From Micromonospora sp. WMMD1120 (GTDB lineage Bacteria > Actinomycetota > Actinomycetes > Mycobacteriales > Micromonosporaceae), in NCBI RefSeq assembly GCF_029626235.1, contig NZ_JARUBO010000005.1, positions 3,752,501-3,816,500 on the forward strand: a stretch of 64,000 nucleotides of DNA. Reading direction: 5' to 3'. The position numbers were made by a program, and so were the translations under genes. The first letter of the stretch is position 1, and each line of letters starts with the position of its first letter. The notes beneath the pieces are model-generated. The model searched no databases. It was not told the DNA's origin and worked only from the letters and a program-made list of their open reading frames with translations. Shown here piece by piece: positions 1 to 64,000 of the stretch.

Positions 1-324
1 GCGCGCCACGGCGTCCACCAACAGGTGGCCGACCTTCCGGCCGCGTGCCTCGGGGTGCACCCACATCGAGATCAGCTCCATGGTCAGCGGGTCGGCCGTG
101 GGCACGCCGCTGGACATCCCCACCGGCCGCCCGTCCAGCACGGCCACCAGGTTGTGCGAGCCGGGGATGCCCAGCCGGTCGCGCCAGCGTTGCTCGCGGT
201 CGCCGTCGCCCTGCCAGTCGGCGAGCCGGGAGCAAAACGCCTCGGGGGCCTCGGTGAGGGCGGCCAGTCGCAGCTCACGCCACATCGGCCAGTCGTCGGG
301 AGTGAGCGCGCGGATCTCGACCAT
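1..324 (-). CDS. GNAT N-acetyltransferase, 3' end cut by window
   Basis: The first 108 codons of an acetyltransferase run off the left edge. The start is ATG at 324 (MVEIRALTPDDWP). Visible GNAT features are an N-terminal strand followed by the helix WPMWRELRLAALTEAP, the strand HNLVAVLDGRPVGM, and the acetyl-CoA loop start ELISMWVHPEARGRKVG, matching the family pattern V-x-P-x-x-R-x-x-G. The family moves an acetyl group from acetyl-CoA to an amine; the substrate here is unknown. There is no clear ribosome binding site because a strong hairpin (328-364) ends only three nucleotides before the start codon. The gene lies downstream of the LPMO gene on the same strand but a terminator separates them, so it probably has its own promoter. 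Confidence 0.75.
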   Translation of the reverse strand, partial: MVEIRALTPDDWPMWRELRLAALTEAPEAFCSRLADWQGDGDREQRWRDRLGIPGSHNLVAVLDGRPVGMSSGVPTADPLTMELISMWVHPEARGRKVGHLLVDAVAR

Positions 325-327
325 GGG

Positions 328-364
328 GCGATGGTGCCCGGTCGGGGCGGCCGGGCACCATCGC
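328..364. other. 14-bp stem-loop abutting an acetyltransferase start codon
   Basis: Perfect inverted repeat, arms 328-341 and 351-364 (GCGATGGTGCCCGG and its complement) with a 9-nt loop. Read on the plus strand it is followed by ATTTT, like an intrinsic terminator. Read on the minus strand it sits directly before the ATG at 324 and occupies where a ribosome binding site would be. It may be a terminator shared with the LPMO gene or an element limiting translation of the acetyltransferase. Confidence 0.6.
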
Positions 365-373
365 ATTTTCCCG

Positions 374-415
374 CCGTCCGGCGCCGCGCCCCCGCCCGGG
401 TGCGGCGCCGGACGG
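374..415 (-). terminator. Terminator of the LPMO gene
   Basis: Perfect 14-bp stem (374-387 with 402-415; CCGTCCGGCGCCGC and complement) with a 14-nt loop, beginning four nucleotides after the LPMO stop codon in its direction of transcription. No U-tract, as is usual in high-GC actinobacteria. Confidence 0.7.
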
Positions 416-419
416 GGAA

Positions 420-1514
420 TCAGCTGGCCGTCGTGCAGGTGACCAGCGGAACCGGGTTGCTGCCGTTCCACGAGCCGAGGAATCCGAACGTCGCGCTCGC
501 TCCGGCGGCAAGGCTGCCGTTGTTACTGGTGTTACGTGCGGTGACCTGCGTGCCGCTGCTGCTGACCGTGGCGTTCCACGACGAGGTGACCCGCTGGCCG
601 TCGCCGTAGTTCCAACTCACCGACCAGCCCTGGATGGGCGATCCGCCCGCGGTGACCTTGACCTCGGCCTGGAAGCCGCCGGTCCACTGGCCGGTGACCT
701 GGTAGGTCGCGGTGCAAGCCCCGGCCGGCGGCGTCGTCGGGGGCGGGGTGGTGGGTGGGGGAGTGGTGGGCGGCGGGGTGGTCGGCGGCGGCGTGGTCGG
801 GGGCGGGGTGCTCGTGCCGCCGAAGTCGACGTCGCTGCACAGGTAGTAGGACTGGTCCAGGTGACTGGCCTGCCAGACGGTGTAGACGATGTGTCGGCCG
901 CTGCGTCCGGGCGCGCTGACCGGGATCTGAATCGAGACGCCACCGCTGTCCTGGTTCCACTGCGAGGCCGGGGTGTTGCCGATCTGACCGGCCAACTCCA
1001 GGTCGCTCCAGCGCAGCGGTTGGGTGGCCGCGTTGAAGCCCTGCCGGGTCACGTACACCCGGATGTAGTCGGCGCCGTGGCGGGCCTGGTCGAGGAAGCG
1101 CAGCCGGAAGCTGTTCGCCACCGACGTGGTCTTCCAGGCGCCGATGGTGTCCAGCGCGTTGTAACGGGGGCTCTGGGTCCGTCCGCCGCTGCACAGCTGG
1201 CCGTCGGGCACGGCCGCCTGGTGGTTGCCCGCGACGCCCTCGCGGTACAGCCCGTTCCAGTTCCACATGGCGGACGGGTCGGCCTGCCAGGCCTGCCAGC
1301 ACATCGGGTCCTCGGTGGCCATCCGGGGGTTCTGGAAGTCGCTGCCCCAGCGCTGCCAGCAGCCGTAGTTACGCGACGCCGGGTCGACGACCGACCCGTG
1401 CGCCGAGGCGGACGGGGCCAGCACGGCGGTCAGTGCGGTCGTCAGCAGAAGTGTGGTGGCTGCCGCGATGGCGAGCAGCCAGAGCACCCGTGGTGATCGG
1501 GCGAGAGTGGACAT
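420..1514 (-). CDS. Secreted AA10 lytic polysaccharide monooxygenase with CBM2
   Basis: A 364-residue copper enzyme that cuts crystalline polysaccharide oxidatively outside the cell. The signal peptide spans about residues 1-38 and ends APSASA, leaving His39 as the mature N-terminus; His39 and His98 (VAGNHQ) form the copper histidine brace. The AA10 domain covers about 39-235 and contains the axial-type Phe231 (DVDFGG). A PPPTT-repeat linker (about 236-264) leads to a C-terminal family 2 carbohydrate-binding module (about 266-364, tryptophans in GQWTGGF, GWSVSWNY and SWNATV). The CBM2 and the sequence style suggest cellulose as substrate, which is an inference. I chose ATG 1514 over in-frame starts further upstream because it places the signal peptide at the N-terminus. 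A terminator follows directly. No CebR box lies upstream. Confidence 0.93.
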   Translation of the reverse strand: MSTLARSPRVLWLLAIAAATTLLLTTALTAVLAPSASAHGSVVDPASRNYGCWQRWGSDFQNPRMATEDPMCWQAWQADPSAMWNWNGLYREGVAGNHQAAVPDGQLCSGGRTQSPRYNALDTIGAWKTTSVANSFRLRFLDQARHGADYIRVYVTRQGFNAATQPLRWSDLELAGQIGNTPASQWNQDSGGVSIQIPVSAPGRSGRHIVYTVWQASHLDQSYYLCSDVDFGGTSTPPPTTPPPTTPPPTTPPPTTPPPTTPPAGACTATYQVTGQWTGGFQAEVKVTAGGSPIQGWSVSWNYGDGQRVTSSWNATVSSSGTQVTARNTSNNGSLAAGASATFGFLGSWNGSNPVPLVTCTTAS

Positions 1515-1557
1515 GGAGCCCCCGGGGGGATGTGGTCGGACGACGACACCCGGATCG

Positions 1558-1578
1558 ACGGGAGTTGCCCACTCCCGT
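1558..1578. promoter_or_regulatory. Inverted repeat between elaA-like gene and LPMO gene
   Basis: Arms ACGGGAG (1558-1564) and CTCCCGT (1572-1578) around a 7-nt loop. It lies 54 nt past the stop of the ElaA-like gene and 44 nt before the LPMO start. It could be a terminator for the first or an operator for the second. The half-sites resemble those of CebR but are five bases too far apart. Confidence 0.4.
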
Positions 1579-1632
1579 GCCTGTTCGCTGGCTCCCGCGA
1601 CGGCGCTACCCGGAACACTGCCAGGTCGATCG

Positions 1633-2088
1633 TCAGGCGTCAATGACCTTCCGCCGCATGGGCGTGTGCGGGATGCCGTCCTCGACGTACTCCGGGCCGC
1701 TGGCGGTGAAGCCGAAGCGCTGGTAGAAGCCGACCAGGTGCGACTGGGCCTCCAGCACGCACGGTCGGTCGCCGACGATCTCCAGCGCCGCCGTCATCAG
1801 TCGGCCGGCGTGCCCGCCGCCGCGCGCCGCCGGCGCCGCCACGACCCGACCGATCCGGGCGGTGCCGTCCGGGTCGGCCAGGATTCGCAGGTACGCCAGC
1901 GGCGCGTCACCGTCGGTCAGCCAGACGTGCCGGGTGCCCGGCTCGACGTCGCGCCCGTCGAGTTCCGGGTACGGGCAGCGCTGCTCGACGACGAACACGT
2001 CGACGCGCAGCTTGAGCAGGTCGTGGAAGGTGCGGGTGTCCAGGTCGGCGAAGGACGCGGTCTGGATCTCCGTGGTCTGGGAGGGCAC
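1633..2088 (-). CDS. ElaA-like GNAT family N-acetyltransferase
   Basis: A 151-residue cytoplasmic acetyltransferase of the ElaA branch of GNAT. The ElaA hallmark is the N-terminal helix and loop LLKLRVDVFVVEQRCPYPELDGRD (about residues 24-47), followed by HVWLTDGDAPLAYLRI, the acetyl-CoA loop RVVAAPAARGGGHAGRLM, and FYQRFGF near the end. The physiological substrate of ElaA proteins is not known. The GTG start at 2088 sits six nucleotides after a TACCAT box (2095-2100), typical of leaderless transcripts. It is followed on the same strand by the LPMO gene after 118 nt containing an inverted repeat, so co-transcription is doubtful. Confidence 0.85.
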   Translation of the reverse strand: MPSQTTEIQTASFADLDTRTFHDLLKLRVDVFVVEQRCPYPELDGRDVEPGTRHVWLTDGDAPLAYLRILADPDGTARIGRVVAAPAARGGGHAGRLMTAALEIVGDRPCVLEAQSHLVGFYQRFGFTASGPEYVEDGIPHTPMRRKVIDA

Positions 2089-2094
2089 CCGACG

Positions 2095-2100
2095 ATGGTA
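2095..2100 (-). promoter_or_regulatory. -10 box of a leaderless promoter (ElaA-like gene)
   Basis: TACCAT on the minus strand with six nucleotides to the GTG start at 2088. Confidence 0.45.
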
Positions 2101-2107
2101 GGCCGCG

Positions 2108-3049
2108 TCATCGGGTGCCCGGCCGGGGTGGCAGGTAGCTGGCGGCCACCGCGCTGAGCAGCAGCACGCCGCCGACGATCACCGGAAGCGGCAGCGGCTC
2201 GTGCAGCAGCGCCACCGCGAGCGCCGCGGCGGTCAGCGGTTCGAGCAGGGTCAGTACGGCGGCCACGCTCCCCGGGGTGGTGCGCAGCCCGGCGTAGAAC
2301 AACGCGTACGCCACCGCTGTGGTGATCACGCCGAGGTGCAGCAGCAGCGCCACGGTGTCGGGGCGTACCGGCACGCCGATTCCGGAGACCAGGGCGAACG
2401 GCGCCAGGGTGAGCGCGCCGATCACGGTGGAGATGGTGGTCAGTGTCATCGGTGCGGTGTGCTGCGACACCTGCCGGCTGATCAGGGTGGTCACCGCGTA
2501 CCCGAGGCCGGAGCCGGCCGCCGCGAGCAGGCCGAGCAGTGCGGCGGGCGCCGCCGCGCCGGGGTCGGCCGTCGCGGTGGTGATCAGCACGAGGCCGGTG
2601 ACGGCCACGACCAGCGTGCCGAGGCGCAGCGGGCCGGGGACCTGTCGGGCGCGGGCCGACTCCCAGGCCACGGCGAGCACCGGGGCCAACCCCAGGCTGA
2701 CGAGGGTGGCCACGCTGACCCCGGCCCAGGCCACGGCGGCGAAGTAGAGCGCCTGGTAGAGGCCGAGGCCGACGCCGGTGAGCAGCAGCGGTACGGGTGC
2801 GGCGCGCAGGGCGGCCAGGAGCGTGGGCAGTCGGCCGGCGGCGCACGCCAGCAGGACGAGCGCGGCGATGGCGAGGCGGTGGAAGCCGATGCTCACCGGG
2901 CTGAGCCCGGTGCTGTCGTGCAGGAGTCGCACCGCCACGCCGGTGGTGCCCCACAGCACGCCGGTGACGGTGATCTGGATCAGGCCGGTGCGGGCCTGGG
3001 GGACTGCCGGCGCCGGGGCGGCCGGGCGCGCGGTACGGGATAGGGACAC
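2108..3049 (-). CDS. EamA family (drug/metabolite superfamily) transporter
   Basis: A 313-residue inner-membrane protein with about ten hydrophobic helices in two tandem EamA repeats, the usual size and layout for DMT exporters. The first repeat starts near residue 24 (ITVTGVLWGTTGVAVRLL) and has the typical ISxxTFxRF-like segment SPVSIGFHRLAI; the second begins near residue 165 (AALLGLLAAAGSGLGYAV). These carriers usually export amino acids, metabolites or toxic compounds; no substrate can be read from sequence. The start is GTG at 3049, preceded by GGAGCG. The C-terminus is PPRPGTR. It stops 7 nt before the -10 box of the neighbouring acetyltransferase gene. Confidence 0.88.
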   Translation of the reverse strand: MSLSRTARPAAPAPAVPQARTGLIQITVTGVLWGTTGVAVRLLHDSTGLSPVSIGFHRLAIAALVLLACAAGRLPTLLAALRAAPVPLLLTGVGLGLYQALYFAAVAWAGVSVATLVSLGLAPVLAVAWESARARQVPGPLRLGTLVVAVTGLVLITTATADPGAAAPAALLGLLAAAGSGLGYAVTTLISRQVSQHTAPMTLTTISTVIGALTLAPFALVSGIGVPVRPDTVALLLHLGVITTAVAYALFYAGLRTTPGSVAAVLTLLEPLTAAALAVALLHEPLPLPVIVGGVLLLSAVAASYLPPRPGTR

Positions 3050-3240
3050 GGATGCGCTCCGAAGGGTGAGCCGTTGACGGGGACGACGTCGACGGAGCGC
3101 GTACGACAGGATGGCCGAGCGGGGTCAGGTCACCCGGTCGACGAGAGGCGCGGCGCTCCGCTCAGGAGCGCGGCGGGGGCAGGACGCCCAGGATCGGTCG
3201 CATGGCGACGACCGTACCCCAGGAAGGGTGGTCGGCGCGG

Positions 3241-3501
3241 TCAGGCCGGGCGGGCGCCGACGGCGTCGCGGATCTCGGCGCCCTCGGCGCCCTCGACCGC
3301 GCGGGCGCAGTGCGCGCAGCAGAAGAACCGCCCGTTGACCTCGACACCGTGCCCGGAGATCTTGACCTGGCAGTGCTCACAGATCGGTGCCATGCGGTGG
3401 ATCGCGCACTCGAACGAGTCGAAGGTGTGCACGTCGCCACTGACGGTGTGCACCTCGAACGCCATCCAGTAGTCGTTCCCGCAGACCTCACAGGTGGCCA
3501 T
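3241..3501 (-). CDS. Small Cys-rich zinc-ribbon/metallothionein-like protein
   Basis: An 86-residue protein with four cysteine clusters: CEVC (residues 4-7), a single Cys in FDSFECAIH, CEHC (about 41-44) and CCAHC (about 61-65), together with His residues. This arrangement suggests binding of one or two zinc ions; the annotation family is usually called prokaryotic metallothionein-like, function unproven. The ribosome binding site AAGGAG lies six nucleotides before the ATG at 3501. The gene stands alone on the minus strand, with the CBM48-like gene divergent from it. Confidence 0.75.
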   Translation of the reverse strand: MATCEVCGNDYWMAFEVHTVSGDVHTFDSFECAIHRMAPICEHCQVKISGHGVEVNGRFFCCAHCARAVEGAEGAEIRDAVGARPA

Positions 3502-3647
3502 CGAAATCTCCTTGGATCGGGACGGATGCCTACAGAATTGCCCAGTTCCCGACCTCGTCGCGGGGGAACGGGCATTCCGGCGGCGTGTCGGCGGGGAAGT
3601 GTCGCCCGTTGTGCCGGGTGAACCGCCGCGACTCCGGGAGGATCACA

Positions 3648-3923
3648 GTGATCAAGCGCAACCGGCTCTTCGGCACCCAGACCCGGGTCACCTTCTGCCT
3701 GCCCCGGGACGTTCCGCCCGGACCGGTCAGCGTCGTCGGCTCCTTCAACGACTGGCAGCCGGGTCGGCACGAGTTGGTGGCCCGCCGGGACGGCACCCGG
3801 ACGGTGACGGTGCGGCTGCCGCCGGGGGAGCACCGGTTCCGCTATCTCGGCAGCGGCGGCGTGTGGTTGGACGACGAGTCGGCCGACGAGGTCGACGACC
3901 GGGGCAGCCTGCTGCGACTCTGA
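3648..3923 (+). CDS. Stand-alone CBM48/isoamylase early-set domain protein
   Basis: A 91-residue protein consisting of little more than one early-set beta-sandwich: VTFCLPRDVPPGPVSVVGSFNDWQPG, then RTVTVRLPPGEHRFRYL and a C-terminal GVWLDDESADE. GSFNDW and the H-x-F-R-Y strand are hallmarks of glycogen-binding CBM48 and isoamylase N-terminal domains. There is no catalytic domain and no signal peptide, so a role in binding intracellular alpha-glucan or a partner enzyme is an inference. The GTG start at 3648 follows GGGAGG with a 5-nt gap; an in-frame ATG at 3585 would extend into a stretch without domain similarity. Confidence 0.72.
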   Translation: MIKRNRLFGTQTRVTFCLPRDVPPGPVSVVGSFNDWQPGRHELVARRDGTRTVTVRLPPGEHRFRYLGSGGVWLDDESADEVDDRGSLLRL

Positions 3924-3939
3924 CGACGAAAGTCGCCAC

Positions 3940-3983
3940 CATCGATGTATTTATCGATGACAGTCTTTACTGTTAACAATGTT
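3940..3983 (+). promoter_or_regulatory. AT-rich promoter region with nested inverted repeats before the chitin-type LPMO
   Basis: Within an AT-rich island three inverted repeats follow one another: CATCGAT-N6-ATCGATG (3940-3946/3953-3959), ACAGT-N4-ACTGT (3960-3964/3969-3973) and AAC-AAT-GTT (3975-3983), the last overlapping GTTAAC. Transcription probably starts near here, 50-90 nt before the LPMO ATG. No match to the DasR consensus was seen. Confidence 0.5.
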
Positions 3984-4032
3984 TAAATTACTTTGAGGGG
4001 CACCTCACCGGATTCGCCGAAGGAGCTGCCCG

Positions 4033-4773
4033 ATGCGTCGAAGAATCAGCGTCCCGCTGGTGGCGGCAGGTGCCGTCGCCGCCACCCTCACCGTCGCCGC
4101 GCCCGCGCAGGCGCACGGCTACGTCTCCGCCCCGCCGAGCCGGCAGGCGCTCTGCGCCCAGGGCCGGGTGCCCGACTGTGGGCAGATCAAGTACGAGCCG
4201 CAGAGCGTCGAAGGGCCCAAGGGCCTGCGCAGCTGCCACGCCGGCATCTCGCAGTTCGCCGTCCTGAACGACGACAGCCGGGGCTGGCCGGCCACCTCGG
4301 TGGGCAGCTCACTGACCTTCACCTGGGTGAACACCGCCCGGCACGCCACCAGCAACTGGGAGTACTGGATCGGCAACACCCGGGTCGGCGTGGTCAACGG
4401 CAACAACCAGCAGCCCGGCGCCACCGTGTCGCACACGGTCAACCTCGGCGGGTTCTCCGGCCGGCAGAAGATCCTCGCGGTGTGGAACATCTCCGACACG
4501 GCGAACGCGTTCTACTCCTGCGTCGACGTGCAGATCGGCGGCGGCGGCTCGAACCCCACCCCCACGCCGACCCCGACGGCGACCCCACGGCCCACCCCGA
4601 CCCCGACGCCGACCAACCCGCCCACCCAGGGCGGCACGTGGGCGAGCGGCCGGGCGTACCAGGTCGGCGACCAGGTCACCTACGGCGGCGCGACGTACCG
4701 CTGCCGGCAGGCGCACACAGCGATCCCGGGCTGGGAGCCGCCGAACGTGCCGGCGCTCTGGCAACAGGTCTGA
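4033..4773 (+). CDS. Secreted AA10 LPMO with CBM5/12 (chitin type)
   Basis: A 246-residue secreted copper monooxygenase. The signal peptide ends APAQA after residue 27, so His28 becomes the N-terminus; His69 (SCHAGI) completes the histidine brace, and Phe160 (NAFYSC) is the probable axial residue. The AA10 domain spans about 28-168. A PT-repeat linker (about 174-198) joins a C-terminal chitin-binding CBM5/12 module (about 201-246) with the conserved WASGRAYQVGDQVTY, YRC and ALWQQV. The surface motif WEYWI and the CBM5/12 point to chitin as substrate. AAGGAG lies eight nucleotides before the ATG. It has its own regulatory region and a terminator, so it is probably monocistronic. Confidence 0.93.
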   Translation: MRRRISVPLVAAGAVAATLTVAAPAQAHGYVSAPPSRQALCAQGRVPDCGQIKYEPQSVEGPKGLRSCHAGISQFAVLNDDSRGWPATSVGSSLTFTWVNTARHATSNWEYWIGNTRVGVVNGNNQQPGATVSHTVNLGGFSGRQKILAVWNISDTANAFYSCVDVQIGGGGSNPTPTPTPTATPRPTPTPTPTNPPTQGGTWASGRAYQVGDQVTYGGATYRCRQAHTAIPGWEPPNVPALWQQV

Positions 4774-4776
4774 CCG

Positions 4777-4806
4777 CGCGGGTGCGGCCCCCGGGTCGCA
4801 CCCGCG
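4777..4806 (+). terminator. Stem-loop after the chitin-type LPMO gene
   Basis: Perfect 10-bp stem (4777-4786 with 4797-4806, CGCGGGTGCG) and a 10-nt loop, starting four nucleotides after the stop codon. Confidence 0.6.
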
Positions 4807-4835
4807 TCGCCACCCCCGCGTGAAGGGAGCCCGGC

Positions 4836-5417
4836 ATGCGCCGTCGTACCCCGTTGGTCCTCCTCGTCGCCCTGCTGCTCGGCGGCGGCGCCTGCGCAGC
4901 CTCGCCCACCCCCCGGCCGCAACCGGCCCTCGCGTCCCCGGCCGGCTCGGCGGCGGCCGGGGCCGCGCCGGAGGCGGACCCGATGAGTGGCATCGACGTG
5001 GTGTTCCTGAGCACGATGGTCGGGCACAGCGAACGGACGTTGCAGATCGTCCGGCTGGCCCGCGACCGGGTGCGCGACGACAGCCTGCGCACGCTGGCCG
5101 CCGCCATCGAGGCGACCGAGGCCGACGAGCTGGCCGCCATGCGCCGGTGGCTGCCCACCGACGGGCCGGGCGCCAGCGCCGCCGCGCACCACCACGACGG
5201 GCACGGCGACGACGCGGCGCTCGACCGGCTCCGGGCCGCGCCGGCCGCCGACGTCGACCGGGTCCTGCGCCAGGTGCTCGCGGACCACCAGCGCTGGGCC
5301 GCCGACCTGGCCCGGGCCCAGGTCGGCGTCGGCCGCGACGAACGGGTCCGCGACCTGGCCCGGCGCATCGAACAGTCCCGGACCGCCGAGGTCGAGCTTC
5401 TCGGGGGTACGCGGTGA
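4836..5417 (+). CDS. DUF305 family exported protein
   Basis: A 193-residue protein with a signal sequence of about 21 residues ending GGGACA (Cys21 could be lipidated, though the box is not canonical) and a helical DUF305 body. The DUF305 pattern is visible as IDVVFLSTMVGHSERTLQIVRLA, DDSLRTLAAAIEATEADELAAMRRWL, a His-rich insert HHHDGHGDD, then a second repeat. DUF305 proteins are ferritin-like four-helix exported proteins, often linked to copper; the His-rich insert fits metal binding, which is an inference. AAGGGAG precedes the ATG at 4836 by seven nucleotides. The first repeat has MVGHSE where the family often has M-x-x-HH. Confidence 0.75.
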   Translation: MRRRTPLVLLVALLLGGGACAASPTPRPQPALASPAGSAAAGAAPEADPMSGIDVVFLSTMVGHSERTLQIVRLARDRVRDDSLRTLAAAIEATEADELAAMRRWLPTDGPGASAAAHHHDGHGDDAALDRLRAAPAADVDRVLRQVLADHQRWAADLARAQVGVGRDERVRDLARRIEQSRTAEVELLGGTR

Positions 5418-5447
5418 GTGGCTGGCGGGCCGCGCGGACGACTCAGG

Positions 5448-5852
5448 TCAGCGGGGTTCCAGCCGCACCGAGATCGAGTTGACGCAGTGCCGGGTGTCCT
5501 TCGGGGTGAAGCCCTCGCCGTGGAAGACGTGCCCCAGGTGGCTGTCGCAGCGGGCGCAGCGGATCTCCGTACGCGACATGCCGAGGCTGCGGTCCTCGAT
5601 CTCCTTCACCCGGCCCGGGATGGCGTCGTCGAAGCTCGGCCACCCGCAGTGCGAGTCGAACTTCGTGTCGCTGGAGAACAGCTCCAGACCGCAGGCCCGA
5701 CAGTGGTAGACACCCGCGGTCTTCGTGTCCACGTACTCGCCGGTCCACGGGCGTTCGGTGCCGGCCTCGCGCAGGACGTGGAACTCCTCGGGGGTCAACC
5801 GGACCCGCCACTCGTCCTCGGTCTTCGGCAGCTCGTTGTCGTCAAGACTCAC
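5448..5852 (-). CDS. msrB: Peptide-methionine (R)-S-oxide reductase
   Basis: A 134-residue cytoplasmic enzyme that reduces the R epimer of methionine sulfoxide in damaged proteins. The single SelR domain fills the protein: the zinc pairs CRAC (about 51-54) and CARC (about 100-103), the substrate loop HCGWPSFDDAI, and the catalytic Cys in TRHCVNSISV near the C-terminus. Length is normal for the family. I prefer the GTG start at 5852 (VSLDDNELPKTEDEW); an in-frame ATG at 5888 would overlap the promoter of the divergent ligD-like gene. Confidence 0.93.
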   Translation of the reverse strand: MSLDDNELPKTEDEWRVRLTPEEFHVLREAGTERPWTGEYVDTKTAGVYHCRACGLELFSSDTKFDSHCGWPSFDDAIPGRVKEIEDRSLGMSRTEIRCARCDSHLGHVFHGEGFTPKDTRHCVNSISVRLEPR

Positions 5853-5887
5853 CCGCCAACGGTACGTCGAACGTCGGGGGCGTGGCA

Positions 5888-5893
5888 TATGGT
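5888..5893 (+). promoter_or_regulatory. -10 box of a leaderless promoter (LigD polymerase-domain gene)
   Basis: TATGGT with six nucleotides before the ATG at 5900. Confidence 0.4.
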
Positions 5894-5899
5894 CGCGAG

Positions 5900-6931
5900 A
5901 TGGCGGGCACCAGGGCGGCGGTCACCGAGGTCGAGGTGGCCGGCCACAGCGTACGGCTGAGCAGTCCGGATCGGGTGATCTTCCCGGCGCGCGGGTTCAC
6001 CAAGGCGGACGTCTTCCACTACTACCTGTCGGTCGGCGACGGGATCATGCGTGCCCTGGGCAACCGGCCCACCACCCTGCAACGCTTTCCCGAGGGCATC
6101 GAGGGCGGGGCGTTCTTCCAGAAACGGGTGCCGACCCGAGGGGTCCCGCCGTGGGTGTCCACCGCGCAGATCACCTTCCCCAGCGGTCGGAGCGCCGACG
6201 AGCTGTGCCCGGCCGACCTGGCGCACGTGGCCTGGGCCGCGCAGATGGGCACCATCGTGTTCCACCCGTGGCCGGTGCGCGCCGCCGACGTCGACCGACC
6301 CGACGAGCTGCGCATCGACCTGGACCCGCAGCCCGGCACCGACTTCGCCGACGCGGCGCGGGCGGCCGGCGAGGTCCGGGCGCTCCTCGACGAGCTGGGC
6401 GTGACCGGTTGGCCGAAGACCTCCGGCGGTCGGGGAGTGCACGTCTATCTGCGCATCCAGCCCCGCTGGACGTTCACCGAGGTGCGCCGCGCCACCATCG
6501 CGCTGGCCCGGGAGGTGGAGCGCCGCAACCCCGACCTGGTGACCACCGCCTGGTGGAAGGAGGAGCGCGGCAGCCGGGTCTTCGTCGACTACAACCAGAT
6601 GGCCCGCGACCGCACGATCGCCTGCGCCTACTCGCTGCGGGCCAACGCGCGGGCCACCGTCTCCACCCCGGTGAGCTGGGACGAGCTGCCCGACGTCGAC
6701 CCGGACGACTTCGACCTGCGCACCGTGCCGGCCCGGCTGACCGAGCGCGGCGACCCGCACGCCGGCATCGACGACCACCCGTGGGACATCACGCCCCTGC
6801 TGGAGTGGGCCGAGCGCGACGCCGCCGCCGGCCAGGGCGACCTGCCCTACCCGCCGGACCACCCGAAGATGCCCGGCGAGCCGAAACGGGTGCAGCCCAG
6901 CCGCGCCAAGCGCACCCCCGACGAGGGCTGA
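5900..6931 (+). CDS. Stand-alone LigD-type polymerase/primase domain
   Basis: A 343-residue archaeo-eukaryotic primase-like polymerase, the PolDom of bacterial end-joining LigD, here without ligase or nuclease domains. It can add nucleotides, preferably ribonucleotides, at broken ends. Visible motifs are the substrate segment RVIFPARGFTKADVFHYY (about 25-42), FFQKR, the catalytic acidic pair in LRIDLDP (about 136-142), KTSGGRGVHVY (about 174-184), and VFVDYNQMARDRTIACAYS. The ATG at 5900 lies behind a TATGGT box. The matching ligase domain is probably the separate gene at 22841-23956. No Ku gene lies in the window. Confidence 0.9.
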   Translation: MAGTRAAVTEVEVAGHSVRLSSPDRVIFPARGFTKADVFHYYLSVGDGIMRALGNRPTTLQRFPEGIEGGAFFQKRVPTRGVPPWVSTAQITFPSGRSADELCPADLAHVAWAAQMGTIVFHPWPVRAADVDRPDELRIDLDPQPGTDFADAARAAGEVRALLDELGVTGWPKTSGGRGVHVYLRIQPRWTFTEVRRATIALAREVERRNPDLVTTAWWKEERGSRVFVDYNQMARDRTIACAYSLRANARATVSTPVSWDELPDVDPDDFDLRTVPARLTERGDPHAGIDDHPWDITPLLEWAERDAAAGQGDLPYPPDHPKMPGEPKRVQPSRAKRTPDEG

Positions 6932-6945
6932 CGGCCCGCTCTCGT

Positions 6946-7251
6946 TCACCCGGGCGGGTGTGCCGTCCACGCCAGGAACCTGGTGAACAGCTCCCGTGGG
7001 TCGGGTCCCGGGTCGGGGTTGAGTGCGTACAGGTCGGCCGTCGCGTCGAACAACTGGCTCGCCAGGTAGACCGACAACCCCACCCGATCCGTCCCGTACT
7101 GCGCCCGCAGCAACATCCGGGCGAGCGGGCACGGCCAGGCGCCGGCACAGACCCGGCACAGCCACGTGGGCCGGCGCGGCAGGTGCTGATGCACCGGGTG
7201 CAGGCCGCTCAGCGGTCCGCCGAGAGGCGACTGATCATCCGACGTAGACAT
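6946..7251 (-). CDS. Actinobacterial small conserved protein, unknown function
   Basis: A 101-residue protein I cannot assign. It begins MSTSDDQSPLGG and contains WLCRVCAGAWPCPLARMLL (about 31-49), with three Cys that might bind a metal, followed by helices predicted from YLASQLFDATADLYAL and PRELFTRFLAW. Proteins of this type are commonly found in actinobacteria beside small HTH regulators. It diverges from the HTH gene at 7319 across a perfect palindrome, so the two are probably controlled together. An ATG at 7251 was chosen over an in-frame start at 7287, which would overlap the palindrome. Confidence 0.65.
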   Translation of the reverse strand: MSTSDDQSPLGGPLSGLHPVHQHLPRRPTWLCRVCAGAWPCPLARMLLRAQYGTDRVGLSVYLASQLFDATADLYALNPDPGPDPRELFTRFLAWTAHPPG

Positions 7252-7273
7252 GCCCCTAACGGTGACCGGTAAG

Positions 7274-7287
7274 TTGACCCGGGTCAA
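7274..7287. promoter_or_regulatory. Perfect 14-bp palindrome between divergent small genes
   Basis: TTGACCCGGGTCAA. Relative to the TACCGT box (7306-7311) of the HTH gene it covers the -35 position, a classic place for a repressor or activator site; the same sequence also offers a TTGACC hexamer to each strand. Confidence 0.55.
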
Positions 7288-7318
7288 GGAGTCGGGTCAT
7301 CTGTTTACCGTCCGCCTT

Positions 7319-7507
7319 ATGGATCTGGTGGGCGCTGCGGAGATTCGCGCGATGCTGGGCGGCATCAGCAAGCAGCGCGTTTACGTGATTACCAGCCACC
7401 GGAACTTTCCAGAGCCCGTAGCTGACCTGGTGCAGGGCAAGGTCTGGCGACGGTCGGACGTGGTGGCGTGGATCAGGGAGCACCGGCCGGAGTTGGCCGA
7501 GGACTGA
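7319..7507 (+). CDS. Small AlpA/excisionase-like HTH DNA-binding protein
   Basis: A 62-residue winged-helix protein of the MerR-like AlpA/excisionase type: MDLVGAAEIRAMLG (first helix-turn-helix), KQRVYVITSHRNFPEP, then KVWRRSDVVAWIREHRPEL. These proteins bind DNA as small transcription or excision factors. Start choice: ATG 7319 lies seven nucleotides after TACCGT, and the domain begins there; an ATG at 7250 would add residues read through the promoter and palindrome. Third-position GC is about 84% (codons such as ATT, GTT, TTT, GTA, CCA), lower than neighbouring genes, which hints at a different origin. No integrase is nearby. Confidence 0.75.
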   Translation: MDLVGAAEIRAMLGGISKQRVYVITSHRNFPEPVADLVQGKVWRRSDVVAWIREHRPELAED

Positions 7508-7531
7508 CCGGTTCCGCGGGGCCGGTTTCTG

Positions 7532-7547
7532 TCGTACACCTGTTCTA
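7532..7547. promoter_or_regulatory. Candidate LexA (SOS) box before the 13E12-type HNH gene
   Basis: TCGTAC-ACCT-GTTCTA matches the actinobacterial SOS box TCGAAC-N4-GTTCGA at 10 of 12 defined positions. It overlaps the TAGAAT -10 box (7546-7551) of the gene at 7558. Members of the 13E12 family in Mycobacterium tuberculosis are known LexA targets. Confidence 0.6.
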
Positions 7548-7557
7548 GAATTTGCTG

Positions 7558-8808
7558 GTGATCGATGAGTTGGCGCGGGCGGAGGCTGCGGTCGCGGCCT
7601 GCGCCGACGCCCCGGCCTGGGCGCTCGCCGAGCGCGATCTGATCACGGTGCTCGACGCCACGCACCGGGTGCAGCAGCGCCTCGCGGCGGTGCAGGTGGC
7701 GGTGGTCCGCGAGCTGGACGGGCGGGGCACGGCGGTCGAGCGGGGCGCGTCCTCGACGACGGTGTGGCTGCGCGAGCGCCTGCGCCTCGATGTCTCGGCC
7801 GCGCGCCGGCTGGTCGGCCTCGCGGCCTCGCTCGACGTCGCGCCGCCCGGGGTGCGCGCGGCGCTCGCCGACGCGAGCGTCACCGTGGAGCAGGCCCGGG
7901 TCATCGCCGACACCGCCGCCACGGTGTCGGTGACGGCCGGGCCGGAGGTCGCCGACAAGGCCGTCGATGTGCTCGTCGATTGGGCGCGGCGGTTCGATCC
8001 GACAGTGCTGCGCCGGTTGGGCACCCGGATTCTCGACCACGTCGCGCCCGACCTCGCCGACGCCGCCGCGAGGGCCGCGCTGGCCGCCGAGGCCGACCGC
8101 GCCGCCCGGGACCGGCACCTCACCCTCTCCACCCGGGCCGACGGCCGCCTACGCCTCACCGGCACCCTCGACGCCGAGACCGCCGGCCTGCTCCGCGCCG
8201 CGATCGACCCGCTGAGCGTGCCCGCCGGCCCCGACGACACCCGCTCACCCGAGCAACGCCGCCACGACGCCCTCGCCGACGTGTGCCGCCTCGCCCTACG
8301 CACCGGCGACCTGCCCGAGCACGGCGGCGACCCCGCCCAGGTCGTCATTACCACCGGTTATGACGCGTTGGCCGGTCAGGTGGGCGCCGGAGCGCTCGAC
8401 ACCGGCCTGCACCTCACTCCCGACACCGTGCGCCGGCTCGCCTGCGACGCCACAGTCCTGCCCGCCGTCCTCGGCGGCGCCGGCCAGGTCCTCGACGTCG
8501 GCCGACAACGCCGACTCGTCACCGGCCCCCTGCGCCGGGCCCTCATCCTGCGTGACGGCGGGTGCGCCTTCCCCGGCTGCGACCGGCCACCACGCTGGTG
8601 CGACGCCCACCACATCCGGCACTGGGCCGACGGCGGCACCACCAGCCTCGACAACGCCGTCCTGCTCTGCGGTCACCACCACCGCCACCTCCACCGGACG
8701 CAGTGGAGAGTCCGGCTCGGCGACGACGGACACCCGGAGTTCGTCCCACCCGCCTGGCTCGACCCCGACCAGCTTCCGCGCCGCAACCACTACCACCGAC
8801 GAACATAG
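7558..8808 (+). CDS. DUF222/13E12 family HNH endonuclease
   Basis: A 416-residue protein with an N-terminal helical DUF222 domain (about 1-290, including RVQQRLAAVQVAVVRELD and SAARRLVGLA) and a C-terminal HNH nuclease domain (about 320-395): CAFPGCDRPPRWCDAHHI, HWADGGTTSLDNAVLLC, GHHHRHLH. The HNH motif binds a metal and cleaves DNA; the biological target of this family is unknown. Start: GTG 7558 lies six nucleotides after TAGAAT, giving a leaderless message; TTG 7552 and CTG 7555 are in frame but would overlap the promoter. The candidate LexA box suggests induction by DNA damage. A GC-rich tandem repeat begins just after the stop codon. Confidence 0.88.
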   Translation: MIDELARAEAAVAACADAPAWALAERDLITVLDATHRVQQRLAAVQVAVVRELDGRGTAVERGASSTTVWLRERLRLDVSAARRLVGLAASLDVAPPGVRAALADASVTVEQARVIADTAATVSVTAGPEVADKAVDVLVDWARRFDPTVLRRLGTRILDHVAPDLADAAARAALAAEADRAARDRHLTLSTRADGRLRLTGTLDAETAGLLRAAIDPLSVPAGPDDTRSPEQRRHDALADVCRLALRTGDLPEHGGDPAQVVITTGYDALAGQVGAGALDTGLHLTPDTVRRLACDATVLPAVLGGAGQVLDVGRQRRLVTGPLRRALILRDGGCAFPGCDRPPRWCDAHHIRHWADGGTTSLDNAVLLCGHHHRHLHRTQWRVRLGDDGHPEFVPPAWLDPDQLPRRNHYHRRT

Positions 8809-8814
8809 GCACCG

Positions 8815-9030
8815 CCGCCGTAGCCGTGCCGCCGCTCGGCGGCTTGGCCGCTCCGCCGCTTGGTCGCGCCGTCGTGCCGCCGTGCCGCCGCTTGGTCGTG
8901 CCGCCGTGCCGCCGCTTGGTCGCGCCGCCGCTTGGTCGCGCCGCCGCTTGGTCGCGCCGTCGCGCCGCCGTGCCGCCGCTTGGTCGCTTCGCCAGTCGGC
9001 GGCTTGGCCGTGCCGCCGTGCCGCCCGACA
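8815..9030. repeat. Low-complexity imperfect tandem repeats (GCCGCCGCTTGGTCG type)
   Basis: Roughly ten variant units of 8-18 nt built from CCGCCGCTTGGTCG and CGTGCCGCCGTGCC fill the gap between the HNH gene and the gene at 9138. No credible gene starts inside; frames through it encode only repetitive Arg/Gly/Ala-rich strings. The rest of the gap to 9137 holds only the downstream ribosome binding site. Confidence 0.7.
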
Positions 9031-9137
9031 AGCTGCGCCACCTCGGCCCGGTCAGCGGCCTCGGCGCGCGCATCCGCGCCGGCCGGGCCAGTTGACGTTG
9101 TCGATACCCTTCAGGGCCGGACGGGGGAGGGTCACGC

Positions 9138-10376
9138 ATGCTCAGGGACGTCAGATCGGTACGGGTGCTCGCCTACTTCCCGTGTCAGTTGTCCACCCGG
9201 TCCGGGCCCGCGGGTGCGGTGCCCGCCGGGTGGAGCGTCACCGACGGCCTCGACGACCTCGCGCTCCAGCCGTACGGTCAACGGCTGCTCGACGAGCTGC
9301 TGGGCAGCATGCCCCGGCCGACGATGCACATCAGCGGCGGCCCGGAGCTCCTGCGGGTGGCCGGGGAGGAGGTCGACGCCTCCCTGCTGCCCACCTCGGA
9401 GGCGGGCGCGTGGCAGGTGGTGTCGGCCCGGATCAGCGTCTGGAACGTCGACTGTGGTCTGCTCTGCGTCACCTACCAGCTCCCGGACGGGATCGTCGGC
9501 GGCGTCGACGACCTGGTCGTCGAGGTCGCCGCGCCGGTGCAGCGGATGGTGCCCGCCGTGACACGTCTGCTGCGCGCCGTCCTGCCGGCGCCGGACGGCG
9601 CGGACGAGGTGTTCGTCCTCTGGGCCAACACCACGTTCGCCGTCCAGGTGGACCCGGACTGCGAGCCGGCGCGACGGCGGGCCATCGCCGAGGTGTTCAC
9701 CCCGGACGGTGTCGACTGCACGCCGGACGGCATGCGGGACGGCGTGTTGCGGGTCGGCACGCACACCACGGCGGTGGTCAGTCACTTCGGGTCCCGTCCG
9801 GCAGCGCTGTTGGCGCGGTTGACCGGTGTGCACCACGTCTGCTGGGCCGCGGCGCTGCGCTACGACGCGGTGTTGTCGGCCGAGCTGTCGCAGATCGAGC
9901 CGGGGCGAGCCGGCCTGTCGATGAGCGCCCTGGAGGAGCAGGCCAAGCGCATCCTCAGCGGATACCACCGCATCCGCCTGTTCCGGCTCGGGTACTCCTC
10001 GGTGGAGGCGCACCTCGACGCGGCCGGCGGCACCGTCTGGAACGCGCTGGAGCAGCAGTGGAAGTTCCGGCTCGTGCTCACCGTGCTGGACGAGCGACTC
10101 GACTTCGTCCGGACGTTGCACCAGCAACTGGTCGGCCGTCTCCAGGACCGCCGCTCCCGACTGCTCAACGAGTTGGTGCTGGCCTTCACCTTCCTGAACA
10201 TCTTCGCCATCGTGCTCGCCGCGCTGACCTTCGTGGCGCTGCCGAGCCTCGACGTGGGACTCCTGGCCGCGACGATCGCCGTGGTGATGCTGGTCGTGAA
10301 CCTCAGCGCGTACCTCGTCTTCCGGCGTCAGATCAACGATCCGGGTCGGCACGCGGGAGCGCCGACCGACGCGTGA
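9138..10376 (+). CDS. Unrecognised protein with two C-terminal membrane helices
   Basis: A 412-residue protein that I do not recognise. A cytoplasmic-looking N-terminal part (about 1-340, mixed alpha/beta, with long helices such as LEEQAKRILSGYHRIRLFR and QLVGRLQDRRSRLLNELV toward the end) leads to two closely spaced membrane helices (about 354-375 and 381-400) and a short basic tail. This topology is like that of CorA-type magnesium channels, but the GMN signature is absent. The ribosome binding site GGGGGAGGG lies six nucleotides before the ATG at 9138. It has no operon partner: repeats lie upstream and the next gene has its own promoter. Confidence 0.7.
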   Translation: MLRDVRSVRVLAYFPCQLSTRSGPAGAVPAGWSVTDGLDDLALQPYGQRLLDELLGSMPRPTMHISGGPELLRVAGEEVDASLLPTSEAGAWQVVSARISVWNVDCGLLCVTYQLPDGIVGGVDDLVVEVAAPVQRMVPAVTRLLRAVLPAPDGADEVFVLWANTTFAVQVDPDCEPARRRAIAEVFTPDGVDCTPDGMRDGVLRVGTHTTAVVSHFGSRPAALLARLTGVHHVCWAAALRYDAVLSAELSQIEPGRAGLSMSALEEQAKRILSGYHRIRLFRLGYSSVEAHLDAAGGTVWNALEQQWKFRLVLTVLDERLDFVRTLHQQLVGRLQDRRSRLLNELVLAFTFLNIFAIVLAALTFVALPSLDVGLLAATIAVVMLVVNLSAYLVFRRQINDPGRHAGAPTDA

Positions 10377-10435
10377 CCGGCCGCCGACCGCGCTGGCGCG
10401 CGCCTGGTGCCCCGTCCATGTGGATCGTCTCGTAC

Positions 10436-10441
10436 TAGCCT
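10436..10441 (+). promoter_or_regulatory. -10 box of a leaderless promoter (HIT protein gene)
   Basis: TAGCCT with seven nucleotides to the ATG at 10449. Confidence 0.45.
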
Positions 10442-10448
10442 CTCTCGC

Positions 10449-11078
10449 ATGGCCTTGCGACCCGACGAGTTCTACGACCACGCGCTCGCCGCAGCGGACG
10501 ACGAGCGTCGGCTGCCCCTGGCACGGATGACGGGGTGGGACATCAGTCCGTTCGAGCCGGACGGGCTGCGCGTCGCGTCGCTGCGACCGCCGGTGCTCCC
10601 GGAGCCGCCCCGGCACGGCGAGGACGCCGCGAGCTGCGACCTCTGCCGCCAGCGCGACGACGGCATCTGGTTCAACGAGCGGTGGCGGCTCACCCGGGTC
10701 CAGGGGGTGGGCGTCCCGCTGGTGCTCATGCTGTTGCCGCTCGACCACCACGACATGGCGGATCTGCCGGACGAGCTGGCCGCCGAGCTGGGGTTGTTGA
10801 GCACCCGGATCGTCCGTCACGTGCAGGCGCTCCCGCACATCTCGCGGGCGCACGTCTACCGCTTCGGGGACGGCGCCGCCCACCTGCACGTCTGGTTCTT
10901 CGCCCGGCCCGCCGGGCAGGCCCAGTTGTTCGGGTCGTGGCTGGTCGCCTGGGACGACCTGCTGCCGGAGTATCCGGCGGACCTGGCCGACGCGGACGCC
11001 GCGCTGGTGGCGGACGCGTTGGTCGCGTCCCATGGCGGCCGTCGGGTGTCGGACCCGGCGGCTAGCCTGCCGGCATGA
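10449..11078 (+). CDS. HIT-like family protein
   Basis: A 209-residue cytoplasmic protein with a HIT-type fold. The key segment is HISRAHVYRFGDGAAHLHVWFFARP (about 128-152), in which HLHVW corresponds to the His-x-His-x-hydrophobic nucleotide-phosphate site of the histidine-triad superfamily; the third His of a strict triad is replaced by Trp/Phe. An upstream CDLCRQRDDGIWFNERW segment (about 64-80) resembles the N-terminal part of HIT proteins. Typical relatives hydrolyse or transfer nucleotidyl groups; activity here is uncertain because the triad is incomplete. ATG 10449 follows TAGCCT by seven nucleotides. It overlaps the next gene by four nucleotides. Confidence 0.65.
   Translation: MALRPDEFYDHALAAADDERRLPLARMTGWDISPFEPDGLRVASLRPPVLPEPPRHGEDAASCDLCRQRDDGIWFNERWRLTRVQGVGVPLVLMLLPLDHHDMADLPDELAAELGLLSTRIVRHVQALPHISRAHVYRFGDGAAHLHVWFFARPAGQAQLFGSWLVAWDDLLPEYPADLADADAALVADALVASHGGRRVSDPAASLPA
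11063..11068 (+). promoter_or_regulatory. -10 box of a leaderless promoter inside the end of the HIT gene
   Basis: TAGCCT with six nucleotides to the ATG at 11075, so the YdeI-like gene may be transcribed independently of the gene it overlaps. Confidence 0.4.
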
Positions 11079-11698
11079 CGAGCGCCGAGCTGGATGAGTT
11101 GGTCGTCGCGGACGCCGACGCGTTGCGGGACTGGTTGTCGGCCAACCACGCCACCTCGCCCGGCGTCTGGCTCGCCCTGACCAGGAAGGGCGGCACGGTC
11201 ACCACGCTGACCTGGCAGCAGGCGGTCGACGAGGCCCTCTGCTTCGGCTGGATCGACGGGCAGGCCCGCAAGCGGGACGAGGAGTCCTCCTGGATCCGGT
11301 TCACCCCGCGCCGCCCGCGCAGCTCCTGGTCCCAACGCAACGTCGCGAACGTGGCGCGCCTGGAGGAGCAGGGCCGGATGCGGCCGTCGGGCCGTGCGGC
11401 GGTGGAGGCGGCGAAGGCGGACGGCCGGTGGGCGGCGGCCTACGCCCCGCCGTCCGAGGCGGAGGTGCCGGCCGACCTGCTCGCCGCCATCGCCGCCGAG
11501 CCCGCCGCCCAGGCGATGCTCGACGTCCTCACCAAGGCCAACCGGTTCGCCCTCATCCATCGCCTCAACGCCGTCAAGCGCGCCGAGACCCGGGAACGCA
11601 AGATCCGCGAGTTCGTCGCCATGCTGGCCCGGCACGAGACGTTCTACCCGCAGAAGGCGAGGCCTGTGGCATCGGGCGAGGCGATCGGAACCGATTGA
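11075..11698 (+). CDS. YdeI/OmpD-associated family protein
   Basis: A 207-residue cytoplasmic protein of the family named YdeI or OmpD-associated, which also covers bacteriocin-protection proteins. Recognisable segments are LRDWLSANHATSPGVWLALTRKG (about 17-39), LTWQQAVDEALCFGWIDGQARK (about 47-68), and WIRFTPRRPRSSWSQRNV (about 75-92). The biochemical role is unknown. It overlaps the HIT gene by four nucleotides but also has a TAGCCT box just before its start. The length is within the family range. Confidence 0.82.
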   Translation: MTSAELDELVVADADALRDWLSANHATSPGVWLALTRKGGTVTTLTWQQAVDEALCFGWIDGQARKRDEESSWIRFTPRRPRSSWSQRNVANVARLEEQGRMRPSGRAAVEAAKADGRWAAAYAPPSEAEVPADLLAAIAAEPAAQAMLDVLTKANRFALIHRLNAVKRAETRERKIREFVAMLARHETFYPQKARPVASGEAIGTD

Positions 11699-11729
11699 CT
11701 TTCGATAGGTAACGAGCGAAACTCGATGC

Positions 11730-12209
11730 ATGGTTACAGAGCATCGAGCGGTTGCCGCTCTCCGGGTCTTTCTCGTGGTGTTGTTCGGGGTCCTCGTGGT
11801 GTTCCAGACCCTCTCGCTGCCCGGGCAGTTCGCCCACATGGCCGCCGAGTCGCCACAGGACGCGCATCTCCGCTGGCCGGCGACCGCCGTGACGGTCTTC
11901 TGGGTGCTGTGCGTCCAGGTGGTCATCGTCGCGACGTGGCAGCTGCTCAGCCTGGTCAAGAACGACCGCATCTTCACCCCGGCGTCGCTGAAGTGGGTGG
12001 ACGCGATCGTGTGGGCCATCGCCGCCGCGTGGGTGGTGCTGGTGGCGGTCTTCCTCTGGGTCGGCTTCAACGCGGACGACCCCGGGCTGCCGCTGCTGCT
12101 GTTCCTGCTCACCGTGGGCGTGACGGTGCTGGGGCTGCTGATGGTGGTGATGCGGGCGCTGCTACGGCAGGCCACCTCACTGCGTACCGACATGGAGGCG
12201 GTGATCTGA
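11730..12209 (+). CDS. DUF2975 membrane protein
   Basis: A 159-residue protein with four membrane helices (about 9-27, 50-72, 90-112 and 117-140), the standard DUF2975 layout; LLSLVKNDRIFTPASLKWVDAI between helices 2 and 3 is the family's best-conserved stretch. Function is unknown. Its TGA shares a base with the ATG of the following HTH gene, so the two are translationally coupled. DUF2975 genes are very often paired with a YozG-like HTH gene, which suggests that the membrane protein and regulator work together. Confidence 0.82.
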   Translation: MVTEHRAVAALRVFLVVLFGVLVVFQTLSLPGQFAHMAAESPQDAHLRWPATAVTVFWVLCVQVVIVATWQLLSLVKNDRIFTPASLKWVDAIVWAIAAAWVVLVAVFLWVGFNADDPGLPLLLFLLTVGVTVLGLLMVVMRALLRQATSLRTDMEAVI

Positions 12210-12424
12210 TGCCCATCATCGTCCGCATCGACGTGGAGTTGGCGAAGCGCAAGATGAGCGTCGGCGAGTTCGCCGAGCGCGTCGGCCTCACCCCCGCCAA
12301 CGTGGCGGTGCTCAAGAACGGCCGCGCCAAGGCGGTGCGCTTCAGCACCCTCGAGGCGATGTGCCGGGTGCTCGAGTGCCAGCCCGGAGACCTGCTCGAG
12401 TGGGTGGAGGAGGAAACCCCATGA
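12209..12424 (+). CDS. YozG-like Cro/CI-type HTH transcriptional regulator
   Basis: A 71-residue DNA-binding protein that is a single xenobiotic-response-element type helix-turn-helix: MPIIVRIDVELAKRKMSVGEFAERVGLTPANVAVLKNG (helix 2 and recognition helix about 17-38), then TLEAMCRVLECQPGDLLEW. This closely follows the YozG pattern. It overlaps the DUF2975 gene by one nucleotide and the next small membrane gene by four, so all three are coupled. It probably controls its own operon, which is an inference. Confidence 0.87.
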   Translation: MPIIVRIDVELAKRKMSVGEFAERVGLTPANVAVLKNGRAKAVRFSTLEAMCRVLECQPGDLLEWVEEETP

Positions 12425-12585
12425 AATACGCCCTGATCGTCGGCATCGTCCTCGCGGTCGCGCTCGGCGTCACCGTCGTCGTGCTCGGCGGCGCCGACGA
12501 TTCCCCGGGTCTCCAGCTCATCGGCGTCGGGCTGGTGGTCTGCGCCGTGGTGTTCGGCGTCCGCTCGCTCCGGCGTCGCGGCTGA
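12421..12585 (+). CDS. 54-residue two-helix membrane protein
   Basis: The sequence is almost entirely two membrane helices, MKYALIVGIVLAVALGVTVVV (1-21) and LQLIGVGLVVCAVVFGV (about 31-47), ending RSLRRRG. No family was recognised. It starts at an ATG overlapping the stop of the HTH gene (ATGA) and ends the three-gene set with the DUF2975 protein. Confidence 0.65.
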   Translation: MKYALIVGIVLAVALGVTVVVLGGADDSPGLQLIGVGLVVCAVVFGVRSLRRRG

Positions 12586-12714
12586 CCCGTCCCGACAGTC
12601 GCCCGGCTCCGGCCGACCCATCCCCAGTAACGATCAAGTAACGGGCGCGAACCTTTCCCGGGAGGTGAGCTGTCTTGATGGTCGTCGGCCCGCCAGGGCC
12701 AGGGGAGGCGTCGG

Positions 12715-15700
12715 ATGAAGTTGGTGTGGAGGCGGGCCCGCGAGGCGCGAGGGCTGCTGGTCGCGGCAGTGATCGCGGCCCTCGTCGCCGTCGCGTTGGT
12801 CACCGGGCTGTCCGACTACAACCGCCGGGCGGTGGAGGCCGGGCAGCGGGCGCTGATCGCCGCCGCGCCCGCCGAGGAGCGCGGCCTGCTGGTCAGCGGC
12901 TCCGGCGGACGCGACGCGGCCGAGTTCGCCGAGCGGGACTCGGCGGTACGCGCCAGCTTCGCCGACGGGTTCGCCGGTGTCCCGGTCAGCGTCGCGACCG
13001 CCCGGTACGGCACCGGCCGGGAGCTGACCGGAGACCTCGGACAGGTGTCCCGGCCGGACGACGAACCGATCTTCGCCAACCTGGCCACGCTCGACGACCT
13101 CGCCGGTCACGCGGAGCTGACCAGCGGCGCCTGGCCCCGCCCCGGGTCGAACCCCGTCCAGGTGAGCCTGCCGGAGCGGGTCGCGGGCACGCTGGGCCTC
13201 AGCGTCGGCGACCGCGTCCCGGTACGCGACCGTGCCACCGAGCGACGTGGCGAACTGGTCCTCGCCGGCACCTGGCGGCCTCGCGACCCGACCGACGCGT
13301 ACTGGCTGCTGGCCCCCGGTGTCGGGGCGGGCAGCGCCGGCTCCGGCACCTCCTATGGGCCGTTCGCGCTCGACCCGGCCGACTTCGCCAGCACCTTCCC
13401 GGGCGCGGTGTCGGTGTCCTGGCTGGCCCAACCGGACCTCGGCGGCGTCGACACCGCCGACCTGCCCGCCGTCCGGGCGGCCCTCACCGAGGCGACAGCG
13501 GCCGTCCCCGAGGCCGCCCGGCTCGGCAGCTCCGCGCAGGTGGCGACCAAGATGGAGACGCTGCTGGACCGGATCACCCGCGCCGACCTGGTGGGCCGGT
13601 CCTCGCTGGCCACCCCGCTGCTGCTCATCCTGGTGCTCGGCGGGTACGCCCTGGTGCTGGTCGCCGCCCTCCTGCACGAGGACCGCAGACCGCAGACCGC
13701 GCTGCTGCGCGCCCGTGGCGCGGCCCGTCGGCAGTTGGCCGGCCTGGCCGCCCGCGAGGCGACACTCGTCGTCGCCCCGGCCGCGGTGCTCGGTCCGCTG
13801 ATCGCCGGTGTGGCGCTGCACCACGTCCGCCCCGGCGGGTCGGACGACCTCGCCACCGCCGGCGGCAACAGCACACTCGTGTGGGCGGCGGCAGCGGCCA
13901 CCGCCGCCGGCTGTCTCGTCGCCATGGTGCTGCCGACCCTGCGCGGCGCAGGCACGTACGTCGCCGACATGGCGGCCCGGTCCCGCCCGAACCGCGCGGC
14001 GAGCGTGCAGCGTGCCAGCGTCGACCTGGTGCTGGTGGCCCTCGCCGTGCTCGCCTGGGCGCAGCTGCGCCGGTACGCGTCCCCGCTGGCCGGCTCGGGC
14101 GGACGGCTCGGGCTCGACCCGCTCCTGGTCGCCGCCCCGACGCTCGGTGTGCTGGCCGGCGCCGTGCTGGCGCTGCGGGTGCTCCCGCCGCTCACCCGGT
14201 TCGCCGAGCGGTTCGTCGACAGGCGTCCCTGGACGGCCACCATGTTCGGCATGTGGCAGGCCGGTCGGCGTCCACACGCCGGCCCGGTGCTGCTGCTCGC
14301 CCTCGCCGTCGGCGGTAGCACCCTGGCCTGGTCCCTGATCAGCACCGGGGAACGGTCCCAGGTGGAGCAGGCCGGCCACACCGTCGGCGCCGACCTGCGG
14401 GTGACCGAACGGACCGGGACCGCCCCGCCCGGCCGGGCCGGTGAACTCGCCGCCCTGCCCGGCGTGAACCGGGTGCTGCCGGCGTGGCGGGACGAGATCC
14501 GGGTCGGGCGGGAGGACCTGTCGGCGACCGTGATCGGCATCGATCCGGCGAGCGCGCCGGGCGTCGTCCGGCTCGCCGACCGCCTCGGCGACGGGACGGC
14601 GGCGGAGCGGTACCGCCGGATGGTCGGCGCGCGGGGCGAGCCGGCCGGCATCGAACTACCGGCCGGAACGCGGGCCATCACCGGCACGGTCCGTACCCCG
14701 GTGGCCGACGCCGTGCGGCCGCTGAAGGTCGCGGTGACGCTCCTGGTCACCACCCCCGACGGGCTCGCCCTGCGGTTGCCGGCGGCCGACGCCGACAGCG
14801 ACGGCCGGGCCACCCGGTTCACCGTACGGCTGCCCGAGCTGGGCGGGGCACGGCTGCGGCTGGCCGGTTTCGAGGCCGACGGTGGACTCGCCGCCGGCAA
14901 CTCCTACCGACTCCAGGTGGACGGGCTGGCGGCGGTCACCGCCGACGGCGTCAACCAGCCGGTCGAGGTGGGCGGCGACTGGGTCATGTCGGCCCCGGGG
15001 GAGAAGCCCACCCCGGTGGGGACCAACGGCACCGGGTTCGCCACGGACCGCGCGGTCGAGGTGATTCCCGGCGGCCAGTTCGCGTACCAGCCGACCACCC
15101 GGTTCGCCGTCGTACCGGCCGGCGGGAACACGCCGGTGGCGGTGCTGATGACACCGGGGGTCCGCAACGCGCTCAGCCTGCGGGTCGGCGACACCGTCGA
15201 CCTGACCCTCTCCGGGGCGACGCTGCCGGTGCGCCTGGTCGGCGAACTGGCCGCGGTGCCGGCCACCACCGGGGAGGGCGTCCTGCTCGACCTGCCCGCC
15301 GCCGTCGACGCGATGATCCGCGGCAGCGGCACGGTGCGACCCGTACCGGAGTGGTGGGTCGGCGCCGCCGACGCGACCGCCGCTGCCGACGCCGCCAGTG
15401 ACCTGCCGGGAGTGACGGTGCTCAACCGGGAGGCGACGGTCGAGTCGGCCGCCGACGACCCGTACTGGCAGGGCTCGCGTACCGGAATGCTGGCCGCCGC
15501 GCTCGGCGCGGTGCTGCTCGCCCTCGTCGGCCTGGTGGTGGACGTCTGGGCCACCGCCCGGCGTCGGATCGGCGAGTTCGCGGTCCTGCACACCCTCGGC
15601 GCGACGCCCCGGCTGATGGCCCGGGCGCTGCTGGCCGAACAGACCTTCCTCGCCGGCATCGGCGTGACGGTCGGGTTGGCGCTCGGCGCCGCGGTCGGCG

Positions 15701-15900
15701 CGACGATGGCCCCACTCGTCATCCTCACCCCGGCCGCCGGCCGGCCGATCCCCCCGGCGACGTTCGCGCTGCCCTGGGTGCCGATCGGCCTGACCGCCGC
15801 CGGTCTGCTGCTGGCGGCGCTCGCCCTCAGCGCGTTCATCGCCACCGGCATCCGTCAGCGGGTGGCGGCGGCGCAGCTACGAATCGGGGGAGAACGATGA
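12715..15900 (+). CDS. FtsX-like ABC transporter permease (large, first of pair)
   Basis: A 1061-residue permease of the MacB/FtsX type. It has an N-terminal membrane helix (about 13-33), a large exported domain, helices around 298-500, a second exported domain (about 530-900), and a C-terminal FtsX core with helices near 924-945, 977-1004 and 1020-1045 and a cytoplasmic IGEFAVLHTLGATPRLMARALL segment. Such proteins pass mechanical work from cytoplasmic ATPases to exported domains, often to extrude lipids or peptides or to control envelope enzymes. GGGGAGG lies six nucleotides before the ATG. The stop overlaps the next gene (ATGA); two permeases and two ATPases follow in one operon. The substrate is unknown. 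Confidence 0.88.
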   Translation: MKLVWRRAREARGLLVAAVIAALVAVALVTGLSDYNRRAVEAGQRALIAAAPAEERGLLVSGSGGRDAAEFAERDSAVRASFADGFAGVPVSVATARYGTGRELTGDLGQVSRPDDEPIFANLATLDDLAGHAELTSGAWPRPGSNPVQVSLPERVAGTLGLSVGDRVPVRDRATERRGELVLAGTWRPRDPTDAYWLLAPGVGAGSAGSGTSYGPFALDPADFASTFPGAVSVSWLAQPDLGGVDTADLPAVRAALTEATAAVPEAARLGSSAQVATKMETLLDRITRADLVGRSSLATPLLLILVLGGYALVLVAALLHEDRRPQTALLRARGAARRQLAGLAAREATLVVAPAAVLGPLIAGVALHHVRPGGSDDLATAGGNSTLVWAAAAATAAGCLVAMVLPTLRGAGTYVADMAARSRPNRAASVQRASVDLVLVALAVLAWAQLRRYASPLAGSGGRLGLDPLLVAAPTLGVLAGAVLALRVLPPLTRFAERFVDRRPWTATMFGMWQAGRRPHAGPVLLLALAVGGSTLAWSLISTGERSQVEQAGHTVGADLRVTERTGTAPPGRAGELAALPGVNRVLPAWRDEIRVGREDLSATVIGIDPASAPGVVRLADRLGDGTAAERYRRMVGARGEPAGIELPAGTRAITGTVRTPVADAVRPLKVAVTLLVTTPDGLALRLPAADADSDGRATRFTVRLPELGGARLRLAGFEADGGLAAGNSYRLQVDGLAAVTADGVNQPVEVGGDWVMSAPGEKPTPVGTNGTGFATDRAVEVIPGGQFAYQPTTRFAVVPAGGNTPVAVLMTPGVRNALSLRVGDTVDLTLSGATLPVRLVGELAAVPATTGEGVLLDLPAAVDAMIRGSGTVRPVPEWWVGAADATAAADAASDLPGVTVLNREATVESAADDPYWQGSRTGMLAAALGAVLLALVGLVVDVWATARRRIGEFAVLHTLGATPRLMARALLAEQTFLAGIGVTVGLALGAAVGATMAPLVILTPAAGRPIPPATFALPWVPIGLTAAGLLLAALALSAFIATGIRQRVAAAQLRIGGER

Positions 15901-18602
15901 GCGTCGGCGCGGCGGTCCGGCGGGTCCGGGCGTACGGCGGGCAGTTCCTGCTCCTGGGGGTGCTGACCCTGGTGGTCACGCTGCTCATCAGCGGGGTGCC
16001 CCGGCTGGTCAACAGGCTCGCCGAACAGGGACTGCGGGCGCAGTTGAGCAGCGAGGCGCCCGCGCGTCGGGACATCTCGTACGCCTCGGAGGCGGTGACC
16101 GCCCCGGCCAAGCGGACGGCGATGGACAGCGCGGCCGAGCGGTTCGACGCCCTCGGCGCGGAGCTGCCGCCGCCGGTGCGGTCCGGGGTGACCGAGCGGT
16201 GGTACGCCGTGGAGAACCCGCCGGCCCGGGTGGTCGGACCGGACCTCGCGGCCCGCAACCTGCTCGTGGACCTGGGGCTGCGGGCGGTGCCGGGCGTGCA
16301 GGGCGCGGGCACCCTGGTCGAGGGGGCGTGGCCGAGCGAGACGTACGTGCCGGACCGGCCGATCGAGGTGGCGCTCGACGCCGACGTGGCGGCCAAGCTG
16401 AACCTGCGCGCCGGCAGCCAACTGCGCATCGGCCTCGCCGACGAGAACGGCACCCTGTCCGACGCCGAGCCGATGGTGGTGTCGGGGCTGTTCCGCCCCG
16501 CCGACCGGGCGGACGGCCTCTGGGACGGGCTGCCACCCCTGCTGCAGGTCATCGAACCGCTCGGCGACGGCGAGCCGTTCACCATAGTCGGTGTGGTCGC
16601 CCAGTCGGCCCTCAACAAGCGGGCCGCCGAGGGCTGGCCGATCCAGTCCACCTGGCGCTACCGGCTCGGCGTCGACACCATCGGCGCCCGGCACCTGGAT
16701 CGGATGATCGACGGCCTCCAGGAGGTGCAGCGCCGTAGGCCGGCGGACCTCACCGTCGCGCTCGGCGTCGACGTGCCGCTGCGCGCGTTCGCCGCCCAGG
16801 TCGACGCCGCCCGGACCCTGCTCGCGGTGATCGCGGCCGGGGTCCTGGCCACGCTGGCCGGGCTCATCGTGCTCGCGGCCAGCCTCGCCATCCGACGGCG
16901 ACGCGCGGAGTTCGCGCTGCTGCGCGCGCGTGGCGGCGCGGCCACCGCCGGCGCCCGGCGCAGCCTCGCCGAAGCGGCGCTGGTGGTGCCGGTCGCCGCC
17001 GTCCTGGGCTGGTGGCTGGGCACCCTGTTCCCCGGTGACCCGGACCCCACCGCGCCGTACGCCATCGCCGCGACCGCACTGGTCACGCTGGCGCTGCCAC
17101 TGGCGACGCTCGCCGTACCGGCCGGTCAGGCGGCGCGCCGGGACCTCGTCCGGGTCCGCCCGTCGGCCCGCCGGGTCACCATCGAGGTCTCGCTGCTGCT
17201 GCTGGCCGGGCTCGCCGCGGTGCTGCTGCGCCGACGGGGGCTGACCCTCGGCGAGGTGGACCCACTGCTGGTGTCGGTGCCGGTGCTGCTCGCCGTCGCG
17301 GCGGCGGTGCTCGCGCTGCGCGCGTACCCCTGGCCGTTGTTGCTGATCAGCCGGCTGGCCGCGGGTACCCGGGGCAGTGTCGCGTTCCTCGGCACCGCGC
17401 GCGCCGGCCGTTCGGCGGTCGCCGCCCCGCTGGTGGTCGTGGTGTTGGCCATCGGCACCGCGGCGTTCTGCGCTGTCGTCGCGGCCGGCGTGGACGCGAG
17501 CCGGGCGCGGGCGGCCGAGCAGATCGTGCCCGCCGACGCGGTGATCCGCGGCGAGCGGTTCGCCCCCGACACGGTGGACGAACTGGGCCGCCTGCCGGGT
17601 GTGCGGGCCGTCACGCCGGTGCTGGAGACCGACGAACGGCTGGCATCCGACGAGCTCGGCACCGACGCGCGGCTCGCGCAGACGGCGGTGCTGCTCGTCG
17701 ACGGGGCGGGCCTGGACACGGTGGCTCGCGAGTCCGCGGTGGACCTGCCGATCCCGGCCGCGCTGCGCGCCGCCCGGCCCGGCCCGGGGGCGCTGCCGGC
17801 GATCGTCTCGCCGGCCGTCGCCGCCGACCTGACCAAGGCCGGCCTGGACGACTCCGCCTTCGTGGAGGTCCAGGGTCAGCGGTACGAGTTCCGGGTGGCC
17901 GGCACCGAGGAGGGGTTCGCGCTGCTGTCGGCGGACGCCAGCCGGTTCGTGATCCTGCCGTGGCAGGCGCTGCCGGCGCGGAACACCGCTCCGGTGCCCA
18001 CCAGCCTGCTGGTCGCCGGTGACGCGCTGGACGCGGAGGCGCTACGCGTCGCCGGTAACCAGGGGCAGGAGCGCTACCAGCGCGAAGGCACCGTCACCGG
18101 CCGGGACCGGCCCCTCAGCGTCACCGTCGACACCCGGGCCGACGTCCGCCGGAATCTCAGCGACGGAGGCGCGAACGGGGTCCTGGCCTTCGGGTTCGTC
18201 GCCGGAGCTGCCGGCGGCACCGTGCTCGGGTTGCTGGCCATCGCGTTCACGGTGCTGGCCGGCGCGCGTGCCCGGGGTCAGGTGCTGTCCCGGCTACGCA
18301 CCCTCGGCCTGTCCCGCCGGCAGTGGCGGGGGCTGTTGCTGGTCGAGCTGACCCCGCTGGTCGCGGTGTCGGTGCTCACCGGCGCGCTGGTCGGCGCGGT
18401 GCTGCCCGTGCTGCTCAACCCGGTGCTCGGCCTGTCCGCGTTCACCAGTGGTGTGCCGGTCCGGGTGGCCTTCGAACCCAGCCTGATCGCCGCGGTGCTC
18501 GCGCTCGGGGCGGTCGCCCTCGGCTTCGCGGTCGCCGTGGAGGCCCTGAACAACCGCCGGTTGCGCCTCGGTGAGGTGCTTCGGCTCGGAGAGGAGAGCT
18601 GA
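15897..18602 (+). CDS. FtsX-like ABC transporter permease (second of pair)
   Basis: A 901-residue permease with the same architecture as its upstream neighbour: N-terminal helix (about 13-37), exported domain, helix block starting near 306 (TLLAVIAAGVLATLAGLIVL), a further exported part, and a C-terminal three-helix FtsX core from about 761 with RSRLRTLGLSRRQWRGL-like coupling segment (RLRTLGLSRRQWRG at about 800-813). It overlaps the preceding gene by four nucleotides, and the ATPase gene starts one nucleotide after its stop. The two permeases probably form a heterodimer. The ligand cannot be inferred. Confidence 0.87.
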   Translation: MSVGAAVRRVRAYGGQFLLLGVLTLVVTLLISGVPRLVNRLAEQGLRAQLSSEAPARRDISYASEAVTAPAKRTAMDSAAERFDALGAELPPPVRSGVTERWYAVENPPARVVGPDLAARNLLVDLGLRAVPGVQGAGTLVEGAWPSETYVPDRPIEVALDADVAAKLNLRAGSQLRIGLADENGTLSDAEPMVVSGLFRPADRADGLWDGLPPLLQVIEPLGDGEPFTIVGVVAQSALNKRAAEGWPIQSTWRYRLGVDTIGARHLDRMIDGLQEVQRRRPADLTVALGVDVPLRAFAAQVDAARTLLAVIAAGVLATLAGLIVLAASLAIRRRRAEFALLRARGGAATAGARRSLAEAALVVPVAAVLGWWLGTLFPGDPDPTAPYAIAATALVTLALPLATLAVPAGQAARRDLVRVRPSARRVTIEVSLLLLAGLAAVLLRRRGLTLGEVDPLLVSVPVLLAVAAAVLALRAYPWPLLLISRLAAGTRGSVAFLGTARAGRSAVAAPLVVVVLAIGTAAFCAVVAAGVDASRARAAEQIVPADAVIRGERFAPDTVDELGRLPGVRAVTPVLETDERLASDELGTDARLAQTAVLLVDGAGLDTVARESAVDLPIPAALRAARPGPGALPAIVSPAVAADLTKAGLDDSAFVEVQGQRYEFRVAGTEEGFALLSADASRFVILPWQALPARNTAPVPTSLLVAGDALDAEALRVAGNQGQERYQREGTVTGRDRPLSVTVDTRADVRRNLSDGGANGVLAFGFVAGAAGGTVLGLLAIAFTVLAGARARGQVLSRLRTLGLSRRQWRGLLLVELTPLVAVSVLTGALVGAVLPVLLNPVLGLSAFTSGVPVRVAFEPSLIAAVLALGAVALGFAVAVEALNNRRLRLGEVLRLGEES

Positions 18603-18603
18603 G

Positions 18604-19599
18604 ATGACAGCCACCGCCCAGACGCCACTGGTGCCGGACCTGGCCGCCCTGCAACAGCGGGCAGCGCAACGTGCCGCCGAGCGGGCCGGCGGGCAGGACC
18701 GCCTGCGCGGGCACATCGTCTGCGACGGTCTGGTGCGCATCTTCAAGACCGAGGGGGTGGAGGTGGTCGCCCTACAGGGGCTCGACCTGGTCATCGACCG
18801 GGGCGAGCTGGTGGCGATCGTCGGCGCCTCCGGGTCGGGCAAGTCGACGTTGCTCAACATCCTCTCCGGGCTGGACACCCCGACCGCCGGCATCGCCCGG
18901 GTGGCCGACTACGACCTGCTCTCGCTGTCGGCTAAGCGGCGGCTCAGCTACCGGCGGGAGCTGGTCGGGTTCGTCTGGCAGCAGACCGGCCGCAACCTGC
19001 TGCCGTACCTCAGCGCGCTGGAGAACGTCGAACTGCCGATGCAGTTGGCCGGGAAACGCAGCCGGCGGGCACGCCGTCAACGGGCCCGGGAACTGCTCGA
19101 CCTGGTCGGCGTGGGGTACTGCGCCGACCGGCGGCCGGGGCAGCTCAGCGGCGGCGAGCAGCAGCGGGTCGCGGTGGCGGTGGCGGTGGCCAACGACCCG
19201 GAGGTGCTGTTCGCCGACGAGCCGACGGGTGAGCTGGACGAGGCGACCGGCGCCGAGGTCTTCGCGGCGCTGCGCACCATCAACGCCGAGCTGGGCGTGA
19301 CCATCGTGGTGGTCACCCACGACCACGCCGTGGCCACGCAGGTCCGCCGGACCGTCGCGATCCGCGACGGCCGGACCGCCTCGGAGGTACGCCGGACCGC
19401 GCGCATCGGCGCGGACGGCAGCACCGAACTGGTCAGCGAGGAGTACGCGGTGCTGGACCGCAACGGCCGGATGCAGTTGCCGGCGGCGTTCGTCGACGCG
19501 CTGTCGCTGAAGGAACGCGTCCGGCTCGACCTGGAGCCGGACCATGTGCAGGTACGGCCCGGTGACCGGGCCGCCGACGAGCGGGGAGCACGGGCATGA
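18604..19599 (+). CDS. ABC transporter ATPase with AbrB-like C-terminal tail
   Basis: A 331-residue LolD/MacB-class ATPase. Walker A GASGSGKST is at 74-82, the signature LSGGEQQRV at 181-189, Walker B VLFADEP at about 201-207, and the H-loop in VVTHDHA. Beyond the normal end of such ATPases there are about 80 extra residues, of which 281-320 (YAVLDRNGRMQLP, then AFVDALSLKERVRLDLEPD) resemble a SpoVT/AbrB swapped-hairpin strand-loop pattern. This could be a dimerisation or DNA-binding domain; the match is by eye. An alternative upstream start at 18571 would overlap the permease gene. Confidence 0.85.
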   Translation: MTATAQTPLVPDLAALQQRAAQRAAERAGGQDRLRGHIVCDGLVRIFKTEGVEVVALQGLDLVIDRGELVAIVGASGSGKSTLLNILSGLDTPTAGIARVADYDLLSLSAKRRLSYRRELVGFVWQQTGRNLLPYLSALENVELPMQLAGKRSRRARRQRARELLDLVGVGYCADRRPGQLSGGEQQRVAVAVAVANDPEVLFADEPTGELDEATGAEVFAALRTINAELGVTIVVVTHDHAVATQVRRTVAIRDGRTASEVRRTARIGADGSTELVSEEYAVLDRNGRMQLPAAFVDALSLKERVRLDLEPDHVQVRPGDRAADERGARA

Positions 19600-20336
19600 G
19601 CGGGCGGGACATGGTGGTGACCGGCGCGGCCGGTTCCGGCGGCGCGTCGGCGACGGGTCCGGACGAGGTGGTCCGGGTCAGCGGTGTGAGCCGGACGTTC
19701 GGCCGGGGCGAGCACGCCGTGCACGCGGTGCGGGACGTCTCGTTCACCGCCCACCGGGGCGAGTTGGTCGCCATCCGGGGGCGTTCCGGGGCGGGTAAGA
19801 CCACCCTGCTGAACCTGGTCGGCGGTCTGGACCGGCCGGACAGCGGTCAGGTGACCGTGGCCGGGCACGAGGTGACAGCGGCCGGTGAGGCGGAGCTGCT
19901 GAAGCTGCGCCGGGGCACCGTCGGATTCGTGTTCCAGACCTTCGGGCTGGTGCCGATCCTCTCCGCCGCCGAGAACGTGGGCGTGCCGCTGCGGTTGGCG
20001 CAGGTGCCGGCCGCCGAGCGGGAACAGCGCGTCGCGGTGCTGCTGGAGCTGGTGGGCCTGGGCGGGCACGCGGCGCAGCGCCCGTACGAGCTGTCCGGTG
20101 GCCAGCAGCAGCGGGTCGCGGTGGCCCGCGCGCTCGCCAACGAACCGGATCTGCTCATCGCCGACGAACCCACCGGCCAGCTCGACTCGGAGACCGGGCG
20201 GTCCATCATGGATCTGCTGCGCGCCGTGGTGCACGCCCGGGGCATGACGGCCCTGGTCGCCACGCACGACCCGGCCCTGATCGACCTCGCCGACCGGGTC
20301 CTCGTCCTGCGCGACGGACGCCTGGTCGACGGCTGA
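19596..20336 (+). CDS. ABC transporter ATPase (LolD/MacB type)
   Basis: A 246-residue ATPase with all core motifs: Walker A GRSGAGKTT (about 65-73), Q-loop FVFQTFG, signature LSGGQQQRV (about 167-175), Walker B LLIADEPTGQLD, and the H-loop ATHDP. About 25 N-terminal residues precede the domain. It overlaps the previous ATPase gene by four nucleotides and is the last of the four-gene operon 12715-20336. With the other ATPase it can form the nucleotide-binding heterodimer for the two FtsX-like permeases. Confidence 0.9.
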   Translation: MSGRDMVVTGAAGSGGASATGPDEVVRVSGVSRTFGRGEHAVHAVRDVSFTAHRGELVAIRGRSGAGKTTLLNLVGGLDRPDSGQVTVAGHEVTAAGEAELLKLRRGTVGFVFQTFGLVPILSAAENVGVPLRLAQVPAAEREQRVAVLLELVGLGGHAAQRPYELSGGQQQRVAVARALANEPDLLIADEPTGQLDSETGRSIMDLLRAVVHARGMTALVATHDPALIDLADRVLVLRDGRLVDG

Positions 20337-20453
20337 CCGCTGCTCTCGGCTGAACTCTGGTCCGCTGCCCTCCGCGTGGTCCGTGGTCCGCGGTCCGTGC
20401 TTTTCATCCTGCGGCTTGGTCAGAATCGACTGGCCGTCGTGGTCTGTTCGCTC

Positions 20454-20689
20454 CCTGTAGAGCTGCCCCAGATATGGACCGTGCGGCGGCGGGTGGGGCG
20501 GGACGGGGCGGAACCGGGACGGGGCGGAACCGGGACGGGGCGGAACCGGGATGGGACGTGGCGGTGGTCGTTGGGCCTGCCGTCGACACGGCTACGGCCC
20601 CAGCGGCATCATCGGCCCAGAGTTCGCTGCCGGAGAAGTTCCGCTGCCGCGGTGGTCTCGCTGCCCCAGAATCGGGGCAGCTCTACAGG
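20454..20689. repeat. Element bounded by 16-bp perfect inverted repeats
   Basis: CCTGTAGAGCTGCCCC (20454-20469) and its exact complement (20674-20689) bound 236 bp of non-coding DNA. The right end also folds on itself: CTGCCCC (20661-20667) with GGGGCAG (20674-20680). Outside both arms a GTTCG pentamer recurs in inverted orientation. No coding frame is credible inside. It looks like a miniature or REP-type element; most of the 414-nt gap after the ABC operon (20337-20750) is this element. Confidence 0.6.
20500..20547. repeat. Three perfect 16-nt tandem repeats
   Basis: GGGACGGGGCGGAACC repeated exactly three times, followed by a decayed partial copy, inside the inverted-repeat element. Confidence 0.85.
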
Positions 20690-20750
20690 CAATGAGAACG
20701 AACATCGGGGCCCGACGTTCGCCCGCCGACTCCGGCCAGCGCGCCGGCGG

Positions 20751-21203
20751 TCAGAGGGCGAGCTTCATGCCCTCGTGGCTGGCCACGAAGCCGAGGCCCA
20801 GATAGAAGCGGTGCGCGTCGGTGCGGGTCTTGTCGGTGGTGAGCTGCACCAGCGCACAGCCGCGTTGCCGGGCCTGGTCGATTGCCCAGGTCATCAGGTC
20901 CCGGCCCAGCCCCTGGCCGCGCCGGTCGGAGCGAACCCGGACCGACTCGATCAGGGACCGTTCGGCGCCGTGCCGACCGAGGCCGGGGATGTAGGTGATC
21001 TGCAGGCAGCCGACTACCTCACCACGGTGCTCGGCGACGATCAGGTGGTTGCGCGGGTCCGCCTCGATGTCAGCGAACGCCCGCTCGTAGGCGTCGTCGA
21101 CAGCGGTGAAGTCGCGGGCCTTACCCAGGACGTCATCGGCGAGCAGGGCGATGACGGCCGGCAGGTCTGCCCGGACCGCCTCCCGGTAGATCACGTCGGT
21201 CAT
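20751..21203 (-). CDS. GNAT family N-acetyltransferase
   Basis: A 150-residue single-domain acetyltransferase. The order is clear: REAVRADLPAVIALLADD (strand 1 and helix 1), HLIVAEHRGEVVGCLQI (strands 2-4), the acetyl-CoA loop ESVRVRSDRRGQGLGRDLMTWAI (about 87-109), CALVQLTTDKTRTDAHRFYLGLGF near the end. ATG at 21203 is the only sensible start. The substrate is unknown; the closeness of the last segment to that of many small-molecule acetyltransferases supports an amine substrate. It is transcribed toward the repeat element and is followed upstream by the peptidase gene on the same strand (22 nt gap), so the two may form an operon. Confidence 0.85.
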   Translation of the reverse strand: MTDVIYREAVRADLPAVIALLADDVLGKARDFTAVDDAYERAFADIEADPRNHLIVAEHRGEVVGCLQITYIPGLGRHGAERSLIESVRVRSDRRGQGLGRDLMTWAIDQARQRGCALVQLTTDKTRTDAHRFYLGLGFVASHEGMKLAL

Positions 21204-21225
21204 GTCGTGATCTTGGCACAGGCCG

Positions 21226-22809
21226 TCAGCGGGCCGGGCAGCGCTTCCCCTCCGCCGGCACGGTCAGGTCGATCAGGTAGGCGTCGACGGCGTCGGTGAT
21301 GCAGGACGTCTGCGGGTAGGCCGTGTGCCCCTCGCCCTCCCAGGTGAGCACCCGGCCGACCCCCAGCATGGAGGCGAGCCGTGGGGTCTGCTCGTACGGC
21401 GTCGCCGGGTCGCCGGTGGTGCCGACCACCACGATCGGCGGCGCGCCGTCGGCCTTCCCGGTCGGGTACGGGTCACGCCCGCCCGGCCACTCGACACAGC
21501 TCAGCATGCCGACCGCGAGCGCCGGCCCGAACAGCGGGTATTTCGCCCGCCACTGCGACTGCAACCGCCGGATCTGCTCCCGGCTCGGCTTCTCGGTCTC
21601 GTCCGCGCAGTTGATCGCCAGGTTGGCGTCGAACAGGTTGGAGTAGTGCCCGTCGTCCTCCCGGCCGGCGTACGAGTCGGCGAGCCGGAACACGTCCTTC
21701 GGGTCGCCCTCGGCCAGCCGGTCGATCGCCCGCGCCAGCTCCTGCCAGCCGGACTCCGTGTAGAGCGACGAGATGACCGCGTAGAACACCCAGCCGGCGG
21801 TGGCCTCCCGCCCGTCCGCTCCGCGTACCGGAGAGACCCTGGCCTTGTCGATGGCCGACGTCACCGCGGCGCGCGCGTCCGGGGCGATGGGGCAGCGGCC
21901 GGCGTTCGCCGCGCACCAGCGGGTGAAGTTGGTGAAGGCCCGCTCGAAGCCACGGGCCTGGCTCTCCGAGCCCTCCACCAGCCGTTGCTGCGGGTCGACA
22001 GCGCCGTCGAGCACCAGCGCCCGCACCCGCTGGGGGTAGAGCTGGGCGTACGTCGCGCCCAGCAGGGTGCCGTAGGAGTAGCCGAGGTAGGTGAGCTTGT
22101 CGTCGCCCACCGCGGCGCGGACCGCGTCCATGTCGCGGGCGGCCTGCTCGGTGCCGTACAGCGGGAGTTGGTCGCCGTAGCGGTCCCCGCAGCCGCGCCC
22201 GATCCGCTGGCTCAGACCGACGAAGTCGTCGAACGCCCGCTGGCTCGTCGGGTCGGGGTCGAAGCCGAAGCTGGCGTCCAGGTCGGCGTCGGAGATGCAC
22301 TTCACCGGGCTGGACCGGGACACCCCACGCGGGTCGAAGCCGACGATGTCGAAGCGCTCGGTGATCGACGCGGGCAGCCCGCCGAACTGGGTGCCGAAGG
22401 AGAGATAGACGGCGGTGTCGACGCCGGAGCCGCCCGGCCCGCCCGGGTTGACCACCAGCGAGCCCACCCGGTCGCGCTGCTTGCTGGACCGGGCGCGCAA
22501 CAGGGCGATCTCGAAGGTCTGCCCCGCGCCCGGCCCGGCGGTCGCCCCGGTGCCGGTGCCCCAGTCCCTCGGCACCGCGATGCGGGCGCAGTCGTAGCGC
22601 ATGTCCGGCGCGCCGCGCCCGACCAGCTCCTCGGGGATCTCCGGGCAGGGCCGCCAGGTCGGCGCGCTGCCGGTCGGCGCGGCCTCGCCCTGCACCTCGG
22701 TGCGCGGCGCGAACGCCGGCAGCGTGCAGCCGGCGGTGAGCAGCGCGGCCACGGCGAAGCCGGCCATCGTACGACGGACGCGGCGGGCCCGTTCGGCGGT
22801 GCGGGTCAC
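21226..22809 (-). CDS. Exported alpha/beta-hydrolase, tripeptidyl aminopeptidase (TAP) family lipoprotein
   Basis: A 527-residue S33 peptidase-type hydrolase. A signal sequence of about 29 residues ends in the lipobox LLTAGC, so the protein is probably anchored to the membrane surface. The alpha/beta-hydrolase fold shows the oxyanion segment VVNPGGPGGSGVD, the nucleophile elbow GYSYGT (Ser near 244), and a C-terminal TAP-type half with the catalytic Asp in VVGTTGDPATPYEQ and His in GEGHTAYPQ. Relatives remove tripeptides from protein N-termini and help in peptide uptake or secreted-protein maturation. ATG/GTG choice: the start at 22809 leads directly into the signal peptide. A GNAT gene follows 22 nt downstream. 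Confidence 0.9.
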   Translation of the reverse strand: MTRTAERARRVRRTMAGFAVAALLTAGCTLPAFAPRTEVQGEAAPTGSAPTWRPCPEIPEELVGRGAPDMRYDCARIAVPRDWGTGTGATAGPGAGQTFEIALLRARSSKQRDRVGSLVVNPGGPGGSGVDTAVYLSFGTQFGGLPASITERFDIVGFDPRGVSRSSPVKCISDADLDASFGFDPDPTSQRAFDDFVGLSQRIGRGCGDRYGDQLPLYGTEQAARDMDAVRAAVGDDKLTYLGYSYGTLLGATYAQLYPQRVRALVLDGAVDPQQRLVEGSESQARGFERAFTNFTRWCAANAGRCPIAPDARAAVTSAIDKARVSPVRGADGREATAGWVFYAVISSLYTESGWQELARAIDRLAEGDPKDVFRLADSYAGREDDGHYSNLFDANLAINCADETEKPSREQIRRLQSQWRAKYPLFGPALAVGMLSCVEWPGGRDPYPTGKADGAPPIVVVGTTGDPATPYEQTPRLASMLGVGRVLTWEGEGHTAYPQTSCITDAVDAYLIDLTVPAEGKRCPAR

Positions 22810-22840
22810 GTGGTCCTCCGGGATCGGGTCGACGGTCAGG

Positions 22841-23956
22841 CTACGCCGAGCCGGTGGCGGCCCGGTCCACGGTGGTGGCCGGGTCGCCGCGCAGCACCTG
22901 GTCCACGTCGAAGCGGATCGGACGGTCGAGCTGGTCGTAGCGGCACGAGCGGGGATCGCGGTCCGGACGCCAGCGGACGAACTGGGCGGTGTGCCGGAAC
23001 CGCTCGCCCTCCATCGCGTCGTAGCCCACCTCGACCACCAGCTCCGGGCGCACCGGCTCCCATTCCAGGTTCTTCGTGCCGGTCCACCGGCTCACCCCGC
23101 CGGGGATGCGTTGGCCGCGCTCGTGGTCGCCGTGCACCCACGGGTGCTCGCCGCCGGTGTCCCGGTAGGGCGCCAGCTCGTCGAGCAGCTCGGCGCGGCG
23201 GGCCATGCTGAACGACGCGCTCACCCCCACGTGGTGCAGGACGCCCGCGTCGTCGTAGAGGCCGAGCAGCAGCGAGCCCACCACCGGGCCGGACTTGTGC
23301 CAGCGGAAGCCGGCGACCACCGCGTCGGCGGTGCGGGAGTGCTTGACCTTGAACATCAGCCGCTTGCCCGGCTCGTACGGCAGGTCGGCGGGCTTGACGA
23401 TCAACCCGTCCAGCCCGGCGCCCTCGAAGACGTCGAACCAGCGACGGGCGATCTCCGGGTCGGTGGTGACCTGGGTGACGTGCACCGGCGGGCGCACCCC
23501 GGCCAGCGCCTCGACCAGCCGCTCCCGGCGGCGCGGGTAGGGCTCGTCGAGCAGCGCCTCGTCGCCGATCGCCAGCAGGTCGAAGGCGACGAAGTCGGCC
23601 GGGGTGGTCTCGGCCAGCATCTTCACCCGGGACGCGGCCGGGTGCACGCGCTGGGCCAGCAGCTCGAAATCCAGCCGGGGCTGGCCGCCCGGCCCGTCGC
23701 GCCGGATCACGATCAGCTCCCCGTCGACCGCGCACCGCTGCGGGAGCTGCCGCCGGGCCTGCTCGACCACCTCGGGGAAGTAACGGGTCATCGACTTGCC
23801 GCCCCGGCTGGCCAGCTCGACCTCGTCGCCGTCGCGGAACACGATGCACCGGAACCCGTCCCACTTGGGCTCGTAGGTCACCCCGGGTGTGGTGGGCAGC
23901 TTGGCGACGCTCTTGGCCAGCATCGGCTCGACCGGCGGGTTGATCGGCAGGTCCAC
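22841..23956 (-). CDS. ATP-dependent DNA ligase (LigC/LigD ligase-domain type)
   Basis: A 371-residue ligase that seals nicks through an enzyme-AMP intermediate. The nucleophile is Lys31 in motif I (YEPKWDGFR). Other nucleotidyltransferase motifs are visible: SRGGKSM (III-like), CAVDGELIV, FDLLAIGD, GLIVKPADLPYEPGKRLMFKVKH (IV/V), followed by the OB-fold domain (about 225-345). The length is that of stand-alone LigC or a detached LigD ligase domain. The start is GTG at 23956. A free polymerase domain that could partner it lies at 5900. No Ku gene was found in the window, so a role in end joining is an inference. Confidence 0.9.
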   Translation of the reverse strand: MDLPINPPVEPMLAKSVAKLPTTPGVTYEPKWDGFRCIVFRDGDEVELASRGGKSMTRYFPEVVEQARRQLPQRCAVDGELIVIRRDGPGGQPRLDFELLAQRVHPAASRVKMLAETTPADFVAFDLLAIGDEALLDEPYPRRRERLVEALAGVRPPVHVTQVTTDPEIARRWFDVFEGAGLDGLIVKPADLPYEPGKRLMFKVKHSRTADAVVAGFRWHKSGPVVGSLLLGLYDDAGVLHHVGVSASFSMARRAELLDELAPYRDTGGEHPWVHGDHERGQRIPGGVSRWTGTKNLEWEPVRPELVVEVGYDAMEGERFRHTAQFVRWRPDRDPRSCRYDQLDRPIRFDVDQVLRGDPATTVDRAATGSA

Positions 23957-24079
23957 GCCGACCAGTCAATCAGACGGCACCGACAGCCGTGAGGCACATC
24001 ACCGTGGCCGGCAGGGCGGCGTGTCCCCGTACGCGCCGCTCGTCCCGGCCGGGCGAATCACATAGCCGCAGGTCAGAGC

Positions 24080-24085
24080 TACTTT
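24080..24085 (+). promoter_or_regulatory. -10 box of a leaderless promoter (small protein at 24092)
   Basis: TACTTT with six nucleotides to the GTG at 24092; it lies in the 135-nt divergent gap after the ligase gene. Confidence 0.4.
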
Positions 24086-24091
24086 CGCGAG

Positions 24092-24304
24092 GTGTCCGAG
24101 TGGGTCTGTGACTGCTGCGGGCGGTGGCGGGTGAGCGTGGAGCTGATCCGGGGCCGCTACCGGTACCGGCTCACCCGCCGCTACCCGCAGCGGTTCGGCG
24201 GGGGCCGCAACGTGCTCGGCGAGGTCGGTTCGGTGGCGGAGCTGGAGGAGCTGCTGCGGAGACAGACCCCGCTGACCCTGGCCGACCTGCACGAGGCCGC
24301 CTGA
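24092..24304 (+). CDS. Small conserved protein with N-terminal CxCC motif, unknown function
   Basis: A 70-residue protein that I do not recognise: MSEWVCDCCGRWRVSVELIRGRYRYRL contains three Cys (6, 8, 9) that could coordinate a metal, followed by basic strands and an acidic helical end (VAELEELLRRQTPLTLADLHEAA). The GTG start at 24092 follows TACTTT by six nucleotides. Codon use is normal for the region, which supports it being a gene. The next gene starts 68 nt downstream on the same strand. Confidence 0.6.
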   Translation: MSEWVCDCCGRWRVSVELIRGRYRYRLTRRYPQRFGGGRNVLGEVGSVAELEELLRRQTPLTLADLHEAA

Positions 24305-24372
24305 GCGCCGTCCCGGCGTCCACTCAGGACCCCGATATGCTGCCCCGAACGGGTCGCCACGGGAGGCACACC

Positions 24373-24795
24373 ATGCGGTTCGCTACCGACACGGAGATCG
24401 CCGCCGACGTCGAACAGGTCTGGGCGGTGCTCGCCGACGTGCCGCGCTGGCCGGAGTGGACCGCCTCCGTGACGCGGGCCGAGCGGGGTGAGCCGGGGCC
24501 GCTCGCCGTCGGCGCGACCGCACGACTGACCCAGCCGAAGTTGCGGCCGGCCCTCTGGCGGGTCACCGAGCTGACCGACCGGCGGGCGTTCGTCTGGGTC
24601 TCCGACTCCCCGGGGGTACGGACCACCGGCGAGCACCTGTTGGTGCCGCTACCCGACGGGCGTACCCGTGTCGAGCTGGCGATCGACCAGTCCGGCCCGC
24701 TGTCCGGCCTGATCGGCCGGCTGTACGGCGGGTTGCTGCGCCGCTACCTGCGGATGGAGGCTGACGGGCTCAGGCGTCGCTGTGAGCGGGGCTGA
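24373..24795 (+). CDS. SRPBCC family (polyketide cyclase/START-like) protein
   Basis: A 140-residue protein with the START/Bet v1-like fold. The N-terminal pattern MRFATDTEIAADVEQVWAVLADVPRWPEWTASV is diagnostic, with the following strands ATARLTQPKLRPALWRVTEL and RRAFVWVSDSPGVRTTGEHLL, and the C-terminal long helix LSGLIGRLYGGLLRRYLRMEADGLRRRCE. Such proteins bind hydrophobic ligands in a central cavity; ligand and role are unknown. The ATG at 24373 follows GGGAGG by five nucleotides. It lies between two unrelated small genes on the same strand. Confidence 0.88.
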   Translation: MRFATDTEIAADVEQVWAVLADVPRWPEWTASVTRAERGEPGPLAVGATARLTQPKLRPALWRVTELTDRRAFVWVSDSPGVRTTGEHLLVPLPDGRTRVELAIDQSGPLSGLIGRLYGGLLRRYLRMEADGLRRRCERG

Positions 24796-24844
24796 CGGCC
24801 GGGGCGGCCGTACCCTGACCGTGTCCGATGGGGGTTGAGGAGGA

Positions 24845-25351
24845 GTGGTGGCCGAGCTGACGTACCCCGAGGTGGGCTCGACCCGGCACGGGGCGCTGCC
24901 CGGCGGGTACCACCACCTGCGCCACCGGTTCCCGTTGCCGGCGGGCTGCTTCGACGTCGCGGCCGAGGCGGTGCTGAGTTGGCGGTTGCACCGGGCCGCC
25001 GGCGTCCGGATGCGCACCGACGCCCCGCGCGCCACCGAAGGCGTGCTGGTCAGCGCCGGCCTGGGCGTCGGCCCGGCCCGCGTCTGGGGGCCGTGCCGGG
25101 TGGTCTGGAGCGAGGAGTCGCCGGGGCTCGCGGGCTTCGGCTACGGCACCCTTGCCGGGCACCCGGAGCGGGGTGAGGAGGCGTTCGTGGTCGGCCACGA
25201 CGACGACGGCACCGTCTGGTTCGAGGTACGCGCGTTCAGTCGCCCGGCCCGCTGGTTCACCCGTGCCGGCGGGCCGGCTGTCCGGGCGGTGCAGCACACG
25301 TACGCGTGGTGGCTCGGCCGCACCCTGCGCCGGCTCTGCGCGACCCGCTGA
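24845..25351 (+). CDS. DUF1990 family protein
   Basis: A 168-residue protein matching DUF1990: TYPEVGSTRHGALPGGYHHLRH (about 6-27), the middle VLVSAGLGVGPARVWGPCRVVW, and the end GYGTLAGHPERGEEAFVVGHDDDGTVWFEVRAFSRPA. The same family occurs in plants and actinobacteria; its function is not known, although the fold is related to SRPBCC proteins. Two GTG codons (24845 and 24848) follow GAGGAGGA; either may initiate. It sits 49 nt after the SRPBCC gene, so the two are probably co-transcribed. Confidence 0.85.
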   Translation: MVAELTYPEVGSTRHGALPGGYHHLRHRFPLPAGCFDVAAEAVLSWRLHRAAGVRMRTDAPRATEGVLVSAGLGVGPARVWGPCRVVWSEESPGLAGFGYGTLAGHPERGEEAFVVGHDDDGTVWFEVRAFSRPARWFTRAGGPAVRAVQHTYAWWLGRTLRRLCATR

Positions 25352-25367
25352 CCGCGGCGCCCCCTGC

Positions 25368-26288
25368 TCAGTAGCGGGCGAAGGAGCGGATCGGCGCGCG
25401 CGGGCCGTACTTCGGCGCCTGGATGCCGGCGGCTGCCAGCAGGAGACACACCCGACCCCGGTGACCTCGGAACGGCTTCAGCAGCTCCAGCAGCCGGGCG
25501 TCGTCGCCCCTGGGCTCGCCCGCCAGCGCCCAGGCCACGGTGTTCGGGATGTGGTAGTCCCCGACGCTCACCGCGTCCGGGTCCCCGTACGCGATCCGGA
25601 CCACCTCGGCGGCGGTCCAGGGGCCGATGCCCGGGATGGCCGTCAACCGGCGGGTGGCCTCGGCGGTGTCGACGCAGCGCTCCAACCGGTCGGCGAGCGC
25701 CGCGGCGCGGCGGAGCGTGTCGGCCCGCCGCTGCTCCACCCCGAACGGGTGGAACACCCAGTACGGGGTGGCGGCGACGGCGGCGGGTGTGGGCGGCAGG
25801 AGCAGCGGCTGGAACGGACCGGGCGCCGGCTCCCGGAAGTGCCGCACGGTGGCCGCGTACGCCCGGTAGGCCTCCTTGCCGGTGACCTTCTGCTCGAAGA
25901 TCGCCCGCAGCAGCCGGGGAAACACCTGCCCGGTCGCGGGCATCCGGAGCCCGCGGTGCTCCCGGGCCAGCCGGGCGACCACCGGGTGCGCCTCGGCCAG
26001 CTCGGCGAAGCCGGTCAGGTCGTCGCGGAGCCCCGCGATCGCGTCGGCGCGGGCCAGGACGTGCTCGGCGCCCGGCCCGTAGCCCTCGGCGAGCAACGCG
26101 CCGTCGGCGGGCCGCAGCGCGAGCGTGGCCGGCCCGTCCGGGGTACGGGTGGCCCACCAGAACGTGCCGGCGGCCACCCGGGCGCACGGGTCGTACGGGC
26201 TGAAGGTGAGCGCGTGGACCGAAGCGGCCAGCCGGTAGCCGACCGGAGGGTGCAACACCCTGGTCGCGGCGGCTTCGGTGGCGGTCAC
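25368..26288 (-). CDS. AlkA-type DNA-3-methyladenine glycosylase
   Basis: A 306-residue base-excision repair enzyme that removes alkylated purines from DNA. The N-terminal part resembles the AlkA domain (LHPPVGYRLAASVHALTFSPYDP), and the helix-hairpin-helix glycosylase core follows: RAIFEQKVTGKEAYRAY (about 142-158), the hairpin LTAIPGIGPWTAAEVVRIAYGDPDAV (about 218-243) and the catalytic Asp in VGDYHIPN. No Cys cluster for an iron-sulfur centre is seen, in line with AlkA rather than MutY/Nth. The start GTG 26288 (VTATEAAATRV) was chosen because upstream in-frame starts extend into a terminator. It is convergent with the DUF1990 gene. Confidence 0.88.
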   Translation of the reverse strand: MTATEAAATRVLHPPVGYRLAASVHALTFSPYDPCARVAAGTFWWATRTPDGPATLALRPADGALLAEGYGPGAEHVLARADAIAGLRDDLTGFAELAEAHPVVARLAREHRGLRMPATGQVFPRLLRAIFEQKVTGKEAYRAYAATVRHFREPAPGPFQPLLLPPTPAAVAATPYWVFHPFGVEQRRADTLRRAAALADRLERCVDTAEATRRLTAIPGIGPWTAAEVVRIAYGDPDAVSVGDYHIPNTVAWALAGEPRGDDARLLELLKPFRGHRGRVCLLLAAAGIQAPKYGPRAPIRSFARY

Positions 26289-26312
26289 CCGCCCACTCTG
26301 CCACGTGCCGGA

Positions 26313-26347
26313 CGGGACGCCGGCACCACCGGTGTGCCGACGTCCCG
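26313..26347 (-). terminator. Terminator after the secreted-repeat lipoprotein gene
   Basis: Interrupted perfect stem: CGGGACG-C-CGGCAC (26313-26326) pairs with GTGCCG-A-CGTCCCG (26334-26347), a 13-bp stem with one C/A bulge. It lies about 70 nt past the lipoprotein stop codon. Confidence 0.6.
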
Positions 26348-26416
26348 GGTACGACGGTGGCCGGCCGCGCCCTCCCCGGCGACGACCGACCACCGTGACC
26401 TCGCGGCGATCCGGGC

Positions 26417-27064
26417 TCAGTACGAGTAGCCCGACCCGCCCGCGTCGCTGGCGCCGCTGTTCGACGGGGGCGCGACAGCCTTCGGCGTGGAGGTGGGCAG
26501 GCAGCTCAGGTTCTTCTTGCCGTCCGGCTGGACCACGAACCAGGTGCCGCCGACGGCCTGACCCTTCCACTGGCCGGGCTTCTTGTCGCCGATGTAGCGG
26601 TACACCGGCCAGCCGCCGATGGTGAGCTGGCGGGTGCCGTCCTGACGGGTCACGCTGCCGACCTTGTCGTCGGAGACGCCGGTCAGCTGCGGGTTGCCGT
26701 CGGTCAGCGACGGCGGCCACACCTCGGCGCACTTGTCGACGCAGTTCGACGACGGCGGGTCGGCGGTGTCCTTGTCGAAGCGGTACAGGATCCAGCCGTC
26801 CTCGTCGGTGACCACCTTGCCCATCCGGGGGACGCTCTTGCCGGTCAACTTCTCGGTCAGGTCGACGTTCGCGGGCGGGGCCTCGGCGGCCGGCGCCTCG
26901 GCGGACGGCGACGCCTCCGCCTCGACCGATGCGGTGGGCTCGGCCGCGGCGACGGCGACCGGCTCCGCCGCGCTCGAGTTCGCGGGGTCGTAACCCGCGG
27001 GAGCGCAGGCCGTAAGTGCGACCATCGCGCTCGCGACGATGACGGTCCGCTTCATCTGTGCCAC
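26417..27064 (-). CDS. Lipoprotein with secreted repeats of unknown function (PF03640 type)
   Basis: A 215-residue exported lipoprotein. The signal peptide ends at VALTAC (Cys20), followed by an Ala/Glu/Pro-rich low-complexity linker (about 30-65). Two copies of the PF03640-like repeat follow: GWILYRFDKDTADPPSSNCVDKCAEVWPP (about 89-117) and WPVYRYIGDKKPGQWKGQAVGGTWFVV (about 152-178). Family function is unknown. Starts: GTG 27064 has AGGAGG with a four-nucleotide gap; the ATG at 27055 is also possible. The upstream promoter (27097-27126) matches that of the neighbouring ECF sigma operon, so the gene is a probable target of that sigma factor. Confidence 0.85.
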   Translation of the reverse strand: MAQMKRTVIVASAMVALTACAPAGYDPANSSAAEPVAVAAAEPTASVEAEASPSAEAPAAEAPPANVDLTEKLTGKSVPRMGKVVTDEDGWILYRFDKDTADPPSSNCVDKCAEVWPPSLTDGNPQLTGVSDDKVGSVTRQDGTRQLTIGGWPVYRYIGDKKPGQWKGQAVGGTWFVVQPDGKKNLSCLPTSTPKAVAPPSNSGASDAGGSGYSY

Positions 27065-27096
27065 GTGCCCTCCTCATTCTTGGCAGTTCGCCCATT

Positions 27097-27126
27097 GGTA
27101 CGGCGGGCAGACTGTCAAGGTTGAAC
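27097..27126 (-). promoter_or_regulatory. ECF-type promoter of the lipoprotein gene
   Basis: On the minus strand GTTCAACC (27126-27119), exactly 16 nt, then CGTACC (27102-27097). The same spacing and hexamer occur before the sigma factor gene (28795-28824). Confidence 0.6.
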
Positions 27127-27219
27127 GAGTAACAGTGGTCAATTTCACTGAGGTTGATCTGAACCGAACGGGGCTGTGCTGCGTACGCCCCCGCGAACGG
27201 TTCCGCCGGCAACGACAGA

Positions 27220-27254
27220 TCGGCGCCGGCCATTGTGACAATGACCGGCGCCGA
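27220..27254 (-). terminator. Terminator of the sigma/anti-sigma operon
   Basis: A 35-nt near-perfect hairpin: TCGGCGCCGG-C-CATTGT, G loop, then ACAATG-A-CCGGCGCCGA, with one C/A mismatch. It starts 13 nt after the anti-sigma stop codon. Confidence 0.75.
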
Positions 27255-27267
27255 CAGCGTACGCGGA

Positions 27268-28050
27268 TTACAGCGGTACGGTGACCAGCGGACTCGCCAC
27301 GCCATTGGCGTCCACCGACTGCACCTGGAGTTGCTTGATGTCGGTCGTCAGGGCCGACGTCGACGCGCTCAGCTCAAGGCCCTGCGGCCGGGTGTTGGTG
27401 CCGTAACCGCCCTCCGGCACCGACCAGGTGGAAATGACCTCGGTGCTGGCATTTTTGCGCACCACCACCAGTCGGCAGACCCGCGGCCCGGGCAACCTCC
27501 GCATGCTGAAGTTGATCCGGGTGCCGTACTCCCGCTTCACCAGGAACATCGTCGTCTGCACGCCCGTCGTCGGGTCGGTCGCGTCGACCTGGTCGCCCTC
27601 CTCCTCGGTGCCGCCCACGCCCGGACCGCTCGGCGCGGCCGTCGGCCCGCTCGTCGGCGGGTCGCTCGGCGTGCTCGGCGTCGACTCGGCGAGCACCCCC
27701 GGCGGCTGCTCGTTTCCGGCCACCTGAACGAAGCCGTAGCCGCTCAGGCCACCGAACACCACCACCGCGGCGGCCGTCGCGAGCATCTGCCGGAACCGGG
27801 TACGTCGCCGGTCCGCCCGGACCGCGCCCAACGTCCGGTTCAGCAGACCCGGGTCGGTGGCGGTCTGCTCCAGCGCCATCATCGTCTCGCCGTCGATGTC
27901 GGAGAGCAGGCCGACCACCGGCACCATCGTCTCCAACTCGGCCGCACACGCCCAGCAGGTGGCGAGATGCTCCTCGAACCGCTCCGTGTCCTGCTCGTCG
28001 AGCACGCCGAGCGCGTACGCCGCGACGTCCATGTGATCCGGCCGGCTCAT
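27268..28050 (-). CDS. Zinc-binding anti-sigma factor (membrane-anchored)
   Basis: A 260-residue partner of the ECF sigma factor encoded directly upstream. The N-terminal ZAS domain shows H28-x3-C32-x2-C35 (EEHLATCWACAAEL), the motif that holds zinc and grips sigma. One membrane helix (about 89-109) follows, and an exported C-terminal domain (about 110-260) starts with a Pro/Ser/Thr-rich linker and ends in a beta-rich region (MFLVKREYGTRINFSMRRL, then LSASTSALTTDIKQLQVQSVDANG). The exported part probably senses an envelope signal. Its ATG overlaps the sigma stop (ATGA), so both are made in step. A terminator follows. Confidence 0.9.
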   Translation of the reverse strand: MSRPDHMDVAAYALGVLDEQDTERFEEHLATCWACAAELETMVPVVGLLSDIDGETMMALEQTATDPGLLNRTLGAVRADRRRTRFRQMLATAAAVVVFGGLSGYGFVQVAGNEQPPGVLAESTPSTPSDPPTSGPTAAPSGPGVGGTEEEGDQVDATDPTTGVQTTMFLVKREYGTRINFSMRRLPGPRVCRLVVVRKNASTEVISTWSVPEGGYGTNTRPQGLELSASTSALTTDIKQLQVQSVDANGVASPLVTVPL

Positions 28051-28739
28051 TCTGTCACCCCCCGCTCCTGCAGAGCCGTGCGCAGCGCGCGCAGCGCGTA
28101 GTAGACCCTCGACTTGGCCGTGCCGAGCGGCAACCCCAACTCCTCGGCCGCCTCCGGCACCGTCCGCCCCCGGAAGTACGTCGAGATCAGGATCTCCCGG
28201 TGCGACTGACTGAGCGTACGCAGGGCGTCCGCCACCGTCATCGTGCGCAGCACCCGTTCGGTGCTGTCCGCCTCGGCGAACGCGGTGAGGTCACGGTCGT
28301 ACGTCTCCGGCGGCCGGGCCTCCTGGCTGCGGTGCTCGTCGATGGCGATGCGCCGGGCCACGGTGACCAACCAGGGCCGCAACGAACCCTGCCCCTGGGT
28401 GCCCAGGCGGTGCGCGTTGCGCCACGCCCGCAGCAGCGTCTCCTGGACGATGTCCTCCGCGCGCTGCCGGTCCCCCCCGGTGAGGCGCATGACGAACATC
28501 AGCAACGGACCGGCGTGCTCGGCGTAGAGCTGCCTGATCAACTGGTCGGAGTGGTTGGCCTCGGTGGACGTCGCCTGATGGCGTCCGGGCGCCGGTCGGG
28601 GCGTCACCGGACCATTCTGGCGAGACGTCGCCCGCGCGTCGACCCCCCGGGCAGACGAGGTCGACCGTGACGTCGGCCGCGCTGACAACCAGTCAGCGCG
28701 TACCGCGTCGCCGTGCCAACCGGCCGCCACTGCGTGCAT
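28047..28739 (-). CDS. ECF RNA polymerase sigma factor (SigL-like)
   Basis: A 230-residue extracytoplasmic-function sigma factor. Region 2 lies at about 65-135 (LIRQLYAEHAGPLLMFVMRL, AEDIVQETLLRAWRNAHRL, RPWLVTVARRIAIDEHRS) and region 4 at about 165-225 (LRTLSQSHREILISTYFRGRTVPEAAEELGLPLGTAKSRVYYALRALR). The first 60 residues are extra and basic. The ATG at 28739 has GGAGG five to six nucleotides before it; a GTG at codon 45 is the alternative. The promoter at 28795-28824 has the same form as that of the lipoprotein gene, which suggests autoregulation. Confidence 0.9.
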   Translation of the reverse strand: MHAVAAGWHGDAVRADWLSARPTSRSTSSARGVDARATSRQNGPVTPRPAPGRHQATSTEANHSDQLIRQLYAEHAGPLLMFVMRLTGGDRQRAEDIVQETLLRAWRNAHRLGTQGQGSLRPWLVTVARRIAIDEHRSQEARPPETYDRDLTAFAEADSTERVLRTMTVADALRTLSQSHREILISTYFRGRTVPEAAEELGLPLGTAKSRVYYALRALRTALQERGVTE

Positions 28740-28794
28740 GCAGACCTCCGGGATTTCCGTGACCGACGCCGGCCCATGAGGCGGGCCGCCCGGT

Positions 28795-28824
28795 GGTACG
28801 CACGACCGACCGGAACGGATCAAC
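28795..28824 (-). promoter_or_regulatory. ECF-type promoter of the sigma/anti-sigma operon
   Basis: On the minus strand GTTGATCC (28824-28817), exactly 16 nt, then CGTACC (28800-28795). Compared with the lipoprotein promoter two of the eight -35 bases differ and the -10 hexamer is identical. Confidence 0.6.
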
Positions 28825-28831
28825 GAACGGC

Positions 28832-28843
28832 GGAAAATTTTCC
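28832..28843. promoter_or_regulatory. AT-centred 12-bp palindrome upstream of the sigma promoter
   Basis: GGAAAATTTTCC, perfect and AT-rich in a very GC-rich region. It lies seven nucleotides upstream of the -35 element and 18 nt past the stop of the methyltransferase-like gene, so it may be an operator, an UP-like element or part of a terminator. Confidence 0.4.
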
Positions 28844-28861
28844 CGGCTGCGGTGTGGACGC

Positions 28862-29719
28862 TCAGCGGCGTACCGAGAAAAGGCCCGGCGGTGGCGGGTC
28901 GGAGCCGGTGGCGTCGGCGTCCCGCACGACCGCCGCGCCGCCGGCGAACCGGTCCAGCTCGTCGCCGGCCACCACCCGACCGGGGAACCAGTCGCCGGCG
29001 GCACGCCGGGACAACTCCGGAACCGGTGGTGTGGTCCGCCCCGCGACCAGCACCAGGTTTCCGTACCGCCGCCCGCGCAGCACCGCCGCGTCACCCACCA
29101 GGCACGCCTGCGGCAGCACCGAGCGGACCGTGGCCACCTGCCCGCGGGCGTGCCGCAGCGGCGGGCCGTCGGCCAGGTTCGCCAGGTACCACCCGGTGGG
29201 GCGCAGCACCCGGGCCACCTCGGCGGCATACTCCACCGAGGTCAGGTGCGCCGGGGTACGCGCGCCGGCGAACACGTCGGCGACCACCACGTCGTAACTC
29301 GCCTCCCGGGTGGCCGCCAGCACGGCCCGCGCGTCCTGCACCCGGACCCGCAACCGCCCGTCCGACGGCCACGGCGCCACCCGGCGGACCAGCTCCACCA
29401 GAGCGCCGTCCACCTCGGACACCCGCTGGGTGGACCCCGGCCGGGTGGCCGACACGTACCGGGGCAGGGTCAGGGCCCCGCCACCCAGGTGCAGCACCCG
29501 CAGCGGTACGCCGGCCGGGGCGATCAGGTCGACGGCGGCGGCCAGCCGCCGGACGTACTCGAACTCCAGGTGCGTGGGGTCGGTCAGATCGACGTGCGAC
29601 TGCGGCGCGCCGTCCAGCAGCAGCGTCCACGAACCGGGCCGGTCCGGGGCCGGGACCAGCTCCGCCAGCCCGGTGTCCACCTGCTCGACCACCCGGTCAC
29701 CGGCCCGCTTACGCCCCAT
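28862..29719 (-). CDS. Spermidine synthase-like SAM-dependent methyltransferase fold protein
   Basis: A 285-residue protein of the polyamine-synthase-like branch of Rossmann methyltransferases. The nucleotide-binding segment is LRVLHLGGGALTLPRYVSATRPGSTQRVSEVDGALVEL (about 74-111), with the acidic strand end EVD, then RVQDARAVLAATREASYDVVVADVFAGA (about 128-155). Spermidine synthases use decarboxylated SAM; key polyamine residues cannot be confirmed here, and many actinobacterial members are uncharacterised. The ATG at 29719 is 15 nt from the end of the NurA-like gene, so it is the last cistron of the herA-sbcD-sbcC-nurA operon. Whether it has a DNA-related job is unknown. Confidence 0.82.
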   Translation of the reverse strand: MGRKRAGDRVVEQVDTGLAELVPAPDRPGSWTLLLDGAPQSHVDLTDPTHLEFEYVRRLAAAVDLIAPAGVPLRVLHLGGGALTLPRYVSATRPGSTQRVSEVDGALVELVRRVAPWPSDGRLRVRVQDARAVLAATREASYDVVVADVFAGARTPAHLTSVEYAAEVARVLRPTGWYLANLADGPPLRHARGQVATVRSVLPQACLVGDAAVLRGRRYGNLVLVAGRTTPPVPELSRRAAGDWFPGRVVAGDELDRFAGGAAVVRDADATGSDPPPPGLFSVRR

Positions 29720-29734
29720 CGCGGATCCCCACCC

Positions 29735-30703
29735 TCACCGGGCCGCGCGGGCCGCGGCGGTCAGCGCGCGGTGCAGCAGCCGGGCATCGCCGAGCAGGGC
29801 CCGCAGCCTGCGCTCCAGGCCGGCGATCGGGATCAGGTTCTGCGGGGCCCGCGGGTCCTTGTAGGGCGTGGAGGCGAAGCGGGGCAACGTCACCAGCGAC
29901 AGGTCGGCCAGCTCGATCGCCGCCTCGACGGGCAGGTCGGGGGAGCACTCCACCCGGACGATCCCGGCCCACGGCGCGCCCACCGCCACCGGCAGCCGCA
30001 AATACCACGACCAGCCACCCCAGGCGGTGCCCAGCCGGAACACCGGCGACCGCTCACCGGACGCCAGGCCGGTCACCACCGCCGTCAGCCGGGCGTCCAG
30101 ATACTGACTGTGCTGCGTCTTGATGTAGCCCAGGGTGCGGGGCAACTGCCGGCGACTACGCAGCGGACCGTCCACCACCAGCAGGTCGCCGTCCACCCGC
30201 GCGGCGTCGGAGACCGCCACCTCCAACGCGGTCAGCGGGGCCTGCACCGCCGCCGGCAACTTCGCCAACTCACCGGAGCCACCCACCCGGTGCACCGGGT
30301 ACCGGACCGCGCCCGCCACCACGTCCTGCGCCGACGGGCTCGCCGTGAACAGCCCCCGGCCCACCCGGGTGCCCGCCAACTGCGCCGCGCCGTTACCCAG
30401 GTCGCACCGGACCACCCCGGCCGCGTACGAGGCGGCCAACCCGGGAAACGAGCCGCCGTCGGTCTCGGCCGTCCAGATGCTCGCGTCGATCCGGCGGACC
30501 CCGTCGACGAGCAACACCACGTCCGGCGCCCGCACCCCGGGGCGTACCCCGATCGCCCGCCAGTCCACAGCGGGCAGCTCCACGTCCGCGTCGACCTGCT
30601 GGCTGCTCGGCGCGGCCGGGCCGGCGGCGGACGCCTCGAACGACGCCCCGTAGGCCGGGTCCCACGAATCGACGAAGAACGAGGCGTCGCTCCTCGCGCT
30701 CAC
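29735..30703 (-). CDS. NurA-like nuclease domain protein
   Basis: A 322-residue protein whose context and motifs suggest a NurA-type 5'-3' nuclease. Key points are an Asp at residue 67 in VVLLVDGVRRIDA, a second at about 178 in DLLVVDGPL, LGYIKTQHSQYL (Lys195), and the end segment RAPQNLIPIAGLERRLRALLGD; NurA enzymes carry two such acidic sites for manganese and a late conserved helix. It is encoded directly after sbcC with a four-nucleotide overlap (GTGA) in an operon with HerA-, Mre11- and Rad50-type genes, as in archaea. The first 14 nt from GTG 30703 equal the start of a repeat found at 56848, so a slightly later start is possible. Family assignment was made by eye. Confidence 0.62.
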   Translation of the reverse strand: MSARSDASFFVDSWDPAYGASFEASAAGPAAPSSQQVDADVELPAVDWRAIGVRPGVRAPDVVLLVDGVRRIDASIWTAETDGGSFPGLAASYAAGVVRCDLGNGAAQLAGTRVGRGLFTASPSAQDVVAGAVRYPVHRVGGSGELAKLPAAVQAPLTALEVAVSDAARVDGDLLVVDGPLRSRRQLPRTLGYIKTQHSQYLDARLTAVVTGLASGERSPVFRLGTAWGGWSWYLRLPVAVGAPWAGIVRVECSPDLPVEAAIELADLSLVTLPRFASTPYKDPRAPQNLIPIAGLERRLRALLGDARLLHRALTAAARAAR

Positions 30704-33174
30704 CGGCCGGTCCGTTCCACGCGGGCGGACCGGGCGTCCTTGCGCACCTCGAAGCGGACCGGAATCCGCTCGGCCAGCGCCGACACGTGGGTCACCACGC
30801 CGACCATCCGGTCGCCCCTGGCGGCCAGGTTCTCCAGTGTGGCCGCCACCGTGTCCAGGGTGGCGGCGTCCAACGTGCCGAAGCCCTCGTCCAGGACGAT
30901 CGACTCCAGGCTCGCCGCCGTCGTCGACATCCCGGCCAACTGCTCGGAGAGCGCCAACGCCAGCGCCAGCGACGCCTGGAACGTCTCGCCGCCGGAGAGG
31001 GTCCGCACACCCCGACGCAGGCCCGCGTCGTGGTGGTCGACGACGGCGAACTCGCCCTTGTCGTGCACCAGCTCGTACTGCCCGCCGGAGAGCTCCCGCA
31101 GGATGCCCGACGCGCCGTCGACCAGCAGGTCCAGCGCCTCGGCCAGCAGCCACCGCTCGAAGTTGTTGGCCCGCAGGTGCCCGGCGAGGGCGCGGGCGAC
31201 CCGCGCCTCCCGCTCGTGCCCGGCCCGCTGCTCGCGCAGCTCCCCGGCCTGCTCCCGGCGCTCCACCAGTCGCCGGCGGTCCGCGTCGGCCCGCTCCACC
31301 GCGACGGTCGCCGCGTGCACCGGATCGTCGCCGACCGGCACGTCGGCCGCCGCGAAGAGCGCCGCCATGTCCCGCTGCACCGCCTCCGCCACGGCCTCGG
31401 CCTCGGCGACGGCGGCGGCCCGGCCGGCCCGATCGGCGCGCCGCCGGTCCGCCTCGGCTGTCGCCCAGCCGGTCAGCGCCGTCCACGCGGCGGCCACGTC
31501 GTCCCGGTCGGCCGCCGGTGGACCGAAGCGGGCCAGCCCGTCCCGGGTGGTGTCGAAGGCACGCCACCCGGCCCGCAGCCGCTCCTCCGCGGCGTCCACA
31601 CCGGCCCGGGCCCGGCGCGCGGCCTCCCGGCCGGCCCGGACCGCCGTCGCCGCCTCCTCCAGGGCCCCGCGCAACCGGGCGTGCTCGGCCAACTCCCGCC
31701 GCAGCACAGCCGGCTCGGCCGCACCGGCGAGCTGATCGTCCAACTCGGCCAGCCGGGCCTCCAACTGCTGCTGCTGGGCCCGCGCCCGCACCAGCAGGCG
31801 CTCCAACTCCCGGGCCGCCTCGTCCCGTTGCCGCACCGCCGCCTGCGCGGCCTTCGTCGCGGCCCGGGCCGCCTTGCCCGCCGCCGTCGCCGCCACCACC
31901 GCCGAATCGGCGGGCACCGCCGGCACCCGCGCCACCGGCTGCTCGCACACCGGGCAGGCCGCGCCCTCGTGCAGGTGCACCCGCAGGCTGACCGCCAGAT
32001 CGGTGGCCTTCGCCTCCTCGTGCGCCCGGAACGCCGCCTCCAACGCGGCGTCGGCCCGCTCGGCGTCCGCGCGGGCGGCCTCCAGGGCGGCCACCGCCGT
32101 CGCGTGCTCGTCGTCCGCCGTGCGCACCGCCGCGCGGACCGTGTCGGCCTCGCCGGCCAACCGGTCCCGATCGTCGTACGCCCGCAGCAGCAGTCGCAGC
32201 GCGCTCTCGTCGCCGGCGCCGGCCAACTCGCCGCGCAGCTTGTCCTCGCGCTCCTCGGCCAACGCCACGGCGGTGGCCGCCGCCTCGGCGTCGGCCCGCG
32301 CGGCGGTGACCGCGCGCGCCACGGCGGCCACCCCGGCCGGCGCGCGTACCCCTGTCAGCACGGCCAGCTCGTCGTCGAGAGCGGTCAGCGCCGCCGTCGC
32401 CTCCCGTGCGGCGACCCGGGCCGCCGACAACCGCGGCACCGCGGCGGTCACGGCGGCGGCCAGCTCGGTCATCCGGTCGACCCGGGCGTCGGCCTCGGTC
32501 AACGCCTCGTCGCCCACGTCGGCCAGCCCGGCGAGGACCTGGTCGACCGCCTCCAACCGGGCGTCCGCCTGCGCCGCGCGGGCCGTCGCCCGCTTCTGCA
32601 CCTCCTCGTAGACGCCGAGGCCGAGCAGATTGACCAGGATCTGCTGCCGGGTCGCCGGCTTGGCGTGCAAAAAGTCGGCGAACTGCCCCTGCGGCAGCAC
32701 GACGCAGCTGGTGAACTGCTCGTACGGCAGCCCGACCGCCTCCAGCACCGCCTGCTCCATCTCGGCGGGGGTGCCGGCCAGCACCTCGCCGAGGTCGTCC
32801 GGGCTCAGGCCGGTGTCCAGTTTGGTCACGTCGAAGCCGGCGGGCATCACCTGCAAACCGGCGTTCGCGGTCTTGACGTTGCCCCGGCCGTCCCGGCGCA
32901 CCACCCGGGTCGCCACGTACCGGGCGCCGCCGGACTCGAAGACCAACCGCACCCGCGCCTCGGTCGCCGACGGCGCCAGCGCGTTCGCCAAACCCCGGGT
33001 CCCGCCCCAGCGGGGCACCGTGCCGTAGAGGGCGAAACAGATGGCGTCCAGCACCGTGGACTTGCCGGAGCCGGTGGGGCCGATCAGGGCGAAGAAGTCG
33101 GCGTCGGTGAAGTCGATGGTGGTCTCGTCCCGGAAGACGGTGAACCCGGCCAGGTCCAGACGCATCGGACGCAT
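30700..33174 (-). CDS. sbcC: SbcC/Rad50-type ATPase subunit of exonuclease SbcCD
   Basis: An 824-residue SMC-like ATPase that with SbcD opens and resects DNA ends and hairpins. The N-terminal head has Walker A GPTGSGKST (about 31-39) and Q-loop VVLPQGQFADFLHA; long coiled coils rich in Ala/Glu/Arg run on both sides of a zinc hook CPVC at 407-410; the C-terminal head has LSGGETFQASLALALALSEQL and Walker B IVLDEGFGTLD. It is shorter than E. coli SbcC (over 1,000 residues), i.e. it has shorter arms. Its ATG overlaps the sbcD stop, and its stop overlaps the NurA-like start. Confidence 0.93.
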   Translation of the reverse strand: MRPMRLDLAGFTVFRDETTIDFTDADFFALIGPTGSGKSTVLDAICFALYGTVPRWGGTRGLANALAPSATEARVRLVFESGGARYVATRVVRRDGRGNVKTANAGLQVMPAGFDVTKLDTGLSPDDLGEVLAGTPAEMEQAVLEAVGLPYEQFTSCVVLPQGQFADFLHAKPATRQQILVNLLGLGVYEEVQKRATARAAQADARLEAVDQVLAGLADVGDEALTEADARVDRMTELAAAVTAAVPRLSAARVAAREATAALTALDDELAVLTGVRAPAGVAAVARAVTAARADAEAAATAVALAEEREDKLRGELAGAGDESALRLLLRAYDDRDRLAGEADTVRAAVRTADDEHATAVAALEAARADAERADAALEAAFRAHEEAKATDLAVSLRVHLHEGAACPVCEQPVARVPAVPADSAVVAATAAGKAARAATKAAQAAVRQRDEAARELERLLVRARAQQQQLEARLAELDDQLAGAAEPAVLRRELAEHARLRGALEEAATAVRAGREAARRARAGVDAAEERLRAGWRAFDTTRDGLARFGPPAADRDDVAAAWTALTGWATAEADRRRADRAGRAAAVAEAEAVAEAVQRDMAALFAAADVPVGDDPVHAATVAVERADADRRRLVERREQAGELREQRAGHEREARVARALAGHLRANNFERWLLAEALDLLVDGASGILRELSGGQYELVHDKGEFAVVDHHDAGLRRGVRTLSGGETFQASLALALALSEQLAGMSTTAASLESIVLDEGFGTLDAATLDTVAATLENLAARGDRMVGVVTHVSALAERIPVRFEVRKDARSARVERTGR

Positions 33175-34322
33175 CAGTGCTCGACCTCCTCGAACAGCTC
33201 GTCGAAGAGCTCCCGGACGCCCTCGTCGTCGTGGCCACGGCTGTCCAGGTAGTCGCCGAACAACTCCCGGGGCGAACGCCCGGACCGCTGCGCGACGCGC
33301 GCTCCGCTGCCCGGAGCGGCCAGCAGCTCCGGGTCGATCCGGATCTCCAGCGCCCGGGGGAGCAGCTCCTGGACCTCCTCACGCAGACCCGCGCGGGGCT
33401 GCTCCCGCACAAACACCCGCAGCCAGGCGTCCGGCGCCTCGATCTCGGCGAGCTGGGCCAGGGTGCCGCGCACCGTCCGCAGCGCGCTCGCCGCGGTCAC
33501 CGGCACCTCCCGCACCCGGGCCGCGGTGCTGGCCGTCACCTCCACCACAGTCACCGAGGGGACGTTCTCCTGCTCGCCGAAGTCCACGGCGAGCGGGCTG
33601 CCGCTGTAGCGCACCGGGCAGGGCCCCTCGACCCGCTGCGCCCGGTGCAGGTGGCCCAGCGCCACGTAGTGCGCGGTGGCCGGAAACACGGTGGCCGGCA
33701 CGGCGTAGCCCAGCACGGTGTGCGCGTCGCGCTCGCCACCACCGGCGGCGGCGCCGGTCACCGTCAGGTGCGCGGTCACCAGGTGCACCCGGTCCGGTTC
33801 GGTGAAACCCTCGGTGAGCCGCCCCAGCACCCGGCCCAGGTGGTCGGCGTACGTCTGGTTGGCCTCGGCGGCGGTCAGCTCGTACATCTCCAGCGCGCGG
33901 ACCGCGTAGCGCTGGGACAGGAACGGCAGCGCGGCCAGCCGCCAGCGCTCCCCGTCGGCGGTGACGCCGTCGATCACGTGCTCGTCCGGGTTTTCCCGCA
34001 CGCTGCCGCGCAGCGTGATGCCGGCGGCCTCCGCCCAGGGACGCAACGCGTCCAGCGCCGGGCCGTTGTCGTGGTTGCCACCGATCGCGACCACGTCCGC
34101 GCCGGTGCGCCGCAGCGCCGTCAACGCCCGGGTGACCAGGCGGGTCGCCTCCGAGGTGGGGGCGGCCGTGTCGTAGAGGTCACCCGCGACGATCACCAGA
34201 TCCGGCTGCTCGGCGCGGGCGATGTCGATCACCCCGGCCAGCACGGCCTTGTGCTCCTCGGCCCGGGACTGCCCCTTGAGCACCTTTCCCACGTGCCAGT
34301 CGGAGGTGTGCAGGATCTTCAT
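33174..34322 (-). CDS. sbcD: SbcD/Mre11-type nuclease subunit of exonuclease SbcCD
   Basis: A 382-residue metallophosphoesterase nuclease. All five phosphoesterase motifs are visible: LHTSDWHVGK (4-13), VIVAGDLYD (about 44-52), IGGNHDN (about 83-89), VTAHL (about 185-189) and ALGHLHRAQ (about 223-231). The C-terminal capping domain follows, ending FDELFEEVEH. The enzyme cuts DNA endonucleolytically and digests 3'-5' with manganese. It begins 18 nt after the herA-like gene and overlaps sbcC, so it is the second gene of the resection operon. Confidence 0.93.
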   Translation of the reverse strand: MKILHTSDWHVGKVLKGQSRAEEHKAVLAGVIDIARAEQPDLVIVAGDLYDTAAPTSEATRLVTRALTALRRTGADVVAIGGNHDNGPALDALRPWAEAAGITLRGSVRENPDEHVIDGVTADGERWRLAALPFLSQRYAVRALEMYELTAAEANQTYADHLGRVLGRLTEGFTEPDRVHLVTAHLTVTGAAAGGGERDAHTVLGYAVPATVFPATAHYVALGHLHRAQRVEGPCPVRYSGSPLAVDFGEQENVPSVTVVEVTASTAARVREVPVTAASALRTVRGTLAQLAEIEAPDAWLRVFVREQPRAGLREEVQELLPRALEIRIDPELLAAPGSGARVAQRSGRSPRELFGDYLDSRGHDDEGVRELFDELFEEVEH

Positions 34323-34340
34323 GGGTGTGCCGGCCCCCAG

Positions 34341-36095
34341 CTAGAACGGGATGTCGTCGTCGGTGCCGCCGCGACCGGAACCCACCACGGCGAACGGATC
34401 GGCGGACTGGGTGATCGAGCGCAGCGTCTCCGATGGCGCCCGGCCCGCCTCGGAGACCCGGGTGGCCCACGCCGGGAACGGGAACTCCAGGCAGAGCGGG
34501 ACCGGGATGTCCGGCTGGTTGACGAACATGGTGCCCGGCTTCGCCAGCAACGCGCGTTGGCGCTGCGCGGGTGGGAGGAAGCCGTATTCCGGGCGGGACG
34601 CCTCGGCCGGGTCGAGCCGACCGACCACCCGGATCGCCGAGTTGGTGACGATCCGCCGCTCCACCTCGCTCGCCGTCTGCTGCGCGCCGATCAGGATCAC
34701 ACCGAGTGAGCGGCCCCGCTCGGCGATGTCGAGCAGCACCTCCTTGATCGGGGAGGAGCCCTCGCGGGGGGCGTACTTGTTCAACTCGTCGAGGACCACG
34801 AAGAGCAACGGCTTCGCGGTGCCCGCCTTCTCCTTGCGCTCGAACTCGCTCTTCAGCGTCACACCGACCACGAACCGCTGCGCGCGGTCCGGCAGGTTGT
34901 GCAGGTCGACCACGGTGACCTGGGCCGACTCGCTGGTGTTGATCGAGTGCGGGCGGCGGGCGGCGAGATCGCCGCGGATCAGCCGGGCGAGGTCCTTCTT
35001 GCTGCCGATCAACCGCCGGGCGAACGCGTTGACGGTGCCCAGACCCACCGCGCTGCCCGCCCAGTCGGAACGGGTCTCGTCGTCGTTGAGCTGGTCGACG
35101 ATGTGGTCGACCAGGTCGCCGTACGAGCCCAGCCGGACCCCGTCGATGCTCACCCCGCCGTCGGCGGGCTGGGCGTGGCGGGCCAGGTGCGCGGCCACCG
35201 AGTGGACCACCATCGTGTACTGCTGGCGCTCGTCGTCGGCGTCGGCGAAGACGTACGGCAGCAGCCGGTCGGCGCAGAACTCGCTCAACGTCCAGTAGAA
35301 CGAGTCCACCCCGGTCAGCCGGCTGCTGACATCCGGGGTGCCGGCCGCGTCACCGACCCGGGGCGGCGCGTAGACCCGGACGTCGGGGAAGGCCCCGGCG
35401 TTCAGGCCGAGCTTCGCATACGCCGCGCGGGTGGGCTCGTCCAGCCGCGTGTTGGGGTGGTCGAGGAAGAGCAGGTCCTCACCCTTGACGTTGAAGATCA
35501 GCGCCTTGGCGTTGACCGCGTCGCCGCCCAGCACGCCGGAACGGAAGACCGAGTAGAGCAGGAAGGTGGCGAAACTGGTCTTGGTGGCCACCCCGGAGAT
35601 GCCGGAAATGGAGACGTGCGCGCCCCGGCTGCCGTCGAGGAAGTCGGCGTTGAGGTAGACCGGCACCCCGTCCCGACCCATCCCCATCGGAATGCGTCGC
35701 TCCATCCGGTCGAAGTGCAGCGCGCGGGCCCGCGCGTCGCCCTCGGCCCGGTGCACCACCGCGCCCGGTGTCGGCGGCACGTAGAGCTCCGGGTCGACCC
35801 GGGTGGTGGTGATCTCGGCTGCCTCCTGCACCATTGCCGGCAGTGTGCCGTCGGCGATGGCGAACACGTCGGAGTCGAACTGGGCGCCCTCGTGCCGGGC
35901 GCGCACCTGGGTGACCACGCCGGCGATCGTCACCGGCTCGCGGTCGGGCAGGTCCCGTCGGGTGACCACCACGTCGTCGAGCTGGAGATAGCTGCCGGGG
36001 GTCACGGCCGTCCAGAACTGCAACGGGGTGGCGTCGGCGGTGCCCAGCACCCGCCCGACCGCCTCGCCCGGAGTGTCGAGGTCGGCGTCGGTCAT
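34341..36095 (-). CDS. HerA-like DNA-translocating ATPase (DUF87)
   Basis: A 584-residue hexameric-type ATPase of the HerA/FtsK superfamily, expected to pump double-stranded DNA to a nuclease. The N-terminus is a HAS-barrel (GRVLGTADATPLQFWTAV to VVTQVRARHEGAQF, about 14-73). The ATPase core has SISGISGVATKTSF (162-175), a Walker A in which the usual Gly before Lys is Thr171, then Walker B LLFVVLDELN (Asp436, Glu437), sensor Gln residues in IGAQQTASEVERR, and a likely arginine finger there. The altered P-loop needs checking for activity. It is the first gene of the operon with sbcD, sbcC and the NurA-like gene. Confidence 0.85.
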   Translation of the reverse strand: MTDADLDTPGEAVGRVLGTADATPLQFWTAVTPGSYLQLDDVVVTRRDLPDREPVTIAGVVTQVRARHEGAQFDSDVFAIADGTLPAMVQEAAEITTTRVDPELYVPPTPGAVVHRAEGDARARALHFDRMERRIPMGMGRDGVPVYLNADFLDGSRGAHVSISGISGVATKTSFATFLLYSVFRSGVLGGDAVNAKALIFNVKGEDLLFLDHPNTRLDEPTRAAYAKLGLNAGAFPDVRVYAPPRVGDAAGTPDVSSRLTGVDSFYWTLSEFCADRLLPYVFADADDERQQYTMVVHSVAAHLARHAQPADGGVSIDGVRLGSYGDLVDHIVDQLNDDETRSDWAGSAVGLGTVNAFARRLIGSKKDLARLIRGDLAARRPHSINTSESAQVTVVDLHNLPDRAQRFVVGVTLKSEFERKEKAGTAKPLLFVVLDELNKYAPREGSSPIKEVLLDIAERGRSLGVILIGAQQTASEVERRIVTNSAIRVVGRLDPAEASRPEYGFLPPAQRQRALLAKPGTMFVNQPDIPVPLCLEFPFPAWATRVSEAGRAPSETLRSITQSADPFAVVGSGRGGTDDDIPF

Positions 36096-36243
36096 CGGGC
36101 GAGGCGGGTCGGTCGGGCACTACGGTCGGCACGCATGCAGTGCATCCTGCCCGAGGAGTACGACAGGTCGCCACGCGACGCGGCGGAGGACACCAGACGC
36201 CGTCACACCGGCGACGGTGGGTGTGCGGCCGGACGACCGCCGG

Positions 36244-36990
36244 TCACCGACGGGCGTGGCGGAGCAGGAGCACGCCGTCGTCGGCGGCGAGCACGTGTCG
36301 CAGCGGCAGGTGTCGGGGCGGCGCCTCGGCTCCGCTGGTGATCCGTCCCGGGCCGGGGCCGGCGAGCAGCGGCGCGACGGTGAGGCACAACTCGTCCACC
36401 AGGTCGGCGGCGGTGAGCGCGCCGAACAGTTGCGGGCCACCCTCACAGAGCAGCTGGGTCAGCCCACGCCGGTGCAGCTCGGCGAGGCCGGCGGCCAGGT
36501 CGATGCGCTCGCTGTCGCCGCGTACCAGGTCGGCGACGTCGACCAGGCCGGGCGGTGGCTCGGCCTCGGCGTGGGTGAGCACGATCGGGCGGGTCGGAGC
36601 GTCGGCGAAGGCGGCCTGCGCCGGGTCCAGGTCGAGCGAGCCGGAGACGACCACGAGCGTCGGATACTCGGCCAGGCCGTGCTCGCGCCGCCAGGCGCGG
36701 CGGCGCTCGTCGAGGCGGATCGCCCGGTACCCCTCGTGGCGCAGCGTTCCGGCGGCCACCACCAGAGCGTCGCAGACCATCCGGAGCAGGCCGAACACCC
36801 GCTTGTCCGGCTCGCCGGAGAGCCCGGCGGAGTAGCCGTCCACGGTGACCGCGCCGTCCAGGCTGGCGACGAAGTTGACCCGCAGGCGGGGGCCGTCGGC
36901 ACGGCCGTAGAGCGCGGTCAGCTCGGCGTCGTCAAGCGGCTCCGTCGACGGCTGCGGCCAGAGCCGCCGGATCGGGATTCCGACGTTCAT
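36244..36990 (-). CDS. RibD C-terminal/dihydrofolate reductase-like pyrimidine reductase family protein
   Basis: A 248-residue oxidoreductase of the RibD reductase-domain family: RPRVNFVASLDG-like start (PRLRVNFVASLDGAVTVDG, about 34-52), KRVFGLLRMVCDALVVAAGTLRHEGY (about 63-88), and the NADPH-binding end LTQLLCEGGPQLFGALTAADLVDELCLTVAPLLAG (about 174-208). RibD reductases act on a riboflavin precursor with NADPH; stand-alone copies often have other, unknown substrates. The deaminase domain is absent and no riboflavin gene is near. The ATG at 36990 overlaps the stop of the Cys-rich microprotein at 36987-37106. Confidence 0.87.
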   Translation of the reverse strand: MNVGIPIRRLWPQPSTEPLDDAELTALYGRADGPRLRVNFVASLDGAVTVDGYSAGLSGEPDKRVFGLLRMVCDALVVAAGTLRHEGYRAIRLDERRRAWRREHGLAEYPTLVVVSGSLDLDPAQAAFADAPTRPIVLTHAEAEPPPGLVDVADLVRGDSERIDLAAGLAELHRRGLTQLLCEGGPQLFGALTAADLVDELCLTVAPLLAGPGPGRITSGAEAPPRHLPLRHVLAADDGVLLLRHARR

Positions 36991-37106
36991 TCGCCGGCCG
37001 GACCGGTGACCGGAGGGGTCGGTTGGGCGGTACGGTGCTGGCAGTCGCACCAGTTCCGGCCCGGGCAGTCGTCGTGTCGCCGGGCCCGGCACGCTCGGCA
37101 GATCAT
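36987..37106 (-). CDS. 39-residue Cys-rich zinc-ribbon-like microprotein
   Basis: A short reading frame MICRACRARRHDDCPGRNWCDCQHR followed by a Pro/Thr-rich tail ending PAGE. Five Cys (3, 6, 14, 20, 22) and His24 form a CxxC ... C ... CxC-H pattern, fitting a small zinc ribbon. The ATG at 37106 starts it, and its TGA overlaps the RibD-like ATG in the form ATGA, the same coupling used by true operon genes in this window. The composition is constrained, not random. Function is unknown. Confidence 0.65.
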   Translation of the reverse strand: MICRACRARRHDDCPGRNWCDCQHRTAQPTPPVTGPAGE

Positions 37107-37140
37107 GCTCGCAGCCTAAGCCGCGGGAGGGTAGGACAGC

Positions 37141-37704
37141 ATGCCGCGTCAGATCTTCCAGCTGAAGATGTCCCTCGCCGGCGTCCGCCCGCCGGTGTGG
37201 CGGCGGGTGCTCGTGCCGGCCGGCTACACGCTCGACCGCCTGCACCGGGTGGTGCAGCACGCCATGGGCTGGCGGGACTGCCACCTGCACTCGTTCGAGA
37301 TCGACGCCGTGCAGTACGGCGAACCGGATCCGGACGGCGAGTTGGCGCTGCACGACGAGTTGGACGTCCGGCTGGACGCGGTGCTCGGCAAGGGCAGCCG
37401 GTTCTCCTACACGTACGACTTCGGCGACTGGTGGGAGCACGACCTGGTCGTGGAGGACGCGCTGACCGCCGACCCCGACGAGCGGTACCCGGTCTGTCTG
37501 GCCGGTGAGCGCGCCTGCCCGCCGGAGGGTGTCGGCGGGCCGCCGGGTTACCAGGCGCTGCTGGTGGCCCTGGACGGCCGGACCGGCGTCCCGGACCTCG
37601 ACGAGCCACGGCACGCGCTGCTCCTCGACTGGGCCGGCCCGACCTTCGACCCGTCCCGCTTCGACCCCGACGGCGCCACCACGCTCCTGCGGCGCTTCTG
37701 CTGA
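37141..37704 (+). CDS. Plasmid pRiA4b ORF-3 family protein
   Basis: A 187-residue member of the pRiA4b ORF-3 family (IS1096 passenger-like). Family landmarks are IFQLKMSLAGVRPPVWRRVLVPAGYTLDRLHRVVQHAMGW (about 5-44), CHLHSFEIDAVQYG, FSYTYDFGDWWEHDLVVE (about 96-113) and CPPEGVGGPPGYQALLVAL. The molecular function is unknown; the family spreads with mobile elements but occurs here with no transposase or flanking inverted repeats. It starts at ATG 37141, with GGGAGGG seven nucleotides before. Confidence 0.88.
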   Translation: MPRQIFQLKMSLAGVRPPVWRRVLVPAGYTLDRLHRVVQHAMGWRDCHLHSFEIDAVQYGEPDPDGELALHDELDVRLDAVLGKGSRFSYTYDFGDWWEHDLVVEDALTADPDERYPVCLAGERACPPEGVGGPPGYQALLVALDGRTGVPDLDEPRHALLLDWAGPTFDPSRFDPDGATTLLRRFC

Positions 37705-37807
37705 CTCCGGCGCCCCGCCGTCGCCGGTCGGGGGAGTGGCGTCGGGTACGCCGTCAATTCCCTTGATCACCAGGTCGGGGCGGTGGACGTCATCGGCGGT
37801 AACGATC

Positions 37808-37821
37808 TGGGAACGCTCCCA
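37808..37821. promoter_or_regulatory. CebR operator 1 (upstream of cebE promoter)
   Basis: TGGGAACGCTCCCA, one mismatch from the known CebR/CelR box TGGGAGCGCTCCCA. It lies nine nucleotides upstream of the -35 hexamer. Confidence 0.85.
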
Positions 37822-37829
37822 TCGTCCTA

Positions 37830-37858
37830 TTGACACTCCCGTTACCCGCCGGCAATCT
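37830..37858 (+). promoter_or_regulatory. cebE promoter
   Basis: TTGACA (37830-37835), 17 nt, CAATCT (37853-37858). It is flanked by the two CebR boxes; the second box covers the expected transcription start, so bound CebR would block initiation. The rest of the 267-nt gap from 37705 holds no gene. Confidence 0.6.
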
Positions 37859-37860
37859 CA

Positions 37861-37874
37861 TGGGAGCGCTCCCG
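37861..37874. promoter_or_regulatory. CebR operator 2 (at the cebE transcription start)
   Basis: TGGGAGCGCTCCCG, one mismatch from TGGGAGCGCTCCCA, two nucleotides after the -10 box. Confidence 0.85.
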
Positions 37875-37971
37875 AGGTGGCGTGGGTCACGCAGAGATCC
37901 CCCGACCCGGAGCGATCGGCAACCCCCCACCACACACATCCAGCCTCACCACCGAAAAGAGGGGTCAGCGA

Positions 37972-39261
37972 ATGAGTGTCACCACGCGGCGTACCCGCCT
38001 GGCGGCCGCTGCCCTGGCCGCGATCACCGCAATCGGCGGTCTCGCGGCCTGCGGCAACGACGACGACAAGCCGGCGGCCGGCGAGAAGCCGGCCAAGCTG
38101 GTCGTCGACACCTTCGGCGAATTCGGCTACGAAGAGCTCGTCAAGCAGTACGAGAAGGACACCGGCATCAAGGTCGAGCTGCGCAAGACCGCGCAGCTCG
38201 CCGAGTACCGGCCGAAGCTTGTCCGCTACCTCGCCACCGGCAAGGGCGCGGCGGACGTCACCGCCCTGGAAGAGGGCATCCTCAACGAGTTCAAGGCCAA
38301 CCCGCGCAACTGGGCCGACCTCAACCCGCTGGTGGCCGACCACTCGAAGGAATACCTGCCCTGGAAGTGGGAGCTGGGCAAGGCGCCGGACGGCCGGCTG
38401 ATCGGCCTGCCGACCGACGTCGGCAGCCTCGCCGTCTGCTACCGCAAGGACCTGTTCCAGGCGGCCGGCCTGCCCACCGAGCGCGACCAGGTGTCGGCGC
38501 TCTGGCCGGACTGGAAGGGCTTCCACGACGCCGGTCTGAAGTACAAGCAGGGCAGCGGCGGCAAGGCGTTCATCGACTCGATCACCGCCGTCTCCAACGG
38601 CGTGATGTTCCAGGGCAACGGTGATCTGTTCTACGACAAGGAGAACAACATCATCGCGGACACCAGCCCCGCGGTGAAGAACGCCTGGGACACCGCCACC
38701 TCGATGGTGGACATCTCCGCCAAGGCGTCCACCTGGTCGCCGGAGTGGTCGGGTGGCTTCAAGCAGGGCACCTTCGCGGCCACCTTCTGCCCGTCCTGGA
38801 TGCTCGGCATCGTGTCGGAGAACTCCGGCGCGGCCAACAAGGGCAAGTGGGATGTCGCGTCCGTGCCGGGTGGCGGCGGTAACTGGGGTGGCTCCTGGCT
38901 CGCGGTTCCGGAGCAGAGCAAGTACCCGAAGGAGGCGGCGAAGCTCGCCGAGTTCCTGACCAGCGCCAAGAGCCAGGTGGAGGCCTTCAAGGCCAAGGGC
39001 CCGCTGCCCACCCACCTGGAGGCGCTGAAGAACGAGGCGTTCACCAGCTACACCAACGAGTACTTCAGCAACGCGCCGACCGGCAAGATCTTCGGGGAGA
39101 GCGTCGCCAAGATCCAGCCGACCTACCTGGGCCCGAAGCACCAGGCGGTCAAGGAGAACGCGCTCGAGCCGGCCCTGCGGGCGTTCGAGAGCGGGCAGGC
39201 CGACAAGGCGAAGGCCTGGGAGCAGTTCACGAAGGACGCAAAGACTCAGGGTGCCTTCTGA
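37972..39261 (+). CDS. cebE: Cellobiose/cello-oligosaccharide ABC transporter binding lipoprotein
   Basis: A 429-residue family 1 solute-binding protein that captures cello-oligosaccharides at the cell surface. The signal peptide ends in the lipobox GLAAC (Cys27). The mature protein has the usual SBP features: LVVDTFGEFGYEELVKQYEKDTGIKVEL (about 43-70), RYLATGKGAADVTALEEG, LIGLPTDVGSLAVCYRKDLFQAAG, and WMLGIVSENSG. Placement first in an operon with two permeases, a GH1 enzyme and CebR, and two CebR boxes before it, identify it as CebE by analogy to Streptomyces. The ATG at 37972 follows GAGGGG by eight nucleotides. No transport ATPase is in the operon; MsiK-type ATPases are usually shared and encoded elsewhere. 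Confidence 0.88.
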   Translation: MSVTTRRTRLAAAALAAITAIGGLAACGNDDDKPAAGEKPAKLVVDTFGEFGYEELVKQYEKDTGIKVELRKTAQLAEYRPKLVRYLATGKGAADVTALEEGILNEFKANPRNWADLNPLVADHSKEYLPWKWELGKAPDGRLIGLPTDVGSLAVCYRKDLFQAAGLPTERDQVSALWPDWKGFHDAGLKYKQGSGGKAFIDSITAVSNGVMFQGNGDLFYDKENNIIADTSPAVKNAWDTATSMVDISAKASTWSPEWSGGFKQGTFAATFCPSWMLGIVSENSGAANKGKWDVASVPGGGGNWGGSWLAVPEQSKYPKEAAKLAEFLTSAKSQVEAFKAKGPLPTHLEALKNEAFTSYTNEYFSNAPTGKIFGESVAKIQPTYLGPKHQAVKENALEPALRAFESGQADKAKAWEQFTKDAKTQGAF

Positions 39262-39272
39262 GTGATTCTCCG

Positions 39273-39311
39273 CCGGTGGCGTTCGGGACTCGACTTCCCG
39301 GACGCCACCGG
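39273..39311 (+). other. Intercistronic stem-loop between cebE and cebF
   Basis: A 15-pair stem (CCGGTGGCGTTCGGG, 39273-39287, with 39297-39311, one T-G pair) and a 9-nt loop, starting 11 nt after the cebE stop. Such hairpins protect or terminate mRNA so that binding protein outnumbers permease. Confidence 0.6.
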
Positions 39312-39375
39312 CCGGTCCCCTCCGCGTAGCGCCCTGCGCGAGGGCCCCCGGGCCTCGCCGGAAAAGGAAATTCGT

Positions 39376-40347
39376 ATGAGCCTGTCGGCCACGACGGCGC
39401 CGCCGTCGCCAGCAGCACCGCACTCCCCGGACGTCTCGCCCCGGCATCGCCGGCAGCGGTCCCTCAACCGCCTCGACATGAAGTTCTCGCCGTACCTCTA
39501 CATCGCGCCGTTCTTCGTGATCTTCGGCGCGTTCGGGCTGTACCCGATGGTGCGTACCGCCTGGATGTCCCTGCACGACTGGGACATGATCGGCGACCAC
39601 TCGTTCATCGGCTTCGACAACTACACCCGGTTGTTCTCCGACGAGTACTTCTGGAACGCGCTGGTCAACACGTTGGGCATCTTCGCCCTGTCGACCATTC
39701 CGCAGCTGTTGCTCGCCCTCTTCCTGGCGAACCTGCTCAACCGGACCTTCCTGCGCGCCAAGACCTTCTTCCGGATGGCCATCTTCATGCCGAACGTGGT
39801 GTCGGTGGCCGCTGTCGCGATCGTCTTCGGGATGCTGTTCCAGCGGGAGTTCGGCCTGTTCAACTGGCTGCTCGGCCTCGTCGGTGTCGACCCTGTCGAC
39901 TGGGACTCGCAGCGGTGGAGCTCGTGGTTCGCCATCTCCTCGATGGTCAACTGGCGGTGGACCGGCTACAACACGCTGATCCTGCTCGCCGGCATGCAGG
40001 CGATCCCGAAGGACCTCTACGAGGCCGCGGCCATCGACGGCGCCAGCCAGTGGCGGCAGTTCTGGCAGATCACCCTGCCGATGCTCAAGCCCACCTTCAT
40101 CTTCGTGGTCATCCTGTCCACGATCGGCGGGATGCAGCTCTTCACCGAGCCGCTGCTCTTCGGCAACGGCAACATCATCGGCGGCAACCAGCGGGAGTTC
40201 CAGACGCTGGCCATGTACATGTACGAGATGGGCATCTCGAACCTCAACACCGCCGGCTACGGAGCCGCGGTCGCCTGGGCGATCTTCATGATCATTGTCG
40301 TGGTGTCGCTGTTCAACTTCCTACTCGTCCGCCGCTCGGCGAAGTGA
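39376..40347 (+). CDS. cebF: Cellobiose ABC transporter permease
   Basis: A 323-residue MalF-type permease with six main membrane helices; the first lies at about 40-62 (YLYIAPFFVIFGAFGLYPMV). The EAA loop that contacts the ATPase is YEAAAIDGASQWRQFWQITLPML (about 215-238). With CebG it forms the channel for sugar delivered by CebE. An N-terminal extension of about 35 residues (Ser/Pro/Ala-rich) precedes the first helix. AAAAGGAAA lies seven nucleotides before the ATG at 39376. Confidence 0.9.
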   Translation: MSLSATTAPPSPAAPHSPDVSPRHRRQRSLNRLDMKFSPYLYIAPFFVIFGAFGLYPMVRTAWMSLHDWDMIGDHSFIGFDNYTRLFSDEYFWNALVNTLGIFALSTIPQLLLALFLANLLNRTFLRAKTFFRMAIFMPNVVSVAAVAIVFGMLFQREFGLFNWLLGLVGVDPVDWDSQRWSSWFAISSMVNWRWTGYNTLILLAGMQAIPKDLYEAAAIDGASQWRQFWQITLPMLKPTFIFVVILSTIGGMQLFTEPLLFGNGNIIGGNQREFQTLAMYMYEMGISNLNTAGYGAAVAWAIFMIIVVVSLFNFLLVRRSAK

Positions 40348-40357
40348 GGAGAGATCG

Positions 40358-41200
40358 ATGATCTCGGCTTCCCAGCGCCTGTGGCGCACCAGCCCGCTCA
40401 CCTACGTGGCGCTCGTCCTGGCCGCGCTGCTGTCGATCTACCCGTTCTACTACATGATGGTGATCGGCACCCGCAGCCTGGAGTCCATCAACGACGTGCC
40501 GCCGCCGCTCACCCCGGGCGGAGCGTTCGGCGACAACTTCGGGCGGGTGCTCGACAACGACGCCGCCAACTTCCTCACCGGCATGCTGAACTCGATCATC
40601 GTCTCGTCGGTGGTCACCCTGTCGGTGGTGCTCACCGGTTCGCTGGCCGGGTTCGCCTTCGCCAAACTGCGGTTCCGGGGCAGCAACGCCCTCCTGCTGG
40701 CGATCATCGTCACCATGATGATCCCGACCCAGATGGGGCTCATCCCGCTCTGGGGCATGATGCAGGACCTGGGGTGGTACGACACCCTCTACGCGGTCAC
40801 GGTGCCGTTCCTGGTCAGCGCCTTCGGCGTGTTCATGATGCGGCAGTACGCCAGCCAGGCCATCTCCGACGAGCTGATCGAGGCCGGTCGCGTCGACGGG
40901 GCCAGCACGTTCCGGATCTACTGGAACATCGTGCTGCCCGCGCTGCGTCCCGCCGCCGGCGTCCTCGGTCTGCTGACCTTCATGGAGACCTGGAACTCGT
41001 TCCTCTGGCCGTACGCCATCCTCACCCCGGAGAACCCGACCCTTCAGGTCTCGCTCTCCTTCCTCTCCTACGCCTACTACACCGACTACTCCCAGGTGTT
41101 CGCCGCCACGGCGATCGGAACCATCCCCCTGGTGCTCGTTTTCCTCGTGTTCGGCCGCCAGATCATCGGCGGGATCATGGAAGGTGCCGTCAAGTCGTGA
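40358..41200 (+). CDS. cebG: Cellobiose ABC transporter permease
   Basis: A 280-residue MalG-type permease with six membrane helices, the first at about 12-35 ([22 protein letters not shown]), and the EAA loop [25 protein letters not shown] (about 172-196). It pairs with CebF. AGGAGAG precedes the ATG at 40358. It begins 10 nt after cebF, and its stop overlaps the bglC start by four nucleotides, so the operon is compact. Confidence 0.9.
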
Positions 41201-42618
41201 GCAACCCCGCCAGCCCACCCGCCGTCGACGTCCTCGACGAGCGGCCCGGGCTGACCTTTCCACCCGGATTCCTGTGGGGGGCCGCGACGGCGGCGTACCA
41301 GATCGAGGGGGCCGCGGCCGTGGACGGTCGCACCCCGTCGATCTGGGACACCTTCAGCCACACCGACGGTCGGGTCGTCGCCGGGCACACCGGCGACGTG
41401 GCCTGCGACCACTACCACCGGCTGGGCGACGACGTCGCGCTGATGGCCGAGCTTGGCCTGAAGTCGTACCGTTTCTCGGTCTCCTGGTCGCGGGTGCAGC
41501 CCGGCGGCACCGGCGCGGCCAACCCGCAGGGCCTGGACTTCTACCGGCGACTCGTCGACGAGCTGCTGGCCAACGGCATCGAGCCGTGGCTGACGCTCTA
41601 CCACTGGGACCTCCCGCAACCCCTGGAGGACGCCGGCGGCTGGCCGGCCCGGGACACCGCGGCCCGCTTCGCCGACTACACCGAGCTGGTGGCCGACGCG
41701 CTCGGTGACCGGGTGCGCTACTGGACCACGCTGAACGAGCCGTGGTGCTCCGCGTTCCTCGGTTACGGGTCCGGCGTGCACGCCCCCGGCCGCACCGACG
41801 GGGCGGACGCGGTACGCGCCGGGCACCACCTGATGCTCGGGCACGGCCTGGCCGTGCAGGCGTTGCGGGCCATCCGGCCGACCGCCGAGGTGGGGGTGAC
41901 CGTCAACCTCTACCCGGTCGACCCGGCCAGCGACACCGCCGCCGACGCCGACGCGGCCCGACGGATCGACGGGCTGGCCAACCGGTTCTTCCTGGACCCG
42001 CTGCTGCGCGGGTCGTACCCGGAGGACCTGGTCGCCGACCTGCGCCCGGTCACCGACTTCACGCACGTGCGCGACGGCGACCTGGCGACCATCTCCACCC
42101 CGCTGGACCTGGTCGGCATCAACTACTACAGCCGGCACGTGGTCGCCGCGCCGACCGACGGCGGGCAGGTCGACCCGGGGCCCTCGTGCTGGCCGGGTAG
42201 CGAGGACGTCCGGTTCGTCACCCGAGGTGTCCCGGTCACCGACATGGGCTGGGAGATCGACGCTCCGGGCCTGGTCGAGACGTTGCGCCGGGTGCACGGA
42301 TACACCGATCTACCCCTGTACGTCACCGAGAACGGCTCCGCGTTCGTCGACGAGGTGGTCGACGGTGAGGTCGACGACGTCGACCGGTTGGCCTTCTTCG
42401 AGGCACACCTGCGTACCGCGCACGAGGCGATCGACGCCGGGGTGCCCCTGCGGGGATACTTTGCCTGGTCGCTGATGGATAATTTCGAATGGGCCTGGGG
42501 TTACACCAAGCGCTTCGGCATGATCCATGTCGACTACGACAGCCAGGTCCGTACCCTCAAGTCCAGCGCCAAGTGGTACGCCTCGGTGATCCGGCGCAAT
42601 GGTCTGGCCGCACAATAG
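41197..42618 (+). CDS. bglC: GH1 beta-glucosidase
   Basis: A 473-residue intracellular glycoside hydrolase that splits cellobiose and short cello-oligosaccharides to glucose. The acid/base is Glu181 (TTLNEPW) and the nucleophile Glu378 (YVTENGS). Other GH1 landmarks are [15 protein letters not shown] (26-40), [11 protein letters not shown] (90-100), [14 protein letters not shown], and [18 protein letters not shown]. No signal peptide. The GTG start at 41197 overlaps the cebG stop. It completes the uptake-and-hydrolysis operon; the repressor gene cebR follows 82 nt downstream. Confidence 0.93.
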
Positions 42619-42700
42619 GCTCGGGCCAGCCATCAGGACGGTCCTGGTGTCCACCTCACGCAGGTGGCGCCGGGTCCGCCCGCCGTCGGAGGAGCAGACG

Positions 42701-43747
42701 ATGACAACGCAGCGCACCCGGTCGCTCGGGCGCCCGACCCTCGACGCGGTCGCGGCGCGTGCCGGCGTCGGCCGGGGCACCGTCTCCCGCGTGGTCAACG
42801 GCTCACCGCAGGTCAGTCCGGAGGCCCGGGCCGCGGTCCAACAGGCCATCGCCGAGCTGGGGTACGTGCCGAACCGGGCCGCCCGCGCGCTGGTCACCCA
42901 ACGGACCGACTCCGTCGCGCTCGTGGTCTCCGAGTCCGGCGAGCGGGTCTTCACCGAACCGTTCTTCGCCGCGATCGTACGGGGCATCAGCTCCGGGCTG
43001 CTGGAAACCCCGATGCAGCTCTGGTTGGCCATGGCACAGTCGCCGGTCGAGCGGGAACGGGTCGAGCACCACCTGACCAACCAGCACGTCGACGGCGTAC
43101 TGCTGCTGTCGTTGCACGACTCCGACCCGCTGCCGACCCTGCTGGAGGAGCGCGGCCTGCCCGCGGTGCTCGGCGGCCGGCCGGCCCGGATGCTGCAACC
43201 CGGCGCCCAACCGGCGTGGTTCGTCGACGTGGACAACGCCGGCGGGGCCCGGCAGGCGGTGGAATACCTGGCCACCCAGGGCCGGCGGCGCATCGCCACC
43301 ATCGCCGGCACGCAGGACATGGGCGTCGGCCTGGCCCGGTTGGCCGGTTACACCGAGGCCATCAAGGCCACCGGGGTCGGCGTCAACCCCGACCTGATCG
43401 CGTACGGCGACTTCAGCGAGGGCAGCGGTGCCGCCGCCATGGGCCGGCTGCTGGAGGCCTGCCCGGACCTGGACGCGGTCTTCGTCGCGTCCGACCTGAT
43501 GGCGTTCGGGGCGCTGCGGACCCTGCGCGAGGCCGGCCGGCGGGTGCCGGAGGACGTCGCGGTGATCGGCTTCGACGACGCGACGATCGCCGTGCAGGCG
43601 GACCCGCCTCTGACCACGGTCTTCCAGCCGGTGGAGGAGATGGGCCGACAGATGGCCCGCCTGCTGGTCGCCCGCATCCGCGGTGAGGACCTCCCCGCCC
43701 CGCACGTGGTGCTGGACACCCAGCTCATCCACCGCGCCTCCGCCTAA
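42701..43747 (+). CDS. cebR: LacI-family repressor of cellulose/cellobiose utilisation
   Basis: A 348-residue LacI/GalR regulator. The DNA-binding helix-turn-helix is at about 11-34 (RPTLDAVAARAGVGRGTVSRVVNG) with the hinge helix YVPNRAARALVTQRT, followed by a periplasmic-binding-protein-like sugar domain (AVIGFDDATIAVQADPPLTTVFQP). In Streptomyces and Thermobifida such proteins bind TGGGAGCGCTCCCA and release it when cello-oligosaccharide binds; three such boxes lie in this window. GGAGGAG is found eight nucleotides before the ATG. The short gap before it contains two small inverted repeats (42634-42646, 42651-42667). Confidence 0.92.
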   Translation: MTTQRTRSLGRPTLDAVAARAGVGRGTVSRVVNGSPQVSPEARAAVQQAIAELGYVPNRAARALVTQRTDSVALVVSESGERVFTEPFFAAIVRGISSGLLETPMQLWLAMAQSPVERERVEHHLTNQHVDGVLLLSLHDSDPLPTLLEERGLPAVLGGRPARMLQPGAQPAWFVDVDNAGGARQAVEYLATQGRRRIATIAGTQDMGVGLARLAGYTEAIKATGVGVNPDLIAYGDFSEGSGAAAMGRLLEACPDLDAVFVASDLMAFGALRTLREAGRRVPEDVAVIGFDDATIAVQADPPLTTVFQPVEEMGRQMARLLVARIRGEDLPAPHVVLDTQLIHRASA

Positions 43748-43785
43748 CCCAACCCCCGCCGCCTGCCCCCCCGGCGGCCTGGCCC

Positions 43786-43905
43786 CGGCTGGCCCGCCCC
43801 CGGCTGGCCTGGCCCCGGCTGGCCTGGCCCCGGCTGGCCTGGCCCCGGCTGGCCTGGCCCCGGCTGGCCTGGCCCCGGCTGGCCTGGCCCCGGCTGGCCT
43901 GGCCC
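43786..43905. repeat. Eight 15-nt tandem repeats after cebR
   Basis: CGGCTGGCCTGGCCC is repeated seven times without change (43801-43905), preceded by one copy with a single change (43786-43800). A frame through it reads LAPAG repeatedly but has no ribosome binding site. It is the first part of the 793-nt non-coding block 43748-44540. Confidence 0.9.
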
Positions 43906-43906
43906 C

Positions 43907-43967
43907 GTTGATCATGAAGTTATTACCACTCGTGTCGGCGTGTCGCGACAACAACTTCATGATCAAC
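43907..43967. repeat. 15-bp inverted repeat, REP-like
   Basis: GTTGATCATGAAGTT (43907-43921) and its exact complement (43953-43967) flank a 31-nt centre. It directly follows the 15-nt tandem array. The AT-rich arms stand out from the surrounding DNA. Confidence 0.8.
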
Positions 43968-44013
43968 CGGAGTGGCGCGGGTTTCTGTGCCTGACCTGCG
44001 CCAAGATCGTGCT

Positions 44014-44067
44014 ACATCCTGGTTGTAGTGGCCTCCGGCCGCCGGGTTACCACTACAACCAGGATGT
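44014..44067. repeat. 18-bp inverted repeat, REP-like
   Basis: ACATCCTGGTTGTAGTGG (44014-44031) and its exact complement (44050-44067) with an 18-nt loop; two further pairs form beyond a one-base mismatch. Different in sequence from the inverted repeat 47 nt upstream. Confidence 0.8.
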
Positions 44068-44167
44068 TGCGCGACCGTGGGGGCGTGGGGGCGTGGGGGC
44101 GTGAGGGCGTGAGGGCGAGGTGCAGGCCGCCGAGGCCGGGCACGTCAGGCGCGGTCCATCGGGGTCC

Positions 44168-44340
44168 GGCTCGCCCTTGCCACGTCCGTGCCGGCTCGCC
44201 CTTGCCACGTCCGTGCCGGCTCGCCCTTGGCACGTCCGTGCCGGCTCGCCCTTGGCACGTCCGTGCCGGCTCGCCCTTGGCACGTCCGTGCCGGCTCGGT
44301 CTGTGTCCGTGCCGGCTCGGTCTGTGTCTGTGCCGGCTCC
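44168..44340. repeat. 25-nt tandem repeats with a related shorter unit
   Basis: Units beginning CACGTCCGTGCCGGCTCGCC start at 44181, 44206, 44231, 44256 and 44281 (period 25; the last diverges after 18 nt) and are followed by two related units of about 20 nt (GTCCGTGCCGGCTCGGTCT). The period is not a multiple of three, so the array is not a coding repeat. No gene is seen from here to 44540. Confidence 0.85.
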
Positions 44341-44540
44341 ATCGCCTCCGTCGGGGCTCGGTCGCGTCCGTCCCCGCTCGGCGACGTCCGTCCGGGTTCG
44401 GCTCGGCCGTGCCCGGTTCATGGCCGGGTCGGCCATGCCGGTTCGTGGCCGGCTGGTGGCCGCCGCAGGTCAGGTTGCCCGCCGGAAGAAATGGTGGCCG
44501 GGTCCGGGGTGGGCGCGGGTGGTGGGGAGAGGGCTGGTTC

Positions 44541-45761
44541 TCAGGTCGGAGTGGGCAGCCAGCGGCGTAGTTCGCGCTTGGCCAGGGAGTTGCGGTGGAC
44601 CTCGTCGGGACCGTCGGCCAGGCGTAGGGTGCGCGCCTGCGTCCAGAGGGCGGCCAGGGGGGTGTCCTGGCTGACGCCGGCCCCGCCGTACCCCTGGATG
44701 GCCTTGTCGATCACCCACTCCGCCATGGCCGGTGTGCCGATCTTGATGGCCTGGATCTCGGTGTGCGCGCCCTTGTTGCCGACGGTGTCCATCAGCCAGG
44801 CCGTCTTGAGCACCAGCAGCCGGGCCTGCTCGATGCGGACCCGGGACTCGGCGATCCACTCCCGGACCACGCCCTGCTCGGCGAGGGGCCGGCCGAAGGC
44901 GACCCGCCCGAGCGCCCGCTTGCAGAGCAACTCCAGTGCCCGCTCAGCCATCCCGATCAACCGCATGCAGTGGTGGATCCGGCCCGGCCCGAGGCGGGCC
45001 TGCGCGATGGCGAAGCCGGCGCCCTCGGCGCCGATCAGGTTCTCCGCCGGCACCCGGACGTCGGTGAAGTCGATCTCGGCGTGCCCGCCGTGGGAACCGT
45101 CGGTGTAGCCGAAGACGGTCATCCCGCGCCGTACGTGCACGCCGGGGGTGTCCCGGGGGACCAGCACCATGCTCTGCTGGCGGTGCCGCTCGGCGCCCGG
45201 GTCGGTCTTGCCCATCACGATGAAGATCTCGCAGCGGGGGTCCATCGCGCCGGACGACCACCACTTGCGACCGTTGATCACGAACTCGTCGCCGTCGCGG
45301 GTGATCCGGGTGGCGACGTTCGTGGCGTCGGAGGAGGCGACGTCCGGCTCGGTCATGCAGAACGCGGACCGGATCTGCCCCTCCAGCAGCGGCATGAGCC
45401 AGCGCTCGCGCTGCGCGTCGGAGCCGAACTCGGCCAGCAGCTCCATGTTGCCGGTGTCCGGCGCGGCGCAGTTGAGCGCCTCCGGCGCCAGGTGGGGGCT
45501 GCGTCCGGTCAGCTCGGCCAGGGGCGCGTACTGGAGGTTGGTCAGGCCGGCGCCGTAGCGCCGGTCGGGCAGGAACAGGTTCCACAGGCCGCGCTTGCGG
45601 GCCTCCGCCTTCAGCTCGGCCAACACCGGGGTACGCGACCAGGGGTCCCCGGCGGCCACCTGCTCGGCGTGTACGGCCTCGGCCGGGTGGACGTGTTCGG
45701 TGAGGAACCGGGTCAGCTCGTCGCGCAGCTCCTCGGTCCGACTGTCGTAGGCGAAGTCCAT
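44541..45761 (-). CDS. Acyl-CoA dehydrogenase (ACAD10/11 type)
   Basis: A 406-residue FAD enzyme that oxidises an acyl-CoA to the 2-enoyl-CoA. Signature stretches are the FAD/substrate loops [21 protein letters not shown] (about 134-154) and [43 protein letters not shown] (about 242-272), and the C-terminal [36 protein letters not shown]. The SSGAMDP and GRIHHCMR style is that of ACAD10/11-like enzymes. The ATG at 45761 follows GGGAG by five nucleotides and overlaps the stop of the upstream kinase-like gene; that pairing matches the fused kinase-dehydrogenase layout of human ACAD10/11, which process hydroxy acyl-CoAs. Confidence 0.9.
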
Positions 45762-46840
45762 CACCGCTCCCTGGCGGCGGTCAGCCCGTGCGCGACCAGC
45801 GGTGCCACCATCTCGCCGATCCGGTCGAAGCCCTCGCCGAGCGTCTGCCCGAGCGTGTGCCGGTAGTGGATGCCCTCACAGATGACGGCGAGCTTGAAGC
45901 AGCCGAGCGCCACGTGCCAGTGCAGCGGCCCGACGTCCACGTCGCTGCGTCCGGCGTACCTTTCGATCAGTTCGGCGCCGCTGGGGAAGCCGGCCCGCGG
46001 GCCGAGCCCGTCGGCGACCGGATTGCCGTCGGCGGTGTCGCTGCCGCCCAGCACGTCCCAGTAGGTCAGCAGCAGGCCCAGGTCGGCCAGGGGGTCACCG
46101 AGGGTGGCCATCTCCCAGTCGAGCACCGCGTGGACGGCCACCGGGTCGGCCGAGGCGAGGAGATTGTCCAGCCGGTAGTCGCCGTGCACGATCCGGCCCG
46201 CGTTCGCGCCCTCCGGCGCGGTCGCGGCGAGGAGGTCCCGCAACTCCTCGATGCCGGGCAGCGGGCGGCTGCGCGAGCGGTCGAGCTGCCCTGCCCAGCG
46301 ACGGACCTGTCGGGCCAGGTAGCCCTCGGGGCGGCCGAAGTCGCCGAGCCCGACCGCTGACGGTTCGACGCGGTGCAGCGCGGCGAGCGTGTCCATCATC
46401 GCCATCGCGAGGGCGCGGCGGCGCTCGTCGCCCAGCGGGTCGGTCTGCGCGCGGGTGCGGAACACCTCGCCGGGCATCCGTTCCATGAGGTAGAACGGCG
46501 CGCCGATCACCTCGGGGTCGGCGCAGAGCAGCAGCGCGCCCGGGACCGGCACCTCGGTCGGCGCCAGAGCCGAGATGACCCGGAACTCGCGGGCCATGTC
46601 GTGCGCGGTGGCGAGCACGTGCCCCAGCGGTGGGCGGCGCAGCACGACCTCGCGGTCGCCGAGGCGCAGCAGGTAGGTGAGGTTGGACTTGCCGCCGGCG
46701 ATCAGCTCGGCGCGCGGCGGCCCGACCGCCAGCTCGGGCCGGTGCCGCGCCAGGTAGGCGTGCAGGCGGTCGAGTGCGACCCCGGCGGGAGGGTCGGGGA
46801 CGGCCGCCGGCCGCGACACGTCGACGGCCGGATCGCTCAT
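45761..46840 (-). CDS. APH-family phosphotransferase (ACAD10/11 kinase-domain type)
   Basis: A 359-residue aminoglycoside-phosphotransferase-fold kinase. Visible motifs are [28 protein letters not shown] (ATP loop, about 45-72), the catalytic loop [12 protein letters not shown] (about 214-225) and the metal-binding [20 protein letters not shown] (about 238-257). In ACAD10/11 the kinase phosphorylates 4-hydroxyacyl-CoA before the dehydrogenase acts; the coupled gene order here suggests the same division of labour, which is an inference. ATG 46840 was chosen; a longer frame from 46927 runs through the divergent promoter region. Confidence 0.87.
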
Positions 46841-46991
46841 CCGACTAGTTGATGGCAGCCCGCTCACGTTGTCAAGGTCAGATTTTGCCCTCGGGACATG
46901 CCTCTGCAACAGGGACGAAATGGTCAACTACCAGGCTGAGTCCAGCCTGCCGGCCGCTCTTTCCGCCGGCCCGCCGAGCGGAGGGACAGAC

Positions 46992-47690
46992 ATGTTGCTG
47001 CGAGTTCGGGTCACCCTGCCGGACCGTCCGGGCACGCTCGGGCAGGTCGCCCGGACGCTGGGCATCTCCGGGGCGGACATCGTCCAGGTGGTGGTCCTCG
47101 AACGGCTCGGCGGGCGTGCGGTCGACGATTTCACTGTGGTCTGGCCGGGCGCGGGGCGGGTGGAGCGGCTGCTGGCCGGTCTCGCGGCGATACCGGGCGT
47201 GCGGGTGGACGGCGTGTGGCGGGCGATCGGCGCGCCCACCACCACCGGGCAGGACGCGGAGCTGCTGGCCCAGGTGGCCGCCAACCCGGCCGACGGGTTG
47301 GCCACCCTTGTCGACGCGGTGCCCGGTCTGCTCGCCGCCGACTGGGCGGTGGCCGCCGTGGTGCCCGTCGACTGGGCGTCCAACGGGGGCGGCGGGGCCA
47401 CCGTGGGGCACGCGAGCTGGCGCGCGCCCGTACCCCCGCGGTTGCCGGAGGTGACCCCGCTGCGCGGTCGGTCGATGACCATGCCCGACGGCACCCACCA
47501 CGCGATCGCGCCGTTCGGCCGGGCGGGCCTGGTGCTGGTCGCGGCCCGGGAGCACAACGAGACCCTGTCGGCGGCGGCGTTCCACAGCACCGAGGTGGAC
47601 CGGCTCACCCAGCTCGTCCGGGCCTGCGCGGTGATCCTCGGTGACCGGCTGGACCTGGTCGGCGCGCCACCGGTGGTCACCGGCCCGTGA
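46992..47690 (+). CDS. ACT-domain protein (first of two)
   Basis: A 232-residue protein with an N-terminal ACT domain (about 1-70: LLRVRVTLPDRPGTLGQVARTLGISGADIVQVVVLERLGGRAVDDF) and a C-terminal region I cannot place firmly (about 80-232). The tail pattern FGRAGLVLVAAREHNETLSAAAFHSTEVDRLTQLVRACAVIL resembles the end of GAF-like sensory domains. ACT domains bind amino acids and modulate partner proteins. No catalytic or DNA-binding domain is seen. The ATG at 46992 follows GGAGGGA by four to five nucleotides. A second ACT protein follows 108 nt downstream. Confidence 0.8.
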   Translation: MLLRVRVTLPDRPGTLGQVARTLGISGADIVQVVVLERLGGRAVDDFTVVWPGAGRVERLLAGLAAIPGVRVDGVWRAIGAPTTTGQDAELLAQVAANPADGLATLVDAVPGLLAADWAVAAVVPVDWASNGGGGATVGHASWRAPVPPRLPEVTPLRGRSMTMPDGTHHAIAPFGRAGLVLVAAREHNETLSAAAFHSTEVDRLTQLVRACAVILGDRLDLVGAPPVVTGP

Positions 47691-47798
47691 GCGGTCGCCG
47701 ACCCGTGGCCGGCCCGAGGAGTTTCCCGGGCGACACGGCCGGGCAACCGGGCGGCAACAGGCGGCGGTGAGGCTCGTACCCTGGGAAGGGAGCCAACC

Positions 47799-48368
47799 AT
47801 GGCGTTGTGGCGGATCCGGGCGACTGTGGACGACCGGCCGGGGTACCTGTCGGTCCTGACGGCGAGCCTCGCGCTGCGCGGGGTCAACATCCTGACCGTG
47901 CAGGTGCAGCCCACCGAGCAGGGCGCGGTGGACGACTTCCTGGTCGACGCGCCGGACGCGCTGGACGAGGCCGAGCTGGTCGCGGCCGTCGAGCGGGGGC
48001 GGGGTCGGGACTGCTGGGTGGCGCGCAGCGAGGCGCGCGGGCTGGTCGACCAGCCCGCCCGGATGCTCGCGCTGGCCAACCGCCTGGTGCGGGACCCGGA
48101 CGCGACGGCCGAGGTGTTGCAGGCGCTGCTCGGCGCCGACGTCGTTAGCTGGCGGCCGGCGGCGGCCGAGGTACGACTGGGCATCGACGGCACCAGCATG
48201 GTGCTGGCCGACCCGGCGGGCGGTTCGTTCGCGCTGCGCCGGGCCGCGCCCGACTTCACCCCGGCGGAGTACGCGCGGGCGCAGGCCCTGGTCGAGCTGG
48301 CGGCCACCGTCGACGCGCGGCGCTGTCGCAGTCACGTCGAGGGCGCCTGCGGGGCGCCGGACGCGTAG
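47799..48368 (+). CDS. ACT-domain protein (second of two)
   Basis: A 189-residue protein whose first 70 residues form an ACT domain closely parallel to its neighbour (RIRATVDDRPGYLSVLTASLALRGVNILTVQVQPTEQGAVDDFLVD). The middle (about 80-165) is unassigned: SEARGLVDQPARMLALANRLVRDPDATAEVLQALLGADVVSWRPA. The last part is helical and has two Cys near the end. The likely role is amino-acid sensing. GGGAGCC lies before the ATG at 47799. It is not coupled to the first ACT gene but shares the strand. Confidence 0.8.
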   Translation: MALWRIRATVDDRPGYLSVLTASLALRGVNILTVQVQPTEQGAVDDFLVDAPDALDEAELVAAVERGRGRDCWVARSEARGLVDQPARMLALANRLVRDPDATAEVLQALLGADVVSWRPAAAEVRLGIDGTSMVLADPAGGSFALRRAAPDFTPAEYARAQALVELAATVDARRCRSHVEGACGAPDA

Positions 48369-48490
48369 CCCGACTTCCCGCGCCCGTCGCGGGTGGCGGG
48401 CTGGCCGGTGCGGTAGGGGCGGTTGCCCGACCAGGTTCGACGAGCGGGCTTCCCAAGCGTTGGCGGGGCCATTACATTGTCGGTTATCCA

Positions 48491-48504
48491 TGGGAGCGCT
48501 TCCA
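48491..48504. promoter_or_regulatory. CebR operator before the GH9 cellulase
   Basis: TGGGAGCGCTTCCA, one mismatch from TGGGAGCGCTCCCA, 108 nt before the cellulase ATG in a 244-nt gap that otherwise holds only the promoter region. It links cellulase to the repressor encoded at 42701. Confidence 0.85.
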
Positions 48505-48507
48505 TGA

Positions 48508-51507
<3,000 letters not shown>

Positions 51508-51525
51508 GCCGCCGGCTGGGGTCTT

Positions 51526-51560
51526 GGACAGTTCCCGTCCCCGCCGGACGGGAACTGTCC
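51526..51560. terminator. Bidirectional terminator between cellulase and acyltransferase genes
   Basis: Perfect 15-bp stem GGACAGTTCCCGTCC (51526-51540) and complement (51546-51560) with a 5-nt loop. It sits in the 69-nt gap between two convergent genes. Confidence 0.85.
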
Positions 51561-51576
51561 AGGCTCCGCGGGCGGT

Positions 51577-53688
51577 TCACGGGAGGTGTTCTGCCGCCAG
51601 TTGACGCAACACTTCGTGCAGCCGGGGGGCCAGAGCGCGGGCGTACGTGGCGGTCAGGTGGTGCGCGTCGCGGTAGACGAGCACCCCGTCGAGCACCGCG
51701 GGACACCGTTCGGTGGGGCAGATGTCGGCGTTGAGATCGGCGAGGCGGACGGCGGGTAGCGCGGCGGCGGCGCGTTCCTGGGGGATGCCCCAGGTGAGCG
51801 CGCGTTCCCGGGGCTGCGCGCAGGCACTGAGCCGCTCCCGGTTGGCCGAGGCGCACTCGGCCATGTCCACCTGGAACGCCGGGGTGTCCCGGATGACGAC
51901 AAGCGGCAGGCCGGCCCCGCTCACCTCGGCCCAGGTCCGCGACAACGCCGCAGTCTGGGCGTCCGTCGTCGCCGTCCCGGGCGCCGGTGTGCTGCCGTCG
52001 ACGAGCGGGATCTGGGTAACGCTGGAGACGATGAGCAGCCGGGGACGCCGCTCGCCGGTGAGAGCCGTCCGCAACCGGCGGTTCCACTCCGTACAGCTGT
52101 GGTCCGGCCGCCCGGCGACGCTGATCGGCGTGCTCAGGAAGGAGCAGGCCGTCTTGATGTAGGTGACCAGCCGCCAGCCCCGCTCGGCCGCGATGACCTG
52201 GAGGGCCGGTACCCAGTGCGCCGCGTGGGAGTCGCCGGCCAGCGCCACCTCGACCGACGAGTCCCGGTCGCCGTAGACGCAGCTGCGCAGGCTCGCGTCC
52301 GAGGCCTGGGTGACGCAGTCGTCGCGGTAGACGTCGGCGACGTCGTCGCGGGCGTGCAGCGGGTCGGGGGTGATGCGGGCCGGACTGTCCACCGGCACCG
52401 CGCCCGCCGGGGCGGCCTCGACGGGTGGGGCCGGCGGCCGGACCGCCAGGTGCAGTCCGATTCCGGCGCAGGCGGTGAGGCTGGTGGCGACCAACCCCAG
52501 GCGCAGGACACGGGCCCGGGACAGCCGCGCGTACCGGAAGGGGTTCTCCACCAGGCGGTAGGTCAGCACCGCCGGGACCGCCGAACAGACAATCATGGCG
52601 AGTCCGGCGGTCGTGTCCAGCGGGCCCCAGCGCGCTTCCGCCACCACCAGCAGCGGCCAGTGCCACAGGTACCACGAGTACGACGCGGCCCCGACCGCCC
52701 GTGTCGGCCGCCTGTTGAGCAGCAGGGCCGGTCCGTACCGTCCGGCGCCGGGCCCGGCCGCGATGATCGCGACGGCGCCGAGGGTGGGCGCCAGCGCCAG
52801 GTAGCCGGGGTAGGCCGCAGTCTCCGGCCGGATCAGCATCGCGCTGAGGGCGACAGCGGCCATACCGGCCCAGCCGAGCGCGATCGCGGCCGGACGCGGC
52901 AGCCGGGACAGGCGTCCACCCAGGATCGCCAGCGCGCCGCCCAACGCCAGTTCCCACCCGCGGGTGGTGGTGACGAGGTACGCCCGCGCGGGTTCGGTCT
53001 GACTCAGGTGGATCGACCAGGCCAGCGACGGGATGCCGACCATCGCGAGGGCGGCGAGCAGGGGCGCGGACAGCCTGTCGTCGAGGAACCGTCCGCGGTG
53101 CCGGCCCGGCCGCCCGGGCGAGGTCGTGCGCCGGATGCCCGGGGACGTACGCCGGGCGACACCGAGGGCGACGACGAGCAGGAGCAGCGGCCACACCAGG
53201 TAGAACTGCTCCTCCACGGCCAGCGACCAGTAGTGCTGGAGGATGCTGGGCGCCTGCTCGGAACGCAGGTAGTCGGTGGACTGCTCGACCAGCCGCCAGT
53301 TCATCGCGTAGCCGGCGCTGGCCAGCGCGTCCAGGGCGGTCCCGGCCCAGCGGATCGGGGGCAGGAACAGGTAGGTGAGCAGGAGGCTCGCCACTAGGAC
53401 GACGGTGGCGGCCGGCAGGAGCCGTTTGGCGCGTCGGGCGTAGAAGTCGACGACGCGGATCCGGCCGGTCCGGCGGATCTCGTCGACGAGGAGGCCGGTG
53501 ATCAGGAAACCGGAGATGACGAAGAAGACGTCGACGGCGACGAAGCCGGCGGGAAGCGCGGGGATGCCGGCGTGCCCGACCAGCACCAGCACCAGGGCGA
53601 GGCCCCGCAGCCCTTCGATGTCGCCACGGAACCGGCCGGCGAGAACCGGGCCGGCGCTCCTGACTGGTCCGGCCGTCGGCACGCTCAT
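51577..53688 (-). CDS. Membrane O-acyltransferase with SGNH domain (OafA/YrhL type)
   Basis: A 703-residue protein with an N-terminal acyltransferase-3 domain (about 20-400, ten or so membrane helices; start RFRGDIEGLRGLALVLVLVGHAG, and FFVISGFLITGLL) joined to a C-terminal extracytoplasmic SGNH hydrolase-like domain (about 450-700). The SGNH blocks are VALAGDSHAAHWVPAL and the end DAHHLTATYAR. Such proteins move acetyl groups across the membrane onto cell-surface sugars, e.g. of peptidoglycan or polysaccharide. The precise acceptor is unknown. The ATG at 53688 was preferred to a TTG one codon upstream. Confidence 0.92.
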   Translation of the reverse strand: MSVPTAGPVRSAGPVLAGRFRGDIEGLRGLALVLVLVGHAGIPALPAGFVAVDVFFVISGFLITGLLVDEIRRTGRIRVVDFYARRAKRLLPAATVVLVASLLLTYLFLPPIRWAGTALDALASAGYAMNWRLVEQSTDYLRSEQAPSILQHYWSLAVEEQFYLVWPLLLLVVALGVARRTSPGIRRTTSPGRPGRHRGRFLDDRLSAPLLAALAMVGIPSLAWSIHLSQTEPARAYLVTTTRGWELALGGALAILGGRLSRLPRPAAIALGWAGMAAVALSAMLIRPETAAYPGYLALAPTLGAVAIIAAGPGAGRYGPALLLNRRPTRAVGAASYSWYLWHWPLLVVAEARWGPLDTTAGLAMIVCSAVPAVLTYRLVENPFRYARLSRARVLRLGLVATSLTACAGIGLHLAVRPPAPPVEAAPAGAVPVDSPARITPDPLHARDDVADVYRDDCVTQASDASLRSCVYGDRDSSVEVALAGDSHAAHWVPALQVIAAERGWRLVTYIKTACSFLSTPISVAGRPDHSCTEWNRRLRTALTGERRPRLLIVSSVTQIPLVDGSTPAPGTATTDAQTAALSRTWAEVSGAGLPLVVIRDTPAFQVDMAECASANRERLSACAQPRERALTWGIPQERAAAALPAVRLADLNADICPTERCPAVLDGVLVYRDAHHLTATYARALAPRLHEVLRQLAAEHLP

Positions 53689-53795
53689 CAACGCACGATA
53701 AGCGCGACTTGTCCGTTATGGGGGGGATGTGGCCAACGGTAGTGCCACTCGCGTCCGGCGCGTTGCGCTGGGGCCCGGGACTGCTACGAGCGGGC

Positions 53796-54302
53796 TCACT
53801 CCACCAGGTCGTCGGCGAGCAGGTCCATCAGCAGGCCGTCGTGCCAACGCCCGTCCGCGCCGCGCTCGTAGCGGCGCAGCACCCCGACCGGCCGGAAACC
53901 CGCCTTCGCGTACGCCCTGATGGCGGCGCTGTTCGCGGCGGCCGGGTCGATGGTGAAGCGGTGGTGACCGTACTCGTCGATCAGGTGCCGGGCCAGGGTG
54001 CGGATCGCGTCCACACCCAGACCGACCCCGCGCTCCGCCGGATCGAGGAAGACGTCCAGGCTCGCGTGCCGGTAGTCCGGGTCCGACTCGGCGTACCACT
54101 GGATCGCGCCGATCACCCGGCCGTCGTGCTCGATCGCGTAGACGTGCAGGTCGACGTCGGCCAGGTCGGCGTGGACGGAGTCGGACAGGTCGTCGCCGCC
54201 GCGCCACCACCGGCGTACCTCCGGGTCGGCCCGGATGGCCGCGAGGGCCGGCACGTCCGCGACCGTCGCCGGCCGCAGGGTCACCGCCCGCCCCCGCAGC
54301 AC
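53796..54302 (-). CDS. GNAT N-acetyltransferase (aminoglycoside 6'-acetyltransferase-like/RimJ-like)
   Basis: A 168-residue GNAT protein. The segment LRPATVADVPALAAIRADPEVRRWWRGG (about 9-36) with its WW, then VYAIEHDGRVIGAIQWYAESDPDYRHASLDVFLDPAERGVGLGVDAIRTL and IDPAAANSAAIRAYAKAGFRPVGVLRRYERG form the usual pattern of the branch containing AAC(6') and RimJ/RimL. The acceptor is unknown, and a resistance role is possible but unproven. The start is GTG at 54302; it follows BsaP with a 3-nt gap, so it is probably transcribed with the bioB-bsaP unit. Confidence 0.83.
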   Translation of the reverse strand: MLRGRAVTLRPATVADVPALAAIRADPEVRRWWRGGDDLSDSVHADLADVDLHVYAIEHDGRVIGAIQWYAESDPDYRHASLDVFLDPAERGVGLGVDAIRTLARHLIDEYGHHRFTIDPAAANSAAIRAYAKAGFRPVGVLRRYERGADGRWHDGLLMDLLADDLVE

Positions 54303-54305
54303 GGC

Positions 54306-54506
54306 TCAGCCCCGGCTCTCGCCGTGCTCGACGCAGACGGCCGACCAGCCCACCGGCAGCACCTGGACCTTCATCCGACGTCGGCACCGGGGGCAGAAGC
54401 GGGGCGGCTCCAACTCACGGGCCGACGCGCAGGCCGGGTGCGCGGTGGCCGTCGTCGGCTCACCGCACCTGTCACACCACAGGTCCGTCGTCGTCATCGT
54501 CGTCAC
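54306..54506 (-). CDS. bsaP: Biotin synthase auxiliary protein BsaP
   Basis: A 66-residue Cys-rich protein: CDRC (11-14), Cys26, CPRC (38-41) and Cys58, with the family ending [17 protein letters not shown]. In mycobacteria and other actinobacteria the bioB-linked BsaP is an iron-sulfur protein needed for biotin synthase to work. The GTG start at 54506 overlaps the bioB stop by four nucleotides; ATG 54497 is an alternative. Coupling to bioB and the motif set support the assignment. Confidence 0.88.
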
Positions 54507-55498
54507 AGCGTGGCAGACAGCGCCTTGACCGGCATCTTCAATTCCTCCAGCAGGTCGAGGTCGGCGGTCGCCGGTCGACCCAGTGTGGTCAGGTAGTTGC
54601 CGACGATCACCGCGTTGATGCCGCCGAGCAGCCCGTCGCGGGTGCCCAGGTCACCGAGGGTGATCTCGCGTCCGCCGGCGTACCGCAGGATGGTGCGCGG
54701 CATGGCCAGCCGGAACGCGGCGATGGCGCGCAGCGCGTCCTTGCCCTCGACCACCGGACGGTCACCGAGCGGGGTGCCGGGACGCGGATTGAGGAAGTTG
54801 AGCGGCACCTCGTGCGGGGCCAGCTCGGCGAGCTGCGCGGCGAACTCGGCCCGCTGCTCGACGGTCTCGCCGAGACCGAGGATGCCGCCGCAGCACACCT
54901 CCATGCCGGAGTCGCGGACCATCCGCAGCGTCTCCCAGCGCTCCTCCCAGGAGTGCGTGGTGACCACGTTCGGGAAGTACGACCGGCAGGTCTCCAGGTT
55001 GTGGTTGTAGCGGTGCACGCCCATGTCGACGAGGTCGTCGACCTGCTCCTGGGTGAGCATGCCCAGTGAGGCGGCGACCTGGATGTCGACCTCGGCCTTG
55101 ATGGCGGCGACGCCCTCGCGCATCTGCTTCATGAGCCGGGCGTCCGGGCCGCGTACCGCCGCGACGATGCAGAACTCGGTGGCGCCGGTCTTGGCGGTCT
55201 GCTTCGCCGCCTCGACCAGCGACGGGATGTCCAGCCAGACCGAACGCACCGGGGAGGTGAACAGGCCCGACTGGGAGCAGAAGTGGCAGTCCTCCGGGCA
55301 GCCGCCGGTCTTGAGCGAGACGATCCCCTCGACCTCGACCTCCGGGCCGCACCAGCGCATCCGCACCTCGTGGGCGAGTTGCAGGGCGGCGGGCAGGTGC
55401 TCGTCGGGCAGATTCAACACGGCGAGAATGCCGGCCTGGTCGAGGCCGACACCGTCACCCAGGACCTGGGTCCGGGCCTGGTCGAGGATCTCTGGCAT
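54503..55498 (-). CDS. bioB: Biotin synthase
   Basis: A 331-residue radical-SAM enzyme that inserts sulfur into dethiobiotin. The [4Fe-4S] radical-SAM cluster is held by C67-x3-C71-x2-C74 (CPEDCHFC), and the second, sacrificial cluster site is supported by C-rich and Arg segments ([38 protein letters not shown]). Start: ATG 55498 is seven nucleotides after TAGGGT, so the mRNA is probably leaderless. bsaP follows with an overlap; bioF and bioD run in the opposite direction from 55715. No BirA or BioQ site was recognised in the gap. Confidence 0.95.
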
Positions 55499-55505
55499 GG
55501 CTCGT

Positions 55506-55511
55506 ACCCTA
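55506..55511 (-). promoter_or_regulatory. -10 box of the leaderless bioB promoter
   Basis: TAGGGT on the minus strand with seven nucleotides to the ATG at 55498. Confidence 0.45.
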
Positions 55512-55714
55512 CTAGGCCCGTTCCGGACCTCCAGGTCGAGCCGTCGCGGGCCGGCCAGGGGCTCCAGGGCAGGCCTGGGCGCCCCGATCAGCCGCAACGG
55601 CCTGGCAGCCCGGGTGCCGGCGGCCGACTGGATTCGTCGGGCCGGTGGTGGCGGGTGGTAATTTCGCCCGGCGGGTGTCGGGTCGACCGGCAGGGACTCG
55701 GTGGAGGGGTGACG

Positions 55715-56851
55715 GTGGCGGACTGGCTGGCGGCGCTCGACCGCCGCGCGCAGCTGCGGGCGAAGGCCGGGCTCACCCGGCGACTGCACCCGCGCCCCGC
55801 CGATGACCAGATGATCGATCTGGCCGGCAACGACTACCTCGGCCTGGCCGCCCACCCGGAGGTCACCGCCGCGGCCACCGCGGCCCTCTCGGCGTACGGG
55901 CTGGGGGCGACCGGGTCGCGTCTGGTGCGCGGCTCCACCGACGCGCACCACGCGCTGGAGGACGAGCTGGCCCGCTGGCTGGGCACCGATCGCGCGCTCG
56001 TCTTCTCCAGCGGATACCTGGCCAACCTCGGCGCGCTGCGGGCCCTCGTCCAGCCCCGGACACTGCTCGTCAGCGACGCGCACAACCACGCGTCCCTGAT
56101 CGACGGCTGTCGCATCTCCGGCGCGGAGACGGTGGTCACCCGGCACGCCGACGTGGACGCTGTCGCCGCCGCGCTCGCTGCCGCTCCGGGCCGACCGGCG
56201 GTGGTGGTGACCGAGTCGGTCTTCTCGGTCGACGGTGACCTCGCTCCGCTGGCCCGGCTGCACGCGGTGGCCCGCCGCCACGGCGCGTTGCTGCTCGTCG
56301 ACGACGCGCACGCGCTGGGAGTGGTCGGCCCGTCCGGCGCGGGCGCGGTGGCCGCCGCCGGTCTGGCCGGCGAGCCCGACGTGGTGATCACCGCCACCCT
56401 GTCGAAGGCGCTCGGTGGCGCGGGTGGCGTCGTCGCCGGCCCGGCCGAGTTCGTCAGGCACCTGGTCGAGACCGGGCGCACGTTCATCTTCGATACGGCG
56501 CTGCCACCGGCGGTAGCGGCCGGCGTGCACGCGGCGCTGCGGCTGGCGCGAGCCGGCGACGACACGCGCGCGGAGCTGTCCGACCGGGCGGCGGTGGCGG
56601 TCGCCCGGCTGCGGGCGGCCGGGCTGACCGTGTCCGCCCCGGACGCGGCGGTGGTGTCGGTGACCGCCCCCGGGCCGGAGGCGGCGAGCGCCTGGGCCGC
56701 GGACTGCCGGGACCGGGGCGTCGCGGTGGGCTGCTTCCGGCCCCCGTCCACCCCGGACACCCGCTCCCGCCTGCGGCTCACGATCAGCGCAGGAGTGCAC
56801 CGCGCCGAGTTCGAGCGGGCCCTGGACGTCGTCGTGGAGTGTGCACCGTGA
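55715..56851 (+). CDS. bioF: 8-amino-7-oxononanoate synthase
   Basis: A 378-residue PLP enzyme that joins pimeloyl thioester and alanine in biotin synthesis. Lys231 ([10 protein letters not shown]) carries PLP. Other landmarks are [16 protein letters not shown] (about 29-44), [38 protein letters not shown] and [18 protein letters not shown]. Start: the second GTG (55715) has GGAGG seven nucleotides before it; the GTG at 55709 is too close to the ribosome binding site. A repeat-like stretch separates it from bioD. Confidence 0.94.
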
Positions 56852-56894
56852 GCGCGAGGAGTGAGCCGGGTTTGCGAGCCCCGCAGTCGCGAAC
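56848..56894. repeat. Repeat-like insert between bioF and bioD
   Basis: The stretch starts GTGAGCGCGAGGAGTGAG, overlapping the bioF stop, and ends TCGCGAAC. Its first 14 nt (GTGAGCGCGAGGAG) recur exactly at the start of the NurA-like gene (30703-30690, minus strand). It has short internal complementarity and no coding role. Confidence 0.5.
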
Positions 56895-56906
56895 AGAGGT
56901 GGCACC

Positions 56907-57632
56907 GTGAGTGGTTGGCAGGGGCCGGTGTTGGTCACCGGCACGGACACCGAGGTCGGTAAGACGGTGGCGACCGCGGCGATCGCGGCCGCGGCGCAGG
57001 CCGCCGGGTTGCGGGTGGCGGTCATCAAACCGGGCCAGACCGGTACGGCCGGCGGGGAGCCCGGCGACGTGGACGCCGTCAACCGGCTGGCCGCCCCGCT
57101 GACCGGTCGGACGCTGGCCAGCTTCCCGGACCCGCTCGCCCCGCTGGCCGCCGCCCGGGTCGCCGACCTGCCACCGCTGGAGTTGTACGCGGCGGTGGAC
57201 GCGGTGCGCGAGGAAACCGACAAGCACGACCTGGTGCTGGTCGAGGGCGCGGGTGGGCTGCTCGTGCCGATGGGGCTGCGCCCGTCCGGGGAGCCGTGGA
57301 CGATGGCCGACCTGGCGGTGTCGCTCGGCGCGCCCGCCGTGGTGGTGGCCCGCGCCGGGCTGGGCACGCTCAACCACACCGCGCTGACCCTGGAGGCGCT
57401 GGACCGGCGGGCGGTGCCGGCCGGCGTGGTGATCGGCGCCTGGCCGGCCCGGCCGGAGCTGGTGCACTGGACGAACCTCACCGACCTGGTGCCGAACCTG
57501 CTCGGCGCGTTGCCCGACGGCGCCGGCGCCATGGACCCGGGCGTGTTCCGGCGCTCCGCGCCCGGGTGGCTCACCCCGGCTCTGCACGGGGTGCTCGACG
57601 ACTGGCGGGTCTGGGCCGAGGAGAGCGGCTGA
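56907..57632 (+). CDS. bioD: Dethiobiotin synthetase
   Basis: A 241-residue ATP-dependent carboxylase that closes the ureido ring of dethiobiotin. The P-loop is GTDTEVGKT (12-20); [25 protein letters not shown] (about 111-123), and [21 protein letters not shown] follow as in the family. The start is GTG at 56907. It is 55 nt after bioF on the same strand. BioA is not in the window, so the pathway is incomplete here. Confidence 0.94.
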
Positions 57633-57673
57633 ACACCTGACTTTCGTCGGTGTCCGCCCAGGTCGGGCGTGGG

Positions 57674-57679
57674 TAGCCT
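57674..57679 (+). promoter_or_regulatory. -10 box of a leaderless promoter (sensor kinase gene)
   Basis: TAGCCT with seven nucleotides to the GTG at 57687. Confidence 0.45.
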
Positions 57680-57686
57680 GACCGCC

Positions 57687-59240
57687 GTGCGGATCCTCGA
57701 CTCCGCGCCGCCGGGTCTGTCGGACCGGCGGCGTCGCCTGCTGCTGGACGTGCTGCTCTGGGTGGTGGTCGCCGCCCCGGTCGGCTACGCGGGGGTCAGC
57801 CCGCCCTACCCGGGGTACGCGGTTCCGCTGCTGGCCGGCAAGCTGCTGGTGCTCGCCGTGGCGGTGCTGGCGAGTCGGCGGCATCCGCTGGTCGCCGTGG
57901 TGCTGGTGCTGCTCGGGCCGCTGGTCGACGGCAACTTCGTGTTCGCCATCCCGGTGTTCAGCTATCTCGCGGGCCGGCGCGGCACCGGCGTCGGCCCGGC
58001 GGTGACGGTCTTCCTGCTGGTCGCGGCGGGCGGCACGGCGCTGAACCTGGTGCTGCTCGGCACCGGCGCGGCCACCTGGTTCCTGCTCGCCTCGGTGCTG
58101 CTCTTCGCCGCCGTGTTCCCCTGGCTGGTCGGGCGGTACCGGCGTCAGCAGCGGGAGTTGGCCGACGCGGGCCGCCGGCACGTCGAGGCGTTGGTTCGTG
58201 AGGAGCGCGGCGCAGCCGAGCGGATCCGGCTGCGGGAGCGGGCGCGGATCGCCGGCGAGATGCACGACTCCCTCGGTCACGACCTGAGCCTGATCGCGCT
58301 GCGCGCCGCCGCCCTGGAGGTCGCCGCCGACCTGGACGACCGGCACCGGGTCGCGGCGGGGGAGTTGCGGGCCAGCGTCTCGGCCGCCACCGAGCGGCTG
58401 CACGAGATCATCGGGGTGCTCCGGGAGGACTGTGGCGGGTCGCTGCGCCCGAGTGGGGAGACCGTCGCCGACCTGGTCGACGGCGCCCGGGAGGCGGGCC
58501 TGGCGGTACGGCTGGACGCCGCCCCGGCGGTCGCCGAGCTGCCGGCGATGACCGGTCACGCGGCGCACCGCGTGGTCCGGGAGGCGTTGACGAACGCGGC
58601 CCGGTACGCGCCGGGCGCCGCCGTCGACGTACGCCTGACGCGGGACGGTGACCGGGTCGCGGTGAGCGTGGTCAACGACGCCGCGCCGGCCGGGCCGCTG
58701 CCCGGACCACGGTCGCGGGGCAGTGGGCTGCTGGCGCTCGCCGAGCGGGTTCGGCTCGCCGGCGGGACGCTCGACGCCGGTCACCGGCCCGATGGCGGTT
58801 TCGCGGTGCGGGCGGTGTTGCCGGCCACCGCGCCGCCGCCGGACGCGATCGAGCCGGGCGCACCTGCCGAGGAGCCGCTCGGTCGCCCGGAGCGGGGGCT
58901 GGAGGCCGAGCGGCGGCTGCACGACGCCCGTCGCCGGGTCCGGCGCAGCCTGCTCGTGGCGCTCCTCGCGCCGGCCGGCTTCGCTCTGGTGCTCTCGCTC
59001 GTCTACTACCCGGTGGCGACCGCGGGAACGGTGCTGGACCGGGCCACCTTCGAGCGGATGCCCGTCGGTACGGCCCGTGCCGACCTGGCCGGGCTGCCCC
59101 GGCGGCAGGTGGAACGCCCGATGTCGGACGACCGGTCGGACTGCGAGTACTACACCGACGGGAACTTCCCCCTCGCGCAGCCGACCTGGCGGCTGTGCTT
59201 CACCGATGGTCGGCTGACCAGCAAGGAGTGGATCGCGTAG
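57687..59240 (+). CDS. NarL-type sensor histidine kinase with C-terminal exported domain
   Basis: A 517-residue membrane kinase. Five or so N-terminal membrane helices (about 17-150) are followed by the HisKA_3 dimerisation segment with His193 ([20 protein letters not shown]) and the HATPase domain ([35 protein letters not shown], to about 375). Unlike typical members, another 110 residues follow: a linker helix, a sixth membrane helix (about 418-440), then an exported segment with [18 protein letters not shown] and [13 protein letters not shown], reminiscent of SmpA/BLIP-type folds. The response regulator gene starts at its stop codon. Confidence 0.9.
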
Positions 59241-59917
59241 TGCGCACCGACATGACCGGAGCGGCGCCGGTCCGGGTGGTCCTGGCCGACGACGAGGCGA
59301 TGATCCGGGCCGGCGTCCGGGCCATCCTCGGCACCGATCCGACAATCGCAGTGGTCGCCGAGGCCGGCGACGGGCACGCGGCGGTGGAGCTGGTCCGTGC
59401 CCATCGACCCCGGGTGGCGCTGCTGGACATCCGGATGCCGCGGCTGGACGGGCTCGCCGCCGCCGCCGAGATCCGCCGACTGGCGCCGGACACCGCGACG
59501 ATCATGCTGACCACGTTCGGCGAGGACGACCACGTGGCCCGGGCGCTCGGGCACGGCGCGAGTGGTTTCCTGCTCAAGGCGGGCGACCCGCGGGAGCTGC
59601 TCGCCGGCGTGCACGCGGTCGCCGACGGCGGGGCGTACCTGTCACCGAGGGTGGCCCGTCGGGTCATCGAGCTGGGGGCGGGGCGACTGGCCCGCCGGCC
59701 GGCCGCGCGGGACCGGACGGCGGGGCTGACCGAGCGGGAACGCGAGGTGCTGGCGCTGGTCGGGGCGGGGCTGTCGAACGCCGAGATCGCCCGCCGGCTG
59801 CACCTGGTGGAGGGCACCGTGAAGAGCTACCTCACCAGCATCTTCACCCGGCTGGACGTGCGTAACCGGGTGCAGGCGGCGATCCTCGCGTACGAGGCGG
59901 GGCTGGTCGACGGCTGA
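59240..59917 (+). CDS. NarL/FixJ-type response regulator
   Basis: A 225-residue two-component regulator. The receiver domain has the phosphate site Asp63 (ALLDIRMP), the acidic pair in LADDEA and Lys in FLLKAGDP. A LuxR-type helix-turn-helix occupies about 158-215 (LTEREREVLALVGAGLSNAEIARRLHLVEGTVKSYLTSIFTRL). The GTG at 59240 shares a base with the kinase TAG and has AAGGAG 11 nt before; the ATG at 59252 is the alternative. Probable partner of the upstream kinase, and possible regulator of the ABC exporter at 59958-61648 that is encoded convergently. Confidence 0.92.
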   Translation: MRTDMTGAAPVRVVLADDEAMIRAGVRAILGTDPTIAVVAEAGDGHAAVELVRAHRPRVALLDIRMPRLDGLAAAAEIRRLAPDTATIMLTTFGEDDHVARALGHGASGFLLKAGDPRELLAGVHAVADGGAYLSPRVARRVIELGAGRLARRPAARDRTAGLTEREREVLALVGAGLSNAEIARRLHLVEGTVKSYLTSIFTRLDVRNRVQAAILAYEAGLVDG

Positions 59918-59957
59918 GCGGGGACCGGCACCCGGCCCCCGCCCAGCCCGCACCCCG

Positions 59958-60728
59958 CTACGCGTCGCGACGGCGCAGCGCGACCCGGCCCAGCACCAGC
60001 GCGGCGGCGGCCCAGCCGGCGAGCAGGAGCAACCCGACCAGGCTCGGGTACGGGTCGGTGTCGCCGAGCATGAAGTGCCGCCCGGCCACACCGGGGAACA
60101 CGTCGGCGATCCGGTTCAGCACCTCGATGTCCGGCTCCTGGAGGGACAGCGGCACGATCATCAGCGTGGCGAGGAGCACGACGACGGTGAGCACCGCGCT
60201 GCGCAGCAGCGCGCCGAGGCCCAGCGCGAGCACACCGATCAGCGCCAGGTAGACGGCGACCCGCACGATGTCGCCGATCGTGCCGGCGGCCGGTGCGCTG
60301 CCCCACTCGCCGAGCACCGGCCGGGCGACCAGGGCCCCGACGCCACCGAGCAGCAGGCCGAGGGCGAAGGTGACCGCCGCGGCGACCACCGCCTTGGCCA
60401 GCAGCACCCGGCCCCGGGACGGGGTGCACTGCAACGTGGTCCGGATGGTGCCGCTGGTGAACTCGGCGGTGATCGCCAGCAGACCCAGGGCGAGCACCGC
60501 GTACTGGGTCAGCTCGACCGAGTCGACCAGCACGCTGCCGAGGGTGACGACGCCCCGGTCGTCGGTCGGGTCGTCGTTGGTGTTCGCGTTGGCGACGTAG
60601 ATCGCCAGTTGACCGGCGCTCGCGGCCATCACCAGCAGCCCGGCCAGCGCCGTCCACCAGCTGCTGCGGACCGAGGTGAGCTTGGTCCACTCGGCGGCCA
60701 CGACGCCGGGACGCGGAAGTGTCCTCAT
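59958..60728 (-). CDS. ABC-2 type exporter permease
   Basis: A 256-residue membrane protein with six helices; the first is at about 23-45 (WWTALAGLLVMAASAGQLAIYV) and the last near 235. The segment EFTSGTIRTTLQCTPSRGRVLLAKAVVAA (about 88-116) is typical of ABC-2 permeases linked to DrrA-like ATPases. The start ATG overlaps the ATPase stop (ATGA). No substrate can be named. Confidence 0.9.
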   Translation of the reverse strand: MRTLPRPGVVAAEWTKLTSVRSSWWTALAGLLVMAASAGQLAIYVANANTNDDPTDDRGVVTLGSVLVDSVELTQYAVLALGLLAITAEFTSGTIRTTLQCTPSRGRVLLAKAVVAAAVTFALGLLLGGVGALVARPVLGEWGSAPAAGTIGDIVRVAVYLALIGVLALGLGALLRSAVLTVVVLLATLMIVPLSLQEPDIEVLNRIADVFPGVAGRHFMLGDTDPYPSLVGLLLLAGWAAAALVLGRVALRRRDA

Positions 60729-61648
60729 CGCCGCGCACCCCCGCCCGCGTACTCGACGCTGTCGGCGGTCAGCTCCATGAACGCCTGCTCCAGCGACGCG
60801 CCGTGCGCGCTCAGCTCGTGCAGTCGTACCCCCAGCTCGTGGGCCAGGTCCCCGACCCGGTCCGGGCTGGTGCCGGTGACCGTCAGCTCGTCGCGGCCGG
60901 CGGCCTGGACGGTCGCGCCGGCGGCGGTGAGACGCGCGGCGAGGCTGGCCAGCCCGTCCGGGTGCGGGCTGCGCACCCGGACCGCGACGGCGCCGCGCGC
61001 GACCACCTCGTCCGTCGGCGCGTCGGCGAGCAGCCGTCCCCGGCCGATCACCACGAGCTGGTCGGCGGTGAGCTGCATCTCGCTCATCAGGTGGCTGGAG
61101 ACGAAGACCGTCCGTCCCTGCTCGGCGAGCGACCGCATCAGCTGCCGCACCCAGCGCACCCCGTCCGGGTCGAGGCCGTTCACCGGCTCGTCGAACATCA
61201 GCACCGGCGGGTCGCCGAGCAGCGCGCCGGCGATGCCGAGCCGTTGCCCCATGCCGAGCGAGAGGGTGCGTCCCGGCTTGCCGGCGGCCCGCCCGTCCAG
61301 CCCGACGGTGTCCAGCACCTCGTCGACCCGGCGCAGCGGGATGTCGTTGCTCTGCGCCATGGCCCGCAGGTGCGCCCGGCCGGACCGGGACGGGTGGATG
61401 GCACGGGCGTCGAGCAGCGCGCCCACCTCGTGCAGCGGTCGGCGCAGCTCCCGGTACGCGCGCCCGCCGACCAGCGCCTGCCCGGAGGTCGGACGGTCCA
61501 GGCCGAGGATCATGCGCATGGTGGTGGATTTGCCGGCCCCGTTGGGGCCGAGGAAACCGGTGACCCGTCCGGGTGCGATGTCGACTGTCAACGCGTCGAC
61601 GGCGACGGTCGACCCGAACCGTTTCGTCAACCCACGTAGTGTGATCAT
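60725..61648 (-). CDS. DrrA-like ABC transporter ATPase
   Basis: A 307-residue ATPase: Walker A GPNGAGKST (about 34-42), Q-loop EVGALLDA, signature LSLGMGQRLGIAGALLG (about 132-148), Walker B PVLMFDEPVNGLDPDG and H-loop VSSHLMSEM. The remaining C-terminal part (about 225-307) resembles the DrrA regulatory tail. Resistance-type exporters of this kind remove hydrophobic compounds or lantibiotics. It is the first gene of a two-gene operon; the gene has a separate 89-nt gap to the deacetylase gene upstream. Confidence 0.92.
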   Translation of the reverse strand: MITLRGLTKRFGSTVAVDALTVDIAPGRVTGFLGPNGAGKSTTMRMILGLDRPTSGQALVGGRAYRELRRPLHEVGALLDARAIHPSRSGRAHLRAMAQSNDIPLRRVDEVLDTVGLDGRAAGKPGRTLSLGMGQRLGIAGALLGDPPVLMFDEPVNGLDPDGVRWVRQLMRSLAEQGRTVFVSSHLMSEMQLTADQLVVIGRGRLLADAPTDEVVARGAVAVRVRSPHPDGLASLAARLTAAGATVQAAGRDELTVTGTSPDRVGDLAHELGVRLHELSAHGASLEQAFMELTADSVEYAGGGARR

Positions 61649-61737
61649 GCGCTGACGCTAGGCGGGGAGTTGGTTGTCGCGTCGCGTTCGAACGGCAGCG
61701 GGTGACCCTGACCTTCGTCAGGTCGGCGACGACGTGG

Positions 61738-62598
61738 TCACCGGATGTAGTCGGTGAGTAGGGCCGGGGTGAGCCCCGACCGATGGATCGCCTTCAGGGC
61801 CGCGAGCAGGTCGTCCATCAGCGCCGGCCGGAAGTGCATGAGCAGGATGTCGCCGGGCCGCACCACCTTCTCGGGGGTCTGGTAGCGGACCTTCCCCTCG
61901 TGCACGGTCTCGGTCCAGTGCAGGACGGCCTTCGCGCCGCAGTCGTACGCGGCCCGCAGGGTGGTGGAGTCGTGTTCGCCGAACGGCGGGCGGAACAGCG
62001 TCGACCGCCTGCCGAACAACGTCTCCAGCCGGTCCGCCGCGCCGCAGATCTCCCGCTTCTGGTGGTCGTACGAGCGGCCGGCCAGGGAGGTGTGGTTGAT
62101 GGTGTGGTTCTCGACGACCCCGCCGGCCACCTGGATCGCCCGGAAGTAGACGTCGTGCTCCTCGGCCGCCGGCGAGTTGAGGAACATGGTGACCGGGATG
62201 TGCGCCCGCCAGACGAACTCGGCCACCGCCGGTGGACGGGCCAGACCCCCGTCGTCGATGGTGATGAAGGCGACCTTCTGCTCCGTCGGCAGACGGTGCC
62301 AGAACGCGGCGGTGCCGGTGGTGGGCAACGGCACCGGTTGCGGCGGTGGGGCGGCGGGGAAGGTCGGGACCTGGGACACGTACCACTCCAGGCTCCCCGG
62401 CGCGGGCCGCGCCGGGGGCGACGCCGATGGCGTGGGCTGTGTCGTGGTCGACGGCGTCGGCGTCCCTGCGGACGGGCTCGGCTGGTCCGCTGTGATCCGT
62501 CGGGCGTGCAGTGCCGGGTCGGCTGTGCAGGCGCTCAGCGCGAGCAGGGTCAGAAGTGTGACGACGGCGGAGATCCGGCGCGCAGGGGTCGCAGACAC
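61738..62598 (-). CDS. Exported polysaccharide deacetylase lipoprotein (NodB domain)
   Basis: A 286-residue carbohydrate esterase family 4-type enzyme that removes acetyl groups from surface or exogenous polysaccharide. The lipobox LSAC ends a signal sequence at about residue 24. A Pro/Ser/Thr-rich linker (about 37-70) precedes the NodB domain: FITIDDGG (general base and metal Asp), HTINHTSL (metal His residues), RPPFGEHD and LLMHFRP. The start GTG at 62598 lies seven nucleotides after TAGGTT, so the message is leaderless. The gene is followed by the DrrA-like gene but with its own spacing. Confidence 0.92.
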   Translation of the reverse strand: MSATPARRISAVVTLLTLLALSACTADPALHARRITADQPSPSAGTPTPSTTTQPTPSASPPARPAPGSLEWYVSQVPTFPAAPPPQPVPLPTTGTAAFWHRLPTEQKVAFITIDDGGLARPPAVAEFVWRAHIPVTMFLNSPAAEEHDVYFRAIQVAGGVVENHTINHTSLAGRSYDHQKREICGAADRLETLFGRRSTLFRPPFGEHDSTTLRAAYDCGAKAVLHWTETVHEGKVRYQTPEKVVRPGDILLMHFRPALMDDLLAALKAIHRSGLTPALLTDYIR

Positions 62599-62605
62599 GC
62601 CCGGA

Positions 62606-62611
62606 AACCTA
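62606..62611 (-). promoter_or_regulatory. -10 box of a leaderless promoter (deacetylase gene)
   Basis: TAGGTT on the minus strand with seven nucleotides to the GTG at 62598; it lies in the 24-nt gap after the P450 gene. Confidence 0.45.
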
Positions 62612-62622
62612 CCGAGGCGCGG

Positions 62623-63801
62623 TCAGGCCCGGTCAGCCGGTGCGCGACGGACCACGAAGGCGTCCGGCATCCGGAAGGTCAGGTTGTCCGGGCACCAGGG
62701 CGCGCGGACCACGTTCACCCCGTCCAGCAGCGACGTCGCCTCGGCCACCACCACCGCCGCCTCCATCCGGGCCAGCACGTCCCCCACGCAGCGGTGCGCG
62801 CCCGCCCCGAACGCCAGGTGCCGGCGGGACCCACGCTGGCCCGGCCGGAACTCGTCGGGGAACGGCACGACGGCTGGGTCCCGGCCGGCGCGGGCCAGCC
62901 ACAGCACCAGGCTGCTGCCGGCCGGCACCTCCGTCCCGCCCAGGGCGCTGTCTGTCGCGGCCACCCGCCGCCAGGTGACGATCGGCGGTTCCAGCCGCAG
63001 CCCCTCCTCGACCACGTCGGCCACGGCGACGTCACCGGCGCGCAGCCCGGCCCGTACCCCGGGCTCGCCGGCCAGTCGGTGCAGCAGCAGGGTGAGGAAC
63101 TGCGAGGTGGTCTCCTGCCCGGCGACGAGCAGGAAGAAGAGCGCGCCGACCACCACGTCGGGCGGGTGCCCGGCCGCGCGCAGCTCGGCGGCGAGCCCGC
63201 CGCCGGTGGCCGCGAAGGCGCGCAGCACGCTGTGGAAGCGGCCCACCTCGGCGGCGAGCGCCACCTGCCGGTCGGCGTCCAGCGGCGCCCAGAACAGCTC
63301 CAACGCGGCGCGGGCGAACTCCTTGACCACGTCGACCGACGCGTCCGGCAGCTCGACCAGCCGGGCGAGCACCAGCAGCGGCAGGTCGGCGGCGAGCGTC
63401 GCGTACAGGTCGACCGGCTCGCCGGCGTCGAGCGCGGCGCCGATGCCCGCGACCCGATCGTGAACCAGCGTGGTGAGCCACTGGCGTTGCGCGGCGACCC
63501 GGGCCGGGCGCAGCGCGTCGGCGACGATCGCCCGAATCGCCGGGTGGTCGACGCCGGAGTTGTTCGCCAGGGTCGGCGGTAGCCGGAACCGGTGCCCGGC
63601 GAGCACCCGGAGCGCGGTCACCGGCATCGGTGTCACCGCGTCCAGCGCGTTGTCCGGCCGGTAGGTGACCGGGTCGGCGAGAACCTGGCGGACCAGCGCG
63701 TGCCGGGTGACCACCAGGTGGGTGCCGCCGACGTGGTCCGGCACCCGGGCCACGTCCGGCCACGCGGGGTCGGACACCTGCGTCCAGCTGCGGAACAGCA
63801 C
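62623..63801 (-). CDS. Cytochrome P450
   Basis: A 392-residue bacterial P450. The heme Cys is Cys338 in FGAGAHRCVG; the I-helix oxygen groove is LLVAGQETTSQF (Thr231); the ExxR pair is Glu266/Arg269 (EEGLR). Length and the lack of a fused reductase fit a class I enzyme needing separate ferredoxin and reductase, which are not here. No biosynthetic gene cluster is visible, so the substrate is unknown. The GTG at 63801 follows TAGCGT by six nucleotides; the TAG of that box is the stop codon of the next gene upstream. Confidence 0.94.
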   Translation of the reverse strand: MLFRSWTQVSDPAWPDVARVPDHVGGTHLVVTRHALVRQVLADPVTYRPDNALDAVTPMPVTALRVLAGHRFRLPPTLANNSGVDHPAIRAIVADALRPARVAAQRQWLTTLVHDRVAGIGAALDAGEPVDLYATLAADLPLLVLARLVELPDASVDVVKEFARAALELFWAPLDADRQVALAAEVGRFHSVLRAFAATGGGLAAELRAAGHPPDVVVGALFFLLVAGQETTSQFLTLLLHRLAGEPGVRAGLRAGDVAVADVVEEGLRLEPPIVTWRRVAATDSALGGTEVPAGSSLVLWLARAGRDPAVVPFPDEFRPGQRGSRRHLAFGAGAHRCVGDVLARMEAAVVVAEATSLLDGVNVVRAPWCPDNLTFRMPDAFVVRRAPADRA

Positions 63802-63807
63802 CCGGAC

Positions 63808-63813
63808 ACGCTA
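63808..63813 (-). promoter_or_regulatory. -10 box of the P450 gene, overlapping a stop codon
   Basis: TAGCGT on the minus strand; the first three bases are the TAG stop of the methyltransferase-like gene (63811-63813). Six nucleotides separate it from the GTG at 63801. Confidence 0.4.
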
Positions 63814-64000
63814 GCCGGAGGCTCCCGGCAACCCGGCTCGCAGCCGCCAGACGGTGGTGCGCTTCACCCGTACGCTCTCCAGCGCCTCCGGCACCGGCAC
63901 GTCGTACGCCGCCAGCTCGTCGAAGCGGTCCCGGGGCAGGAACGCCCGACCGGGGTCACCGACGAGCGCCGGCGCGCCGGCCCTGGTGGCGCGGAGCAGG
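63811..64000 (-). CDS. Methyltransferase C-terminus, 5' end cut by window (probable COG3897 type)
   Basis: The last 62 codons of a gene that continues beyond 64000. The readable end is LVGDPGRAFLPRDRFDELAAYDVPVPE, then ESVRVKRTTVWRLRAG. GDPGRA-x-LP and the closing RTTVWRLR are typical of the C-terminal part of the nicotinamide N-methylase-like family of SAM-dependent methyltransferases; the SAM site itself is outside the window, so the assignment is tentative. Confidence 0.5.
   Translation of the reverse strand, partial: LLRATRAGAPALVGDPGRAFLPRDRFDELAAYDVPVPEALESVRVKRTTVWRLRAGLPGASG

Follow-up and report, generated by a model that had tools for sequence, protein, structure and literature searches.

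HerA-NurA Systems and the Micromonospora Locus

The partnership of HerA, NurA and the Mre11-Rad50 proteins is best known from archaea, in which herA, mre11, rad50 and nurA form operons. Among bacteria, two described systems come close: the NurA-HerA pair of Deinococcus radiodurans (PDB 7f6d; PMC9960219) and the nurA-hepA(herA)-sbcD-sbcC genes of Oceanithermus profundus, where HerA-NurA is likewise linked to SbcD and SbcC (PMC5448004). The locus described here lies in a window of 64,000 nt, the whole stretch analysed, from contig NZ_JARUBO010000005.1 of the soil actinobacterium Micromonospora sp. WMMD1120, and encodes the identical four functions of the archaeal operons, also as a single operon. 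It shares with D. radiodurans the NurA fold, the catalytic D/K/R residues and the HerA pore residues; however, here the genes share an operon with sbcCD, a candidate damage-type promoter site precedes them, and the acidic interface residues are only partly kept. Oceanithermus belongs to another phylum, and the order in the window is herA-sbcD-sbcC-nurA. Within the open-licence PMC literature, no paper was recognised that describes this linkage in Actinomycetota.

All genes of the locus are located on the minus strand, as read from the open reading frames and their translations. The first is herA (34341..36095), encoding a HerA-type DNA translocase of 584 aa, separated by an 18-nt gap from sbcD (33174..34322), for an Mre11-type nuclease subunit of 382 aa. 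It is followed, with a 1-nt overlap, by sbcC (30700..33174), for a Rad50-type ATPase of 824 aa, which in turn overlaps by 4 nt with nurA (29735..30703), a GTG-started gene for an RNase H-like nuclease of the bacterial NurA type, with 322 aa. A fifth gene (28862..29719) follows after 15 nt. The first-pass annotation had seen five tightly packed frames on one strand, and all of them were confirmed, as were the identities that it gave to HerA, SbcD, SbcC and NurA, through profile and phmmer matches to the 7f6d chains and to TIGR families.

The Four Core Proteins

HerA matches the solved D. radiodurans HerA of 7f6d over nearly its full length in phmmer (residues 9-550 of 584, E 1.6e-149, 502 bits) and carries the features of the FtsK-HerA superfamily: the Walker B pair D436/E437 corresponds by residue mapping to drHerA D487/E488, and the pore arginines R444 and R501 to R495 and R552. 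Regarding the acidic interface residues of drHerA, one of three is kept (D78 as D76, with E80 replaced by F78 and D81 by A79), and these residues are described as aligning poorly in other bacteria (PMC9960219).

NurA matches its 7f6d counterpart with E 5.2e-21 and has an RNase H-like fold with C-terminal helices, resembling 7f6d and 1zup. Its residues D67, K195 and R285 correspond to the catalytic D53, K201 and R309 of drNurA, taking the 7f6d chain numbering as that of the paper plus 20, an offset inferred from these three residues, and they are kept in all 58 sequences compared; the second VDG aspartate is D178. At the N-terminus, a strand at 8-12 is followed by W14, present in 57 of the 58, while the drNurA N-terminus (W8, pin) falls outside the alignment. 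The reading as a NurA-like nuclease was upheld by the fold and the active site, and no non-nuclease fold appeared. The profile proposed for checking it, PF09376, served less well: the window's own NurA had no match to it, and at a lax E <= 1 it was found in 18 of the 26 members of the NurA alignment (the window's protein included), with 2.1e-6 as the best value. NCBIfam likewise gave no relevant model at E <= 1 for the 26 members scanned.

Judged by these matches, both HerA and NurA belong to the bacterial type found in Deinococcus/Thermotoga, and for this reason the earlier description of the module as archaeal-style is unsupported as a statement on protein type.

SbcD exceeds the cut-off of TIGR00619 (176.4 bits against 77.65), being the sole match of this type in the genome at E <= 0.001, and matches the solved SbcD chain 4lty with E 4.4e-35. 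SbcC matches TIGR00618 with 264.9 bits (E 1.5e-78), under the curated cut-off of 478.5, and possesses the AAA_23 and SbcC_Walker_B domains; direct reading reveals a Walker A motif, a CPVC zinc-hook-like motif, an LSGGE signature and a Walker B motif. Both proteins match bacterial families best, and by these matches and motifs they are an SbcCD (Mre11-Rad50) pair, with an SbcD phosphoesterase and an SbcC ABC ATPase bearing a zinc hook.

The Fifth Gene and the Sigma/Anti-Sigma Pair

The fifth protein, taken at first for a methyltransferase-fold member of the module, is nearest to spermidine synthases (3gjy, E 3.4e-41; NF037959, E 1e-28), and its gene is found downstream on the same strand in only 35 of the 80 named Micromonosporaceae loci. 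A methyltransferase as fifth partner was rejected as a core component, and the gene is regarded as an accessory, lineage-specific neighbour. Further downstream, also on the minus strand, an ECF sigma factor gene (28047..28823; NF007227, E 1.4e-66) lies 38 nt from the fifth gene by its longest frame, whose true start may be later, and is paired with a zf-HC2 anti-sigma factor gene (27268..28050), which is under the cut-off of NF052375 (E 1.5e-11) and over that of PF13490. This pair follows on the same strand in 55 of the 80 named loci; the sigma factor gene is treated as a neighbour and a possible member of the operon.

Linkage across Actinomycetota

The association exceeds chance: the four genes occur together in 51 of the 60 fetched loci and in 70 of the 80 named Micromonosporaceae loci, and HerA and NurA co-occur in 54 of 56 genomes (family f18 left out). 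The order herA-sbcD-sbcC-nurA is seen in 37 of the 51 complete loci; the other 14 are nurA-first, and in them, just as in Oceanithermus profundus, sbcD and sbcC come after herA. Conservation of the linkage extends beyond the class of this bacterium to further classes of Actinomycetota, so that the conserved synteny anticipated by the first reading holds and the absence from relatives that would have spoken against it did not occur. In addition, correlated divergence was observed. From their gene content, these loci indicate that the HerA-NurA-SbcCD partnership recurs across Actinomycetota. Outside this phylum, its distribution rests on plasmid records and papers, because the best 80 matches of the cross-phylum genome scan were all from Micromonosporaceae.

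A Candidate Damage-Type Promoter

About 70 nt upstream of the herA ATG, the element TGTCGTAC-N8-CAGGAT (36144..36165, minus strand) resembles, as a sequence pattern, the RecA-NDp motif of the mycobacterial PafBC regulon, the consensus of which is given as tTGTCRgtg-8 nt-TannnT (PMC5656591). The form TGTCG(G/T)AC-N8-YAnnnT precedes recA, uvrA, uvrB, dinB and herA, having been partly picked after the herA, recA and 13E12 sites were known and widened once the alignment was seen. It differs from the mycobacterial motif in that KAC replaces GTG and, before herA, the -10 element starts with C, not T; the exact form TGTC[AG]GTG-N8-TANNNT was found before the operon in 0/79, 0/36 and 0/14 regions. Searches of the window and of 79 upstream regions gave no TTGTC[AG]GTG and, with the patterns used, no LexA box before herA.

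With a score of 13.9, the herA site stays below the repair-gene sites from which the matrix was built (21.2-33.5) and also below an unexplained site at position 57718 (16.9). Among 31 motif sites, with 30 loci read, 17 precede genes without an evident damage link or seem to lie inside a reading frame (e.g., L210). In Micromonosporaceae, and also at some loci from a different class, a damage-type element precedes the operon's first gene; before herA, it is nearly absent outside Micromonosporaceae (widened pattern 0/18 and 0/38, strict pattern 1/18 and 0/38). The operon may be induced by damage, as this pattern suggests.

Proposed Function and Alternatives

The operon probably encodes a damage-inducible machine for processing DNA ends. 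SbcCD would open blocked or hairpin ends by nicking close to the end, after which a HerA hexamer would load on the duplex and drive it into the NurA dimer, where two RNase H-like sites would cut the threaded strands. If the enzyme acts as in D. radiodurans, chiefly the 5' strand would be cut during translocation, and the resulting 3' tail would serve RecA in a resection pathway. A further difference from D. radiodurans is that this genome has helicase-nuclease genes which we take to be AdnAB-like, the matching PDB names being generic; a mutual exclusion with AdnAB was also considered and is false for this genome, which encodes such genes. The machine would work alongside, not in place of, this AdnAB-type helicase-nuclease. 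Regarding resection, a 2026 study doubts this role for an archaeal HerA-NurA (PMC12977600), and the damage resistance of nurA or herA mutants of D. radiodurans or Thermus is modest or even improved (PMC9960219).

It is rather unlikely that two independent activities share the operon for co-regulation only, with SbcCD trimming hairpins and protein-blocked ends without any hand-over and HerA-NurA doing something else, such as clearing DNA at stalled forks. Such independence would agree with the nurA-herA of Thermus, which has no sbcCD beside it (PMC5448004), and with the herA-sbcD separation of 10.7 and 14 kb in two genomes and on different contigs in G231. Six frames that lie between these two genes in the relatives L203 and L204 were scanned: one matches glycosyltransferases and five have no match. 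Against independence, the four genes are linked in two orders across many families, and a contact between archaeal Mre11 and HerA is reported (PMC4663267; PMC2288612).

A function in genome defence, in which damage is the trigger and HerA-NurA would be a processive dsDNA shredder degrading invading phage or plasmid DNA from entry points supplied by SbcCD, is unlikely. HerA pairs with nucleases in known antiviral systems, and for the archaeal HerA-NurA an antiviral role was put forward in 2026 (PMC12977600). Moreover, two plasmid copies have defence-type genes as neighbours. On a linear plasmid of Streptomyces, the four genes adjoin those for type II Wadjet JetA2-B2-C2 and for an IrrE-like protease, and in Aulosira and Candidatus Chlorohelix they lie on plasmids behind an IrrE-like protease gene; these cyanobacterial and Chloroflexota copies are preceded by the same trio, comprising a sigma-factor-like protein, an unknown one and an IrrE-like M78 protease. 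Also in favour, the PADLOC mads models mad2, mad3 and mad8 match the fifth protein, SbcC and HerA of the window (30.5, 88.7 and 33.5 bits), with weak HerA-system matches besides, but these mads matches are partial, fit a general ATPase and methyltransferase likeness and probably reflect superfamily likeness; no PADLOC model matched NurA, and no mads model matched SbcD. Against defence, mobile copies are scarce: a search of 72,556 plasmid records gave six at E <= 1e-30, of which one, at 11.85 Mb, is probably a chromosome, a search of 50,697 phage records gave one, with 27% identity, and no viral contig was confirmed among the pattern matches. The correlated divergence, the wide linkage and a promoter pattern common to repair genes also speak against defence.

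That an archaeal repair operon was acquired recently by horizontal transfer, a reading already disfavoured, is highly improbable: although archaea have the same four-gene partnership and the Deinococcus-Thermus HerA-NurA is said to be likely archaeal in origin (PMC12977600), the proteins are of bacterial type, SbcC and SbcD match bacterial families best, and the HerA sequences of the bacterium's own class form a single clade with Micromonosporaceae nested inside, in a tree that carries long-branch warnings.

Implications for HerA-NurA Biology

The role of HerA-NurA is disputed between break resection for recombination and the destruction of foreign DNA. The widespread actinobacterial operon joins the pair with SbcCD and, in certain lineages, with a promoter of the DNA-damage type, and its culturable hosts (Micromonospora, Salinispora and Actinoplanes) make this question testable. 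The DNA-end processing proposed here may represent an additional route in a phylum known for AdnAB. More tentatively, HerA-NurA-SbcCD could be a recurrent DNA-shredding cassette, transferred from phylum to phylum and coupled to various damage sensors. This doubtful reading, if true, would unite the repair of breaks with defence in a single machine.

Identity of the operon genes

The five reading frames lie where the first-pass annotation had placed them, all on the minus strand and with spacings of -4 to 18 nt: herA (34341-36095), sbcD (33174-34322), sbcC (30700-33174), nurA (29735-30703) and a fifth gene (28862-29719), whose product is spermidine-synthase-like. Residues 9-550 of HerA (584 aa) align to the solved D. 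radiodurans HerA (E 1.6e-149), and SbcD and SbcC are recognized by their respective family models, the SbcC score being below the curated cut-off. The NurA-like protein itself has no match in Pfam, NCBIfam or PADLOC, and the NurA family PF09376, through which its identity was expected to be confirmed, has zero matches across the whole genome. Using phmmer, the protein matches D. radiodurans NurA with an E of 5.2e-21 and, weakly, Thermotoga NurA (1zup) with an E of 0.12; with a profile from 26 actinobacterial NurA sequences, these values reach 1.1e-55 and 8.4e-19, respectively. Of the 26 profile members, 18 match PF09376 at a lax E <= 1 (the lowest E being 2.1e-6), and the protein of this operon is not one of the 18.

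Linkage of the four genes in Actinomycetota

The HerA search covered 296 genomes of the phylum, with 99 matching at E <= 0.001 (a large part of these matches being weak and FtsK-like) and 63 at E <= 1e-30; in the class, 393 genomes were searched and 23 matched at this stricter limit. For the comparison of neighbourhoods, stretches of at most 20 kb were taken from 40 of the other 62 genomes in the phylum set and from 20 of the 23 in the class set. The conserved neighbourhood named as supporting evidence in the earlier annotation was borne out: 51 of the 60 loci hold herA, sbcD, sbcC and nurA in one neighbourhood. The order is herA-sbcD-sbcC-nurA in 37 and nurA-herA-sbcD-sbcC in 14, and some contain inserts of 0.6-3.8 kb. 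Among the best 80 matches of the cross-phylum scan, all Micromonosporaceae, 70 loci show the complete set arranged as in the window, and a contig end breaks the remaining 10.

The same break accounts for five of the nine incomplete loci (L049, L053, L058, L069 and L106). Locus L050 stops 2.1 kb past herA and lacks sbcD; sbcD lies further along on the same strand in genomes G050 (14 kb) and G072 (10.7 kb), and on a different contig in G231. In 14 of the 22 unfetched phylum genomes, NurA is at most 6.9 kb away on the herA contig; of the remaining eight, one carries herA on a contig of 4.7 kb and seven are from a divergent family, f18. With f18 left out, NurA is present in 54 of 56 HerA-positive phylum genomes. 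In the two exceptions, the contigs bearing HerA measure 12 and 4.7 kb, and another genome shows a weak NurA match only.

Two side observations concern these loci. In two genomes of one genus (L203 and L204, e.g., L204:4616-6559), long frames lie between herA and sbcD, and five of the six scanned had no Pfam match. The f18 genomes (e.g., G011:C1:2818042-2820310) carry a second HerA lineage that is more distant (identity near 30%); in the genomes where both were found, a NurA-like gene lies immediately before HerA.

Between-locus distances of the four genes correlate (Spearman 0.78-0.90 over 55 loci; shuffles <= 0.28). In the HerA tree, built with long-branch warnings, the HerA proteins of the window's own class form one clade, and, under the same warnings, a single change on the unrooted tree separates the two gene orders. 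Together, the linkage, correlated distances, single clade and single order change suggest that the four-gene unit is old and mostly vertically inherited, with many losses in the class.

The genome also encodes two adjacent UvrD-type helicase/PDDEXK proteins, whose matches to the solved mycobacterial-type pair have E values of at most 6e-176; we take them to be AdnAB. Thus, HerA-NurA-SbcCD is additional to an AdnAB-like pair in the same genome.

Among the best 80 matches, the fifth gene follows nurA in 35 loci, an ECF sigma/anti-sigma pair (window 27268-28823, minus strand, downstream of the operon and on its strand) recurs in 55 and a RibD_C gene lies upstream in 74; the recurring sigma/anti-sigma and RibD_C neighbours may be plain family synteny. 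Further along, a 645-aa frame (25368-27305, minus strand) resembles DNA-3-methyladenine glycosylase 2 in its C-terminal part (NF007641, E 1.3e-10, below the cut-off).

A damage-motif-like site at the operon head

About 70 nt ahead of herA stands TGTCGTAC-N8-CAGGAT, kept in Micromonospora, while Actinoplanes has a TTGTCGTAC-N8-CANNAT version closer to the herA start. The mycobacterial motif of LexA-independent damage induction is tTGTCRgtg-8 nt-TannnT (PMC5656591). The pattern TGTCGKAC-N8-YANNNT, shaped after some of the sites had been seen, occurs 31 times across the 7.15 Mb of the genome, and its reversed control twice. Among 30 sites whose neighbourhoods were inspected, 17 do not fit and 13 precede the following genes: recA, uvrA, uvrB, dinB, herA, an Lhr-type helicase, uracil and 3-methyladenine glycosylases, a DEDD exonuclease/GIY-YIG protein, greA and three DUF222/13E12-like genes (one by Pfam, two by eye).

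A widened pattern is found in 71 of 79 Micromonosporaceae herA upstream regions from the best 80 matches (reversed, 0) and never ahead of sbcD, sbcC or nurA in this family. In the nurA-first loci, all from other classes, TGTCRTAC-N8-TAGCAT precedes nurA in 4 of 14 (L037, L038, L040 and L042, of one other class, 28-48 nt before the chosen start). As the site stands ahead of herA or of a first nurA and never of a last nurA, it goes with the operon head in both gene orders.

The exact mycobacterial form was found before the operon in 0/79, 0/36 and 0/14 cases, and the herA site scores 13.9 vs. 21.2-33.5 for the repair-gene sites used to build the matrix, the best reversed-window score being 10.2. 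In other families, herA upstream regions have the widened form in 0/18 and 0/38 cases and the strict form once in 18.

Elsewhere in the window, the strongest such site, TGTCGTAC-N8-TAGAAT (7530-7551, plus strand), is directly followed by a DUF222/13E12-type gene recognized by Pfam (7552-8808, plus strand), and two further lookalikes, identified by eye elsewhere in the genome, also have such a site. Plus-strand sites at 11047 and 57718 score 23.1 and 16.9; the 207-aa protein after the former has no NCBIfam match at E <= 1e-5.

Mobile relatives and significance

Among plasmid records, 6 of 72,556 contain a HerA relative (E <= 1e-30), as does 1 of the 50,697 records in the phage set (E <= 1e-20); none was confirmed in viral contigs. 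On a Streptomyces linear plasmid (L236:1-17641), herA-sbcD-sbcC-nurA adjoins type II Wadjet JetA2/B2/C2 and an IrrE-like protease; a cyanobacterial conjugative plasmid has nurA-herA-sbcD-sbcC, and a Nostoc plasmid has nurA-herA before the record ends. Plasmids of the cyanobacterium Aulosira laxa and of Candidatus Chlorohelix (Chloroflexota) share a cassette (L240:3672-12984 and L241:3838-13152) of sigma-like, unknown and IrrE-like M78 protease genes followed by nurA, herA, sbcD and sbcC, the first three also being homologous between the two. Given these relatives, HerA-NurA-SbcCD may have a defence role; for archaeal HerA-NurA, PMC12977600 argues that its function may be antiviral degradation rather than resection.

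It is established that archaea have the four genes in operons (e.g., PMC2288612), and sbcD and sbcC downstream of hepA were already reported in Oceanithermus profundus (PMC5448004); for Actinomycetota, no report of the four-gene linkage was found in the open-licence PMC literature. The actinobacterial operon is useful because it makes the disputed function of HerA-NurA testable.
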